NCBI GenBank assembly: GCA_023384575.1
Contig: JAHDVP010000008.1
Location: forward strand, 63,977 to 105,338
DNA from: Acidobacteriota bacterium
GTDB lineage: Bacteria > Acidobacteriota > Vicinamibacteria > Vicinamibacterales > JAFNAJ01
Direction: 5' to 3'
DNA length: 41,362 bases
In this document: positions 1-41,362 of the stretch, one piece after another
Layout of the letters: each line of letters opens with the position of its first letter
How positions within the stretch are numbered: the stretch's first letter is position 1
The notes under the pieces: generated by a model
Databases searched by the model: none
What the model saw: the letters and a program-made list of their open reading frames with translations, nothing else
Told to the model about the DNA's origin: nothing
Made by a program: the position numbers and the translations under genes

Positions 1-509
1 GTCATGATGTCGCCCATCGTCATCGAGAACGGCAGAAAGAGCGAGTAGCCTTTGCCTTCACCGTGGACCACGCCGATGACGCCGGCACCGGGGCGCAGCA
101 GGCCGCCGATCGAGAGAATGTGGCACTCGGCGGCGCGGCCCGAGAGCTCGAGCTCCGCGCGGAAGCCGATCGCGCTCACGCGGCACGAGGTAACCTGGTC
201 GGCCATCGCCATCGACTGGCCCGCCTCGAACTCGACATCGAGCACGACGCGGCGTCCAGGCAGGTCGAAGTACCAGTCGCCGACCTCGCGCGCCTTCTCC
301 TCGGTCCCCGGTGGCGGTGGTTCGGGGAAGAAGGCGAACGACAGGAACTGGGCCTCCGCATCCCAGATCCAGAGCGGCGATCCAACCGTCACGTCCTCAC
401 CGCCCAGGGATATTCGCCCTTCCGTTGGATGCTGAGCCGACGTCGTTCCGCTTCCCACGAGCACGATCCCGGCGAGCACTGCCACCACGAGCCGATTCCG
501 TCGCGACAC
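1..509 (-). CDS. Secreted protein of unknown function, 3' end outside window
   Basis: A GTG start at 509-507 is preceded at good spacing by a GAGGAGG ribosome site (gac GAGGAGG aatc on the minus strand). The frame stays open to base 1, so at least 169 residues are present and the C-terminus lies off the left edge. Residues 1-26 form a signal peptide: an RRNR start, then a VVAVLAGIVLVG core and a TSAQ cleavage site. The mature part is rich in Glu and aromatic residues, has a proline run (EPPPPG) and two cysteines in a region that looks like beta strands, and ends in a Gly-rich stretch. Third codon positions are almost all G or C, which supports real coding. I do not recognise the family. It is divergent from the VWA gene across a 158-nt gap. 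Confidence 0.72.
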   Translation of the reverse strand, partial: MSRRNRLVVAVLAGIVLVGSGTTSAQHPTEGRISLGGEDVTVGSPLWIWDAEAQFLSFAFFPEPPPPGTEEKAREVGDWYFDLPGRRVVLDVEFEAGQSMAMADQVTSCRVSAIGFRAELELSGRAAECHILSIGGLLRPGAGVIGVVHGEGKGYSLFLPFSMTMGDIM

Positions 510-667
510 GATTCCTCCTCGTCCGAAGCCCGGACCTTCCGGGCGGCCGGACAGATGATACGCGAAGCCGCTCTGGGTTCCCGTCCTCCAGGCGAGGATT
601 CAGCCCGACTTGCCGTGGTGCGGAGCGCGTGCCATCATCGACGAGCCTGCCTCGTGAGCACGATGTC

Positions 668-2389
668 ATGATCCTCCGGTCGTCCATCGCGTTCGGCGTC
701 GCGGCCCTCCTGGCGTGCGGCGTCGGTCTTCTCGCGCAGTCGCCGAGCGCGCCTGTCTTTCGTGTCGGCACCGAGCTCGTCGTCGTCGACCTCGTCGCCA
801 CCGATCGGTCGGGCCGGTTCGTCGACGACCTGCAGGCGGCCGACTTCCGAATCCTCGAAGACGGCAAGCCGCAGCGGGTGGAGTTCGTCACCCTCGTCCG
901 GCAGGGCACGGTAGCCGCCCCCGGGGCCGCGGGCGCGCTCGACCCGGGGCGGACGACCGAGGGTTCGTTACCCTCCGGGCGTCCGGACGGCCTCGACGAG
1001 GCGCCCGCCCGGGTCGCCGTCGTCGTCGATCTCGTGTCGACACCGGCCGACGCGATTCCCCGTGTTCGCGACGCGATCCTGGCGATGGTCGACGAGGAGC
1101 TGCCCGAGCGGGCGGAGACCATGCTGGCCACCCTCTGGCACGGCGTCAATGTCGTGCAGCCGTTCACGGCGGATCGCGCGGCGTTCACGGCCGCGGTCCG
1201 GGCCCTGCCGGCACCGGCTGGCGCGGCCCTCGGCAGCACCGAGGTGATTCGGCGGTCGGAACAGATATGCGATGCCGGTGGCCTGGTGCCCGGGTTCCTC
1301 CAGCAGCTCATCACGATGGGGCGCGAGGTGATCGCCGACAACGAGAAGCAGCTCGCCGCCTCGTCCGACGCCCTCGCCGCGCTGGCCCGATCGATGGCGT
1401 CGATGCCAGGCCGCAAGCACGTCGTGTTCTATTCGAGCGGGTACGTGCTCAATCCCGTGGGCCACGTCATCGAGCTCGTTTCGGCCGCGTTCGAGGCCTG
1501 CGGCGGCGATCCCGACTATGCGCGCCGCCAGGCGGGACAGGATCTCGCCGCCGCCGGCAGTTTCGATCCCACCGTGCTCGAGACGATGCTCGACCGGGCC
1601 AACCGATCGCAGGTCTCGATCTACACCGTCGACCCGCGCGGGCTGGTGGTGACCTCGGCGCAGGCGTACCAGAGCGTGTCGGCGAGGGGAACGCGCGGCG
1701 GACGAAGTCAGCGCCTGCTCGCGCTCGAGGCCACGCTGCCACAGGAGTACCTGCGGACGGTGGCTGCCGACACGGGCGGCCGCTCGTTCCTGAACTCGAA
1801 CGATCTGACGCAGGGACTGAGGCGTGCGTGGCGCGACGCGAGCGAGTACTACCTGATCGGGTACGTGCCGTCGAGCGGGCGCAAGCCCGGCCGGTTCCAT
1901 CGCATCGACGTGAAGGTGGGGCGGGCCGATCTCGACGTGCGCCATCGTCGAGGGTACTACGCCATGACCGACAAGGACGTGGCGACGAGCGACGTCCAGC
2001 AGGCGCTCGGCCGACCGGATCTGTTCGAGCGCGCCGGGCTCGAGGCGGACGTGTCCGTCGAGGGGCGCCGCCTGCGGGTGACCGCGTTCCTGCCGCCCTC
2101 GGCGCTGCGCTTCACGGAGGAGGGCGACGTTCACGTGGCCAGCGCGACGGTCCACGCGGTGCTGCGCGACGACGCCGGACGCGTGGTGAACGGCAGGCCG
2201 CTCTTCGGGCAGGATGTCGGGATCAAGGTGAACGTCGGGCAACTCGAACGGCTGCTCGCCAGCGACAACATCGAGATCCCGGTCGACGTCGATGCCCCCG
2301 GCCCCGGCACCTATCGCCTCACGGTGGTCGCGCGTGACAGCGGCGGCTGGATCGGCGCGCAGACGATCGCGCTGACGGTGGGGCGGTGA
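668..2389 (+). CDS. Secreted VWFA-related Acidobacterial-domain protein
   Basis: This 573-residue protein has a signal peptide (residues 1-22, ILRSSIAFGVAALLACG with an AQS end). A short immunoglobulin-like lead follows (RVGTELVVVDLVATDRSGRFV and an ILEDGKPQ motif), then a von Willebrand A-like domain from about residue 115. The order matches the VWFA-related Acidobacterial family (TIGR03436), which is abundant in Acidobacteriota. The MIDAS site is degenerate: the expected DxSxS is VDLVST near D121. Later family landmarks are GRKHVVFYSSGY, SIYTVDPRG and SEYYLIGYVPS, followed by a beta-rich C-terminal tail. Role unknown; probably extracytoplasmic binding or scaffold. An upstream in-frame extension exists, but it is Arg-rich and lacks a signal peptide, so the ATG at 668 is preferred. 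The ribosome site is weak. Confidence 0.85.
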   Translation: MILRSSIAFGVAALLACGVGLLAQSPSAPVFRVGTELVVVDLVATDRSGRFVDDLQAADFRILEDGKPQRVEFVTLVRQGTVAAPGAAGALDPGRTTEGSLPSGRPDGLDEAPARVAVVVDLVSTPADAIPRVRDAILAMVDEELPERAETMLATLWHGVNVVQPFTADRAAFTAAVRALPAPAGAALGSTEVIRRSEQICDAGGLVPGFLQQLITMGREVIADNEKQLAASSDALAALARSMASMPGRKHVVFYSSGYVLNPVGHVIELVSAAFEACGGDPDYARRQAGQDLAAAGSFDPTVLETMLDRANRSQVSIYTVDPRGLVVTSAQAYQSVSARGTRGGRSQRLLALEATLPQEYLRTVAADTGGRSFLNSNDLTQGLRRAWRDASEYYLIGYVPSSGRKPGRFHRIDVKVGRADLDVRHRRGYYAMTDKDVATSDVQQALGRPDLFERAGLEADVSVEGRRLRVTAFLPPSALRFTEEGDVHVASATVHAVLRDDAGRVVNGRPLFGQDVGIKVNVGQLERLLASDNIEIPVDVDAPGPGTYRLTVVARDSGGWIGAQTIALTVGR

Positions 2390-2436
2390 CGTGATCGTCG
2401 GTCCGCATCGGACTCATCGCATGCCCGGTGTGGGCT

Positions 2437-2505
2437 GACGTCGCTCGAGCAGCCGCCGGCGCTGCTTCCAGTGGGTGTGCCGCGTTGAGCGGCTCGAGCG
2501 ACGTC
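2437..2505. repeat. Perfect 14-bp inverted repeat with 41-nt spacer
   Basis: GACGTCGCTCGAGC at 2437-2450 is exactly inverted as GCTCGAGCGACGTC at 2492-2505. The loop is too long for a normal intrinsic terminator and no T-run follows. The right arm ends at the point where the coding-like remnant at 2506 begins, so the repeat may mark a rearrangement junction, or the ends of a lost or miniature element. Nothing else in 2390-2505 looks like a gene. Confidence 0.5.
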
Positions 2506-2665
2506 TCCGAAGGCATTCGTCGAGACGGTTTTCCTCTTCGACGAGGCCACCCGCTTCGGCGACGGTCACGAGTCGGCCGACGCCAGGCGGTTCATGGCCG
2601 AGCGCCTCGCCCATGCGTCGCAGGCGCTGCGTGACTACTGGTACGCGCCTGGTGAAGTCGGCCAC
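2506..2665 (+). pseudogene. 5'-truncated gene remnant, family not recognised
   Basis: In the frame starting TTC at 2516 the sequence reads as a natural protein tail: FVETVFLFDEATRFGDGHES, then a helical ARRFMAERLAHASQALRDYWY. Third positions are strongly G/C. There is no start codon or ribosome site in a sensible place, and a TGA closes the frame just upstream, inside the inverted repeat. After about 2665 the composition stops looking coding. I read this as the 3' part of a gene whose 5' part has been lost. The acidic, His-containing segment could come from an enzyme, but I cannot name a family. Confidence 0.45.
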
Positions 2666-2721
2666 GCCGCCCGAGCCTCACGCCCGAAGCTCCCCCTGCC
2701 GTCAGACCGACTCGGATCCGC

Positions 2722-3024
2722 TCACCACGGCAGCGGGGCGTGGCCGGAGGCCGGCGTGTCCGACACGACGGGGTCGGCCGCCCAATCCAGCGCGACCCCC
2801 GCGTCGAGGTCAGCGGGAGAAACGGGCTCGAGGATGACGAAGTCCTCCTGGTGCGATCGGTCGGTGCAGCCGTCGGAGGTCGCGTCGATCACCGCCAGCA
2901 GAAGGCCGGCACGTGTCTGGTAGACGCCGGCGAGGCAGCCGCACTCGAGGCGGACGCCACGCAGGCAGCGCGTGATCTCCAGCCGCTCGAGCATCCGAAG
3001 CTTGCGCGTCGTGACCGGGGACAT
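2722..3024 (-). CDS. Small hypothetical protein (100 aa) with clustered Cys
   Basis: The ATG at 3024-3022 has an AAGGA ribosome site upstream (gagAAGGAtcagcc). A longer in-frame extension to 3177 exists but is Cys/Arg-rich and unlikely. The protein starts MSPVTTRKLRMLERLEITRC and then carries LECGCLAGVYQTRAG, a hydrophobic strand LLLAVIDATSDGCTD and an acidic C-terminus. Cys spacing (ECGC, later DGC) together with HQED could suit metal binding, but this is a guess. There is no signal peptide or membrane segment. It stands alone on the minus strand beside two degraded stretches. Family unknown. Confidence 0.5.
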   Translation of the reverse strand: MSPVTTRKLRMLERLEITRCLRGVRLECGCLAGVYQTRAGLLLAVIDATSDGCTDRSHQEDFVILEPVSPADLDAGVALDWAADPVVSDTPASGHAPLPW

Positions 3025-3199
3025 GGCTGATCCTTCTCTTTCCACGGCACGCGTTCGTCGCCGCTCGCGGCAGGCTCGGCAGCAGGCATGTCCGCCAGTA
3101 CACCGGAGAGGTGTTTCCGAAGTGTGGCAGGGGGGCGACATTTTCGTGAACCGGGAGCCTGTCCACGAGGGGACCATCGCCGGGGTGGGAGTGTCGTCG

Positions 3200-3373
3200 C
3201 GGGAGGTCAGGTGTCCGGATTGGCCCCGCGCGGGCTCTCACGTTGCGGGAGGCCCACGCGTCGTCGCAGATCCTCGAGACGCAGCCCCTGCAGTGGATCC
3301 AGTCGGGTTCGACGTCGATGAGCCCCGCCCGGCGTTCGAGCAGCGTTGCGAGACGGCGGCGGGCGAAGCTTGA
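3200..3373 (-). other. Coding-like stretch, possible small gene or remnant
   Basis: Read leftward from a GTG at about 3373, the frame gives FARRRLATLLERRAGLID, then VEPDWIHCRGCVSRICDDAW. Third positions are nearly all G/C and there is a CxxC-xxx-C cluster. After about position 3200 the frame stays open but turns Arg/Pro-rich and no longer looks like protein. There is no good ribosome site. The rest of 3025-3486 holds only the presumed promoter of the MFS gene. It could be the 5' end of a lost small zinc-binding protein, or chance. Confidence 0.25.
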
Positions 3374-3486
3374 CACCCACGCCCACCCGCAGAGAATAGG
3401 CGTGGCGTGCCGCTTCCGGCCCTGGCGTCGTCGCGTGGGGCCAGACGACCACGCGGCCCCCATCGCACCTGACGGCGAGGACTTCC

Positions 3487-4827
3487 GTGACCGACACCCA
3501 GCCAGCCGCCACGAGTCTCCCCCCGCCCAGCCAGATCTACCGATGGGCCGTGCTGCTCTTCATCAGCGTGGCCATGTTCGGGAACTACTACGTCTACGAC
3601 TCGATGGGGCCGGTCTTCGACCTGCTGTCGACCCAACTCGGGTTCACCGACCAGCAGAAGGGCCTGCTCTACTCGGCCTACAGCGTGGCGGCCGTGCTGG
3701 TGCTGCTCGGGGGCGGGTACGTCATCGACCGATGGGGCACGAAGAAGTCGATCACCCTCTTTGCCGTCATCTGCCTCGTCGCCGCCGCCGTCACGGCCGT
3801 GTCCGATGTCTTCGCCGTGATGATGACCGGCCGGTTCCTGCTCGGGGTGGGCGCCGAGCCGCTCATCGTGGCGGTGACGACCGCGCTCGCGAAGTGGTTC
3901 AAGGGGAAGGAACTGAGCTTCGCCTTCGGCATCAACCTCACCATCGCCCGGCTCGGGTCGGCGTCGGCCGACTGGTCGCCGACGTGGGCCAGCCACCTGT
4001 ACGACACCTGGCAGGACCCGCTGTGGCTCGCCACGGGCGTGGCGGCCGTCTCGGTGACGGGCGCGGTGCTCTACTGGATCCTCGAGCAGCGCGCCGAGGG
4101 GCGCTATTCGCTCGGCGAGGCCGGTGAGACGGAGAAGATCGAGAGAGGCAGTCTCTATCGCTTCAGCGCGTCCTACTGGTACATCGTCGCGCTCTGCGTG
4201 GTCTTCTACTCGACCGTGTTCCCGTTCCGCGCCTTCGCCATCGATTACTTCCAGCAGGCCCACGGGCTGCAGCGCGAGGCGGCCGGGATGCTCAACAGCT
4301 TCCTGCCGCTCTCGGCGATGGTCGCCACGCCGCTCTTCGGGCTCATGGTCGATCGAGTAGGGAGGCGGTCGTTCTTCATGGCTGTCGGCTCGCTGTTGCT
4401 CCTGCCGCTCTTCCTTGTGGTGACCTACGCGCCGGCCGGTCCTGCCATCCCAGTGGGCGCTGTCGAGATTCCGCTGACCCTCCTGCTCGTGATGAGCATG
4501 CTGGGGGTGGCCTTTTCGCTGATTCCGGCCGTGATGTGGCCGTCTGTCGCCTACATCGTCGAGCAGCACCGCCTCGGCACGGGCTACGCGCTCATGACGT
4601 TCTGTCAGCAGATCGGCGTGGCGATCATCCCGTGGCTCATCGGCTTCACGAACGACGCGTTTGCCGCGGGTCCGGAGAACCCCGCGGGGTATGCGCCTGG
4701 GATGTGGATCTTCTCGGTGCTGGCCTCGCTCGGGCTCTTCTTCTCGTTCATGCTGTGGAGGACCGAGCGCGGCCCAGGCGGCCACGGCCTCGAGACGATC
4801 ACGACGAGGGGGGCGGGGGCGGCCTGA
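3487..4827 (+). CDS. Major facilitator superfamily transporter, MFSD1-like
   Basis: This 446-residue protein has about twelve hydrophobic segments. The two MFS loop 2-3 signatures sit in the expected half-repeats: YVIDRWGTKK (D81) and GLMVDRVGRRS (D289). The segment GVGAEPLIVAV through AKWFKGKELSFAFGINLTIARLG closely resembles the MFSD1 branch, whose animal member exports dipeptides from lysosomes. Dipeptide or small-metabolite transport is therefore plausible but unproven. The start is GTG at 3487, with GCGAGGA seven bases upstream. It is followed by a 211-nt gap and a secreted peptidase on the same strand, which would fit peptide use, but there is no sign of co-transcription. Confidence 0.85.
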   Translation: MTDTQPAATSLPPPSQIYRWAVLLFISVAMFGNYYVYDSMGPVFDLLSTQLGFTDQQKGLLYSAYSVAAVLVLLGGGYVIDRWGTKKSITLFAVICLVAAAVTAVSDVFAVMMTGRFLLGVGAEPLIVAVTTALAKWFKGKELSFAFGINLTIARLGSASADWSPTWASHLYDTWQDPLWLATGVAAVSVTGAVLYWILEQRAEGRYSLGEAGETEKIERGSLYRFSASYWYIVALCVVFYSTVFPFRAFAIDYFQQAHGLQREAAGMLNSFLPLSAMVATPLFGLMVDRVGRRSFFMAVGSLLLLPLFLVVTYAPAGPAIPVGAVEIPLTLLLVMSMLGVAFSLIPAVMWPSVAYIVEQHRLGTGYALMTFCQQIGVAIIPWLIGFTNDAFAAGPENPAGYAPGMWIFSVLASLGLFFSFMLWRTERGPGGHGLETITTRGAGAA

Positions 4828-4923
4828 CGCCGGCGCCGGCGAAGCTCCCGCCACCTCCGACGCCGAGCGATGAAACTCGCCCGAGGAAGACGCTGAACGA
4901 CTCGTTCGGCACAGGTTCCAGCT

Positions 4924-5040
4924 CGTGACGACCAGCGCTTCATCGACCTGGCCCTGGGGTCGGCCGTCGGGCTCCGGTATCTGCTCGACCTGACGACCGA
5001 CCTCGGGCGGGATCGCCCGCGCTGGCCGTGGAGCACGCAT
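4924..5040 (+). pseudogene. Possible remnant of a four-helix-bundle (S23-type) protein
   Basis: Before the peptidase start, the frame beginning GAC at 4927 reads DDQRFIDLALGSAVGLRYLL, then DLTTDLG, with G/C third positions. This resembles the FLxIAxGSxxELxYxLxLAxxLG helix of small four-helix-bundle proteins of the 23S intervening-sequence family. There is no start codon, and the preceding helices are not recognisable. The rest of 4828-4923 shows nothing clear. Identification rests on one helix pattern only. Confidence 0.28.
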
Positions 5041-6907
5041 GATCTCGATGTCAAGGGTCCGCCTCGTCATGGTCGCCGTCGCGGGGTGCCTGCTTCTGGC
5101 TGCCGTCGAGGTCTCGGCCGAGCCGACCTGGCGGCGTCTCGTGACCCCGCATTTCACGCTCGTCGGCGAGGTGGGCGAGCGACAGCTGCGCGACGTCGCC
5201 CGCCGGCTCGAAGAGTTCTCGACGGTCGTCGGCCGCATGCTGCCGCGGGCGCGCATCACGCCACCGGCCCCCGCCACCGTCATCGTGTTCGGCTCGAGGT
5301 CGAGCCTGCGGTCGTTCGTGCCGCGGTTCGACGGGACGACGCGCGACGACATCACGGGTTACTTCCTGCCCGGCCGCGACCGGTACTACATCGGCCTGCT
5401 GCACGGCGGCGGCGATGCCGCCTACCGCATCGTCTACCACGAGCTGGCCCACCTCATCGTCAACAACACCACACCCGACGTGCCCGCGTGGTTCAACGAG
5501 GGACTCGCCGAGTTCTACAGCACGTTCGAGCTGTCGGCCAACGGCCGCCAGGGGTCGATCGGCCGCGTCGTGCCGGAACACGTGCACCTGCTGCGCGATC
5601 GGTTCATGCCACTTGGGCAGCTGTTTCGCGTCACCCGCGAGTCGAAGGAGTACAACGAGCGAGACCGGGCCTCGGTGTTCTACGCGCAGAGCTGGGCGCT
5701 CGTGCACTATCTGCTCAACGGCCGGCCCGAGCGGACGCCGCAGCTGTTCGCGTTCCTCGACCAGCAGCGGCAGGGGGTGCCCGTCGACGCGGCGTTCGCC
5801 GAGAGCTTCGACGTCGGCGTCGACGCGCTCGAGCGAGAGCTGCGGAACTACGTCGGCCAGCAACGGTTCGTGTTCCAGAACTTCCGGCTCGACGACGTGC
5901 TGATCGGCGAGCGGTATCCCGTCGAGGTGCTGCCGGCTGCGGTCGTCGACGCGGTGCTCGGGAGCCTGCTCGCGCGCCTCGATCGGCCAGACGAGGCGCG
6001 CGCCCGACTCGAGCGGGCCCTCGTGGCCGACAGCCAGCTGTCGGAGGCCCACGCCGCGCTCGCCTGGATCGCCGTGCGCGAGGGAGACCGGGCCCAGGCA
6101 CTCGATCACGTCGCGCGCGCCATCGAGAGCGATCCCGACAACGGCCACGCGCACGCGCTCTACGGCCTCGTCGTGGCGGGCGACGGCACGTCGCTCGAGG
6201 ACCCAACGACACGCGACACGGTCCGGCGCGTGCTGACGCGCGCGACCGTGCTTGGTCCCGAGTGGCCCGACCCGTGGTTCCTGCTGGCGCAAGTGCAGGC
6301 CGCGGCCGGGCAGACCGACGAGGCCCGGGCGAGCATCGAGCGCGCGATGGGCCTGGCGCCGGGGCGGCTCGAGTACCGCCTGGGCCTGGCCCAGGTGTTC
6401 GCCGCGGCGAACGACTACGCGGCGGCGCGCGGCGTACTGGGGCCGCTCATGGCGCAGCCGGATCGGCCTGACGTCGCCGACGCGGCGAGGAACCTGCTCG
6501 CGGCGCTGGCGTCACGGCAGCTGGCGGCGACGCGAGAGCCGGGCGACACCGCCGTCGGCGCGCCCGCCGACCCTGCGGCGGCCGCGACACCCGGTCGCGA
6601 CGGCCTCATGCCGATCTTCCGGAAGACGGCCGCCGGAGAGGAGCGAGCGCGCGGCCGCTGGGTCGACCTCGAGTGCCGCGGCCAGGCGTTTGTCGCGACG
6701 GTGGAGATCGACGGTGAGCGACGACGCTATGCGGCGCCCGCGGAGGCCGTGGAGATCATCAGCCACCGCGACGACCGGCAGGGCGCCGTGACGTGCGGCC
6801 GGCGGGATCCGCCCGAAGACGTGTTCGTCACGTGGCGCGCGGACGAGGCGTCCGGCCCGGACAACCTGCCGCGCCTCGTGGCGCTCGAGATCCTGCCGGC
6901 GAGGTGA
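5039..6907 (+). CDS. Secreted gluzincin-type metallopeptidase with TPR repeats
   Basis: This 622-residue protein has a signal peptide (LVMVAVAGCLLLAAVEVSAE). The N-terminal peptidase-MA-like domain carries H134-E-L-A-H138 followed by WFNEGLAEFY (E154), which together supply the three zinc ligands and catalytic Glu of gluzincins. Residues 290-480 hold several TPR-like helical pairs, for example LLARLDRPDEARARLERALV and AQALDHVARAIESDPDNGHA. A C-terminal domain of about 100 residues with a DLECRGQAF strand is of unknown function. Such proteins are common in Acidobacteriota as DUF1570/peptidase MA proteins, and no substrate is known. The first codon is an ATG at 5039, with other Met codons a few residues on. 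Confidence 0.8.
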   Translation: MISMSRVRLVMVAVAGCLLLAAVEVSAEPTWRRLVTPHFTLVGEVGERQLRDVARRLEEFSTVVGRMLPRARITPPAPATVIVFGSRSSLRSFVPRFDGTTRDDITGYFLPGRDRYYIGLLHGGGDAAYRIVYHELAHLIVNNTTPDVPAWFNEGLAEFYSTFELSANGRQGSIGRVVPEHVHLLRDRFMPLGQLFRVTRESKEYNERDRASVFYAQSWALVHYLLNGRPERTPQLFAFLDQQRQGVPVDAAFAESFDVGVDALERELRNYVGQQRFVFQNFRLDDVLIGERYPVEVLPAAVVDAVLGSLLARLDRPDEARARLERALVADSQLSEAHAALAWIAVREGDRAQALDHVARAIESDPDNGHAHALYGLVVAGDGTSLEDPTTRDTVRRVLTRATVLGPEWPDPWFLLAQVQAAAGQTDEARASIERAMGLAPGRLEYRLGLAQVFAAANDYAAARGVLGPLMAQPDRPDVADAARNLLAALASRQLAATREPGDTAVGAPADPAAAATPGRDGLMPIFRKTAAGEERARGRWVDLECRGQAFVATVEIDGERRRYAAPAEAVEIISHRDDRQGAVTCGRRDPPEDVFVTWRADEASGPDNLPRLVALEILPAR

Positions 6908-6937
6908 CGAGGTCTGCCACTTTCGTTTCTTGATCGC

Positions 6938-6991
6938 TTTCGGCTGTCGATCTAGACTGTCGATGGTGAACATAGAGCGAAAGTCTGGTCG
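6938..6991 (+). promoter_or_regulatory. Upstream region of dnaE2 with 13-bp-spaced direct repeat
   Basis: This AT-richer gap carries CTGTCGAT twice (6944-6951 and 6957-6964) around TCTAGA, and TTTCG/CGAAA arms further out. In many bacteria dnaE2 is part of the SOS response, so a LexA-type operator is expected here. The repeats are the best candidates, but they match no LexA box I know (neither CTGT-N8-ACAG nor GAAC-N4-GTTC). Regulation is therefore a hypothesis. Confidence 0.3.
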
Positions 6992-9900
6992 ATGTACGTC
7001 GAACTCCACGCGGCTTCAGCCTTCTCCTTCCTCGAAGCGGCCTCGTTACCCGAAACGCTGGTCGAACGGGCCGCTGTGCTCGGCTATCCGGCACTGGCGC
7101 TCCTCGATCGTCACAGCCTGGCCGGGGCGCCCCGGTTCCACCTCGCCGCGAAGCGTGCCGGTCTCAGGGCCCTCATCGGCGCCGAGCTGACCATTCGCGC
7201 GGGCGAGCCCGACGGCCCGCGTCCACCGGTGCTCTGGCGCCTGCCGGTGCTCGTCGCCTCGCGCGATGGGTACCGCCACCTGTGCCGCCTCATCACGCGG
7301 ATGAAGCTCACGGCGCCGAAAGGCGAGGGGGCGCTCGCGCTCGACGATCTCGACGGGCAGGTGGGGGGGCTCGTCGCGCTCGCCGGGCGTCCGGCGCTCG
7401 CGCCGTCGCATTACGGCGTGGGCGGCCAGCTCGATCGCCTCGTCGGCGTCTTCGGCCAGGCCAACGTCTACGTCGAGCTGCAGCGCCACCTGCTGCGCGA
7501 CGAGGAGGCCGACAACCAGGCGCTCATCGCGCTGGCCTCGGCTTTTCGCGTGCCGGTCGTCGCGACCCACGGCGTGCGGTTCGCCACGGCGGCCGAGCGG
7601 CCGCTGTACGACGTGCTCACCTGCATCCGCCACAAGACGACGCTCGAGCGGGCGGGGAAGCGTCTCGCGTGGAACGCGGAACGTGCGCTCGAGCCGCCGG
7701 CGGTGATGGCCGCGCGGTTCGCCGACATGCCGGCCGCCGTCGAGGCGACGCGCGAGCTGGCCGATCGGCTCGAGTACACGATGGCCGATCTCGGCTATCG
7801 GTTTCCCGACTACCCGGTGCCGGCAGGCGAGACGCAGGCGTCGTTCCTGCGCAAGATCACCGAGGTGGGCGCGCGCGAGCGCTATCGCCCCTTCCACGAT
7901 CGTGCGCGGGCGCAGGTGGCACGCGAGCTCGATCTCATCGAGAAGCTCGACCTCGCCGGCTACTTCCTCATCGTCTGGGACATCGTCAATTTCTGCCGGC
8001 AGCAGGGCATTCTCGTGCAGGGGCGCGGATCGGCGGCCAACAGCGCCGTGTGCTACAGCCTCGGCATCACGGCGGTCGACCCGGTGGGGATGGAGCTGCT
8101 CTTCGAGCGCTTCCTGTCGGAGGAGCGCGGCGAGTGGCCCGACATCGACCTCGACCTGCCGAGCGGCGATCGACGCGAGCGTGTCATCCAGTACGTCTAC
8201 CAGCGCTACGGCCGGCACGGTGCGGCGATGACGGCCAACGTGATCACGTACCGTGGGCGCAGCGCCGCGCGCGAGCTGGGCAAGGTGCTCGACTTCGACG
8301 CGGCGACGATCGACCGGCTCGCGAAGGCCATGCGCCCGTTCGAGTGGCAGGACCCGTCCGAGACGCTCGCGCGCCATCTCGCCGACTGCCGGCTCGATCC
8401 CGGCGACTCGCGCTTGCGGCTCTTTGCCGACCTCTGGCAGCGTATGCAGGATCTGCCCCGGCACCTCGGCCAGCACTCGGGCGGCATGATCGTCTGCCAG
8501 GGGCGGCTCGACGAGGTCGCCCCCCTCGAGCCCGCCGCCATGCCGGGCCGCGTCGTCGTGCAGTGGGACAAGGAAGACTGCGCCGACATGGGCATCGTGA
8601 AGGTCGATTTGCTGGGGCTCGGCATGATGGCGGTGCTGCAGGACGCGTTGACGATCGTCAATACGGCGAGCCGATCGCCAGGCGGCATCGAGGCGTCCGG
8701 TGGCGAGGGGGAGGTGCCGCCGGCCCTCGATCTCGCACACCTGCCGTCCGACGATCCGGTGGTGTACGACATGCTGCAGGCTGCCGACACGATCGGCGTC
8801 TTCCAGGTCGAGTCGCGCGCGCAGATGGCGACGCTGCCGCGGCTCAAGCCGCGGCATTTCTACGATCTCGTCGTCGAGGTCGCCATCATCCGGCCAGGAC
8901 CCATCGTCGGGCAGATGGTGCACCCCTATCTTCGGCGACGTCGCGGCGACGAACCGGTCGTCTACCCGCATCCGTCGCTCGAACCGATCCTGAAGCGCAC
9001 GCTCGGCGTGCCGCTCTTCCAGGAGCAACTGCTGCGCATCGCGATGGTCGCGGCCGGCTTCAGCGGCGGCGAGGCCGAGGAACTCCGACGGGCCATGGGC
9101 TTCAAGCGGTCGGAGGCCCGGATGCGACAGATCGAGACGCGGCTGCGGGCCGGCATGGCGAAGCAGGGCATCACGGGCGAAGCGGCCGAAGCCATCGTCC
9201 GGTCGATCGTGTCGTTTGCGCTGTATGGGTTTCCGGAGTCGCACGCGGCGAGCTTCGCGCTGCTCGTGTACGCGAGCGCGTACCTGAAGGCGCACTACCC
9301 GTCGGCGTTCTACACGGCGCTGCTCAACAACCAGCCCATGGGCTTCTACCACCCAGCCACGCTCGTGAAGGACGCGCAACGCCGCGGCGTGCGCTTCACG
9401 CCGATTGACGTGCAGGCGTCCGACTGGCTGTGCCGGGTCGATCCGGACGGCTCGGTGCGGCTGGGGCTCTGCTACGTGCGCGGCCTGCGCGAGGAGGTGG
9501 GGCGGGCCATCGAGCGTGCGTCTGCCGCCGGGGCGGAAGCCCCGGCGCTACGGGGTGAAGCCTCGGCGCGAGGGGCGCCGGCGGCGGTGTCGTCGCCCGC
9601 AGAGCGAGGGCGTCGGCCGGCGCCGACGGTGGCCTGCCCGAAGTGCGGCGCCGACGATCCTTCGATGCTCGAGGCCGTCGCCGGCCCGACGCCGGGCGGG
9701 CGCTGGTTCTGCAACGTGTGCGCGCACGATTGGAAGGCTGCGCCAGCGCCGCGCCCGCGCTTTCGTTCGCTCGAACACTTCGTCGCCACGACCGGCGTGC
9801 GGCGCGACGAACTGGCCGTGCTCGCCGAGATTGGCGCGCTCAATGCCTTCGGCCACGATCGGCGCAGCGCCCTCTGGCAGATCGAGCGTGCCGTGCGCCC

Positions 9901-10432
9901 GGCCGGAGCGTTGTTCGAAGGTGTCGACGACGAGGAGGACGACGACGTCGATCGTCGGGGTGGTGTCGACCGGGTCGGCGGGCCGGGCGAGAGAGGGTCA
10001 CCGCTGCAGCCGATGACGCGCCGCGATCGCGTGGTGGCCGACTACGCCGGCACGGGGCTCACCATCGGGCCGCACCCCATGGCGTTCGAGCGACAGGGGC
10101 TGGCGTTGCGCGGCGTGCTGAGGGCCGCCGATCTGTCCGCGGCGCGCTCCGGCCGGCGCGTGCGCGTCGCCGGCGCGGTCATCACCCGTCAACGCCCCGG
10201 CACCGCGAAGGGCTTCGTCTTCCTGACGCTCGAGGACGAGACCGGCATCGCCAACGTCATCGTGCGCCCCGATCTGTTCGATCGCGCGCGACTCACCATT
10301 GTCGGCGAGCCGTTTCTCGTGATCGAAGGCGTGCTGCAGCAGCAGGACGGCGTGACGTCGGTCAGGGCCGAGCGGGTGGCGCCGCTCGCCGCCCGGCAGG
10401 CGCCATGCCCCGGCTCGCACGATTTCCGATAG
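6992..10432 (+). CDS. dnaE2: Error-prone DNA polymerase III alpha subunit DnaE2
   Basis: This 1146-residue C-family polymerase starts MYVELHAASAFSFLEAA, the PHP-domain opening typical of DnaE2. The catalytic acidic motif PDIDLDLPSGD lies near residue 385, and KVDLLGLGMM, which carries the third aspartate, near 537. A helix-hairpin-helix region follows at about 930-990, and an OB fold (VAGAVITRQRPGTAKGFVFL) near 1060. DnaE2 performs mutagenic translesion synthesis, usually with ImuA and ImuB; neither is next to it. The protein is longer than the usual 1020-1080 residues because an insert of about 60-70 residues (about 845-915) contains a low-complexity linker and a C882-x2-C885..C907-x2-C910 zinc ribbon. 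The ATG at 6992 has a poor ribosome site. Confidence 0.95.
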   Translation: MYVELHAASAFSFLEAASLPETLVERAAVLGYPALALLDRHSLAGAPRFHLAAKRAGLRALIGAELTIRAGEPDGPRPPVLWRLPVLVASRDGYRHLCRLITRMKLTAPKGEGALALDDLDGQVGGLVALAGRPALAPSHYGVGGQLDRLVGVFGQANVYVELQRHLLRDEEADNQALIALASAFRVPVVATHGVRFATAAERPLYDVLTCIRHKTTLERAGKRLAWNAERALEPPAVMAARFADMPAAVEATRELADRLEYTMADLGYRFPDYPVPAGETQASFLRKITEVGARERYRPFHDRARAQVARELDLIEKLDLAGYFLIVWDIVNFCRQQGILVQGRGSAANSAVCYSLGITAVDPVGMELLFERFLSEERGEWPDIDLDLPSGDRRERVIQYVYQRYGRHGAAMTANVITYRGRSAARELGKVLDFDAATIDRLAKAMRPFEWQDPSETLARHLADCRLDPGDSRLRLFADLWQRMQDLPRHLGQHSGGMIVCQGRLDEVAPLEPAAMPGRVVVQWDKEDCADMGIVKVDLLGLGMMAVLQDALTIVNTASRSPGGIEASGGEGEVPPALDLAHLPSDDPVVYDMLQAADTIGVFQVESRAQMATLPRLKPRHFYDLVVEVAIIRPGPIVGQMVHPYLRRRRGDEPVVYPHPSLEPILKRTLGVPLFQEQLLRIAMVAAGFSGGEAEELRRAMGFKRSEARMRQIETRLRAGMAKQGITGEAAEAIVRSIVSFALYGFPESHAASFALLVYASAYLKAHYPSAFYTALLNNQPMGFYHPATLVKDAQRRGVRFTPIDVQASDWLCRVDPDGSVRLGLCYVRGLREEVGRAIERASAAGAEAPALRGEASARGAPAAVSSPAERGRRPAPTVACPKCGADDPSMLEAVAGPTPGGRWFCNVCAHDWKAAPAPRPRFRSLEHFVATTGVRRDELAVLAEIGALNAFGHDRRSALWQIERAVRPAGALFEGVDDEEDDDVDRRGGVDRVGGPGERGSPLQPMTRRDRVVADYAGTGLTIGPHPMAFERQGLALRGVLRAADLSAARSGRRVRVAGAVITRQRPGTAKGFVFLTLEDETGIANVIVRPDLFDRARLTIVGEPFLVIEGVLQQQDGVTSVRAERVAPLAARQAPCPGSHDFR
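9524..9575. repeat. REP-like GC hairpin inserted in frame within dnaE2
   Basis: GCCGGGGC (9527-9534), loop GGAA and GCCCCGGC (9539-9546) form a perfect 8-bp stem. It is followed by GCTACGGGGTGAAGCCTCGGC, an imperfect second copy of the same theme. From memory, very similar GCCGGGGCTxxAGCCCCGGCGCTAC elements are scattered in intergenic regions of related genomes. Here the element sits inside the gene and is read through as the linker AGAEAPALRGEASARGAP. I see no second copy in this window. Confidence 0.5.
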
Positions 10433-10503
10433 GCGCGATTCGCATGCCGTTCCATCCGGACACGGCGCACCACGCGGCGGCGGCGTTCCCGGCGACGGCC
10501 GGA

Positions 10504-10525
10504 TGGTGGCGGCGCACCGCCACCA
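10504..10525. terminator. Bidirectional hairpin between dnaE2 and sugar dehydrogenase
   Basis: TGGTGGCGG (10504-10512) and CCGCCACCA (10517-10525) form a perfect 9-bp stem around the loop CGCA. It lies between two convergent genes, 72 nt after the dnaE2 stop and 59 nt after the dehydrogenase stop on the other strand. There is no T-run, as is common in GC-rich genomes, so termination may be factor-assisted. Confidence 0.5.
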
Positions 10526-10583
10526 CCCGACCGCCGAGATCCACCCACCAAACCGAGCACCAGGGCCGTCACGCCCTGCGAAC

Positions 10584-12101
10584 TCAGGGCCTCCAGATCT
10601 TGCGGATCGTGCCGCTCGATGGACTGACGAGATAGACCGCGCCGTCGGGACCCGTCTGGATGTCGGTGACGATGCCGAAGTCCGTGCCGAAGAGGATCTC
10701 CTCGCCTTCCGTCATCCAGTCGTCGCGACCGGTGTTGTCCGCGACCTTGTCTCTCAGTCGCTCGTCGTCGAAGACGAACCTGTTCCGTCCGCCGTTCAGC
10801 CGGAAGCGGTAGAGGTGCCCAGGATTGGCCATGACGCTCGGCGGCGCGGCCACGGGCCGGAAGACGGCCGAGCCGACGAGCAGGTCGCCGTCGTACGCCT
10901 CGCCGAGTCCGGGTCCATCGACGAACCCGAGACCGGCCGGCGGCACCACGTGCTTCCAACTGAACTCCGGGTCGCGCAGGTGGGAGCCTGGGAGATCGAA
11001 CATCGCCTGCCTGGCCCGATTGTGCGACTCAGCGATGTTCTCGGCCGGCCAGCGCAGCTGCTGCAGGCCATTGGGGCCGTTGGCGCCAACGCCGGCATCA
11101 ATCTCGATGTCGCGATAGTCCAGCACGCGGTGCAGCGGGCCCATCACCTGCACCCAGCCTCCATTGAACCCACGTTCGACTCGGTTGATCTCGTCGAAGG
11201 CCCGTCCACCGTTCTCGGTCGTCCACAGGTCCCCTTTCTTCGGGTCGAACGTCATACCGAAGCTGTTGCGAACGCCATACGCGAAGACGCGCTGCACGCT
11301 TCGGCCCACCTCCTCGCCCACCACGCCGCCGATGCGACGGCCGACCTGCTGGCCCGACACGTAGAACGGGTTGTCGCGTGGCGTACTGCCGTCGTCGTTG
11401 AGCCGGAGAATCACGCCGGTGAGATGGGCGTCGTCTGGCGCCGGTCCGCCGAAGTCATCGTCGGGCACAGGGCCTGCCAGGTTGTTCTGCGTCCAGCCGC
11501 GCCGGCCGACGTCGCCGATGATGACATAGAGCTTGCCGTCGGGTCCGAACCGGATCACGCCGCCGTTGTGGTTCCCGCGCAGCACGGGTAGTGTCGGGTC
11601 GGCCACGTTGTTCCGGTCGTTCTGGAACGCCCGCAGCTTCGCGACGTTGTGGGCGAAAACCAGAGTGCTACCGTTCCAATTGAAGCGATCCACGCGGTTG
11701 CCCAGCAGCGGAACGTTGGCAGCCACGTTCGTGTCGGTGCCGGTCGTGCTCTCGGTGTGGTAGAGGTATACGCCAGGGTTCGCGGGAAACTCCGGGTGAA
11801 GCGCGATGCCGAGCAGCCCACGCTCACTGTTCGAGTTGACTGCCAGGTCGAGCACCACGCCCTGAAGCACGCCGTTCGTGATGCGCTTGACCTGCCCGGA
11901 CGCCTTCTCGGTGACGAGGAGGTCGTCGGGCCCGATGAACGCGAGTCCGATGGGCTGGCTGAGGCCGCTTGCGACGGTCGACACCGCGAGGGTGGGGTCC
12001 ACGAGGCTCTGCGCCCGGGCCGCACCCGGGTGCGCCATCATCACGACGAGACCGATCGACGCGGTCCGCGCCGCAAGGGTCTTGAATCCTCCCGTGTGCA
12101 T
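10584..12101 (-). CDS. Secreted PQQ-dependent sugar dehydrogenase (GSDH family)
   Basis: Starting at the ATG at 12101, which follows a good ACGGAGG ribosome site, the product is 505 residues with a signal peptide ending ARAQ near residue 31. The rest is a six-bladed beta propeller of the glucose/sorbosone dehydrogenase family (PF07995-like). Landmarks are the opening VSTVASGLSQPIGLAFIG, GLLGIALHPEFP and the active-site strand LRGNHNGGVIRFGPDGKLY, whose H178 aligns with the catalytic base of soluble glucose dehydrogenase. YGVRNSFGMTFDP lies in the PQQ-binding blade. It probably oxidises an aldose to a lactone in the periplasm with PQQ; the substrate is unknown. The lactone could feed sugar-acid catabolism such as the nearby KDG locus, but that link is inference. 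Frames upstream of 12101 look non-coding. Confidence 0.88.
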   Translation of the reverse strand: MHTGGFKTLAARTASIGLVVMMAHPGAARAQSLVDPTLAVSTVASGLSQPIGLAFIGPDDLLVTEKASGQVKRITNGVLQGVVLDLAVNSNSERGLLGIALHPEFPANPGVYLYHTESTTGTDTNVAANVPLLGNRVDRFNWNGSTLVFAHNVAKLRAFQNDRNNVADPTLPVLRGNHNGGVIRFGPDGKLYVIIGDVGRRGWTQNNLAGPVPDDDFGGPAPDDAHLTGVILRLNDDGSTPRDNPFYVSGQQVGRRIGGVVGEEVGRSVQRVFAYGVRNSFGMTFDPKKGDLWTTENGGRAFDEINRVERGFNGGWVQVMGPLHRVLDYRDIEIDAGVGANGPNGLQQLRWPAENIAESHNRARQAMFDLPGSHLRDPEFSWKHVVPPAGLGFVDGPGLGEAYDGDLLVGSAVFRPVAAPPSVMANPGHLYRFRLNGGRNRFVFDDERLRDKVADNTGRDDWMTEGEEILFGTDFGIVTDIQTGPDGAVYLVSPSSGTIRKIWRP

Positions 12102-12561
12102 CGTAAGCCTCCGTGAACGCGTCCTTGTCCGTGGCGCCTGCCTGCCGAGGGCGCCGGGGTGACGATGGCGGGGCGCTCGCGACGCGCGAGCGAGACCCCC
12201 GTTTGGCAGGAGCCGGCCAGTTCCGCGGCATGTGTGGAAGCCGAGGTCGCTCACGCGTCCGCCGTTACCCGGTGCGAGGCGACCGTGGCCCTTGGACTGG
12301 TCCCGCTCGACGTTGGCAATTGGCGTGCCGCACGATGGCCAAGCGAACGGGCGACTGCGATATCAGCGTATTGCGCGTGGACGGGCCGCTGAGCGAGGAA
12401 CACGCGGCCGACGCGATGGGCGCGGTGGTTTACGGGATGTGTAAGCCCTTACGACTTCCGAATGTGCGCGCGGGCGAGCCAGGCGGCCTCTGGCGGGCCA
12501 CGAGATCGCGGTGCCTCGACGAGGCACGGAGAGCACCGGTCGCCCGTGTCCGCCGCGTGGA
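12102..12561. other. Gap without a supported gene
   Basis: This 460-nt stretch lies between the sugar dehydrogenase and KDG kinase. Only the first 20 bases are accounted for, as the dehydrogenase ribosome site. A rightward open frame through 12360-12480 reads VDGPLSEEHAADAMGAVVYG with some third-position bias, but it has no ribosome site and runs into the kinase, so I do not call it. A short TTGGC..GCCAA repeat near 12314 is unremarkable. Confidence 0.4.
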
Positions 12562-13590
12562 TCACCGCTGGACGCGGCCTGAGGCGTCGCCCCTTGCGAG
12601 GCGATCGACCTCGTCGACCGACACGCGGTTGAAGTCGCCGGGAATCGTCTGCTTGAGCGCACTCGCCGCGACCGCGAAGCGCAGCGCGGCCTCGGGCGTC
12701 CGTCCCGTGACGAGGCCGTAGATGAGGCCCGCGGCGAAGCTGTCGCCGCCGCCAATGCGATCGACGAGCCGCACGTCGTAGTGCTGGCTGACGTGGAACT
12801 GGCCGCCGGCCGCGTCCCACATCGCCGCGCTCCAGCCGTTGTCGCTCGCCGACAGACTCTCGCGCAGCGTGATGGCGACGATGGCCGGGCCGAAGGTCGT
12901 GCTCACCTCCGCGGCCACCTCCCGATAGCCGTCGACATTGAGCTGACCGCTCGTCACGTCGGTCTCGGGCACGTGCAGCCCCAGCACCGACTGGATGTCT
13001 TCCTCGTTGGCGATGACGACGTCCACGTGCCGCATGAGCGGGCGCATCGTCGCCTGCGCCTGCGCCTCGGTCCAGAGCTTCTTCCTATAGTTCAAGTCGA
13101 CGCTCACACGGGCGCCGGCCGCCTTCGCGGCGGCCATCGCGTCGGCGGTGTTGGTCGCCGACCTGGGGCCGAGCGCGGGCGTGATGCCGGTCACGTGGAA
13201 CCAGGCGGCACCGGCGAACACCGCGGACCAGTCGACGCTGCCGGGCTCGAGCTCGCTGATGGCCGAGTGCGCGCGGTCGTAGACCACGGTCGACGCCCGC
13301 TGGCTCGCGCCGGCTTCGGCAAAGTAGATGCCCACGCGCTCGCCGCCGCGCACGAGCAGGTCGGTTCGGACGCCCTCGCCCCGCAGCGTCTTCACCGCAG
13401 CATCCCCTATCGCGTGCTTCGGCAGGCGGCTGACGAAGCAGCTCTCGAGACCAAAGTGCGCCAGGCTGACCGCGACGTTCGCCTCGCCACCGCCAAACGT
13501 GGCAGACAGGGTTGGCGACTGGAAGAAACGCTCGAACCCCGGAGGGCTCAGGCGCAGCATGATCTCGCCGAAGGTCACGACTTTGGGCAT
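12562..13590 (-). CDS. kdgK: 2-dehydro-3-deoxygluconokinase (KDG kinase), PfkB family
   Basis: This 342-residue ribokinase/PfkB protein phosphorylates 2-keto-3-deoxygluconate to KDPG in the cytoplasm. It opens MPKVVTFGEIMLRLSPPG, typical of KDG kinases, followed by the GGGEANVAVSLAHFGL PfkB signature. The C-terminal signature DRIGGGDSFAAGLIYG carries the catalytic base D283. VSVDLNYRKKLW and IANEEDIQSVLG are also characteristic. The start ATG (13590-13588) overlaps the stop of the aldolase gene by one base (TGATG), so the two are translationally coupled. Substrate assignment comes from family resemblance plus the KDPG aldolase partner; fructokinase is the main alternative. Confidence 0.88.
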   Translation of the reverse strand: MPKVVTFGEIMLRLSPPGFERFFQSPTLSATFGGGEANVAVSLAHFGLESCFVSRLPKHAIGDAAVKTLRGEGVRTDLLVRGGERVGIYFAEAGASQRASTVVYDRAHSAISELEPGSVDWSAVFAGAAWFHVTGITPALGPRSATNTADAMAAAKAAGARVSVDLNYRKKLWTEAQAQATMRPLMRHVDVVIANEEDIQSVLGLHVPETDVTSGQLNVDGYREVAAEVSTTFGPAIVAITLRESLSASDNGWSAAMWDAAGGQFHVSQHYDVRLVDRIGGGDSFAAGLIYGLVTGRTPEAALRFAVAASALKQTIPGDFNRVSVDEVDRLARGDASGRVQR

Positions 13591-14249
13591 CAGCGTGTCT
13601 CCCGCGCCGCCTCGACGCTGGCGACGATGGTCCTGGCATTCGTGGTGATGACGCCGAAGTCGCCTGCGGCGATGGCCTTGGCGTCGAGCAGCGCCGTGCC
13701 GACGCCCACCGCGACGGCGCCGGCCCTGATCCAGTCGCCAGCGTTCGTGAGCGAGACGCCGCCGGTGGGCATCAGCTTCACCTGCGGCAGCGGCCCGCGG
13801 ACGTCCTTGAAGAACCCCGGCCCGAGGGCGGTCGCGGGGAACACCTTCACGACGTCGGCGCCGGCCTCCCAGGCGGCGAGAATCTCGGTCGGCGTGAAGC
13901 AGCCCGGCATCGCGGCCACGTCGTAGCGGTGGCATATCGCGATCACCTCAGGCCGGAAGACCGGACTGACCACGAAGCGCGCCCCGGCGAGGATCGCGAG
14001 CCGCGCCGTCTCGCTGTCGAGCACGGTGCCCGCGCCGAGCAGGAAGCCGGGCGGGAGCGTTGGCGCCAGTTGGCCGATCATCTCGATGGCGCGCGGGACG
14101 GTCATCGTCACCTCGAGCGCGCGCACGCCGCCCTCGGCGAGTGCGTCTACGACGCCCCGCAGTCTGTCCGGATCCTTCAGGCGGATGACCGCCACGACCC
14201 CGTGTTGTTCGATGGCCCGCGTCACGTCCACGCGGCTGGTGACTGTCAT
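13590..14249 (-). CDS. eda: KHG/KDPG aldolase
   Basis: This 219-residue class I aldolase cleaves 2-keto-3-deoxy-6-phosphogluconate to pyruvate and glyceraldehyde 3-phosphate. The family motifs are present: HGVVAVIRLKD at the N-terminus, RALEVTMTV with catalytic E46, LLGAGTVLDSETARLAILAG, the Schiff-base lysine K135 in VVKVFPATALGPGFFKDV, and the phosphate-binding LMPTGGVSLTNAG. The start is ATG at 14249; an upstream in-frame extension is Arg-rich and not credible. It precedes kdgK with a 1-nt overlap, and the pair forms the lower Entner-Doudoroff-type branch of the uronate locus. Its own promoter is probably the strong one at 14642-14671, read through the decayed gene in between. Confidence 0.93.
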   Translation of the reverse strand: MTVTSRVDVTRAIEQHGVVAVIRLKDPDRLRGVVDALAEGGVRALEVTMTVPRAIEMIGQLAPTLPPGFLLGAGTVLDSETARLAILAGARFVVSPVFRPEVIAICHRYDVAAMPGCFTPTEILAAWEAGADVVKVFPATALGPGFFKDVRGPLPQVKLMPTGGVSLTNAGDWIRAGAVAVGVGTALLDAKAIAAGDFGVITTNARTIVASVEAARETR

Positions 14250-14278
14250 GGCAGGGTGCTCCGTCGTGCTGGTCGTCG

Positions 14279-14619
14279 TCAAACGGCGTGCCGTCGGCAG
14301 TCGTACGTGCCTTCGGCGTCGTCGGTGAGAGACAGAAGGGCGTCGGTCACGCGCTCGCCCACGGACCGGCGTGGAAGGCGCGGCCGCGTCAGCAGTGGCG
14401 CGGCCGTCGGTCGAGGCATCTGGCGGTGCCACGGCGCCATGGCCCCGTGGCGGTCGTGAAGGATCGAGGGCAGGCCGGACCCGTGGCGGGTCGAGAGGTC
14501 GCGGGCCACTGAGCCCCACGACCGGAGTCCGGCGACAGGCGGAACACCGGGCCCCGGTGGACGCGCCGGCCGTCGCACACGGCGATGCCGTCGCGTGCGG
14601 TCGTGCGGACGAGATCCAT
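14279..14619 (-). pseudogene. Decayed first gene of the eda-kdgK operon
   Basis: Thirty bases downstream of the operator, an ATG at 14619 starts MDLVRTTARDGIAVCDGRRV with almost pure G/C third positions. After about 30 residues the frame loses coding character. A second coding-like piece, GERVTDALLSLTDDAEG to a TGA at 14279, lies in a different frame just before eda. I read this as a gene with an internal deletion and frameshift. The first residues resemble the opening of fumarylacetoacetate-hydrolase-family proteins (M-L-RT..GIAV.DG), which often sit in sugar-acid loci, but this is weak. A genuine short peptide cannot be excluded. Confidence 0.4.
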
Positions 14620-14641
14620 GGCATTCCCACATGACGTCGAG

Positions 14642-14671
14642 ATACTACAATTGGAGCGACCAATTTTTCAA
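14642..14671 (-). promoter_or_regulatory. Promoter of the eda-kdgK operon with embedded operator
   Basis: On the minus strand TTGAAA (14671-14666) and TAGTAT (14647-14642) are separated by exactly 18 nt. The spacer is filled by the perfect palindrome AATTGGAGCGACCAATT (14649-14665 on the plus strand). A repressor bound there would block RNA polymerase. The core TGGAGCGACCA (14652-14662) fits the TGG-N5-CCA pattern seen at four further sites up to the GntR gene. Confidence 0.65.
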
Positions 14672-14819
14672 GACCTCATGATAGGCCGCAGGTCAGCCTG
14701 TGTCGCCTGCCTCGAAGGTCCTTCGAGAGATCTGGTCGTCCGACGCCAAATTCCTGGAATAATGTCTGCAATGTTGCGTATCGTGTGGCCTGCCGCGGCG
14801 CGGTCGTGACCATTGTCAT

Positions 14820-14832
14820 GTGGTATGTCCAC
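14820..14832. promoter_or_regulatory. GntR-type operator-like site GTGGTATGTCCAC
   Basis: This near-palindrome has core TGGTATGTCCA (14821-14831), the same TGG-N5-CCA spacing as the operator in the eda promoter. It is close to the TnGTnnnACnA motif of FCD-type GntR regulators. It lies in the divergent control region with no coding sequence around it. Confidence 0.4.
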
Positions 14833-15005
14833 TTCTCGGTCCGCGGCCGAAGTCGAGAAGACGACGGGTGCTGGCCTGCGTGGGATCGACCGGCCCCCGC
14901 GTCAGGATCGCCCCACACCCGCGCGGTCGGCAGGGCGAACCGCCGAGCTGGCGGGGTCGTGAACCCCGTCGGGGTGCCGGCCGACCTCAGCTGGCGACTC
15001 CCCAA

Positions 15006-15018
15006 CTGGATAATCCAG
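15006..15018. promoter_or_regulatory. GntR-type operator-like palindrome CTGGATAATCCAG
   Basis: This is a perfect 13-bp palindrome about a single central base, with core TGGATAATCCA (15007-15017). It shares the TGG-N5-CCA pattern. It lies roughly midway between the two divergent promoters, where it could support looping between flanking operators. Confidence 0.4.
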
Positions 15019-15154
15019 ACGCCAAGCGAGGCAATCTCTGGCGTCCGGGCGGGCCGGGTCTGGCGCCATCCGTCAACGTGCGGATGGAGGCCTGTTTGTC
15101 GCCTCGTTGGTTCGTATGGCGTTTGCGATGCGAGGCCGAGTCGAGAGTTCCCTG

Positions 15155-15186
15155 TTGACCATCTCGAGGTAAGGTGGTATTACCTC
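15155..15186 (+). promoter_or_regulatory. Promoter and operator of the GntR-SDR-UxaA operon
   Basis: TTGACC (15155-15160), a 17-nt spacer and TATTAC (15178-15183) form a good sigma-70-type promoter. A perfect 7-bp inverted repeat, GAGGTAA (15166-15172) and TTACCTC (15180-15186), covers the spacer and the -10 box. Within it TGGTATTACCT (15175-15185) fits the FCD-GntR motif TnGTnnnACnA at every position except the last and closely resembles half of UxuR/ExuR boxes. Autorepression by the adjacent GntR protein is the natural reading. The transcript would have a 5' leader of about 95 nt. Confidence 0.6.
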
Positions 15187-15274
15187 ATGTCAGCCACGTC
15201 GAAGTGGTGCGGCGATGCTCCGTGGGGCGGTCGCGCGCAACCGAGGCTTGGCCTTGGGCGCATTGTCCTCTAAT

Positions 15275-15285
15275 TGGCTAGACCA
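15275..15285 (+). promoter_or_regulatory. Operator-like site TGGCTAGACCA at the GntR start codon
   Basis: This fifth TGG-N5-CCA site ends one base before the ATG at 15287. A protein bound here could block transcription or initiation. The gene has no recognisable ribosome site at this position. Confidence 0.4.
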
Positions 15286-15286
15286 G

Positions 15287-16033
15287 ATGTCGAACCTCTC
15301 GGAGTCCACCCGCGATCACCCGGGGGGCGAGTCGGCGCCCACCGGCAGCACCGGCCTGGTCGTGGCGTACGTCCGGGGTCTCATCGACCGCCGCGGCTTG
15401 CGTCCGGGCGACCGCCTGCCGGGCGAACGTGACCTGGCCGCGCAGGTGGGCGTCAGTCGGCCGACCGTGCGCGCGGGGCTGAGGGCTCTGGCCGCCATGG
15501 GTGTCGTGCAGTCGCGCCACGGGTCGGGCACGTACATCCCGGAAGGATCGCCTCAGCTCGGGCGCGAGGCGCTGCGCTTCCTGGCCGCCCTCCACGGGCT
15601 GACGCGCGAGGAGATGTACGAGGCGCGACGGATCCTCGAGATCGGCGCGGCGGGACTCGCCGCCGAACGGGCGACCGCCGACGAGATGGCCACGCTGGCG
15701 GAAGAGGTTGCGAGCCTGTTCGCGTCGCTCGATGATCCGGTGCGTTTCCTCGACCACGACATGGCGTTCCATCGGGCGGTCGCCGCGGCGTCCGGCAACC
15801 CGATCGTCGCCTCGCTCGTCGAGATGGTCGCCGGCCTCTATCGCGACCGCCGCCGCGTGACGGCGGGGCAGGCGTCCGATCGCGACCTGCGCGACGCCGC
15901 CGACATGCATCGGCGGATCTACCAGGCCATCCGGGCACACGACCCCGTGGCGGCCCGCGCGGCCATGCACGATCACCTCGTTCAAGCCAGCGCCTGCCAG
16001 GCGCAGGAACCGGCCGGAGCGCCGGCGTCGTGA
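15287..16033 (+). CDS. GntR-family (FadR/FCD) transcriptional regulator of uronate genes
   Basis: This 248-residue regulator has an N-terminal winged helix (LRPGDRLPGERDLAAQVGVS, then RPTVRAGLRALAAMGVV and SRHGSGTYI). A C-terminal all-helical FCD ligand-binding domain begins near residue 95. The FCD metal-ligand pattern is visible: an Asp/His set in FLDHDMAFHRAVAAASGNPI and histidines in DMHRRIYQAI and AAMHDHL. Relatives include UxuR, ExuR and DgoR, which sense sugar acids or their keto-deoxy products. The start ATG 15287 follows the operator cluster; an upstream ATG at 15215 lies within the leader and is less likely. The stop overlaps the SDR start (GTGA). Confidence 0.88.
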   Translation: MSNLSESTRDHPGGESAPTGSTGLVVAYVRGLIDRRGLRPGDRLPGERDLAAQVGVSRPTVRAGLRALAAMGVVQSRHGSGTYIPEGSPQLGREALRFLAALHGLTREEMYEARRILEIGAAGLAAERATADEMATLAEEVASLFASLDDPVRFLDHDMAFHRAVAAASGNPIVASLVEMVAGLYRDRRRVTAGQASDRDLRDAADMHRRIYQAIRAHDPVAARAAMHDHLVQASACQAQEPAGAPAS

Positions 16034-16803
16034 CGCTCTCGCTGTTTGACCTCACCGGCCGTGTCGCCGTCGTCGTGGGCGGCACCTCGGGCATCGGGCG
16101 GACGCTGGCGCTCGGCCTGGCGGCGGCCGGCGCCGACGTCGCGGCGACCGGCCGCCGTGCGGCGCTCGTCGACGAGGTCAGCGGTGAGATCGCCCGGCAC
16201 GGTCGGCGCACGCTCGCGATGGCGGCCGACGTGGCCGATTCCGGCTCGCTCGTGCGCCTGCGCGAGCGCTGCCTCGAGACGTTCGGCCGGATCGACATCG
16301 TCGTGGCGGCGGCGGGGATCACGAAGCGCGTGCCTTCGAGCGAGATGGGTGAGGGAGACTGGCAGCGCATCGTCGACACCAACCTGACGGGCACGTGGCG
16401 GACCTGCCGGGTGTTCGGCGCGCCGATGCTCGAGCGCGGCCACGGGCGTGTGATCACGATCGCGTCGCTGTCGTCGTTCGTCGGCCTGCACGAAGTGGCG
16501 GCCTACACGGCGAGCAAGGCCGGCGTGGCCGGGATCACGCGTGCGCTCGCCGTCGAGTGGGGCGCGCGCGGCGTCACCGTGAACGCGCTCGCGCCAGGCG
16601 TCTTCCGCACCGACATGAACGAGACCCTCCTCGATTCGCCGAGGGGACGCGAGTTCCTGATGCGCACGCCGATGGCCCGGTTCGGCCGGCTCGACGAACT
16701 GGTGGGCGCCGCCGTGTTCCTCGCCTCGGAGGCCGCGAGCTTCGTCAACGGCCACGTGCTCGTCGTCGACGGCGGGCTGCTGGCGAGCGGGGTCAACCAG
16801 TGA
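16030..16803 (+). CDS. SDR-family oxidoreductase, KduD/gluconate 5-dehydrogenase-like
   Basis: This 257-residue classical short-chain dehydrogenase has LFDLTGRVAVVVGGTSGIGR (dinucleotide-binding GxxxGIG), NAG-type motif VAAAGITKR, catalytic Ser in SLSSF and the YxxxK pair Y159-TAS-K163. The C-terminus is IVDGGLLASG-like. Nearest known activities are KduD (2-dehydro-3-deoxygluconate 5-dehydrogenase) and gluconate 5-dehydrogenase, but it might instead reduce a keto-uronate such as tagaturonate. Context, not sequence, suggests the uronate role. The GTG start overlaps the GntR stop by 4 nt, and its own stop overlaps the next gene in the same way, showing tight coupling. Confidence 0.85.
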   Translation: MTLSLFDLTGRVAVVVGGTSGIGRTLALGLAAAGADVAATGRRAALVDEVSGEIARHGRRTLAMAADVADSGSLVRLRERCLETFGRIDIVVAAAGITKRVPSSEMGEGDWQRIVDTNLTGTWRTCRVFGAPMLERGHGRVITIASLSSFVGLHEVAAYTASKAGVAGITRALAVEWGARGVTVNALAPGVFRTDMNETLLDSPRGREFLMRTPMARFGRLDELVGAAVFLASEAASFVNGHVLVVDGGLLASGVNQ

Positions 16804-17186
16804 CGGCCATCCTGCGGATCAGCGAGCGGGACAACGTCGCGACGGCGCTCGAGGCGCTCGATCCGGGGCGCGAGGTCGCCGCCGGCGACCTCGTCGTCGT
16901 CGTGCGGGAACGGATCCCGGCCGGTCACAAGGTGGCGCTCGCGGTCATCGAGGCGGGGGCCCAGGTCGTCAAGTATGGCAGCCCGATCGGCGTGGCCTGC
17001 CGCCGCATCGGCGCCGGCACTCACGTGCACGTGCACAACATCGTGAGCACGCGGGGGCGGGGCGACCTCGTCGAACAGGAGCGGCCCGGACCGGCGGTCG
17101 CGCGGCTCGCCGAACCCGATGGTGAGACCCCGGGGCGCACCGACGCTGCCGCCCGGCGCGACGAGGCGGAGGGCACGGCATCATGA
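16800..17186 (+). CDS. uxaA: UxaA-type dehydratase small subunit (SAF domain)
   Basis: This 128-residue protein corresponds to the N-terminal SAF domain of altronate/galactarate dehydratases. It reads ALDPGREVAAGDLVVVVRER, then IPAGHKVALAVIEAGAQVVK, YGSPIGVACRRIGAGTHVHV and HNIVSTRG, where the HxHN segment is characteristic. In E. coli UxaA this domain is fused to the catalytic part; here it is a separate gene, as in sulfolactate sulfo-lyase SuyA/SuyB. The last 30 residues are an Asp/Arg-rich tail. GTG start at 16800 (GTGA overlap with the SDR stop); its stop overlaps the ATG of the large subunit (ATGA). Confidence 0.85.
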   Translation: MTAILRISERDNVATALEALDPGREVAAGDLVVVVRERIPAGHKVALAVIEAGAQVVKYGSPIGVACRRIGAGTHVHVHNIVSTRGRGDLVEQERPGPAVARLAEPDGETPGRTDAAARRDEAEGTAS

Positions 17187-18358
17187 GCGAGCGCGCCGGC
17201 TTCTTCGGCTTCCCCCGCCCCGATGGCCGGGTGGGGGTGCGCAACCACGTGCTCGTGGTCCCGACGGTCGTGTGCGCGTCGGTGGTGTGCGAACGGATCG
17301 CCGCGCAGTCGGGGTCGTCGGTCGTGGCGTTACCGCACCAGGCCGGGTGCGGCCAGCTCGGGCCCGACATGTGGACGACGCACGACACGCTGGAGGCCTA
17401 CTGCGGGCATCCGAACGTCGGCGCCGTGGTCGTGGTCGCGCTCGGGTGCGAGCAGGTCGTGGCGCAGCAGCTCGCAGGCGCCGCGCGGGCGGCGGGGAAA
17501 CCGTGCGAGGTCGTGGCCATTCAGGCCGAGGGCGGATCGTTGCGCGCGGTCGCGGCCGGGACGGCCATCGCCTCGCGTTTGGCCGGTGAGCTCGCGCCGG
17601 TGGCCCGCCAGTGGTGCGGCATCGACACGCTCGTGCTCTCGCTCAAGTGCGGCGGCTCCGATTACACGTCTGGCCTCGCCTCGAACCCCGCGCTGGGGCG
17701 CGTGGCCGACCGCCTCGTCGATCTCGGTGGCGCGACGGTCCTCGGCGAGGTCGCCGAGATCATGGGGGCGGAGCACCTGCTCGCCGCGCGCGCGGCCGAG
17801 CCCGAGGCCGCCGTGCAGCTCGTGCGCATCGTGGATCGCGTGGAGGCCGAGGCGCTCGCGCTGGGGCTCGACATCCGCGGCACGCAGCCGTCGCCCGGCA
17901 ACATCCGCGGCGGGCTCACGACGATCGAGGAGAAGTCGCTCGGCGCGACGCACAAGGGTGGCGAGACCTCGCCGCTCACCGACGTCGTGCCCTATGCGGG
18001 CCGGATCACGCGCAAGGGGCTGACGGTGATGGACACGCCGGGGCTCGACGTCGAAGCCGTGACCGGCATGGTGGCCGGCGGCGCGCAGGTGGTCGTCTTC
18101 ACGACCGGGCTCGGCACGCCGACCGGCAATCCCATCGCGCCCGTCATCAAGATCACCGGCAACCGGCGGACGGCGTCGCACATGGCCGACAACATCGACC
18201 TCGACGTCAGTGGCATCATCGGCGATCGCGAGACACTGCAGTCGGCGGCCGACAGGCTCTTCGATCTGGTCCTGGCGGTCGCCTCGGGCGGGCCCGTCGC
18301 CGCCGAATCGCTCGGCCACCGCGAGTTCGCCATCCACCGGCGCAACCCCACGATCTGA
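17183..18358 (+). CDS. uxaA: UxaA-type dehydratase large subunit (altronate/galactarate family)
   Basis: This 391-residue catalytic subunit of the UxaA/GarD family depends on iron or another divalent metal. It opens FPRPDGRVGVRNHVLVVPTV, typical of the family, and has the metal- and substrate-binding segments LPHQAGCGQ, ALGCEQVVAQQ, SLKCGGSDYTSG and TTGLGTPTGNPIAPVIKI. It probably converts altronate (or a related aldarate) to 2-keto-3-deoxygluconate, which the divergent kinase and aldolase consume. Sulfolactate lyase is the alternative for split systems, but the KDG kinase and KDPG aldolase favour a sugar acid. Last gene of the operon; a strong hairpin follows. Confidence 0.88.
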   Translation: MSERAGFFGFPRPDGRVGVRNHVLVVPTVVCASVVCERIAAQSGSSVVALPHQAGCGQLGPDMWTTHDTLEAYCGHPNVGAVVVVALGCEQVVAQQLAGAARAAGKPCEVVAIQAEGGSLRAVAAGTAIASRLAGELAPVARQWCGIDTLVLSLKCGGSDYTSGLASNPALGRVADRLVDLGGATVLGEVAEIMGAEHLLAARAAEPEAAVQLVRIVDRVEAEALALGLDIRGTQPSPGNIRGGLTTIEEKSLGATHKGGETSPLTDVVPYAGRITRKGLTVMDTPGLDVEAVTGMVAGGAQVVVFTTGLGTPTGNPIAPVIKITGNRRTASHMADNIDLDVSGIIGDRETLQSAADRLFDLVLAVASGGPVAAESLGHREFAIHRRNPTI

Positions 18359-18380
18359 CCCTCCGTCGGGCCTCGACTGG

Positions 18381-18412
18381 CCGGTCACGGCGGGCGATGC
18401 GCCGCCGACCGG
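18381..18412 (+). terminator. Hairpin after the uronate operon
   Basis: CCGGTC (18381-18386) pairs with GACCGG (18407-18412), and inside it GGCGG (18389-18393) pairs with CCGCC (18402-18406). This gives a compact GC-rich stem with a small bulge, 22 nt after the dehydratase stop. No T-run follows. Confidence 0.4.
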
Positions 18413-18462
18413 CGGCACACGCGTTCGTGTCTCGCCTTCACCGGGTGCAGGGGTCCACTGGG

Positions 18463-18491
18463 TTTCCGCCGTGCCCGATTCCCGCTACACT
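18463..18491 (+). promoter_or_regulatory. Putative promoter of the partner-switching operon
   Basis: TACACT (18486-18491) is a good -10 box at the right distance from the RsbV-like start at 18515. TTTCCG (18463-18468) lies 17 nt upstream as a weak -35. A CAGGAG ribosome site follows at 18503-18508. Confidence 0.4.
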
Positions 18492-18514
18492 GGCGCAGTC
18501 GTCAGGAGCCGCTC

Positions 18515-18883
18515 ATGCCCCACCCGTTCGTCGTCCATCGCTCCACCGAAGGTGAGCTGTCGGTCCTCAGCCTGGACGGACACCTCGACGCGCACACGGC
18601 GCCGGAGTTCGAACGGGCCATCCAGGCCGAGATCGACGACGGGCGCGTTCGCCTCATCGTCGACGGGTCCGACCTGCGGTACATCTCGTCGGCCGGCCTC
18701 GGTGTGTTCATGAGCTTCATCGAGGAGGTGCGCGACAAGGGGGGCGACATCAAGATCTGCGGGCTCGTCCCGAAGGTCCGCCAGATCTTCGACATCCTGG
18801 GCTTTCCCGCCATCTACGACCTGGTCGACTCGAGGGATGCGGCCATCCAGCGGTTTGCCGAGGCGCCGACCCGGGAGGTGTAG
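18515..18883 (+). CDS. STAS-domain anti-anti-sigma factor, RsbV/SpoIIAA-like
   Basis: This 122-residue single STAS domain has LSVLSLDGHLDAHTAPEFER, the switch loop DLRYISSAGLGVFMSF and a C-terminal helix near LVDSRDAAIQRF. S59 (or S58) in ISSAG is the likely serine phosphorylated by the cognate kinase. In partner switching, the dephosphorylated form binds the RsbW-like kinase and frees its target. The start is supported by CAGGAG. The next gene begins 2 nt after the stop and encodes the expected kinase, so the pair almost certainly works together. Confidence 0.92.
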   Translation: MPHPFVVHRSTEGELSVLSLDGHLDAHTAPEFERAIQAEIDDGRVRLIVDGSDLRYISSAGLGVFMSFIEEVRDKGGDIKICGLVPKVRQIFDILGFPAIYDLVDSRDAAIQRFAEAPTREV

Positions 18884-18885
18884 CG

Positions 18886-19317
18886 ATGCCGTCGCTCGAG
18901 CAGAAGTTCACGCTGCACGTGCCCTCGTCGACGCAGAACCTGGCGATGATCCGCGACTTCGTGTCGAGCGTCGGCGAGCAGGCGGGTCTCCGTGAAGAGG
19001 ACGTGGCGAAGCTCGAACTGGCCGTCGACGAGGCGTGTGCCAACGCGATCGAGCACGCGCATGGACACGACGCGACCAAGGAGGTGGTGGTGCGGGCGAC
19101 GTTCGACGAGCGCACGCTGCACATCGAGGTGGTCGACACGGGACGCGGCTTCGATCTCGGCCACCTCGCCCCCGCAGACGTCGAGGCACTCGTGCACGAA
19201 CGGCGATCGGGTGGGCTCGGCATGACCGTGATGCGGTCGCTGATGGACGAAGTGTCGTATGAGATCGTGCCGGGCGACGGCAACCGCCTTCGCCTGGTCA
19301 AGCGTCTCGACAAGTGA
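18886..19317 (+). CDS. Anti-sigma factor serine kinase, RsbW/SpoIIAB-like
   Basis: This 143-residue GHKL-fold ATPase has an N-box LELAVDEACANAIEHAHG with the metal-coordinating Asn, a G1 box EVVDTGRGFDLG and a G2 box SGGLGMTVMRSLMDEV. It is expected to phosphorylate the STAS protein upstream and, in its free form, to hold a sigma factor or another partner. No sigma factor gene is near, so the target may be encoded elsewhere or the module may control something other than a sigma factor. The RsbU-like phosphatase begins 10 nt downstream. Confidence 0.9.
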   Translation: MPSLEQKFTLHVPSSTQNLAMIRDFVSSVGEQAGLREEDVAKLELAVDEACANAIEHAHGHDATKEVVVRATFDERTLHIEVVDTGRGFDLGHLAPADVEALVHERRSGGLGMTVMRSLMDEVSYEIVPGDGNRLRLVKRLDK

Positions 19318-19327
19318 CGGCGCGGCC

Positions 19328-20992
19328 GTGACGGTTCCGCTCTCGGTCTCCCGCCTCGAAGCGCTCCTCGAATCGGCCGAGTTGCTCCATTCCTCCCTCG
19401 ACCTCGACGACCTGCTCAGGCACCTGCTCCGATCGGTGATGGGACGCCTCGTCGTATCGCGCGCTCTCGTCGCCGTGGAGCGGGAGGGCGTCCTCGAGGT
19501 GGCGATCGCGCGCGGCGTGCGTGGCGTGTCGGCCGGCCAGGTCTTCGACCGCGTCGAGGCCGAGCGCGCCGGCATCGCGCTCTTCGTGCCGATCGGGCAG
19601 GAGACCGCGCCGGTCGGCGTGCTCGGCCTCGGGCTGCCGCCGACCGGGAGGGTCGACGAGCCTGAGGTCGAGTTCCTGCGGGCGCTCGCCGGGCTGGCTG
19701 CGAGCGGCATCGAGAACGCCAGGGCGCACGCCGAGGTGCAGCAGCTCAATCGCCGGCTCGACCGGAAGATTCACGAGCTGAAGGCCCTGCTCGACCTGGT
19801 GCGGGCCCTCACGTCGATTGAAGACCCCGACGAAGTGGCGCAGTTGCTCGGCCTCACGCTGGCGGGCCAGTGGCTGGTGGCGCGCTACGCCATCGTCGCC
19901 GAGAAGCCAGGGCACCCGGTGGTGAACCGACAGAAGGCGACGACGCTCGGGTGGCCGGTGACGTGGTGGGACGAGGTCGCTCGGTGGTCGGAAGCCGTGC
20001 GGGTCGAGGACCTGCCCGAGGGGCCCGCACGGCGCACGCTCGAACTCGAGGAGATCGAGATCGTGTTCCCGATGCGCTCGGCGACCGGCCCCGTCGGGCT
20101 CGTGGCGCTCGGGGCGAGGCCAGGCGGCCGCCCGTACACCGATGCGGACGCCGAGCTCGGCGCGGGCATGGTCGCGCAATCGGCGGTCGCGCTCGAGAAC
20201 GCATGGCACCTGCGCGAGGTCCTCGAGAAGCAGCAGATCGAACGTGAGCTGATGCTCGCCGCCAGCATCCAGCAGGGGCTCTTTCCGGCGGACCTGCCGC
20301 AGCTCGCCGGGTGCGACCTCGCGGCGACGAGCCGTCCCGCGCGGCAGGTGGGCGGCGACTACTACGACGCGCTGTCGGCGGAGGTGGCGAGCCCCCTTTC
20401 GCGATGGCTGCTGTGCGTTGCCGACGTCTCGGGAAAAGGCATCGGCGCGTCGCTGCTCATGAGCAACATCCAGGCGACGCTCCGCGCGCTGCTCGGCCGC
20501 GAGGCGTCGCTCGCGGAGCTGGCCCGCGTCACCAACGAGCTCCTCTACCTGAACACACCGGGCAACAAGTACGTCACGGCCATCCTGCTGGCCGTCGACC
20601 CCGCGACCGGGTGGTGCAGCTACGTCAACGGCGGGCACAACGAGGGGCTCGTGCTGCGGGCCAGCGGAGAGGTCGAATGGCTCCCGGCGACGGGGCTCGC
20701 ACTCGGCCTCTTCCCGGGCATGCGGTACGACGAGCCGACGCTCACGCTCGGCGACGGCGACGTCGTGGCGCTCTACTCGGACGGCGTCACCGAAGCGCAG
20801 AACGCCGCCGAGGAGGAGTTCGGCAACGACCGGCTCGTCGCCGTCGTCCGCCGGACGTCGTCGGAGCCGGCGCCCCGCATCGTGTCGGCCGTCCTCTCGG
20901 CCATCGACGCGTTCGCCGCCGACGCGCCGCAGCACGACGACATCACGCTGATGATCCTGAAGCGCGCACGGCCCGCCACTCAGCCGCGGTAG
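19328..20992 (+). CDS. GAF-GAF-SpoIIE phosphatase, RsbU-like
   Basis: This 554-residue cytoplasmic PP2C-type phosphatase probably dephosphorylates the RsbV-like protein when its sensors are engaged. A GAF domain covers about 15-145, a helical linker (QLNRRLDRKIHELKALLDLV) leads to a second GAF domain to about 300, and the SpoIIE domain follows a signalling helix. Catalytic motifs: RPARQVGGDYYDAL, VADVSGKGIGASLLMSNIQA, YVNGGHNEGLVL, ALYSDGVTEAQN and the last metal site QHDDITLMI. The start is taken as GTG at 19328; the longer frame from 19259 overlaps the kinase gene out of register. The 3' end overlaps the convergent yajQ by 13 nt. Confidence 0.9.
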   Translation: MTVPLSVSRLEALLESAELLHSSLDLDDLLRHLLRSVMGRLVVSRALVAVEREGVLEVAIARGVRGVSAGQVFDRVEAERAGIALFVPIGQETAPVGVLGLGLPPTGRVDEPEVEFLRALAGLAASGIENARAHAEVQQLNRRLDRKIHELKALLDLVRALTSIEDPDEVAQLLGLTLAGQWLVARYAIVAEKPGHPVVNRQKATTLGWPVTWWDEVARWSEAVRVEDLPEGPARRTLELEEIEIVFPMRSATGPVGLVALGARPGGRPYTDADAELGAGMVAQSAVALENAWHLREVLEKQQIERELMLAASIQQGLFPADLPQLAGCDLAATSRPARQVGGDYYDALSAEVASPLSRWLLCVADVSGKGIGASLLMSNIQATLRALLGREASLAELARVTNELLYLNTPGNKYVTAILLAVDPATGWCSYVNGGHNEGLVLRASGEVEWLPATGLALGLFPGMRYDEPTLTLGDGDVVALYSDGVTEAQNAAEEEFGNDRLVAVVRRTSSEPAPRIVSAVLSAIDAFAADAPQHDDITLMILKRARPATQPR

Positions 20993-21483
20993 TTGCCAAA
21001 CTGCAGGTCGATCCCGAAATCCTTCTCGCGCAGCAGCTTCATGGCCGCCTGGAGCTCGTCCTTCGACGGCGACGACACGCGAACCTGATCGGCCTGGATC
21101 GCGGCCTGCACCTTCTTCAGCTTCTGGTCCTTCAGGAACTTGACGATGGCCCTGGCGGTGTCGATGGGGATGCCCTGCTGCAGCGTGACGGTCTGGCGCA
21201 CGGTGCTGCCGGCGGCAGCCTGCGGGTCACCGCGCTTGAGGTTCTTGACGGGCACGCCGCGCTTCACCATCTTGCCGGACACGACTTCCCAGACGGCCTC
21301 GAGCTTGAACTTGTCCTCCGCGTGGATCTCGATGACGCTCTCGGCCTTGCGGAGGTCGATCTCGACGGGCGACCCCTTGAAATCGTAGCGCTGCGTGACT
21401 TCCTTGCGGGCCTGATTGACGGCGTTGTCGACTTCCTGGAGATCGACGGTCGACGTGATGTCGAATGAGACGGTCTGCGCCAT
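20980..21483 (-). CDS. yajQ: YajQ family cyclic-di-GMP/nucleotide-binding protein
   Basis: This 167-residue UPF0234/YajQ protein is nearly full family length. It starts MAQTVSFDITSTVDLQEVDN, then QRYDFKGSPVEIDL, then VPVKNLKRGDPQAAAGSTVR, and ends DFGIDLQFGNYRG, all typical. YajQ homologues bind nucleotides, and the Xanthomonas protein is a c-di-GMP effector that partners a transcription factor. The true start is the ATG at 21483, immediately followed by AQTVSFD; a 7-residue upstream extension is less likely. It is convergent with, and overlaps, the phosphatase gene, so the two may interfere at the 3' ends. Confidence 0.95.
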   Translation of the reverse strand: MAQTVSFDITSTVDLQEVDNAVNQARKEVTQRYDFKGSPVEIDLRKAESVIEIHAEDKFKLEAVWEVVSGKMVKRGVPVKNLKRGDPQAAAGSTVRQTVTLQQGIPIDTARAIVKFLKDQKLKKVQAAIQADQVRVSSPSKDELQAAMKLLREKDFGIDLQFGNYRG

Positions 21484-21640
21484 GGCTCTCGATCTTACCC
21501 GCAATCCTGTCGCCTCGGAGGGCCGTGATGAGGAGAGGCCCCCGCCGGTCCCGGCCCGGCGCCCGGTTGGACCCGGCGGCGGCCGCGGGCGGCGGAAAGG
21601 CAGAGAGGTTGACCGCGACCGCCCGATTGGAGAGGATAGG

Positions 21641-21670
21641 CGAAATTGATTGACCAGTCAGTCGAAATTG
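21641..21670. promoter_or_regulatory. Repeat-rich operator candidate upstream of the S9 peptidase
   Basis: CGAAATTG occurs at 21641-21648 and again at 21663-21670, a 22-bp period or about two helical turns. Between them TGACCAGTCA (21651-21660) is an inverted repeat of TGAC. TGAC-yr-GTCA cores are common in TetR-family operators. The cluster is an AT-rich island in very GC-rich surroundings, 45 nt before the peptidase start and 158 nt from yajQ, so it could serve either. No TetR gene is in the window. Confidence 0.35.
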
Positions 21671-21714
21671 TCTGGTGCCGCGCGCGTCATCAGCACAACC
21701 TCGTGAGGGTTCGA

Positions 21715-24039
21715 ATGCGTCATCGACTTCCCGGCGTCCGCTCCGCACCGCGATGGCTCGCTCTCGCAGCCACCGCGTGGTTCTTCGCCTCGCCGATCGC
21801 TCCCGTGGCGCAGGCCCAGCCGCTGCCCGGTATCGAGCGGCTGGTGTCGCTGCCGACGATCTCCGGCACGCCTCCCGCGCGGCCCACGTGGTCGCCCGAC
21901 GGCGCGCGGGTCGCGTTCCTGTGGAACGACCAGGGCTGGCCGTTCCGCGACCTCTGGGTCGTCGACGCCACGGGCGGCGAGCCGCGACGTCTCACGCGGC
22001 TCGAGCCGTCGGCGGCGGCCCACAGACCGTTCGGCCAGCACTTCGGCCAGGACCTGTCGCGCGCCGCGCTGGCCCGCGAGGCCGCGGCCCGCGAGGCGGG
22101 TGGCATCGCGGACCTGCTCTGGGCCCCGGACGGGCAGCGCCTGTTCTTCGCCTACCGCGGGCGGGTGCACACGGTGCGCATCGACGACGGGAAGATCGAG
22201 ACGCTGATCGACGCCGGCGGCGGGTTCTCCCGCCTCGGCATCTCGCCCGACGGTCGGTATCTCTCCCTGCTCAAGGGGGGCGACCTCTGGTTGTACCGGT
22301 TCGATGGCGGATTCCTGCTCCGGGCCACGCACATCGGCGAGCCGACCATCGGCAGCGGACTCGTCGGGTCCAACCCGCTGGACCGGGAGTACGGATCCTA
22401 CCGATGGTCGCCCGACTCCCGGTATGTCGCGCTCGACTACATCGACCGTCGCGACGTGCATCGCATGCAGATGCCCTCGTACCTGCACCCGGAGCCGATC
22501 GTCCACGAGGTGCGCCGGAGCTATCCGGGGCAGGAAGGCCTCGTTCGCAAGGTCGGCATCTACGACATGGCCGACGGGCTCGTCCGCGACCTGGACCTCG
22601 AGGAGCCGACCCGGCGCACGCTCATCACGATGGAGTGGTCTCCCGTCGCCAACGAACTGCTGGTGCAGCAGGACACGTACGACGGCGAGCGCCGCTGGGT
22701 CTTCGTGGCCGACGCGGCGACCCGCTCGGTGCGCGAGGTGTGGACCGATCACCGGCCTCGACGCATCTACTCGCTCTTCACGGCGGCCTGGAGCAGTGAC
22801 GGCAAGCGCATCTACTTCGTCGGGGACAGCGACGACTGGTATCGCCTCTACGAGGTGCCGGCCGCCGGGGGGACGCCGCGTATCCTGACACGGGGCAGCT
22901 TCGACGTCGCGGGGACGGGGTTCTCGTCGGCCATGCTCGAGGTCTCGTCGGCCACGCGGGAGATTTTCTACGTGTCGACGGAACAGAGTCCGTACGAGCG
23001 TCACGTCTACCGGATGCCCGAGGCGGGCGGCGCCGCGCGGCGGGTCACCTCCATGGCCGGCACGCACGAGCAGGGCACCGTGTCGCCGGACGGGCGACGA
23101 CTGGCGGTCGTGGCGTCCAACGACACCACCCCGGGCGAGCTCTATCTCATCGACGTCGGCGACGGCCAGGAGCGGCGGGTCACGCGGTCGCCGCTGCCCG
23201 AGTTCGAGAGCTTCCCGCGCATCGCGCCGCGCTACGTGACGTTCCCGAGCCGCATCGACGACTTCACCCTGCACGCGCGGATCGTCGAGCCGCCGAACAT
23301 GGAGCCGGGCAAGGTCTATCCCGTCATCATCGGGAGCGTCTACTCGGGCACGGTGCGCAACCAGTGGAGCGGGCCCCGTCCCATCAGCCTGCTGCAGCAG
23401 TGGATGGCCGCCCAGGGGCAGTACATCACCGTGCAGGTCGACCTGCGGGGCAGCGTCGGGTACGGCGTGGCCTTCCGCGAGGCGTTCCAGGGCGACTGGG
23501 GTGGCGGCGACCTCGAGGATCTGCACAGCACCGTCGATTACCTGAAGACGCTGCCGTACGTCGACCCCGACCGCATCGGCATCTGGGGCAACAGCTACGG
23601 CGGCATGATGGTCCTCTTCGCGCTCTTCGAGCGGCCAGGCATGTTCGCGGCGGGCATCTCGGGCTCGCCGGCCATCGACGTCCACTACTTCACCCAGAAC
23701 GACCAGCACCTGTCACGGCGTCCGCAGACGCATCCCGAGATCTTCCGGAAGTCGACGCTGCTCAACTACGGCGAGAAGCTCCAGGACCCGCTGCTCTTCA
23801 TTCACGGCCTGCACGACGACGTCGTCCCGTTCAAGACCACCGTCGACATGATGGAGAAGCTGATGCTGCTCGGGAAGGACTTCGACATGGTCGTGCCTCC
23901 TCAGTCGGGCCACTGGTGGGCCTCGCCCGAGCACTATGCCGTGCACACCTTCCGCAAGTTCGTGCAGTTCTTCGACCGCCACGTCGGGCCCGGCGGCCGG
24001 TCGCGCGCGCCGTCGAGTGGCGCCGGAGGCGGCCGGTAG
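21715..24039 (+). CDS. Secreted S9 family prolyl oligopeptidase / dipeptidyl peptidase
   Basis: This 774-residue protein has a signal peptide (WLALAATAWFFASPIAPVAQ). The beta-propeller DPP4-like N-terminal domain has WSPDG-type blades (PTWSPDGARVAFLW, WAPDGQRLFFAY, LGISPDGRYLSLL). The C-terminal alpha/beta-hydrolase domain carries the complete triad: S627 in IWGNSYGGMM, D701 or D702 in FIHGLHDDVVPF, and H733 in PPQSGHWWASPEHY. It probably cleaves X-Pro dipeptides or short peptides outside the cytoplasm. The start at 21715 is chosen because it gives the signal peptide and has GAGGG upstream. A perfect hairpin follows the gene. Confidence 0.9.
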   Translation: MRHRLPGVRSAPRWLALAATAWFFASPIAPVAQAQPLPGIERLVSLPTISGTPPARPTWSPDGARVAFLWNDQGWPFRDLWVVDATGGEPRRLTRLEPSAAAHRPFGQHFGQDLSRAALAREAAAREAGGIADLLWAPDGQRLFFAYRGRVHTVRIDDGKIETLIDAGGGFSRLGISPDGRYLSLLKGGDLWLYRFDGGFLLRATHIGEPTIGSGLVGSNPLDREYGSYRWSPDSRYVALDYIDRRDVHRMQMPSYLHPEPIVHEVRRSYPGQEGLVRKVGIYDMADGLVRDLDLEEPTRRTLITMEWSPVANELLVQQDTYDGERRWVFVADAATRSVREVWTDHRPRRIYSLFTAAWSSDGKRIYFVGDSDDWYRLYEVPAAGGTPRILTRGSFDVAGTGFSSAMLEVSSATREIFYVSTEQSPYERHVYRMPEAGGAARRVTSMAGTHEQGTVSPDGRRLAVVASNDTTPGELYLIDVGDGQERRVTRSPLPEFESFPRIAPRYVTFPSRIDDFTLHARIVEPPNMEPGKVYPVIIGSVYSGTVRNQWSGPRPISLLQQWMAAQGQYITVQVDLRGSVGYGVAFREAFQGDWGGGDLEDLHSTVDYLKTLPYVDPDRIGIWGNSYGGMMVLFALFERPGMFAAGISGSPAIDVHYFTQNDQHLSRRPQTHPEIFRKSTLLNYGEKLQDPLLFIHGLHDDVVPFKTTVDMMEKLMLLGKDFDMVVPPQSGHWWASPEHYAVHTFRKFVQFFDRHVGPGGRSRAPSSGAGGGR

Positions 24040-24058
24040 CGCGCCGCCCGCGGGGCAC

Positions 24059-24081
24059 GGGCGCGGCCTCCGGCCGCGCCC
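24059..24081. terminator. Bidirectional terminator hairpin
   Basis: GGGCGCGGCC (24059-24068) and GGCCGCGCCC (24072-24081) form a perfect 10-bp stem with a 3-nt loop. The hairpin lies 19 nt after the S9 peptidase stop and touches the stop codon of the convergent symporter gene, so it can end transcription from both sides. Confidence 0.65.
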
Positions 24082-25929
24082 TCACCTCGCCAGGCCGAGC
24101 GGACTGAAGACGATGTAGAGGGCCACGGTGGCCACGACGACGGCGACGCCCGCGATCTGCGCGCCGCGCGAGGTCTCGAGCGTCAGCCGGGTGTGGGTCT
24201 GGAACTCCACCGGCTGGGCCAGCGGCCAGGCGACGCCGATGGCCCACATCACCGCGAGGACGGTGAAGAAGCAGATCGCCATGCGGTCGAGAAACGCGAT
24301 GTCGGGCCACAAGGTCGCGATCGCGAAGTAGAGCACGGGGTTGAGCAGCAGGCCCACCACGCCCGCCGCGCCCGGCGCGCGGCGGTTCGCCAGGCCGAAG
24401 ACGAACACGGCGAGGATGCCCGGCGAGACGTAGCCCTGGAACTCCTGGATGTACTTGAAGATGCTGCCGAACTGATCGAGCAGCGGCGCCACGAGACACC
24501 CGGTGAGCGCGAAGACGCCGATCGAGACGCGCCCGCACGTGACGAGGCCGCGCTGCGACGAGGCGGGGCGGACGTACTTCTGGTAGATGTCGATGGTGAA
24601 GATCGTGGCGGCCGCGTTCAGCACGGCCGCGAGCGAGCTGACGATCGCGCCGAGCAGCGCCGCCAGCACGAACCCGACGAGCCCGCTGCCCTGCGGCAGC
24701 ACGTTCTTGATCATCAGGTTCAGCGCCGCGTCGAACTTGTACCCCGACCGGATCGGCGTTTCCGTCACCGGGCGTCCCGACGCCCGCACGCGCGCGTTGT
24801 GCGCGCCGACCCGCGCTGCCAGGTCGGGGTGGCGCCCGGCCCACTCGTCGGTCACCGTGAAGACCGTGACCGAACGGGCGCTGGCGACCTCCCGCAGGAT
24901 CGTGCGCTCGTTGGCCCGCTCCTGCGCGGCTGCGAGGTCGGCGCTGTAGAGATTGAACGCGATGATGCCCGGCACGACGACGATGAACGGCACGAGGAGT
25001 TTCAGCGCTGCGGCGAACACGATGCCTTTCTGCCCTTCGGCGAGCGACGCGGAGCCGAGGATGCGCTGCGTGATGTACTGGTTGAGCCCCCAGTAGTAGA
25101 AGTTCGGGATCCACAGCCCGACGACGAGCGCGGTCCACGGGATGTTGAGATCGGCCCGCGGCAGGATCATGCTGAACTTGTCGGGGTTGAGCGCGAGCAG
25201 CTTGCGCACACCGCCCGCCGCATCGGCCACCTCACGCGGATTGAGGCTCCCGGCGGTGAGCTCGGCCACCGGCGTCGCGCCCAGCTTCGCGATGGCCAGG
25301 TAGGTGATGATCGCGCCGCCGATCAGCAGCGCGGTGCCCTGCACGAGGTCGGCCCACGCCGAGGCGTTGAGCCCGCCCGCCGCGACGTACACCGCGGCAA
25401 TCAGGCCGATGATCCAGCACCACGCCGCCAGGCCGAGCTGGACCCCGAAGACGGTCTGTCCGGCGAACAGCTCGCTCATCGTCAGGCCGCCGGCGTAGAT
25501 GATGGCGGTGAGCGAGACGCCGATCAGGATCACCATCATGCAGAGCGACATGAGGGTGCGGCAGGCCGCGTTGTAGCGGTGCTCCAGGAAGTGCGGCATC
25601 GTGAAGATGCCGGTCTTGAGGAAGTAGGGCAGGAAGAAGAACGCGACGACGACCAGCGTGATGGCGGCCATCCACTCGTAGCTGCCGATGGCCATGCCCA
25701 GGTAGTCGGCCGCCTGGCCCGACATCCCGACGAACTGCTCGGAGGAGATGTTGGCCGCGATCAGCGATACCCCGATGAGCCACCACTTCAGGCCACGGCC
25801 CGCCAGGAAGAACGACTCGCTGTCTCTGCCCTCCCCCCTGCTCTTGAAGAGCCCCAGCGAGACGACCGCCCCGATGAAGGCGAAGAAGACGACCAGGTCG
25901 AGGGGGAGGATGCGGAACGTCTCGGTCAT
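24082..25929 (-). CDS. Sodium:solute symporter, SGLT-like
   Basis: This 615-residue membrane protein of the SSS family has about 14 hydrophobic segments. Characteristic pieces are ESFFLAGRGLKWWLIGVSLI in the first core helices, NISSEQFVGMSGQAADYLG, the GGLNASAWADLVQGTALLIG segment and the sodium-site helix region SLAAVLNAAATIFTIDIYQK. Sequence style is closest to sodium/sugar cotransporters. A soluble insert of about 90 residues lies between TM8 and TM9 (LYSADLAAAQERANE to SGYKFDAAL). It starts 84 nt after the acyl-ligase stop on the same strand, so co-transcription is likely, but it has no visible ribosome site. Substrate unknown: sugar, or an organic acid used by the acyl genes. Confidence 0.88.
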   Translation of the reverse strand: MTETFRILPLDLVVFFAFIGAVVSLGLFKSRGEGRDSESFFLAGRGLKWWLIGVSLIAANISSEQFVGMSGQAADYLGMAIGSYEWMAAITLVVVAFFFLPYFLKTGIFTMPHFLEHRYNAACRTLMSLCMMVILIGVSLTAIIYAGGLTMSELFAGQTVFGVQLGLAAWCWIIGLIAAVYVAAGGLNASAWADLVQGTALLIGGAIITYLAIAKLGATPVAELTAGSLNPREVADAAGGVRKLLALNPDKFSMILPRADLNIPWTALVVGLWIPNFYYWGLNQYITQRILGSASLAEGQKGIVFAAALKLLVPFIVVVPGIIAFNLYSADLAAAQERANERTILREVASARSVTVFTVTDEWAGRHPDLAARVGAHNARVRASGRPVTETPIRSGYKFDAALNLMIKNVLPQGSGLVGFVLAALLGAIVSSLAAVLNAAATIFTIDIYQKYVRPASSQRGLVTCGRVSIGVFALTGCLVAPLLDQFGSIFKYIQEFQGYVSPGILAVFVFGLANRRAPGAAGVVGLLLNPVLYFAIATLWPDIAFLDRMAICFFTVLAVMWAIGVAWPLAQPVEFQTHTRLTLETSRGAQIAGVAVVVATVALYIVFSPLGLAR

Positions 25930-25947
25930 GGCGCTTGGTGAACCATG

Positions 25948-25976
25948 GGGCGCGTTGGACGGTGCGGGTCGCGCCC
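25948..25976 (-). terminator. Stem-loop in the ligase-symporter gap
   Basis: GGGCGCG (25948-25954) and CGCGCCC (25970-25976) pair perfectly around a 15-nt loop. The structure lies between the ligase stop (26014) and the symporter start (25929). It may act as an attenuator or mRNA-stability hairpin, allowing the symporter a different expression level. Evidence is the complementarity alone. Confidence 0.3.
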
Positions 25977-26013
25977 GGGGCCTGGAACTGGCGTTCGCGG
26001 ACGCCGGACGACC

Positions 26014-28821
26014 TCAGGGATTTGACTTCACGGGGGCGTCCGAGATCAAGCCTGGCCTGGCGACGATGGGCGACTCGCCGGAGTGTTCGGCGATGAACGC
26101 GCGCGCCTCGTCGCGCAGGCGTACCATTTCGTGCCATGTCGCCTCGCGCGCGACGAGGGGAGCGCCGACGCGCACGACGACGTCGCCAGGCGTGAGCCGC
26201 CAGGTCTCGTCGGGCCAGATGTCGCGCGGCCCGCGCAGCGCCACCGGCACCACGGGCACGCCGGCGTCGACCGCGACGCGGAAGGCGCCCAGGCGAAACG
26301 GCAGCAGCCCGGGGGGGCGGACGAAGGTGCCCTCGGGGAAGACGAAGAGCGGCCGGCCGCGCGAGAGCGCGCCCGCCAGCGCCTCGGTCGCCTCCGTGCG
26401 GCCGCGTTCGACGAGCACGCACTCGATCTGGCGGATGGCCCGACCGAGCGCCGGGTACGACGCCAGCCGGTCCTTCGCGGCGAACGCCGTGTCCTCCGGC
26501 AGCACCGCGACCAGCACGAGCGCATCCAGGTAGCTGCCGTGGTTGGCCACGATCACGGCCGGACCCCGGGAAAGCGCCGCCGCGCCATCGATGGCGACAC
26601 GGCACCTCGCGAGCGCGAGCAGGGCTCGACACGCGCGCCGCACGACGCGACGGCTCGCATCGCCTGCCGGCGCGAGCATCAGGGCTGCCCACGTCGCCGG
26701 GACGACGATCGCCAGACACCCCACGGCCCATCCGGTGTAGAGCACCGACCCGATCCATCGCCACGCCCGGCGGGCCCGCCACCGCGCCGCCGCCGCCACC
26801 AGGGCGAGCCACTGCCCGATGGCCCGCTTCCCGAGGCGGCCGAGCGTGCCCCGCTCGAACAGCGCGCGTGTCTCGGCTCGTCTGATCTTCCCGCTCGAGG
26901 TCTTGGGTATCGACCCTGGCGCAACCAGCGCGACCGCATCGGGCGGCAGGCCCACCTGCGCGGCGACCCGAGCGACGATCTGCTGCCTGATGCGCGAGAT
27001 CGAGGCTTCCTCGTGCTCGCGGGTCTCAGCGGCCACGACGAGCTGCTCCGTACCGGCGGCCGTGCGTGCCCCGAAGGCGGCCACGCACCCCCGCCGCACG
27101 CCTGGGACGCCGGCCACGGCGTCCTCGATCTCCTGCGGGTACAAGTTCCGTCCCCCGACGATGATCACGTCCTTGCGGCGGCCGGTGAGGTAGAGGTCGC
27201 CGTCGGCCAGATAGCCGAGGTCGCCGGTGTCGATCCACCCGTCGTGCACGATGGCGGCGGTGGCTTGTGGGTTGCGGTAGTAGCCTTGCATCGCCGAGGG
27301 GCCGCGGAATTCGACGCGGCCTTCCACACGGTCGTCGACCCTCCGGCCCTCCGCGTCGACGATGCGCACCTCGTGCCCCGGGATCGGCCGGCCGCACGCC
27401 ACGAACTCGAGCGCCGAGCTGTCGGCGTCGTCGGCCCGCTCGATGCGCCGCGCCTGCTCGAACGGCCCGCGCGCCACACGATCGACGACGGGGGGGCGGC
27501 CCGTCGGCGGCGCGGTCACGCAGAGACTGGCCTCCGCGAGTCCGTAGACGGGCATCATCGCCTCCCGGCGGAACCCGTGCGGGCCGAACCGGGTGACGAA
27601 CGCCTCGAGGGTCGCGGCCCCAATGGCCTCGGCGCCGTTGAGGGCGCAGCGCCACGTCGAGAGGTCGAGCGTCGCGGCATCGGCCTCGCTGATCTTCCGC
27701 ACGCACAGCTCGTACGCGAAGTTGGGCGCCGCGGCCAGCGTGGCGCGGTGCCGTCCGAACGCCTCGAGCCATCGCACCGGGCGGGTCAGGAACGCGAGCG
27801 GCGACATCACGACGATGGGGATGCCGTGGAAGAGCGGGCCGAGCCAGGCGCCGATGAGGCCCATGTCGTGATACAGCGGCAACCACGTGACGCCGACATC
27901 GTCGGGACGGATGCCGAGGGCCTCCCCGTAGGCGCGGATGTTCGCGAGCAGGTTCGCGTGCGAGAGCGCGACCCCTTTGGGCTGGCCGGTGCTGCCCGAC
28001 GTGTACTGGATGAGCGCCAGGTCGGCGCCGCGACCCCCCGGTGCGGCCACGTGGACGCCCGGGCGCGCGATGGCGGCCACCGTCGAGACGACCTGCACCG
28101 ACGGCGCGTGAGGCCTGAGCAGGTCGGCCACGCGGCGTGCCTCGTCGAACGTGAGGAGCACGCGCGCCTCGGCGTTCCGAAGGATCGCCGCCTGCCGCAT
28201 CGCGTACTCCTCGATCTGGTCGGCCCGAAACGGCGGGTAGAGCGGCACCGGCACGCCGCCGGCGATCAGGACACCGAGGAACGCCTGGAAGAAGGCGCGT
28301 TCGGTGCGGAGCAGCAGGGCCACCGTCTCGGCGGGGCGCAGACCACGCTCGACGAGGCCGGCGGCCACGGCCGTCGCGTCCATCCACAGCTCGCCGTAGG
28401 CGATCGACCGCTCCTCGTCGCCATCCTCGCGCAGCACCATGTGTACGCGCTCGGGTGTGCGCTCGGCGTGCCAGCGCAGCGCCTCGACGAGCGTGCTCGC
28501 CCCGCCCGGGGCGAGGGTGCCGTGTGCGGGCAGGACCGCCGCCGGCGCGGCCGTGCCTCTCACCCTCAGGGGCTCTGCGTCGAGCACCCTCGCCAGGTCG
28601 CGAGGGGTGAGTGCCTCCGCGACGGCCTGCTCGTCGAGCCGGGCGCCCGTCGCCTGCTCGAGGCGCAGCAACAACTCGACGCGCTCCAGGCTGCCGAGCC
28701 CGAGGTCGCGGTCGAGCCGATCGGTGGGCTCGACGGGACCGACGCGGTCCGGCCACAGCTCGGCGACCAGGCGCGAGACGACGTCCACGACGACCCGGTC
28801 GTGCGGCGACGGTGCGGTCAC
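26014..28821 (-). CDS. Three-domain ACP - fatty acyl-AMP ligase - PlsC acyltransferase fusion
   Basis: This 935-residue protein starts at a GTG (28821-28819) that overlaps the lyase stop (GTGA). Residues 1-85 are an acyl carrier domain with LGLGSLERVELLLRLE; S44 is the phosphopantetheine site. Residues about 100-680 form an adenylating domain with LIQYTSGSTGQPKGVALSHA near 270, LPLYHDMGLIGAW, PVYGLAEASLCV, DTGDLGYL and GRKDVIIVGGRNLYPQE. YHDMGLIG and YGLAEASL are marks of fatty acyl-AMP ligases rather than CoA ligases. A hydrophobic stretch (about 700-735) leads to a PlsC domain with NHGSYLD (HX4D, about 758) and FPEGT (about 827). It probably activates a fatty acid, loads its own ACP and transfers the acyl group to a lysolipid at the membrane. 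E. coli Aas has related parts in the opposite order and lacks an ACP. Confidence 0.85.
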   Translation of the reverse strand: MTAPSPHDRVVVDVVSRLVAELWPDRVGPVEPTDRLDRDLGLGSLERVELLLRLEQATGARLDEQAVAEALTPRDLARVLDAEPLRVRGTAAPAAVLPAHGTLAPGGASTLVEALRWHAERTPERVHMVLREDGDEERSIAYGELWMDATAVAAGLVERGLRPAETVALLLRTERAFFQAFLGVLIAGGVPVPLYPPFRADQIEEYAMRQAAILRNAEARVLLTFDEARRVADLLRPHAPSVQVVSTVAAIARPGVHVAAPGGRGADLALIQYTSGSTGQPKGVALSHANLLANIRAYGEALGIRPDDVGVTWLPLYHDMGLIGAWLGPLFHGIPIVVMSPLAFLTRPVRWLEAFGRHRATLAAAPNFAYELCVRKISEADAATLDLSTWRCALNGAEAIGAATLEAFVTRFGPHGFRREAMMPVYGLAEASLCVTAPPTGRPPVVDRVARGPFEQARRIERADDADSSALEFVACGRPIPGHEVRIVDAEGRRVDDRVEGRVEFRGPSAMQGYYRNPQATAAIVHDGWIDTGDLGYLADGDLYLTGRRKDVIIVGGRNLYPQEIEDAVAGVPGVRRGCVAAFGARTAAGTEQLVVAAETREHEEASISRIRQQIVARVAAQVGLPPDAVALVAPGSIPKTSSGKIRRAETRALFERGTLGRLGKRAIGQWLALVAAAARWRARRAWRWIGSVLYTGWAVGCLAIVVPATWAALMLAPAGDASRRVVRRACRALLALARCRVAIDGAAALSRGPAVIVANHGSYLDALVLVAVLPEDTAFAAKDRLASYPALGRAIRQIECVLVERGRTEATEALAGALSRGRPLFVFPEGTFVRPPGLLPFRLGAFRVAVDAGVPVVPVALRGPRDIWPDETWRLTPGDVVVRVGAPLVAREATWHEMVRLRDEARAFIAEHSGESPIVARPGLISDAPVKSNP

Positions 28822-29729
28822 GCGTGTCCCTGGCCGAGGGAGTCCACGAGCGCCAGCAGGGCCCGCGCGCGATCGATCGTCGGCAGATCGATCACGCGCC
28901 CATCGTCGGCGGCCATCCAGGTCTGTCCGGAATCGGCGAGGTGATGCGCGTGGCCGACGACCATCCGGGCCTCGGCGACGGCGGTCGGCGAGAGGCCGAA
29001 GACGTCGTGGACGGTGGCGAGTTGCGACGGGTGCATGCACGACCGGCCGAAGAACCCCAGCCGGCGCGCGGCCTCCGAGGTGCGCCTGAGCGCGTCGGCG
29101 TCGTCGAGCTGGGGGTGCATCGGTGCGATGGGGGGCAGGAGCCCGAGCGCCCTCGAGGTGATGACCAGGTGCGACCTGGCATAGAGCGTCTCCAGGTCAC
29201 CCGCGTCACCGGTGGCGCCGAGGTCGCGCAGGAAGTCGGCCGTGCCGAATGTGAGCACCCGCACGCGCGGTGAGGCCGCAATCGCCGCGGCCTGGAGCAC
29301 GCCGGCCGCGCTCTCGATGGTCGGCACGATCTCAATCGAGCCCTCGCCGAGATTCCGCTCGCGCTCGAGCGCGTTCAGCATGGCGTCGACGGCATCCACA
29401 TCGTCGCGCGATTCGACGTGCGCGACGCGCACGCCGTCGAGGCCCGGTGAGACCACGGCGACCAGGTCGTCGCGCCACCACCCGCTCTGCACGCGGTTGA
29501 CCCGCGACAGCACGAGAGGTCCCGGGCGGCGGCCGCGCTCGTTGAGGACCCTGGCCACGAGCTCGCGGGCGCGCGACTTGTGCCCGGCGGCGACGCCCTC
29601 TTCCAGATCGAGCACCACGGCGTCGGCGCCGGCGTCGAAGACGTCCTGCACCAGGCGTTCGTGGCTGCCCGGGGCGATGAGATACGAGCGGGCCAGGCGG
29701 CGCACCGGCTGGCGTCGTGTCGTGGTCAT
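28818..29729 (-). CDS. HpcH/HpaI/CitE-family lyase (CoA-ester lyase type)
   Basis: This 303-residue TIM-barrel enzyme of the CitE/malyl-CoA/citramalyl-CoA lyase family starts at ATG 29729. It has ARSYLIAPGSHERLVQDVFD, DAVVLDLEEGVA, the CoA/substrate Arg in VLSRVNRVQSGWW, the Mg-binding Glu in EIVPTIESAAGVL and Asp in VLTFGTADFLRDLG, and FGRSCMHPSQL. Such lyases split or form 3-hydroxyacyl-CoA esters to acetyl- or propionyl-CoA plus a keto acid. Overlap with the ACP-FAAL-PlsC gene suggests it makes or removes the acyl unit that the fusion handles. The divergent CoA-transferase could supply its CoA ester. The exact substrate is not visible. Confidence 0.85.
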   Translation of the reverse strand: MTTTRRQPVRRLARSYLIAPGSHERLVQDVFDAGADAVVLDLEEGVAAGHKSRARELVARVLNERGRRPGPLVLSRVNRVQSGWWRDDLVAVVSPGLDGVRVAHVESRDDVDAVDAMLNALERERNLGEGSIEIVPTIESAAGVLQAAAIAASPRVRVLTFGTADFLRDLGATGDAGDLETLYARSHLVITSRALGLLPPIAPMHPQLDDADALRRTSEAARRLGFFGRSCMHPSQLATVHDVFGLSPTAVAEARMVVGHAHHLADSGQTWMAADDGRVIDLPTIDRARALLALVDSLGQGHA

Positions 29730-29973
29730 GGCAGTGATCCCGGGTCGGCGACCGTCGCGCCCGCCGTGCGGCGGGTCGCTCCGGGTGTAGACTGGGCGCG
29801 CTGGCGGCCCCGATCCTGATGTTACCCCTGAATGGATCCGGCGGCCCGCCGTCCCGTGATTCACGCTCCCCGGAAACGCGCGGCCGTGTCGTCAGGGCAG
29901 CTGGGCCGGGGCGATGCGCACGCGCCGGTCGGCGCCCGTGAGCCGACCGAGCGAGTGAGATGGGTTCGCCATC

Positions 29974-31170
29974 ATGCCCGGACCGTTGTCTGGTCTCCGC
30001 GTCCTCGAGCTCACGAGCGTCGTGCTCGGTCCGCTCGCCTGCCAGATGCTCGGCGATCTCGGTGCCGACGTCGTCAAGGTCGAGCCCCCAGGGGGCGACA
30101 GCAACCGCCGGATCGGACCGTCGCGCGAGCCGCTGATGGGGGTGCTCTTCCTGACCTGCAACCGGAACAAGCGCAGCGTCGTGCTCGACCTCAAGAGCCC
30201 TGACGGACGGGCGGCCTGCCTCCGGCTCGCCGCAGGGGCCGACGTGATCGTGCACAACTACCGGCCCGACGCGCTGCTCCGGCTCGGCCTCGAATACGAC
30301 GCGATCCGCGCGATCAACCCTGGCGTCGTCTTCTGCGGCACCTACGGGTTCGGCCGGTCGGGTCCCTACGCCAACCAGCCCGCCTACGACGATTCCATCC
30401 AGGCAGCCTGCGGCCTCGCCGCGCTGTCGTGGATCGTCGACGGCGAGCCGCGGTACGTGCCGACGATCGTGGCCGACAAGACGACGGCCCTGGCGGTCGT
30501 GTCGGCGGTGACAGCGGCGCTCTTCCATCGCGAACGCACCGGCCACGGGCAGGAGATCGAGGTGCCGATGTTCGAGACGATGGTGGCGTACGTGATGGCC
30601 GAGCACCTCTACGGGCTCGCCTTCGATCCGCCGCGCGGCGCGCCGGGGTACCCGCGCGTCCTCAGCCAGCACCGTCGGCCGTATCGGACCCAGGATGGCT
30701 ACCTCGCGGTGCTGCCGTACCTCGATCGGCACTGGCAGGCGTTCTGCGACGCGGCGGCGCGACCGGACCTCGCGAGCGACACGAGGTTCGCGACGCTCGC
30801 CGATCGGAGCCGACACATCGACGAGGTCTACGCCGAGACGGCCGCCATCGTCGCCACCCGGACCACGGCCGAGTGGATCGCACGGCTCGGGCCACTCGGC
30901 GTGCCGGTGATGGCGGTCAATCGCCTCGAGGACCTCGTGGACGACCCGCACCTCGTGGCCACGCGGTTCTGGCACGTGGCCGAACACCCGTCGGAAGGAG
31001 CGCTTCGCTTTCCAGGCATCCCGCTCGGGTTCTCGGCAACGCCCGGCGCGATCGAGCGCCTGCCGCCGAGGCTCGGCGAGCACACCGTCGAGGTGCTCCA
31101 CGAGGCTGGATTCTCGCCTGAGGAAATTGAACGGCTGATCGCCTCGGGCCTCTCCAACACGACCCGCTGA
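29974..31170 (+). CDS. Class III CoA-transferase (CaiB/Frc/BaiF family)
   Basis: This 398-residue protein begins PGPLSGLRVLELTSVVLGPL and GDLGADVVKVEPPGGD, the family hallmark. It also has NRNKRSVVLDLKSPDGR and GYGFGRSGPYAN-type loops, and the catalytic Asp in AYDDSIQAACGL (D139), which forms the aspartyl-CoA anhydride. It moves CoA between organic acids such as succinate, malate or mesaconate. It is divergent from the CitE-like lyase across 244 nt. The pairing recalls malyl-/citramalyl-CoA cycles in which a class III transferase makes the CoA ester that the lyase cleaves. The ATG at 29974 has a weak ribosome site. Confidence 0.9.
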   Translation: MPGPLSGLRVLELTSVVLGPLACQMLGDLGADVVKVEPPGGDSNRRIGPSREPLMGVLFLTCNRNKRSVVLDLKSPDGRAACLRLAAGADVIVHNYRPDALLRLGLEYDAIRAINPGVVFCGTYGFGRSGPYANQPAYDDSIQAACGLAALSWIVDGEPRYVPTIVADKTTALAVVSAVTAALFHRERTGHGQEIEVPMFETMVAYVMAEHLYGLAFDPPRGAPGYPRVLSQHRRPYRTQDGYLAVLPYLDRHWQAFCDAAARPDLASDTRFATLADRSRHIDEVYAETAAIVATRTTAEWIARLGPLGVPVMAVNRLEDLVDDPHLVATRFWHVAEHPSEGALRFPGIPLGFSATPGAIERLPPRLGEHTVEVLHEAGFSPEEIERLIASGLSNTTR

Positions 31171-31192
31171 CGGGCGCCGGAGGCCAGCGCGG

Positions 31193-32221
31193 TCAGCCGT
31201 GCGGTTCCAGGCTGGGCGTGGATGCAGGCTCTCGCCGTGGCGCGACCGGCACCTCGCCTTCGCGCCAGCGGCGGACGCGCTCGCCAATCGCGAAGGACAG
31301 GTCGAACACTCTCCCGACCTCGAGCCCACCCGGCAGGCGATGGCGGCCGACGGCCGCGAGGCCGGCCGACGCCGCGCACCCGCAGGCGGTGCACTCGGGT
31401 GTGCCGCCGAACTGACACGGTGTGATGGGCTGGCGCAGATCGGCCGACACGCACGTCGTCGTCCGTGCGAAGATGCAGTCCCCGGGCGATTCCGGTGGCG
31501 ACCCGAGCGCCTCGATCATCGGTCCGGGCATGCCGAGCCTCGGGTAGCGCCGCCGCAGGACCTTCAGTTCGGCGACGAGACGCCGGCGGTCCTCGTCGGT
31601 CAGCCGTTCGTCGGAGACCTCGCCGACCTGCGGCGTGTAGAAGCTGACCCAGATCTGACGCGTGTCGGGGTTGTCCGACCAGAGCGCGATGAACTCCTCG
31701 AGATAGCCCTCGCGCCGTGCCTGCTGGCGCGTCACGGTGCAGTGCACCGTGACCTGGTGTCCGGCGATGTGCTTGCGGATGCGGTCGTAGGTGGCGGGCG
31801 CACGGCGGGCATCGTGTTCCGGCGGCAGCCCGTCGATCGAGACGACGATCTGCAGGCGCCGCAGGCCAGCCCATTCGCGGGGGATCGGCCGGACGGCGCT
31901 CGTGACGAGCTGCGTGTGGATGCCCGCGGCCGCGAGCCTGGGCAACAGCACGCCCAGCTCGCGGTAGCGGACGAGCGGCTCACCGCCGACGAGGGAGACG
32001 TGCAGCGGCTTGTGCCGTTTGACGAGCGCGAGCACGCCGTCGACGAGTGCGTCGCCCTTCAGGTCGGACAGTTCGCGCAGCGTCTGGCGGCCGCCGAGGT
32101 GGGTGTCGCCATACGCGTAGCAGCCGGGGCACCGCAGCGGGCACTCGCGCGTGATCTCGATGGACAGGTTGGGACGGTATCCACGCAGGATCCGGCCCCA
32201 GGCAGCGACGACGCCCTGCAT
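31193..32221 (-). CDS. Standalone radical SAM protein with C-terminal Cys cluster
   Basis: This 342-residue protein binds the SAM-cleaving 4Fe-4S cluster through C27-xxx-C31-xx-C34 in TRECPLRCPGCYAYG. It follows with the GGEP-type motif VSLVGGEPLVRY and a strand VSIDGLPPEHDARR typical of the partial barrel. A C-terminal region with seven cysteines (DCIFARTTTCVSADLRQPIT, then PCQFGG, PECTACGCAAS) may bind auxiliary clusters in the style of SPASM domains, though the spacing is not canonical. No precursor peptide, hopanoid, cofactor or anaerobic-enzyme gene is adjacent, so the substrate is open. The start at 32221 lies 28 nt below a perfect palindrome. Convergent with the CoA-transferase gene (22-nt gap). 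Confidence 0.82.
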   Translation of the reverse strand: MQGVVAAWGRILRGYRPNLSIEITRECPLRCPGCYAYGDTHLGGRQTLRELSDLKGDALVDGVLALVKRHKPLHVSLVGGEPLVRYRELGVLLPRLAAAGIHTQLVTSAVRPIPREWAGLRRLQIVVSIDGLPPEHDARRAPATYDRIRKHIAGHQVTVHCTVTRQQARREGYLEEFIALWSDNPDTRQIWVSFYTPQVGEVSDERLTDEDRRRLVAELKVLRRRYPRLGMPGPMIEALGSPPESPGDCIFARTTTCVSADLRQPITPCQFGGTPECTACGCAASAGLAAVGRHRLPGGLEVGRVFDLSFAIGERVRRWREGEVPVAPRREPASTPSLEPHG

Positions 32222-32248
32222 GACGGCCCTCCGGGCACGCTCGCGTGC

Positions 32249-32270
32249 GGTGAATCAGAAGTGATTCACC
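32249..32270 (-). promoter_or_regulatory. 22-bp perfect palindrome upstream of the radical SAM gene
   Basis: Arms GGTGAATCA (32249-32257) and TGATTCACC (32262-32270) are exactly complementary around GAAG. It is AT-rich for this genome. On the minus strand TATGGT just upstream could be a -10 box, which would place the palindrome over the transcription start, a typical repressor position. The length and symmetry suit a dimeric winged-helix or TetR-type regulator; which one is unknown. Confidence 0.5.
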
Positions 32271-32325
32271 ATAGCAGGCCGGTGCCCGGGTTGACCAGCA
32301 CCTCAGCCATGCCGTCGGCTGACGC

Positions 32326-33120
32326 TCACAGCCGTTTCAGCCGGATGGAGCCATTGACCGTCTTCAAGTCCAGCGTTCGGCCACCCGCCCCAATCGTGCC
32401 GTCGAGTCGGCGCCGGTCGACGCGCCCCTGCACGGTCAGGGGGAAGTCGGTCGAGATGCTGCCGTTCACGGTCTTTGCGCGCACGCTCGCGCTGACGTCG
32501 TCGGGCAGGTGCACGGTCACCGCGCCGTTGACGGCCGAGAACGCCAGGGCGCCCTCCCAGTCGGCCCGACCGACCCGTGCGGTCACCGAGCCGTTCACCG
32601 TCTTCGCCTGAGCGAGCCCCTCGGTGGCGACGACGACCGAGCCGTTCACCGTCGAGATGTCGACCCGCGCGCCGAGGCCCTCGGCCTTCACGCTGCCGTT
32701 CACCGTGCGGGCCAGCAAGTCCACGCCCGCCGGAAGCCTCACCTCGAAGTCGACCTGGACGTCGTTGTCGCGCACGTTCATGCGTCCCTCGCCACGCGGC
32801 GCGCACCGGTTCTCCCCCGAACCGGTCGACGGGTAGACGGCGCAGACGGTGACGCCGCCGGCGTGCTCGACGACCTCGATGCTGACGCTGGCCGGGTCGT
32901 CACGCCGGCCGGTCTTCCGTGCGACGAGCTCGACGAGCGCTCCCGAGGCGGGTTCGACGGCAATCGAGCCGTTCACGCCGCGCACCTCGAAGGTCTGTCC
33001 CGGAGCCACGGCGCCCGACCACTGGAAGTCGTCGGCCCAGAGCGGGACCGCGATGAGCGAGATCAGCAGGACTCCGCCGATGGCAGACCATCGTCGGCAG
33101 CGTATGGCAGCGTTCGACAC
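32326..33120 (-). CDS. Secreted DUF4097-like protein with VNGS repeats
   Basis: The GTG at 33120-33118 has an excellent AGGGAGGT ribosome site. The 264-residue product has a signal peptide (WSAIGGVLLISLIAVPLWAD). The body repeats a TVNGS element about every 20 residues: EVRGVNGSIAVE, ARTVNGSVKAE, STVNGSVVVA, KTVNGSVTAR, SAVNGAVTVH, KTVNGSISTD and KTVNGSIRLK. This pattern belongs to the DUF4097 family of right-handed beta-helix-like surface or periplasmic proteins, proposed as adhesin-like. The repeats are also visible as near-identical DNA blocks (GCCGTTCACCGT). Two cysteines (VCAVYP, NRCAPR) may form a disulfide. Function is unknown; DUF4097 genes are sometimes next to anti-sigma genes, but none is here. 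Confidence 0.82.
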   Translation of the reverse strand: MSNAAIRCRRWSAIGGVLLISLIAVPLWADDFQWSGAVAPGQTFEVRGVNGSIAVEPASGALVELVARKTGRRDDPASVSIEVVEHAGGVTVCAVYPSTGSGENRCAPRGEGRMNVRDNDVQVDFEVRLPAGVDLLARTVNGSVKAEGLGARVDISTVNGSVVVATEGLAQAKTVNGSVTARVGRADWEGALAFSAVNGAVTVHLPDDVSASVRAKTVNGSISTDFPLTVQGRVDRRRLDGTIGAGGRTLDLKTVNGSIRLKRL

Positions 33121-33290
33121 GAGCGACCTCCCTGGAAGCGCGGGGCAGCCGCCCCGCCCCGAATCAACCGTTCGGAGGGATTGGACGGAGGCCCGGCCGC
33201 CAGAGTTGCCCTGCGGGGCAAGCGGCCGCTCGTGGCGCGCCAGTGGGTGCCGTGCCGAGTCTGGCCGGAACCGCGGCGAACCCGCGCCTG

Positions 33291-33326
33291 TTGACTGTCG
33301 AGTCGGATTACACTTACCGTGTCGAG
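33291..33326 (+). promoter_or_regulatory. Putative promoter of the HDOD cluster with direct repeat
   Basis: TTGACT (33291-33296), an 18-nt spacer and TACCGT (33315-33320) resemble a sigma-70 promoter about 50 nt upstream of the 33371 start. TGTCGAG occurs at 33296-33302 and 33320-33326, flanking the -10 box with a 24-bp period, which could be a regulator site. Confidence 0.35.
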
Positions 33327-33370
33327 AGCCCTCACGCGGGCAGTCGCGCCCAGTCACCGGTTCCGTTTCG

Positions 33371-33685
33371 ATGCAGCACGTCGCCCTCAGCACCGCCAGA
33401 CCAGGACAGCGGGTGGCCCGCGCCATCGTGAGCCACGCGGGCGTCGTGCTCGTGCAGTCCGGCGCCGAGCTCACCGGCGCGATCATCGACCGGCTGCGTT
33501 CGCTCGGCGTGGATGCCATTTACGTCACCGAGACCGGACCCGAGGTCGCGAAGTCGCCGGTCGAGCGGGCGCGCGAGGTCGAGGAACGATTCGCGGGCCA
33601 CGAGGACGACCGCTGGATGATGGCGCTCAAGGCCATCGTGCTCCGACAGCTCGAACGGGACGGCGTGGGTGATGAGCGGAGCTGA
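33371..33685 (+). CDS. Small protein resembling the N-terminal domain of HD-GYP proteins
   Basis: The 104-residue product starts MQHVALSTARPGQRVARAIV, then GVVLVQSGAELTGAIIDRLR and SLGVDAIYV. This is the beta-rich leader found at the N-terminus of many HD-GYP c-di-GMP phosphodiesterases (pattern PGM.LA..V....G..LL..GT.LT...I..L...GV..V.V). Here it is a separate gene. The C-terminal half is a charged helix (SPVERAREVEERFAGHED) ending in a Leu-rich segment. The next gene, an HDOD protein, overlaps it by 14 nt, so the two are translationally coupled and may interact in signalling. Resemblance is from pattern recognition only. Confidence 0.6.
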   Translation: MQHVALSTARPGQRVARAIVSHAGVVLVQSGAELTGAIIDRLRSLGVDAIYVTETGPEVAKSPVERAREVEERFAGHEDDRWMMALKAIVLRQLERDGVGDERS

Positions 33686-34529
33686 CCGGGAGCCCCGGTA
33701 CGATCGGGCGCAGGTGCGCGCCCGGATCGAGGGCATGACGACGGTGCGGACGATTCCGGCGGTCGTGAGCCGGATCGCGGCCATGCTCGACAGCGGGTCC
33801 GTGTCGGCCGTGGACATCGCCGACGAGATTTCGACCGACCAGGTACTCGCGGCCAAGGTGCTGAAGCTCGTCAACAGCGGCTTCTACGCCTTCCGGGCGC
33901 CGATCACGACAATCTCGCATGCGATGGTCCTGCTCGGGTTCGACGTCGTGCGGACGTTCGTCCTCACCGCGTCGGTACTCGATCTCGCCGAGACGATGCA
34001 TCGCCTGATGGCCGGTCTGTGGGAGCACTCCCTGGCCACGGCGCGCGCCGCGCGGGCCATTGCCGAGCGCTCGGGCCTCGGCGACCACGAGGAGATCGCG
34101 CTCGTCGGCCTGCTGCACGACATCGGCAAGGTGCTCATCGCCCAGGCCTTCCCTGCGGAGTTCGGCGAGATCCGTCGCGTGACCGACGAGCGCGGGTGCC
34201 TGCAGCTCGAGGCCGAGATGGCGGTGCTCGGCGTCGGACACCCCGAAGTCGGGGCCTGGCTCCTCAGGAAGTGGTCGCTGCCGTCGAAGATGGTGATGCC
34301 GATTGCCCATCACAGCAGCTTCCATCCCCGCCGGAACTACGCCGATCGGACGGCGATCGTGCACCTGGCCGACATCCTGAGCCGGGCCAAGGGAATCGGG
34401 CACCCCGGCGACCGGCGAATCCCACGCCTCGACCCCGAGGCGTGGGCGCTGCTCGGGCTGACGATGGCCGACGTCGACGACGTCTGCCGGCAACTCGACG
34501 AGGACATGGCCGACATCTTCTTCGGGTGA
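33672..34529 (+). CDS. HDOD-domain signalling protein
   Basis: This 285-residue protein is an HDOD domain (relative of HD hydrolases). It reads GMTTVRTIPAVVSRIAAMLD, then STDQVLAAKVLKLVNSGFYAF, PITTISHAMVLLGFDVVRTF, LWEHSLATARAARAI, LVGLLHDIGKVLIAQ and AHHSSFHP. Unlike many HDOD proteins it keeps H and D residues (WEHS, HDIGK, HPE, HHS) close to a catalytic HD set, so phosphohydrolase activity is possible. Roles in the family include motility, c-di-GMP signalling and stress. The ATG at 33672 is preferred; a GTG directly before it is also possible. It overlaps the preceding small gene. Confidence 0.85.
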   Translation: MSGADREPRYDRAQVRARIEGMTTVRTIPAVVSRIAAMLDSGSVSAVDIADEISTDQVLAAKVLKLVNSGFYAFRAPITTISHAMVLLGFDVVRTFVLTASVLDLAETMHRLMAGLWEHSLATARAARAIAERSGLGDHEEIALVGLLHDIGKVLIAQAFPAEFGEIRRVTDERGCLQLEAEMAVLGVGHPEVGAWLLRKWSLPSKMVMPIAHHSSFHPRRNYADRTAIVHLADILSRAKGIGHPGDRRIPRLDPEAWALLGLTMADVDDVCRQLDEDMADIFFG

Positions 34530-34549
34530 GCCGTCGTGCCCCCGCAGAC

Positions 34550-34558
34550 TGCTACAAT
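34550..34558 (+). promoter_or_regulatory. Extended -10 promoter of the SET gene
   Basis: TGC-TACAAT (34550-34558) is a clean extended -10 element 20 nt after the HDOD stop and 67 nt before the SET-protein start. No -35 box is visible, which is tolerated with the TGn extension. It suggests the SET gene is transcribed independently of the HDOD pair. Confidence 0.45.
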
Positions 34559-34625
34559 CGACGCGCGCGGCACAGGACCGAATGGCGGTACCCGCAGCCG
34601 GAGACCGACACGCGACCAACACAGC

Positions 34626-35108
34626 ATGGCGAAGGCGGAGCACCCCAAGACCCCGGCGCGTCAGGCGCGCCAGCCACTCACGACCTCGAACGGGACGCCG
34701 ACGATCCAGTTGCCGCGCGTGAGGAAGCGTCGCTCACGATTGCACGGCCTCGGCGTGTTCGCGCTCGAGGACATCCCGAAGAACAAGCGGGTCATCGTCT
34801 ACGCCGGCGAGCGGATTACGACGGGGGAGAGTTCGAAGCGCGAGGCGCGCTACCTCCGCCACGGGCACATCTGGTGCTTCCGCGTGAACCGGCGGTGGGC
34901 GGTCGACGGCGCGGTCAACGGCAACGATGCGCGCTACATCAACCACTCGTGCACGCCGAACTGCTACTCGCAGATCATCGACGGGGTGATCTGGATTCGC
35001 GCCGCGAAGAACATCGCCGCCGGTGACGAACTGACCTACAACTACTACACGGAGGGGACGGGCCACATCCAGTGCCGGTGCCGGCCCGGGTGCAGGAACC
35101 GGCTCTGA
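34626..35108 (+). CDS. SET-domain lysine methyltransferase with post-SET zinc motif
   Basis: This 160-residue protein is a minimal eukaryote-type SET domain. It has RSRLHGLGVFALEDIPKNKR (SET-N), YAGERIT, the SAM-binding pseudoknot RYINHSCTPNCYSQ (N106-H-S-C109), catalytic Tyr in ELTYNYY (Y138/Y140), and a post-SET tail C150-R-C152-RPG-C156, which with C109 would bind zinc. The family transfers methyl groups from SAM to protein lysines. The first 30 residues are basic, with many Lys, Arg and Gln, and could bind DNA or be a self-methylation site. Substrate unknown; chromatin-like or ribosomal proteins are candidates. No clear ribosome site at ATG 34626. It precedes the hydrolase gene by 3 nt. 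Confidence 0.88.
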   Translation: MAKAEHPKTPARQARQPLTTSNGTPTIQLPRVRKRRSRLHGLGVFALEDIPKNKRVIVYAGERITTGESSKREARYLRHGHIWCFRVNRRWAVDGAVNGNDARYINHSCTPNCYSQIIDGVIWIRAAKNIAAGDELTYNYYTEGTGHIQCRCRPGCRNRL

Positions 35109-35111
35109 CCG

Positions 35112-35798
35112 ATGCACGTGCTCTACCTGCACGGCTTCGCCTCGTCGCCGCAGTCGTCGAAGGCGGCGTTCTTCGAGTCGCGGCTCGCTGCGCACGGGGG
35201 AGCCTGGTCGTGCCCCGACCTGAACGCGCCCGAGTTCGCGACGCTCACGGCCAGCCGCATGATCGGTCAGGCCGAGGGGCACCTCCGTGCGCTACCCGAC
35301 GGTCCGGTGGCCCTCGTCGGATCGAGCCTGGGCGGCTTCGTCGCCTGGCACGTCGCGGCGCGCGCCGAAGGCGCGGCACGCGAAGGTCGTGCCGGCCTTC
35401 GACCGGTCGATCGCCTGGTACTGCTCGCCCCGGCCCTGGACTTCGGCCGCGCCGACATGCACGACATCGGCGAGGACGGCCTCGACGAGTGGCGGCGAAC
35501 GGGGTGGCGCGAGTTCTTCCACTATGCGTACGAGCAGCCTCGACTGGTGCACTACGAGCTGTACCGCGACGCGCAGCGCTACGACTCGTTCTTCTCGCCG
35601 GTGCGGGCGCCGACCCTCGTCGTTCAGGGTCGTCGCGACGACGTCGTCGATCCGGCCATGGTCGAACGTTTCGCGGCCGGCCGGCCGAACGTGACCCTGC
35701 ACCTCGTCGACGATGACCACCAGTTGAAGGCGAGCCTCGAGGGGATGTGGGACCGGATCGCAAGCTTCCTCGGCCTCGATCGACCGCGTCGGGGCTGA
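35112..35798 (+). CDS. YqiA/YcfP-like alpha/beta hydrolase (esterase)
   Basis: This 228-residue alpha/beta hydrolase starts at once with the core strand MHVLYLHGFASSPQSSKA, whose HGF loop forms the oxyanion region. The nucleophile is S72 in LVGSSLGGFVAWH. The acid is in VVQGRRDDVVDPAM and the catalytic His in LVDDDHQLKASLE near the C-terminus. It resembles the UPF0227/YqiA esterases, larger by some 30 residues because of a cap-like insert (DIGEDGLDEWRRTGWREFFH). Substrate unknown. It is 3 nt after the SET gene and overlaps the start of the next gene, so it is part of a compact cluster. Confidence 0.85.
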   Translation: MHVLYLHGFASSPQSSKAAFFESRLAAHGGAWSCPDLNAPEFATLTASRMIGQAEGHLRALPDGPVALVGSSLGGFVAWHVAARAEGAAREGRAGLRPVDRLVLLAPALDFGRADMHDIGEDGLDEWRRTGWREFFHYAYEQPRLVHYELYRDAQRYDSFFSPVRAPTLVVQGRRDDVVDPAMVERFAAGRPNVTLHLVDDDHQLKASLEGMWDRIASFLGLDRPRRG

Positions 35799-38116
35799 TC
35801 GCCACGAGGGTCGCCGGGGCGCTGGCCACAATCGCGGCGATGGGTGCCGTGCTCGCGGGTGGGGCCGCTGCAGCCGGCTGCCGGAGCTCGCCGACTCCGG
35901 ACGACGCCGCGACCGTGACATCGCCCCCGCCGGCGACGGTCGCGCCCGACGCACCCGGTTCCCGCGGCCCCCACGAGACCGCTCCCGGACCTTCTGGTGA
36001 TCGGGAAGCGGCGACGGCCCTCGCCTCGGCTGGCGTGGCGTGGGTGGTCGTGGACGCCGCGTCCGGGGCCATCGTGTCGGCCGAGCGGGCCGACGTCCTC
36101 GACCGGCCCGTGCTGCCGGGCTCGCTCGCGAAGATCGTGACGCTCGCGGCGGCGGTCGACGCAGGCCTCGTCGACGACGCGACGCGGTTGACGTGCGCCC
36201 GGCGCGTGCGCGTCGAGGGCACGACGCTCGACTGCGCGCACGCGGCCTGGGCCGCGCCCGCTGCCGCCAGTACGGCGCTCGCCGATTCGTGCAACAGCTT
36301 CTTCGTGACTTTGGCGACCCGGTTACCGCCGGCCGCTCACGCGTCAGCGGCGCGCGCGTTGGGCCTGCCGGCGCCCCCGCCCGCCGACGATCTGCGCCTG
36401 GCCGCGGTCGGACTCGGCGGAGCAGGCGTCCCTCCACGGCGTTGGATCGATGTGCTGCAGCTCGTCACACGCGCCGAACCGGTAGCTGGCGTCTCGAACC
36501 ACGCGCGTGCCATCGTCGCGGAGGGTCTTCGCGAGGCGGCGCGCTCCGGCACGGCGGCGGCGTTCGGACGCTACGGGGTCGACGCGCTGGCGAAGACCGC
36601 GACGACCCGTACCGCTGCCGGCGGTCCGGTTGGCCTCGTCGCGGCCGCGTGGCCCGCGAGTCGTCTACGCTACGCCCTCGTGCTCGCCGTCGCGGGCGGT
36701 GCCGGTCGAGATGCCGCCGAGCGCGCCGCGAGCCTCGCCGCGAACGTCACGAGCGGTCGGGCGACGGTGGCGACGGGGTTGGCCCGGCGCCCGGGCCCGG
36801 CGCTTCGCGTGGGCCGGGTCCGCGGCCGTGACCACGCGGTCGAGTCGATGCCGCTCGAAGACTACGTCGCCGGCGTCGTGGCCGCCGAGGCCCCGCCCGG
36901 CGCGCCGCGGGCCCTGCTCGATGCGCTGGCCATCATGGCCCGGACGTATGCGTGGGGCCATCGCGGACGCCACCACGACGAGGGCTTCGACGTGTGCGAC
37001 CTGACGCACTGCCAGGCACTCGGGCGGCCAACCGCGGCATCGACGGCCGCCGCGGCCCGCACCCGTCACGCCGTGTTGCTCGAGCGCGGCGAGGTGGCCG
37101 AGGTGTACTACACGGCCGACTGCGGGGGGACGCGGGCGAGCCCCGGCGAGGTCTGGCCGGCGAGCCGCGCGCGGGACGGGGCGGCTGGACCCGATCCCGT
37201 GTCTCACCCGTCTCCGGAGTGGACCTCCGACGTGAGCCTGCCCCGGCTCCACGAGGCCCTGCTCCATGCGGGCTGGCGGGGCGACCGGTTGGTGGACGTG
37301 AGGGTCGTGGCGAGGTCGGCCTCCGGGCGCGTCCTGCGCGTGGGGCTCGACGGGCTGACGCCGCGCGTCGTCGACGGAGAGGCCTTCAGGCTGGCGGTCG
37401 GGCGGTCGCTCGGGTGGCACGTCCTCAAGAGCGCCGCGTTCGAGGCGAGTCCGACGGCCGCCGGCGTGCGGTTCACCGGCCGAGGTCGTGGTCACGGCGT
37501 CGGCCTGTGCGTCGCGGGAGCCGGTGCGCTCGCCGCGACAACAGCCGACGTCCGGACGGTTCTCGCTGCCTATTTTCCCTCGCTCGACGTCGGGCCGCTG
37601 CTCGACGTGACGCTCGACCTCCCGCTGGCGGTGGAGGACGAACGCGCGCGCCTGAGAGCGTTCGTGCTGACCACCGTCCGCCGGCTCGCCGCCCTGATTG
37701 ACGTCGAGCCGCCATGGACGATCGCCGTGCGCGTGCATCCCACCGTGGGCAGCTTCGAACGCGCGACCGGCATGCCGTGGTGGTCGGCGGGCACGGTCAT
37801 CGACGGGCGTGTCGAGTTGCTCCCGCTGGATGCGCTCGCCGGCCGACGCCAGGTCGAGCGCACCCTTCGACACGAGCTCGTCCACGCGCTCACGGTCGAG
37901 GGCTTCGCGGGACGCCCGCGCTGGGTGCACGAGGGGGCGGCCTCCTACTACGCCGCCGCGCTCGGTGGCGAGACCATCGTGGCGGCGCCTGCGGACGCGT
38001 CATGCCCGACTGACGCCGACTTCTCCAGCGCGCGAACCGCAGCGGCCATGGCCGTGCTCCACCACCGTGCCGCCGCCTGCTACGCGCGCGATCATGGGGT
38101 CAGGTCTCGACCCTGA
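35747..38116 (+). CDS. Fusion: penicillin-binding-like + SpoIID/LytB + HExxH peptidase
   Basis: This 789-residue envelope protein has an N-terminal signal or lipoprotein-type segment (ALATIAAMGAVLAGGAAAAG then C). Residues about 95-340 look like a penicillin-binding transpeptidase: S126-L-A-K129, S181-C-N183 and K283-T-A in the right order and spacing, with KTA replacing KTG. Residues about 345-600 are a SpoIID/LytB domain: MPLEDYVAGVVAAEAPPGAP, IMARTYAWGHRGRH, HCQALGR and GRGRGHGVGLC. SpoIID is a lytic transglycosylase for bare glycan strands. The C-terminus has H709-E-L-V-H713 and VHEGAASYY (E729), a gluzincin zinc site. It probably remodels peptidoglycan. The GTG start at 35747 overlaps the hydrolase by 52 nt; an internal ATG at 35840 is possible. 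Confidence 0.82.
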   Translation: MGPDRKLPRPRSTASGLIATRVAGALATIAAMGAVLAGGAAAAGCRSSPTPDDAATVTSPPPATVAPDAPGSRGPHETAPGPSGDREAATALASAGVAWVVVDAASGAIVSAERADVLDRPVLPGSLAKIVTLAAAVDAGLVDDATRLTCARRVRVEGTTLDCAHAAWAAPAAASTALADSCNSFFVTLATRLPPAAHASAARALGLPAPPPADDLRLAAVGLGGAGVPPRRWIDVLQLVTRAEPVAGVSNHARAIVAEGLREAARSGTAAAFGRYGVDALAKTATTRTAAGGPVGLVAAAWPASRLRYALVLAVAGGAGRDAAERAASLAANVTSGRATVATGLARRPGPALRVGRVRGRDHAVESMPLEDYVAGVVAAEAPPGAPRALLDALAIMARTYAWGHRGRHHDEGFDVCDLTHCQALGRPTAASTAAAARTRHAVLLERGEVAEVYYTADCGGTRASPGEVWPASRARDGAAGPDPVSHPSPEWTSDVSLPRLHEALLHAGWRGDRLVDVRVVARSASGRVLRVGLDGLTPRVVDGEAFRLAVGRSLGWHVLKSAAFEASPTAAGVRFTGRGRGHGVGLCVAGAGALAATTADVRTVLAAYFPSLDVGPLLDVTLDLPLAVEDERARLRAFVLTTVRRLAALIDVEPPWTIAVRVHPTVGSFERATGMPWWSAGTVIDGRVELLPLDALAGRRQVERTLRHELVHALTVEGFAGRPRWVHEGAASYYAAALGGETIVAAPADASCPTDADFSSARTAAAMAVLHHRAAACYARDHGVRSRP

Positions 38117-38314
38117 TCCGACATTCGGCTCACGACGGCAGGCTGCGGGCTGAAGGCGGCAGACCACGGGCGACGGGCTGTCACTCAGCTGAACCGATCC
38201 CCACGATCGGGCGCTCGCTCTCCCGAGAGAAGCGCCGTCACGTCTTGGGCGAATCGCCGGACGTATGATGGACGAGACCGGGACGCCACCGCCCGTCTCG
38301 AAGGAGGCTCGCCA

Positions 38315-39409
38315 GTGAACGCCCTGGCCGACCGCCCCATCATCGACTTCATCGAGCACGCCCGATCGAAAGGCATGGACCACGCCACCATCCGCATGCT
38401 GCTGCTGTCGGCCGGGTGGAAGGAGAAGGACATCGCCCGCGCGATGACCGAGCATGGCCTCGAGCTGCCGATTCCCACACCGCCGGACATCGGCGGTGCC
38501 AGGGAGGCCTTCCTGCACCTGGTGGCGTTCGCCGCGCTCTACACCGTCGTGATCGCCGGCGTGAGCCTGGTCTTCAGCCTTGTCAACCTGACGTGGCCCG
38601 ACGTGGCCGTGACCCAGTACGCCACGGCACGCATCGAGTTCGAGCGGTCCGCGGTCCGCTGGGCCATCGCGGCGCTGGTCGTGTCGTGCCCGGTGCTCAT
38701 CTGGCTGTCGTCACTGCTGCTCAGCGAGATGCGCGGCGCACCCGACCGCGTTCGCAGCCCCATCCGGCGCTGGCTGACCTATCTCACGCTGTTTCTCGCG
38801 GCGCTGGCCATCGGCCTCGACCTCATGACGCTCATCTGGAGCCTGCTCGGTGGCGAGATGTCGCTGCGGTTCCTCCTGAAATTCGCCACAGTGCTGCTGG
38901 TGGCCGGCGCGGCGTTCGTCTACTACTTCGTCTCGCTGCGGATGTCGCCTGAGGAGCTGAGCTGCACGTCCATGCACCGAACCTACGCCTGGGCGGCAGC
39001 CCTGGGTTCGGTCGCGCTCGTGGTCGGCGGCATCGCCATCACGGGATCTCCCGGCGTCGAGCGCGTGCGGCAACTGGACTCCCGGCGCGTGGACGACGTC
39101 CGGCTGATCCAGCGCGAGGTCATGCGGGTCAGTTACGGGCCGGGATGGACTGATCCGACGGTGCCGCTCACTCAGGTCGCGCCGCTGCCCGGGGCGCTCG
39201 ACGAGCTCGCCCGCCAGGCGGTGAGCATCCGCCCCCGCATCGCCGACCCCGAGACGGGGCAGCCGTATGAATACATGGTGACGGGCAAAACCACCTTCCA
39301 GGTCTGTGCCGAGTTCGGTCAGGCGCGCGACGAGGTGCGCGACGTCGCGTGGAACCACGGCGCCGGGCGCCACTGTTTCACGTTCGACGGAAACAACCCC
39401 ATCCGATAG
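38315..39409 (+). CDS. DUF5671-like membrane protein
   Basis: The GTG at 38315 follows a GGAGG (gaaGGAGGctcgcca). The 364-residue product begins with a soluble helical motif (IIDFIEHARSKGMDHATIRM, then SAGWKEKDIARAM) that resembles a UBA/CUE-like three-helix unit. Four transmembrane helices follow (AALYTVVIAGVSLVFSLV, WAIAALVVSCPVLIWLSSLL, LTLFLAALAIGLDLMTLIW, FATVLLVAGAAFVYYFVSL), matching the DUF5671 domain as I know it. A fifth helix (AWAAALGSVALVVGGIAI) leads to a soluble C-terminal domain with PYEYMVTGKTTFQVCAEF and a late WNHGAGRHCFTFD segment. Function unknown. TATGAT at about 38271 may be its -10 box. Confidence 0.82.
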   Translation: MNALADRPIIDFIEHARSKGMDHATIRMLLLSAGWKEKDIARAMTEHGLELPIPTPPDIGGAREAFLHLVAFAALYTVVIAGVSLVFSLVNLTWPDVAVTQYATARIEFERSAVRWAIAALVVSCPVLIWLSSLLLSEMRGAPDRVRSPIRRWLTYLTLFLAALAIGLDLMTLIWSLLGGEMSLRFLLKFATVLLVAGAAFVYYFVSLRMSPEELSCTSMHRTYAWAAALGSVALVVGGIAITGSPGVERVRQLDSRRVDDVRLIQREVMRVSYGPGWTDPTVPLTQVAPLPGALDELARQAVSIRPRIADPETGQPYEYMVTGKTTFQVCAEFGQARDEVRDVAWNHGAGRHCFTFDGNNPIR

Positions 39410-39640
39410 CACTGCATCGGCGCGGCAGGCAGGGCCGAGGCCTGATGCGCGACCTCGCCTACCGAGGTCTCCGTGCGCCAGAAGTCGGCGGTGTTGGCGC
39501 CCATCGCCAACCCGAGCGTGAGAGGGGCGTACAGGGCGAGCGCGAAGCGTCCCCTGCTGCGTCCGGCGCAACCGGCGAATCCGCGCGTGCGGTGACGCTC
39601 CGAAGGGGCGCAACGGGCGCGTTGGCGTGGACCCCGCTCG
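39400..39640 (-). pseudogene. Remnant of an ADOP/MacB-type permease N-terminus
   Basis: On the minus strand a frame without start or ribosome site reads TRGFAGCAGRSRGRFALALY, APLTLGLAMGANTADFWRTE. This is close to the first membrane helix of Acidobacterial duplicated orphan permeases, which read roughly RTPGFTLAAVLTLALGIGANTAIFS. Codon third positions are G/C-rich here but the frame decays on both sides and runs into the DUF5671 gene. I interpret it as a relic of a deleted ABC-type permease gene. A chance match is possible. Confidence 0.35.
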
Positions 39641-39703
39641 GCCCAGCGACGCCCATCTTGCGAAAGTATCGACACTCGTCCGCGCCCGGGGCCCTGCCGC
39701 GCA

Positions 39704-39709
39704 GTAAAC
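39704..39709 (+). promoter_or_regulatory. Possible -10 box before the 39765 gene
   Basis: A TAAACT hexamer lies about 56 nt upstream of the start, in otherwise very GC-rich sequence. No convincing -35 box is seen. The rest of 39641-39764 shows only the ribosome site AGGAGG at 39753-39758. Confidence 0.25.
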
Positions 39710-39764
39710 TGGGACCGGCGCCGCGTCCGGACGACGGCCTGGCGCCCCCTCGAGGAGGCGGTCG

Positions 39765-40175
39765 ATGAGCATTCTGCGGCGTGTTCTTGGGCCGGCATCC
39801 AAGTACGACCACCGGCTTCCTTACACCTACGAGGCGCGAGTGGTCGTCACCGGCGTTCCGGGCATGACGGAGAGCTACGTTTGCGATACGCTCTGCGGCC
39901 TGCTCGAGCGCCTCGCCGACGAGAAGGTCGAACCAGGCGAGGCGTCAATCCTCGAGGTTCGTCCCGAGGGGGAGTTCCCAGTCCTCCTCGAGCACTGCCT
40001 GGGCTCCGACGGTACGTGGCTCCGCCGTCCTGAAGCCTGCCGCTCGTTCGAGGCCCACTACGCCGGGCACGAGAGGTCGGGTCGCTGCTGCTACCGCGAT
40101 CGGAGCCGCGAAGCGGACGGTCCGTTCGTGGAATACGAGCCGCCGGTCGAGGCCGTGACGTCCGACAGGACCTGA
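39765..40175 (+). CDS. Hypothetical protein, 136 aa
   Basis: An ideal AGGAGG ribosome site precedes the ATG, and third positions are G/C-rich, so the gene is likely real. It begins MSILRRVLGPASKYDHRLPY, then the strand EARVVVTGVPGMTESYVCDT, an acidic helix LCGLLERLADEKVEPGEASI and a Cys-rich second half (LLEHCLGSDGTW, EACRSFEAHYAGHERSGRCC). Five or six Cys with several His suggest a metal-binding or disulfide fold, without signal peptide. I do not recognise the family. It is convergent with the desuccinylase-like gene, with a 36-nt gap. Confidence 0.68.
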   Translation: MSILRRVLGPASKYDHRLPYTYEARVVVTGVPGMTESYVCDTLCGLLERLADEKVEPGEASILEVRPEGEFPVLLEHCLGSDGTWLRRPEACRSFEAHYAGHERSGRCCYRDRSREADGPFVEYEPPVEAVTSDRT

Positions 40176-40211
40176 CAGCGCGCCCCTGGCCTCGCTCCCG
40201 GTGGGCGCACG

Positions 40212-41279
40212 CTACGGCCTCGCGGGCGCATCCGTCCTCGCCCCGATGAACGCGACGGGCTCGCCGCTGGACACCGGGGGCGTGCCGAGGATGTAGAGCA
40301 CTTCGCCGTCGAACGGCGCCCTCAGTTCCTCGATGGGATCGCCGAACACGTCGACGACGCGCGCGAGGAGGGCGCCTTGCGCCACCGTCGTTCCGCGCTC
40401 GACGAACGGCTGGACCAGCCCGGTGGTTCCCGCGCGCACCACCTCGTTGCGGCCGATCCACACCGGGTGGGCCACCGGCAATGGCCCGCCGGCGCGCATG
40501 CCCAGGTGGCGCATCACCCCCATCATGCTCTCGACGATCCGCGTCGTCGATTCGTCGTCGGACTCGCCGAGTTGACCCGATTCGATGGTGAGCGCGGGCT
40601 TGCCGCGCAGGATCGCCGTGTTCGAGAGGTAGATGGAATTGGATGCGTCGGTCGGGCGTTCACGGTCGATCACGATGTGGGTGAAGCCGGTGGCCAGGGC
40701 CATGTCGTAGCTGGCGCGCGCGACCTCCACGGGACCCGTGGCGATCCAGTAGAGGTACGGCCGCAGCGACTCGTTGCCGTCACCGCAGTGCATGTCGACG
40801 ACGTGCGTTGCGCGATCGATGATCTCCCGGGTGATCACGTCGGCGACGCGCTCCGTCACCGTCCCGTCCGCCCTGCCAGGGAACACGCGGTTCAGGTTCT
40901 TGCCGTCGACCGGCGAGTAGTAGATCGTGCGGCCGAAGAGCGACGGCATGTTCGCGGCATGCACGATTACGAGCGTGCCGGCGAGCGTGGCGGGGTCGAC
41001 CGACGTCCGCAGCCGTTGCGCTGCGAGGATGGGCGTGTACTCGTAGCCATGGGTCCCGGCCACCAGGGCGAGCACGGGGCCAGGCGTGTTGCCGTGCACG
41101 ACCGTGACGGGGATGGTGGTTCCCTTGTCGTCGGCGTGGGCCGCCACGTCGAGACTGCCGGACACGCGGCTGCCGGGCTGCACCGTGATGGGGCCGACGG
41201 AGAACGGCGCGCGAGGCTGGGCGGTCGCGGCCGCCGCGAGCAGCGGCAGCAGGGCGAGGACGGTCAGGGGTCTGGGCAT
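40212..41279 (-). CDS. Secreted succinylglutamate desuccinylase/aspartoacylase-family enzyme
   Basis: From the ATG at 41279, which has an ACGGAGG site, the product is 355 residues with a signal peptide (LTVLALLPLLAAAATAQ). It is a zinc carboxypeptidase-fold enzyme of the AstE/AspA family (M14-related). Zinc ligands are H77 and E80 in AGTHGYEYTP and H164 in VVDMHCGDG. The substrate loop GKNLNRVFPG and catalytic Glu in ALTIESGQLGE are present. The C-terminal 80 residues form a beta-barrel, biotinyl-like lobe (ELRAPFDGEVLYIL). Known members remove acyl groups from amino acids or trim small peptides; the signal peptide places this one outside the cytoplasm. Substrate unknown. Confidence 0.87.
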   Translation of the reverse strand: MPRPLTVLALLPLLAAAATAQPRAPFSVGPITVQPGSRVSGSLDVAAHADDKGTTIPVTVVHGNTPGPVLALVAGTHGYEYTPILAAQRLRTSVDPATLAGTLVIVHAANMPSLFGRTIYYSPVDGKNLNRVFPGRADGTVTERVADVITREIIDRATHVVDMHCGDGNESLRPYLYWIATGPVEVARASYDMALATGFTHIVIDRERPTDASNSIYLSNTAILRGKPALTIESGQLGESDDESTTRIVESMMGVMRHLGMRAGGPLPVAHPVWIGRNEVVRAGTTGLVQPFVERGTTVAQGALLARVVDVFGDPIEELRAPFDGEVLYILGTPPVSSGEPVAFIGARTDAPARP

Positions 41280-41362
41280 CGGTGCGCCTCCGTGCGGATT
41301 GTAACCAGCCGGCGACCGATCGCCTCGCGCCATCGACCGTGCGCCCGTCGGCCCCGAATCAT

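What the first reader, a model, noticed from the sequence alone, without database searches (positions are those of the whole stretch)
26014..29729. ACP-FAAL-PlsC fusion coupled to a CitE-like lyase
One polypeptide carries an acyl carrier domain, a fatty acyl-AMP ligase and a lysophospholipid-type acyltransferase. That amounts to a self-contained acid-to-lipid machine independent of CoA. Its GTG start overlaps the stop of a CitE/HpcH lyase gene, and a class III CoA-transferase is divergent. This suggests an unusual lipid built or remodelled from a lyase-derived acyl unit, or coupling of keto-acid turnover to membrane lipid synthesis. The domain order differs from Aas and from FadD32-PKS systems.
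Basis: partly seen in the sequence, partly recalled or inferred. Interest (0 to 1): 0.74.

Follow-up and report, generated by a model that had tools for sequence, protein, structure and literature searches.

The report
Widespread three-in-one fatty-acid-to-lipid enzyme
The gene makes one protein that probably picks up a free fatty acid, holds it on a built-in carrier arm and attaches it to a membrane lipid; the same fused protein occurs in many bacterial phyla, and the neighbouring lyase gene that looked linked to it is most likely a chance neighbour.

Summary
On the minus strand, 28821-26014 encodes a 935-aa ACP–FAAL–PlsC protein whose GTG overlaps the lyase TGA by 4 bp; the divergent class III CoA-transferase is also there. 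FAAL identity is well supported: FAAL-specific insertion, conserved FAAL pocket residues, and a predicted structure closest to EcFAAL 3PBK (TM 0.90).

The proposed lyase coupling is not supported. The fusion is widespread (80 loci fetched, several phyla) and 0 of 80 have the lyase nearby. In the window's order (Vicinamibacterales) the fusion occurs in 34 of 162 genomes and the lyase orthologue in 5 of 162; only this genome has both. A sister genome keeps lyase, divergent CoA-transferase and both flanks, but no fusion.

FAAL–lysophospholipid-acyltransferase fusions are already mentioned in print (Patil 2021), uncharacterised. Best reading: a CoA-independent, Aas-like lysolipid acylator with its own ACP. 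New lead: an UMF1/Atg22-family MFS transporter is the commonest immediate neighbour across the family (11 of 135 distinct loci, scattered on the tree), recalling E. coli LplT–Aas. It is not next to the fusion in this window, and Aas-type proteins co-occur with the fusion in some genomes, so acceptor and transporter role remain inferred.

The parts
26014..28821 (-). ACP-FAAL-PlsC fusion gene, 935 aa, GTG start
28537..28821 (-). N-terminal acyl carrier protein domain (residues 1-95), phosphopantetheine Ser44
   Evidence: PF00550 2.9e-6; Ser44 in 52 of 52 homologues; predicted helices 6-22, 44-58, 64-69, 73-82
26812..28536 (-). FAAL-type adenylation domain, about residues 96-670; FAAL-specific insertion within residues 431-476
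   Evidence: PF00501 4.9e-71; best PDB and Foldseek matches are FAALs; NCBIfam top rows PRK07768 (named CoA ligase) and PRK09192 (fatty acyl-AMP ligase), both below cut-off; insertion length
26653..26757 (-). linker and hydrophobic helix region before the PlsC domain, about residues 689-723
   Evidence: predicted helix 667-716; hydropathy maximum at residue 699
26014..26784 (-). PlsC/LPLAT acyltransferase domain (NHxSxxD 760-766, FPEG 828-831)
   Evidence: PF01553 8.5e-28; TIGR00530 88.3 bits, below its 102.95 cut-off; 5KYM PlsC 1.2e-16
28818..29729 (-). CitE/HpcH-like C-C lyase gene; neighbour, probably not a functional partner
29974..31170 (+). class III CoA-transferase gene, divergent; recurrent partner of the lyase
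24082..25929 (-). sodium:solute symporter gene, 84 bp downstream of the fusion and co-directional; no symporter homologue beside the fusion elsewhere
   Evidence: PF00474 4.5e-55; PRK10484 over cut-off

Best explanation
One polypeptide activates a free fatty acid with ATP (FAAL domain), passes the acyl group to the phosphopantetheine of its own N-terminal ACP domain instead of to CoA, and its membrane-associated PlsC domain transfers it to the free hydroxyl of a lysolipid. The most likely acceptor is a lysophospholipid, so it would work like Aas (lysolipid repair, or salvage of free fatty acids into membrane lipid). The lyase next door belongs with its divergent CoA-transferase and is unrelated. 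Shown by sequence or model: the three domains, invariant catalytic residues, FAAL features, separate distribution from the lyase. Inferred: acyl-AMP to ACP transfer within one chain, membrane association, the acceptor, and a lysolipid-transporter role for the UMF1 gene seen next to the fusion in other species.
For: Domains and order. Catalytic positions invariant in 52 of 52 aligned homologues. FAAL insertion interval 43-49 residues in 52 of 52 against 18-19 in FadD and Aas; residues that I matched by eye to EcFAAL T83/P107/P226/T252 (alignment; positions from passages of PMC8460268) are T or S at 173 and P at 197, 315 and 341 in 52 of 52. Model pLDDT 87.8; Foldseek rows 1-27 are FAALs, 3PBK TM 0.90 by target length. 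Four PF01648 phosphopantetheinyl-transferase hits in the own genome. Whole fusion kept in named loci of Pseudomonadota, Thermodesulfobacteriota, Acidobacteriota, Actinomycetota, Planctomycetota, Nitrospirota, Bdellovibrionota and Tectimicrobiota. Aas-like hint: PF11700 (UMF1/Atg22 MFS) is the commonest family among 123 immediate neighbours, 8 of 123; by tblastn it adjoins the fusion in 10 of 80 named loci (one a 92-aa fragment) and in G086 of the window's order; 4-bp overlaps in L080 and L121; E. coli lplT and aas overlap by 8 bp. In the own genome the only UMF1 gene found overlaps by 4 bp a separate PlsC-domain gene.
Against: UMF1 is not next to the fusion in this window nor in most relatives (11 of 135 distinct loci; 0 of 29 further gammaproteobacterial loci), and its presence per genome is not obviously enriched: 36 of 50 fusion genomes against 111 of 162 of the order irrespective of fusion. 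Full-length LplT-PlsC-AMP proteins co-occur with the fusion in 9 of 60 genomes, including two UMF1-linked ones, G170 and G181, so it is not a simple replacement of Aas. The PlsC domain scores best against 1-acylglycerol-3-phosphate acyltransferase, with OlsA-type models close behind the Aas type, so the acceptor is open. No activity was assayed.
Confidence: 0.55

Rival explanations
1. One reading: the fusion and the CitE-like lyase form one pathway in which a lyase-derived acyl unit is built into a lipid.
For: Same strand, 4-bp overlap, so probably co-transcribed in this genome.
Against: Lyase beside the fusion in 0 of 80 named loci and 0 of 59 further loci; both genes in 1 of 162 genomes of the order; the lyase unit is intact in sister genome G003 without the fusion. 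CitE-type products are CoA thioesters or small keto acids, not FAAL substrates (established knowledge).
Confidence: 0.05
2. The PlsC domain acylates lysophosphatidic acid: the protein feeds exogenous or recycled fatty acid into phosphatidic acid rather than repairing lysophospholipids.
For: Best PlsC-domain matches are AGP acyltransferases (TIGR00530 88.3 bits; 5KYM).
Against: TIGR00530 cut-off 102.95 not reached; the genome has further PlsC-like hits, so a second general PlsC with its own ligase and ACP seems redundant; the UMF1 neighbours are unexplained.
Confidence: 0.25
3. The acceptor is not a glycerophospholipid: a lyso-aminolipid (OlsA-like), glycolipid or other alcohol, making a specialised envelope lipid.
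For: OlsA models match the PlsC domain at 53.8 and 50.8 bits, about as well as Aas-type models; 9 of 60 fusion genomes also have a full LplT-Aas, suggesting a different acceptor; no conserved pathway neighbours.
Against: No aminolipid or glycolipid gene recurs beside it among the 25 families listed for 123 neighbours.
Confidence: 0.2

Closest known systems
Bacterial FAAL fused to lysophospholipid acyltransferase, mentioned by Patil et al. 2021 eLife (PMC8460268, passages seen)
   Same: FAAL domain plus lysophospholipid-type acyltransferase in one protein; function not studied in the passage seen
   Different: The passage I saw names no ACP domain, species or neighbours; I could not check that it is exactly this family (supplements not available)
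E. coli Aas with LplT (PMC11416262, abstract and passages seen; genes seen in NC_000913.3)
   Same: Ligase plus PlsC in one protein with ACP as acyl carrier; an MFS transporter gene overlaps aas as UMF1 genes overlap some fusions
   Different: Order PlsC then AMP-binding; no FAAL insertion; ACP is a separate protein; LplT matches MFS_1 and not PF11700
EcFAAL (3PBK) and FadD32-type FAALs
   Same: Adenylation-domain fold, insertion and pocket residues
   Different: No PlsC domain; FadD32 works with a polyketide synthase (recalled)
PlsC / 1-acylglycerol-3-phosphate acyltransferase (5KYM)
   Same: NHxSxxD and FPEG motifs
   Different: Stand-alone enzyme; the domain is below the TIGR00530 cut-off
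Second three-domain protein of the same genome, AMP-binding then ACP then PlsC (L217 2939-5530)
   Same: The same three activities in one chain
   Different: Different order; ligase is FACL-like without the insertion; found in 116 of 162 genomes of the order

Membership tests
Fatty acyl-AMP ligase (FAAL) | FAAL-specific insertion in the N-terminal subdomain | tested here: met
   Interval E430-G477 holds 46 residues here and 43-49 in 52 of 52 homologues; 19 in FadD, 18 in Aas
Fatty acyl-AMP ligase (FAAL) | Pro/Thr-lined alternative pantetheine pocket (EcFAAL T83, P107, P226, T252) | tested here: met
   Equivalent T173, P197, P315, P341, matched by eye on the phmmer alignment; T or S, P, P, P in 52 of 52. 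FadD has N and L at the first two and P at the last two
Fatty acyl-AMP ligase (FAAL) | Transfers acyl-AMP to holo-ACP and rejects CoA | not testable with these tools
   needs enzymology
Curated NCBIfam FAAL subfamilies (PRK09192, FadD32, FadD21, FadD28) | score over curated cut-off | tested here: not met
   PRK09192 458.9 bits of 600 and the FadD32, 21, 28 models far below their cut-offs: a FAAL outside the curated subfamilies
LPLAT/PlsC superfamily | HX4D and EG motifs and PF01553 | tested here: met
   PF01553 8.5e-28 over cut-off; H761, D766, E830, G831 in 52 of 52
1-acylglycerol-3-phosphate acyltransferase (TIGR00530) | score over curated cut-off | tested here: not met
   88.3 bits of 102.95
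Acyl carrier protein | PF00550 with the phosphopantetheine serine | tested here: met
   27.9 bits over 20.8; Ser44 invariant; modification itself not tested
Aas (acyl-ACP synthetase / lysophospholipid acyltransferase) | PlsC then AMP-binding order and curated model PRK08043 | tested here: not met
   Order reversed; the PlsC part scores 37.9 bits of 886
Aas (acyl-ACP synthetase / lysophospholipid acyltransferase) | Acylation of lysophospholipid from acyl-ACP | not testable with these tools
   needs enzymology
Aas with LplT | Neighbouring lysophospholipid transporter gene | tested here: not met
   None in the window; the own genome's UMF1 lies on another contig, C33; 11 of 135 distinct loci elsewhere have UMF1 adjacent
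Citrate lyase beta subunit (neighbour gene) | TIGR01588 over cut-off | tested here: not met
   154.1 bits of 443.4: a CitE-like lyase, not CitE

The most novel reading that the evidence does not exclude
ACP-FAAL-PlsC together with an UMF1/Atg22-family MFS transporter is a second lysolipid salvage system, not orthologous to LplT-Aas: the transporter flips a lysolipid across the membrane and the enzyme re-acylates it with the acyl chain held on a built-in ACP, out of reach of CoA. That would give bacterial UMF1 proteins a substrate class, and would mean this function arose more than once.
Probability: 0.22. Interest if true: 0.7.

Novelty: new member of a known kind. Interest (0 to 1): 0.4.

Why it matters
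The protein family is widespread (80 named loci fetched from 588 confirmed relatives; 46 of 274 sampled gammaproteobacterial genomes). Where plasmid records carry annotation at the match it is called only 'AMP-binding protein' (3 of 9 records), and I found no functional study (8 searches). It predicts a route from free fatty acid to membrane lipid that bypasses CoA, and the UMF1 neighbours give a testable handle on the acceptor and on a transporter family for which I found no bacterial substrate in those search listings. For this window the lesson is that a 4-bp overlap alone should not be read as a pathway.

Tried and rejected
Lyase coupling: tested by neighbourhood, co-occurrence and synteny and rejected. 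The symporter and the CoA-transferase as partners of the fusion: symporter in 0 of 80 loci; CoA-transferase in 1 of 80 (L052, about 3 kb away). Aas replaced by the fusion (mutual exclusion): not seen; 9 of 60 fusion genomes also have a full-length LplT–Aas-type protein. UMF1 enrichment by presence alone: none evident. UMF1 adjacency in a broader gammaproteobacterial sample: only the already known Marinobacter genome, 1 of 30. Clustering of UMF1-linked fusions on the tree: none; 11 rows need 10 changes, shuffled mean 10.6, so linkage is scattered, by repeated gain or repeated loss. Control genes five positions away: ATG22 is not among the 25 listed families of 77 genes; 100 families matched and only 25 are listed, so a single weaker match cannot be excluded. 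Among loci without an adjacent UMF1, none had a UMF1 hit elsewhere in its stretch (best hit per locus kept). Conserved neighbours in the window's order: cyclophilin-type genes beside the fusion in several genomes (Pfam match shown for one) but not in the window.

Rows chosen or dropped: alignment A2 holds 52 of 89 available fusions (window, 7 of 8 order loci, 44 of 80 named loci). The gene caller missed the fusion in about a dozen of the 80 loci, so neighbour counts come from 123 genes; L069 was found only by tblastn. 16 of 80 loci have under 700 bp on one side. The tree has 109 rows (80 named, 29 of 30 order loci; 3 pairs of identical rows). One search used 50 of 79 loci chosen by me, including the 8 UMF1-linked ones then known. 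Loci were returned for 30 of 34 order genomes and for 30 of 46 gammaproteobacterial genomes.
Full report
What is there. Window 28821-26014 (minus) encodes 935 aa: ACP domain (PF00550, 2.9e-6), adenylation domain (PF00501, 4.9e-71), PlsC-type acyltransferase (PF01553, 8.5e-28). The GTG start shares GTGA with the TGA of the lyase gene 29729-28818. A class III CoA-transferase is divergent at 29974-31170, and a sodium:solute symporter follows 84 bp after the fusion on the same strand. The window lies in a 5.89-Mb genome in 112 contigs. Its order is Vicinamibacterales, Acidobacteriota: relative G040 and the named contig OY282382.1 have the same length of 6,125,821 bases and the same fusion sequence.

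Ligase type. The best NCBIfam rows are PRK07768 (named long-chain-fatty-acid--CoA ligase) and PRK09192 (fatty acyl-AMP ligase), both below cut-off; the best solved structures are FAALs. An AlphaFold model from 52 homologues has mean pLDDT 87.8 and pTM 0.80; Foldseek rows 1-27 are FAALs, first 3PBK with TM 0.90 by target length, and acyl-CoA ligase-type entries begin at row 41. The interval that holds the FAAL-specific insertion has 43-49 residues in 52 of 52 homologues, 19 in E. coli FadD and 18 in Aas. Patil et al. 2021 (PMC8460268, passages seen) describe a Pro/Thr-lined pocket (EcFAAL T83, P107, P226, T252) that admits holo-ACP and excludes CoA; the matching positions here are T173 (T or S), P197, P315 and P341, conserved in 52 of 52 (matching by eye). 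CoA rejection itself is inferred.

Acyltransferase. NHxSxxD (760-766) and FPEG (828-831) are present, the checked residues are invariant, and hydropathy peaks at residue 699 in a long helix just before the domain. Alone it scores best with 1-acylglycerol-3-phosphate acyltransferase (88.3 bits, cut-off 102.95), then LplT–Aas-type and OlsA-type models, so sequence does not name the acceptor. The genome has four phosphopantetheinyl-transferase hits, so the ACP can plausibly be charged.

Distribution. In the window's order 34 of 162 genomes have it. Of 274 sampled gammaproteobacterial genomes 46 do. Nine plasmid records carry it, annotated as 'AMP-binding protein' where an annotation covers the match. 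On the tree the window protein is the sister of all other fusions of its order (SH-aLRT 99).

The lyase is a neighbour, not a partner. The lyase was found in 0 of 80 named loci, the symporter in 0 and the CoA-transferase in 1; likewise none in 30 gammaproteobacterial loci or 29 other loci of the order. Lyase orthologues (E <= 1e-60) occur in 5 of 162 genomes of the order, and only the own genome is also among the 34 with the fusion. In G003, same family and without the fusion, the gene order is STAS, regulator, SpoIIE-type phosphatase, YajQ-like, lyase, divergent CoA-transferase, HDOD and further genes, as in the window, but peptidase, symporter and fusion are missing between YajQ-like and lyase (gene names, YajQ-like by eye). 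In G035 and G038 the lyase follows a class III CoA-transferase-like gene directly; G047's contig ends at the lyase. So the lyase–CoA-transferase unit is the recurrent one, and the fusion block was inserted here or lost in G003.

A transporter lead. Among 123 immediate neighbours of fusions in the named loci, PF11700 (Atg22/UMF1-type MFS) is the most frequent family, 8 of 123; tblastn adds L069 and a 92-aa fragment in L093, giving 10 of 80 loci. In the window's order, G086 has UMF1 12 bp after the fusion. Leaving out duplicates this is 11 of 135 distinct loci (80 + 30 + 30, less 5 repeats). Eight of the 11 are co-directional, with 4-bp overlaps in L080 and L121; L103 and L106 are divergent, L119 convergent. 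With about one UMF1 gene in 72% of genomes (36 of 50) and an assumed 4,000 genes per genome, fewer than 0.1 adjacent cases would be expected by chance; relatedness is not corrected for. The linked fusions are scattered (11 rows, 10 changes). E. coli aas and lplT overlap by 8 bp, and LplT flips lysophospholipid that Aas re-acylates (PMC11416262, abstract and passages). In the own genome UMF1 overlaps by 4 bp a separate PlsC-domain gene, and in G003 it also precedes one. Hence the Aas-like reading, with UMF1 in LplT's role as a hypothesis.

Against that reading. UMF1 is absent from this neighbourhood and from most others; 111 of 162 genomes of the order have UMF1 whether or not they have the fusion; and full-length LplT–PlsC–AMP proteins co-occur with the fusion in 9 of 60 genomes, among them two with UMF1 beside the fusion.

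Known or new. Patil et al. 2021 already state that some bacterial FAAL-like domains are fused with lysophospholipid acyltransferases, so the architecture is known in outline. Eight full-text searches (listings seen, three papers opened for passages) listed no functional study of it and none that I could see linking UMF1/Atg22 with bacterial lysophospholipids; subscription papers are mostly missing from that library. I file it as a new member of a known but uncharacterised kind.

Noticed in passing
L217 2939-5530 (own genome G000:C51:32938-35526): A second three-domain protein in a different order, AMP-binding (FACL-like, no FAAL insertion) then ACP then PlsC, 863 aa; present in 116 of 162 genomes of the order. 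The order thus has two different ligase+ACP+PlsC polypeptides.
   Followed up: partly
L172 3989-6705 and L174 4083-6777: UMF1/Atg22 MFS gene followed by a separate PlsC-domain protein gene (4-bp overlap in the own genome), an independent UMF1-PlsC pairing.
   Followed up: partly
window 12562-18358: Sugar-acid catabolism genes: PfkB-type kinase, KDPG/KHG aldolase, GntR/FCD regulator, SDR, altronate/galactarate dehydratase.
   Followed up: no
L046 5071-10594: In another family of the order, separate ACP, FAAL, KAS-like and PLP-enzyme-like genes lie together, read from sequence only: a FAAL used in a different pathway.
   Followed up: no
L137 6280-10581 and L138 5794-10151: Lyase orthologue in an apparent operon with a class III CoA-transferase, a cyclase-like and an MmgE/PrpD-like gene (last two by eye): possible pathway context of the window's lyase.
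   Followed up: partly
L110 5063-6733 and L221 3038-4813: A separate AMP-binding protein gene lies directly upstream of the fusion in some species.
   Followed up: no

Follow-up and report, generated by a model that had tools for sequence, protein, structure and literature searches.

What a single acidobacterial protein might do with a penicillin-binding (PBP) transpeptidase domain, a SpoIID domain and a gluzincin-type metallopeptidase domain is the question raised by a 789-aa gene in the window, the whole stretch of 41,362 nucleotides that was analysed here (Table 1). Its first 52 nt are shared with the 3′ end of the gene before it, and GAGGGG lies directly 5′ of the GTG codon. The AlphaFold model of the protein has a mean pLDDT of 85.7, and residues 39-94, which follow the predicted N-terminal helix, form a linker modelled at low confidence. 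Searches of genome contigs with the 789-aa sequence alone gave no match, detection requiring an alignment, and residue conservation was counted over 44 homologues, fused or split, from several phyla.

Table 1. Features of the three-domain gene and of its upstream neighbours in the window.
Feature	Position	Strand	Observation
SET-domain gene, upstream	34536..35108	+	neighbour kept in 26 loci; marker of the syntenic locus
UPF0227/YqiA-like esterase gene, upstream	35112..35798	+	neighbour kept in 9 loci
TP-SpoIID-gluzincin gene	35747..38116	+	single ORF, 789 aa; GTG start 35747, stop 38116
Helix predicted at the N-terminus, residues 14-38 (signal or signal anchor)	35786..35860	+	AlphaFold secondary structure, sequence
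Transpeptidase (PBP) domain, residues 95-336	36029..36754	+	PF00905; structural match 4r3j_B
SxxK, S126-L-A-K129	36122..36133	+	S 44/44, K 43/44 homologues
SxN, S181-C-N183	36287..36295	+	44/44 homologues
KTG position, here KTA, K283-T-A285	36593..36601	+	KT 44/44, G 43/44
SpoIID domain, residues 352-617	36800..37597	+	TIGR02669 above cut-off; Foldseek match 5i1t
SpoIID catalytic Glu, E381	36887..36889	+	44/44 homologues
SpoIID zinc-site residues H409, C417, H421, C422	36971..37012	+	43-44/44 homologues
SpoIID GHG motif, G582-H-G584	37490..37498	+	44/44 homologues
Gluzincin (MA clan) domain, residues 618-785	37598..38101	+	separate model; M1 aminopeptidase matches
HExxH, H709-E-L-V-H713	37871..37885	+	41/41 homologues having the domain
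Third zinc ligand, E729	37931..37933	+	16 residues past second His; 41/41; YfaQ HEYLH..E equally spaced

The transpeptidase (TP) domain is recognized by Pfam PF00905 at residues 99-209 (43.4 bits against a cut-off of 22.1), and its model adopts the PBP fold, with a VIA Z of 28.0 to 4r3j_B over 246 residues at 3.2 Å. It shares its fold and the SxxK, SxN and KTG motifs with the class B PBPs (PBP2, PBP3 and SpoVD), which provide the nearest structures, but comprises only about 245 residues, lacks a dimerisation or pedestal domain and is fused to SpoIID and gluzincin domains. The initial annotation had cautioned that KTA in place of KTG might make the domain a mere binder. This was fair, as KTA is exceptional, being found in the window protein (one of the 44) and in one further locus, L019; judged from the alignment, it is a rare local change.

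The SpoIID domain matches both Pfam PF08486 (residues 363-444, 64.8 bits, cut-off 23) and NCBIfam SpoIID_LytB TIGR02669 (residues 364-614, 110.8 bits, cut-off 83.3), and Foldseek aligned its model to 5i1t with an E-value of 4.5e-13 and a TM-score (target) of 0.76. E381 aligns with E101 of C. difficile SpoIID, the role of which has been described, and H409, C417, H421 and C422 correspond to H134, C140, H145 and C146 of that enzyme (PMC6221140). The SpoIID/LytB lytic transglycosylases of Bacillus, C. difficile and Chlamydiales share this fold, together with the catalytic Glu, the zinc ligands and the GHG motif; in those systems, however, SpoIID stands apart from TP and peptidase domains, and its partner is the amidase SpoIIP or a chlamydial amidase rather than an alpha-2-macroglobulin (A2M), the partner discussed below.

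The C-terminal domain falls under the cut-off of every Pfam family (Peptidase_MA_2 at E=0.25), including named MA families such as PF13485 (11.5 vs 32.4 bits) and PF04450 (11.6 vs 23.8 bits). Modelled separately, it reached a pLDDT of 92.2 and best matched the catalytic domains of M1 aminopeptidases (4.2 Å over 158 residues, Z 11.8). The coexistence in one protein of PBP-like, SpoIID and gluzincin domains, carrying all the active-site motifs initially annotated, is therefore borne out by the Pfam and NCBIfam scores for the first two domains and by the modelled folds. The conservation check that had been proposed turned up no loss among homologues of the SxxK serine, the SpoIID Glu or, where present, HExxH, and the N-terminal model does not lack a PBP fold. 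Such full or near-full invariance over 44 homologues, drawn from several phyla, shows that the motifs are not a product of chance.

The domains are not always joined. In Stahlbacteria and Myxococcota they are encoded by separate neighbouring genes, in Terriglobia they are partly fused (two kinds of partial fusion were found in total), and in Vicinamibacterales and Blastocatellia all three are part of one full fusion. The TP-SpoIID-gluzincin architecture is thus an old, recurrent module. The initial proposal of a new kind of peptidoglycan-remodelling enzyme in a non-sporulating lineage is partly supported, but the protein is not an isolated novelty of one lineage, because the module recurs as separate genes elsewhere, is tied to A2M and is homologous to E. 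coli YfaQ. In three loci (from Spirochaetia, Goldiibacteriota and an unclassified bacterium) the gene order is A2M - PBP1C - SpoIID, implying that a peptidoglycan synthase occupies the TP slot. These observations bear on a possible role as a wall or beta-lactam sensor resembling BlaR1/MecR1, in which beta-lactams or stem peptides would be sensed by the TP domain and the signal passed on by the metallopeptidase. BlaR1/MecR1 likewise hold a penicillin-binding fold and a zinc peptidase in one protein, and the KTA of the window protein could favour binding over turnover. We nevertheless consider a sensor most improbable: the peptidase of BlaR1/MecR1 is an N-terminal membrane M56 enzyme, giving the reverse domain order, whereas the M1-like domain here is C-terminal and probably secreted, and Pfam gives no M56 match in the 789-aa protein. 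SpoIID, moreover, has no part in BlaR1, and in the three loci just named it is a synthase, PBP1C, that occupies the TP slot.

An A2M gene adjoins the module in Vicinamibacterales, Terriglobia, Blastocatellia, Stahlbacteria and Archangium, often together with DUF1175 (YfaT), and in Archangium DUF2135 (YfaP) lies beside the module. The thioester motif CxEQ is found in every A2M copy long enough to display it. In 21 relatives A2M lies within 4.2-8.3 kb of the module gene; in the genome of the window the A2M-DUF1175 pair is located 30 kb downstream and is not adjacent, the DUF1175 gene (E=1.8e-49) preceding A2M and overlapping its start by 4 nt. PADLOC returned 0 matches for the 789-aa protein, its A2M or its DUF1175 gene. 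Two candidate relationships around these loci were dropped: a common origin of the two membrane-protein families found between A2M and module in Terriglobia and Blastocatellia was not supported (probability 22%), and comparison did not favour YfaA/DUF2138 homology for genes of about 500 aa near the module (498 aa in Stahlbacteria; also L133, L143 and L144).

Of 162 genomes in the order, 35 have both the TP-bearing form and the module-type A2M and 123 have neither, with three genomes carrying the three-domain gene and no detected A2M (G075, G076 and G083) and one A2M without the gene (G131), related genomes being non-independent samples in this count. The other A2M type (~2000 aa) showed no association with the TP-bearing form in the same 162 genomes. 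All 43 genomes holding TP-less homologues only are without module-type A2M. TP-less genes cannot all be regarded as paralogues, as was first supposed, since synteny with the SET gene puts several of them at the same locus; both forms are present in G016 and G019. In a phylum-wide sample, one family, f36, set aside, all 21 genomes with DUF1175 (21 of 21) carry the module; the 19 genomes of f36 have DUF1175 and gave no strong match to the full module profile. The one f36 genome examined encodes A2M, DUF1175 and a SpoIID-gluzincin gene with reversed domain order; Pfam did not confirm a candidate TP domain at its locus L161, where a 296-aa ORF contains KTGT.

Could the protein be an ordinary housekeeping remodelling enzyme, acting for instance in division or outer-membrane assembly, and linked to A2M merely through common descent and the way the genes happen to be arranged? 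SpoIID homologues do function in the division of non-sporulating bacteria (PMC6635528), TP-less copies persist without A2M, and the related genomes are not independent. However, the linkage recurs across phyla in different gene orders and fusions, the other A2M type lacks the association, and TP was lost at least six times on the tree, each time in genomes without module-type A2M, which makes this explanation very unlikely.

The link to A2M is shared with E. coli, where YfaS (A2M), YfaT (DUF1175) and YfaP (DUF2135) neighbour YfaQ in the operon yfaA-yfaT-yfaS-yfaQ-yfaP. Aligned with hhalign, YfaQ, described as a ‘tandem DUF2300’ protein, matched the module family collinearly across all three domains (probability 97.9, E 3.6e-13), and by single domain with E-values of 1e-7 for TP, 7e-10 for SpoIID and a weak 5e-4 for the gluzincin part; the controls YfaA, YfaT and YfaP were negative. 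YfaQ does not reach PF00905, and PF10062 (DUF2300) gave no match to the 789-aa protein at E up to 1; the name DUF2300 for YfaQ was not found in the literature searched. YfaQ shares GSLWK, SCG, KTW, the SpoIID core with its Glu, and HEYLH..E, but neither KTG nor SxN survives in it and the second SpoIID half, including GHG, is gone, so that catalysis is not retained everywhere. The 789-aa protein is, on sequence comparison, an intact relative of YfaQ, which is partly decayed.

In P. aeruginosa, where MagE is equated with YfaQ by gene order only, deletion of magE leads to less MagD and to unprocessed forms (PMC5764988). This would suit an A2M maturation factor, in which the gluzincin domain processes, folds or releases A2M, SpoIID and TP serve as anchors or binders and wall catalysis is secondary, as would the co-occurrence of the TP-bearing form with A2M and the retention in YfaQ of HExxH and the third Glu though KTG and GHG are gone. 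Such a factor is, in our view, rather unlikely, because the TP triad and, in SpoIID, the catalytic and zinc-site residues are invariant in 44 members, which a mere anchor would not require, because several TP-less genes in genomes without A2M still have HExxH, and because MagE has been reported to be cytoplasmic (PMC5764988).

We therefore favour, as the probable explanation, that the 789-aa protein edits peptidoglycan as one arm of an envelope-defence system of the yfa/mag A2M type. Folds, conservation of catalytic residues, genetic linkage, co-inheritance and YfaQ homology were established directly, and co-inheritance of an intact YfaQ relative with A2M suggests that repair or editing of the cell wall is a further task of the A2M system, which is immune-like and little understood; the defence role would be carried over from the published mag operon work, and every enzymatic step is inferred. 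The reading fits the finding that the mag operon shields P. aeruginosa from peptidoglycan-targeting T6SS effectors by an unexplained mechanism (PMC12663445). We infer a periplasmic location, the protein being most likely secreted or membrane-anchored, as well as a physical interaction. SpoIID would first cleave damaged or peptide-stripped glycan strands, after which the TP domain would reseal the wall by joining or trimming stem peptides, although in some members, including the window protein with its KTA, it may be mainly a stem-peptide binder. The gluzincin domain could then trim peptides or process proteins at the site, perhaps A2M itself, while incoming proteases would be trapped at the same place by the thioester A2M.

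The type I A2M/PBP1C pair (E. coli yfhM-pbpC) likewise combines a thioester A2M with a penicillin-binding transpeptidase domain, whereas the module has a minimal TP domain, without glycosyltransferase and joined to SpoIID and gluzincin domains, and its A2M is accompanied by DUF1175, as in the yfa operon. It is conceivable, and we put it forward tentatively, that both kinds of bacterial A2M system have at their core a peptidoglycan transpeptidase, either PBP1C or a minimal TP, plus a SpoIID domain, and are ‘trap attacker, mend wall’ devices directed at enzymes that attack the envelope, of which YfaQ/MagE would be the decayed wall-mending enzyme. The yfa/mag-type A2Ms have no agreed function. 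With domains now assigned to YfaQ, the descent of the DUF2300 protein from a TP-SpoIID-metallopeptidase enzyme that is intact in Acidobacteriota and co-inherited with A2M provides a concrete and testable link between a protease trap and peptidoglycan.

Structure prediction bore out the proposal of the initial annotation that PBP-like, SpoIID and gluzincin domains are combined in a single protein. Pfam recognized a PBP-type transpeptidase (TP) domain at residues 99-209 (43.4 bits, cut-off 22.1) and SpoIID at residues 363-444 (64.8 bits, cut-off 23), and the NCBIfam model SpoIID_LytB scored above its cut-off at residues 364-614; no Pfam family reached its cut-off in the gluzincin part (Peptidase_MA_2, E=0.25). 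The AlphaFold model (mean pLDDT 85.7, 28 homologues supplied) has a helix at residues 14-38 and disorder at 39-94, followed by three compact domains, of which the first does adopt a PBP transpeptidase fold (VIA: Z 28.0, 246 residues, 3.2 Å versus 4r3j_B) and the second a SpoIID fold (Foldseek: E 4.5e-13, TM by target 0.76 versus 5i1t). The third, modelled separately (pLDDT 92.2), resembles M1 aminopeptidase catalytic domains with Z 11.8 (158 residues, 4.2 Å), yet its Foldseek E-values are weak (best 0.03), so that it is a remote gluzincin member.

The residues expected for catalysis proved to be retained among 44 homologues, either fused or assembled from adjacent genes. The SxxK serine is present in 44/44 and the lysine (K129) in 43; SxN is invariant, as is the KT of KTG, whose glycine is found in 43/44; the exceptional KTA of the window protein recurs in one further homologue, L019. 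Glu381 of SpoIID, C417, H421, C422 and the GHG motif occur in all 44 and H409 in 43, and HExxH with E729 was found in 41/41. Thus none of the findings that would have spoken against the proposal of the initial annotation, namely loss of the SxxK serine or of HExxH in close homologues or an N-terminal model without a PBP fold, turned up. In C. difficile SpoIID, E101 is the catalytic Glu, H134, C140, H145 and C146 form the zinc site, and mutation of E101, C140 or H145 abolishes in vitro activity (PMC6221140).

Homologue searches gave matches in 144 of the 162 genomes of the order, which was placed as Vicinamibacterales (Acidobacteriota) through a contig shared by L073 and G046, and many families have full-length proteins with all three domains. 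Since fusions recur in different combinations, the sequences provide strong evidence that the three parts work together, and the protein appears as one form of a module rather than a single odd protein. A second SpoIID gene, lacking TP and gluzincin, lies on a long tree branch (L002 on G000:C27 of the window's own genome; L072 in G155). The SET-domain and esterase genes form a conserved neighbourhood of the three-domain gene.

Genes of the window's contig and arrangements of the module at homologous loci (L, locus; A2M, alpha-2-macroglobulin)
Feature	Position or locus	Strand	Remarks
Three-domain protein gene	35747-38116	+	ORF, 789 aa
SET-domain gene	34536-35108	+	directly upstream of three-domain gene; in 26 homologous loci
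YqiA/UPF0227-like esterase gene	35112-35798	+	directly upstream of three-domain gene; in 9 homologous loci
Window-genome A2M	G000:C8:128537-133246	-	window's own contig, ~30 kb downstream of three-domain gene
TP, SpoIID, gluzincin as three separate overlapping genes	L128; L137		Candidatus Stahlbacteria; Myxococcales MAG
TP-SpoIID fusion, separate gluzincin gene	L127, L129		Archangium
TP gene, then SpoIID-gluzincin fusion	L107, L110-L116, L121-L123		Terriglobia
Full three-domain fusion	L099, L106, L108, L117, L119, L120, L124		Blastocatellia
Gluzincin and SpoIID fused, reversed order	L161:926-2656	-	one f36 genome; adjoins A2M and DUF1175
Membrane-protein gene between A2M and module	L106:4927-5784		Blastocatellia
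Membrane-protein gene between A2M and module	L110:8099-8860		Terriglobia

In Stahlbacteria the gene preceding the module encodes an A2M with MG2, A2M, bait-region, TED and bMG10 domains, and a profile made from it located A2Ms flanking about 38 loci, with the thioester CxEQ in every copy long enough to span the site. The sole MG2 match of the window genome is an A2M of 1569 aa with CTEQ, whose gene follows a DUF1175 (YfaT) gene (E=1.8e-49), the two overlapping by 4 nt; in 21 relative genomes the A2M lies 4.2-8.3 kb from the gene. The two membrane proteins in the table, without a Pfam match, are possible membrane partners.

Within the order, 35 genomes carry both a TP-bearing gene (contig-cut ones included) and the A2M, 3 only the gene, 1 only the A2M and 123 neither, while another A2M type of ~2000 aa had no positive association (2/36/28/96). 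The A2M accompanies 28/31 TP-bearing versus 0/43 TP-less homologues (Fisher p 2e-17, indicative only as the genomes are related; ten or so TP-less genomes were assigned by alignment coverage alone). According to the SpoIID-domain tree TP was lost at least six times (G078, G079, G081 and G048, as well as the clades f3 and f12, the latter lacking HExxH), and remnants persist in G078 and G048 (L091, L092). All TP-loss genomes are without the A2M except G016 and G019, both of which also hold a three-domain copy. The SET-domain gene still precedes several TP-less genes (L091, L093, L098, L102, L104, L105, L109), and TP was therefore lost in place. G076 has kept the three-domain gene but only a truncated DUF1175 ~4 kb off; its A2M is missing, by the look of it through a recent loss. 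The SpoIID-gluzincin proteins of the family f12 clade without TP and HExxH (L042, L044-L047, L051, L060, L064, L067-L070), from genomes without the A2M, retain SpoIID and are probably non-peptidase remnants that have kept a wall function. In a phylum-wide sample, DUF1175 occurred in 40/297 genomes; outside family f36 the TP-SpoIID module was present in 21/21 of these, on the same contig in 20 and mostly ~4-12 kb away (30 kb in the window genome). The 19 f36 genomes with DUF1175 gave no score with the full module profile, and the one inspected holds an A2M, DUF1175 and a SpoIID-gluzincin gene.

The slot beside the A2M is filled by a minimal TP at some loci and by a peptidoglycan synthase at others. 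Type I pairs join A2M with PBP1c (PMC5764988), and the order A2M - PBP1C - SpoIID was found in Spirochaetia (L146), Goldiibacteriota (L149) and an unclassified bacterium (L150), the PBP1Cs having Transgly, Transpeptidase and BiPBP_C domains; these operons connect the PBP1C-type A2M with SpoIID. Because PBP1C and minimal TP occupy an equal place, the comparison argues that the TP domain would serve the wall and not act as a sensor.

The E. coli operon yfaA-yfaT-yfaS-yfaQ-yfaP encodes DUF2138, DUF1175, A2M, DUF2300 and DUF2135 proteins. YfaQ has a weak SpoIID match (E 7e-6) alongside DUF2300, and a profile from E. coli and Citrobacter sequences aligned with all three domains of the family (prob 97.9, E 3.6e-13; TP 1e-7, SpoIID 7e-10, gluzincin only 5e-4, in the HExxH region); YfaA, YfaT and YfaP, used as controls, were negative. 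YfaQ retains GSLWK, the SpoIID Glu and HEYLH plus Glu at equal spacing, whereas SCG replaces SxN, KTW replaces KTG and the second half of SpoIID is missing, so that it looks like a partly decayed relative. From gene order, YfaQ is expected to correspond to MagE of P. aeruginosa.

The A2M operon and the individual domains are already known. In the literature searched, with most subscription journals outside it, we found no account of which domains make up YfaQ, of the intact form with three domains, of its fusion series or of its co-inheritance with thioester A2M, and no use of the name DUF2300; SpoIID, penicillin-binding and macroglobulin together gave only an unrelated proteomics study; this silence on the three-domain form and YfaQ is no proof of priority.

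The main rival explanation is that the gluzincin directly processes the A2M. Loss of magE lowers MagD and leaves unprocessed forms of it behind; the authors of that study suggested that MagE resides in the cytoplasm and acts as a chaperone or has a signal-peptide function (PMC5764988). The mag operon protects P. aeruginosa from the wall-targeting T6SS effectors VgrG3 and Tae1 (PMC12663445). In the wall-directed reading that we prefer, the ancestral three-domain enzyme would edit or reseal peptidoglycan where it is damaged, through catalytic steps that we infer, and the A2M would trap proteases alongside this wall editing.
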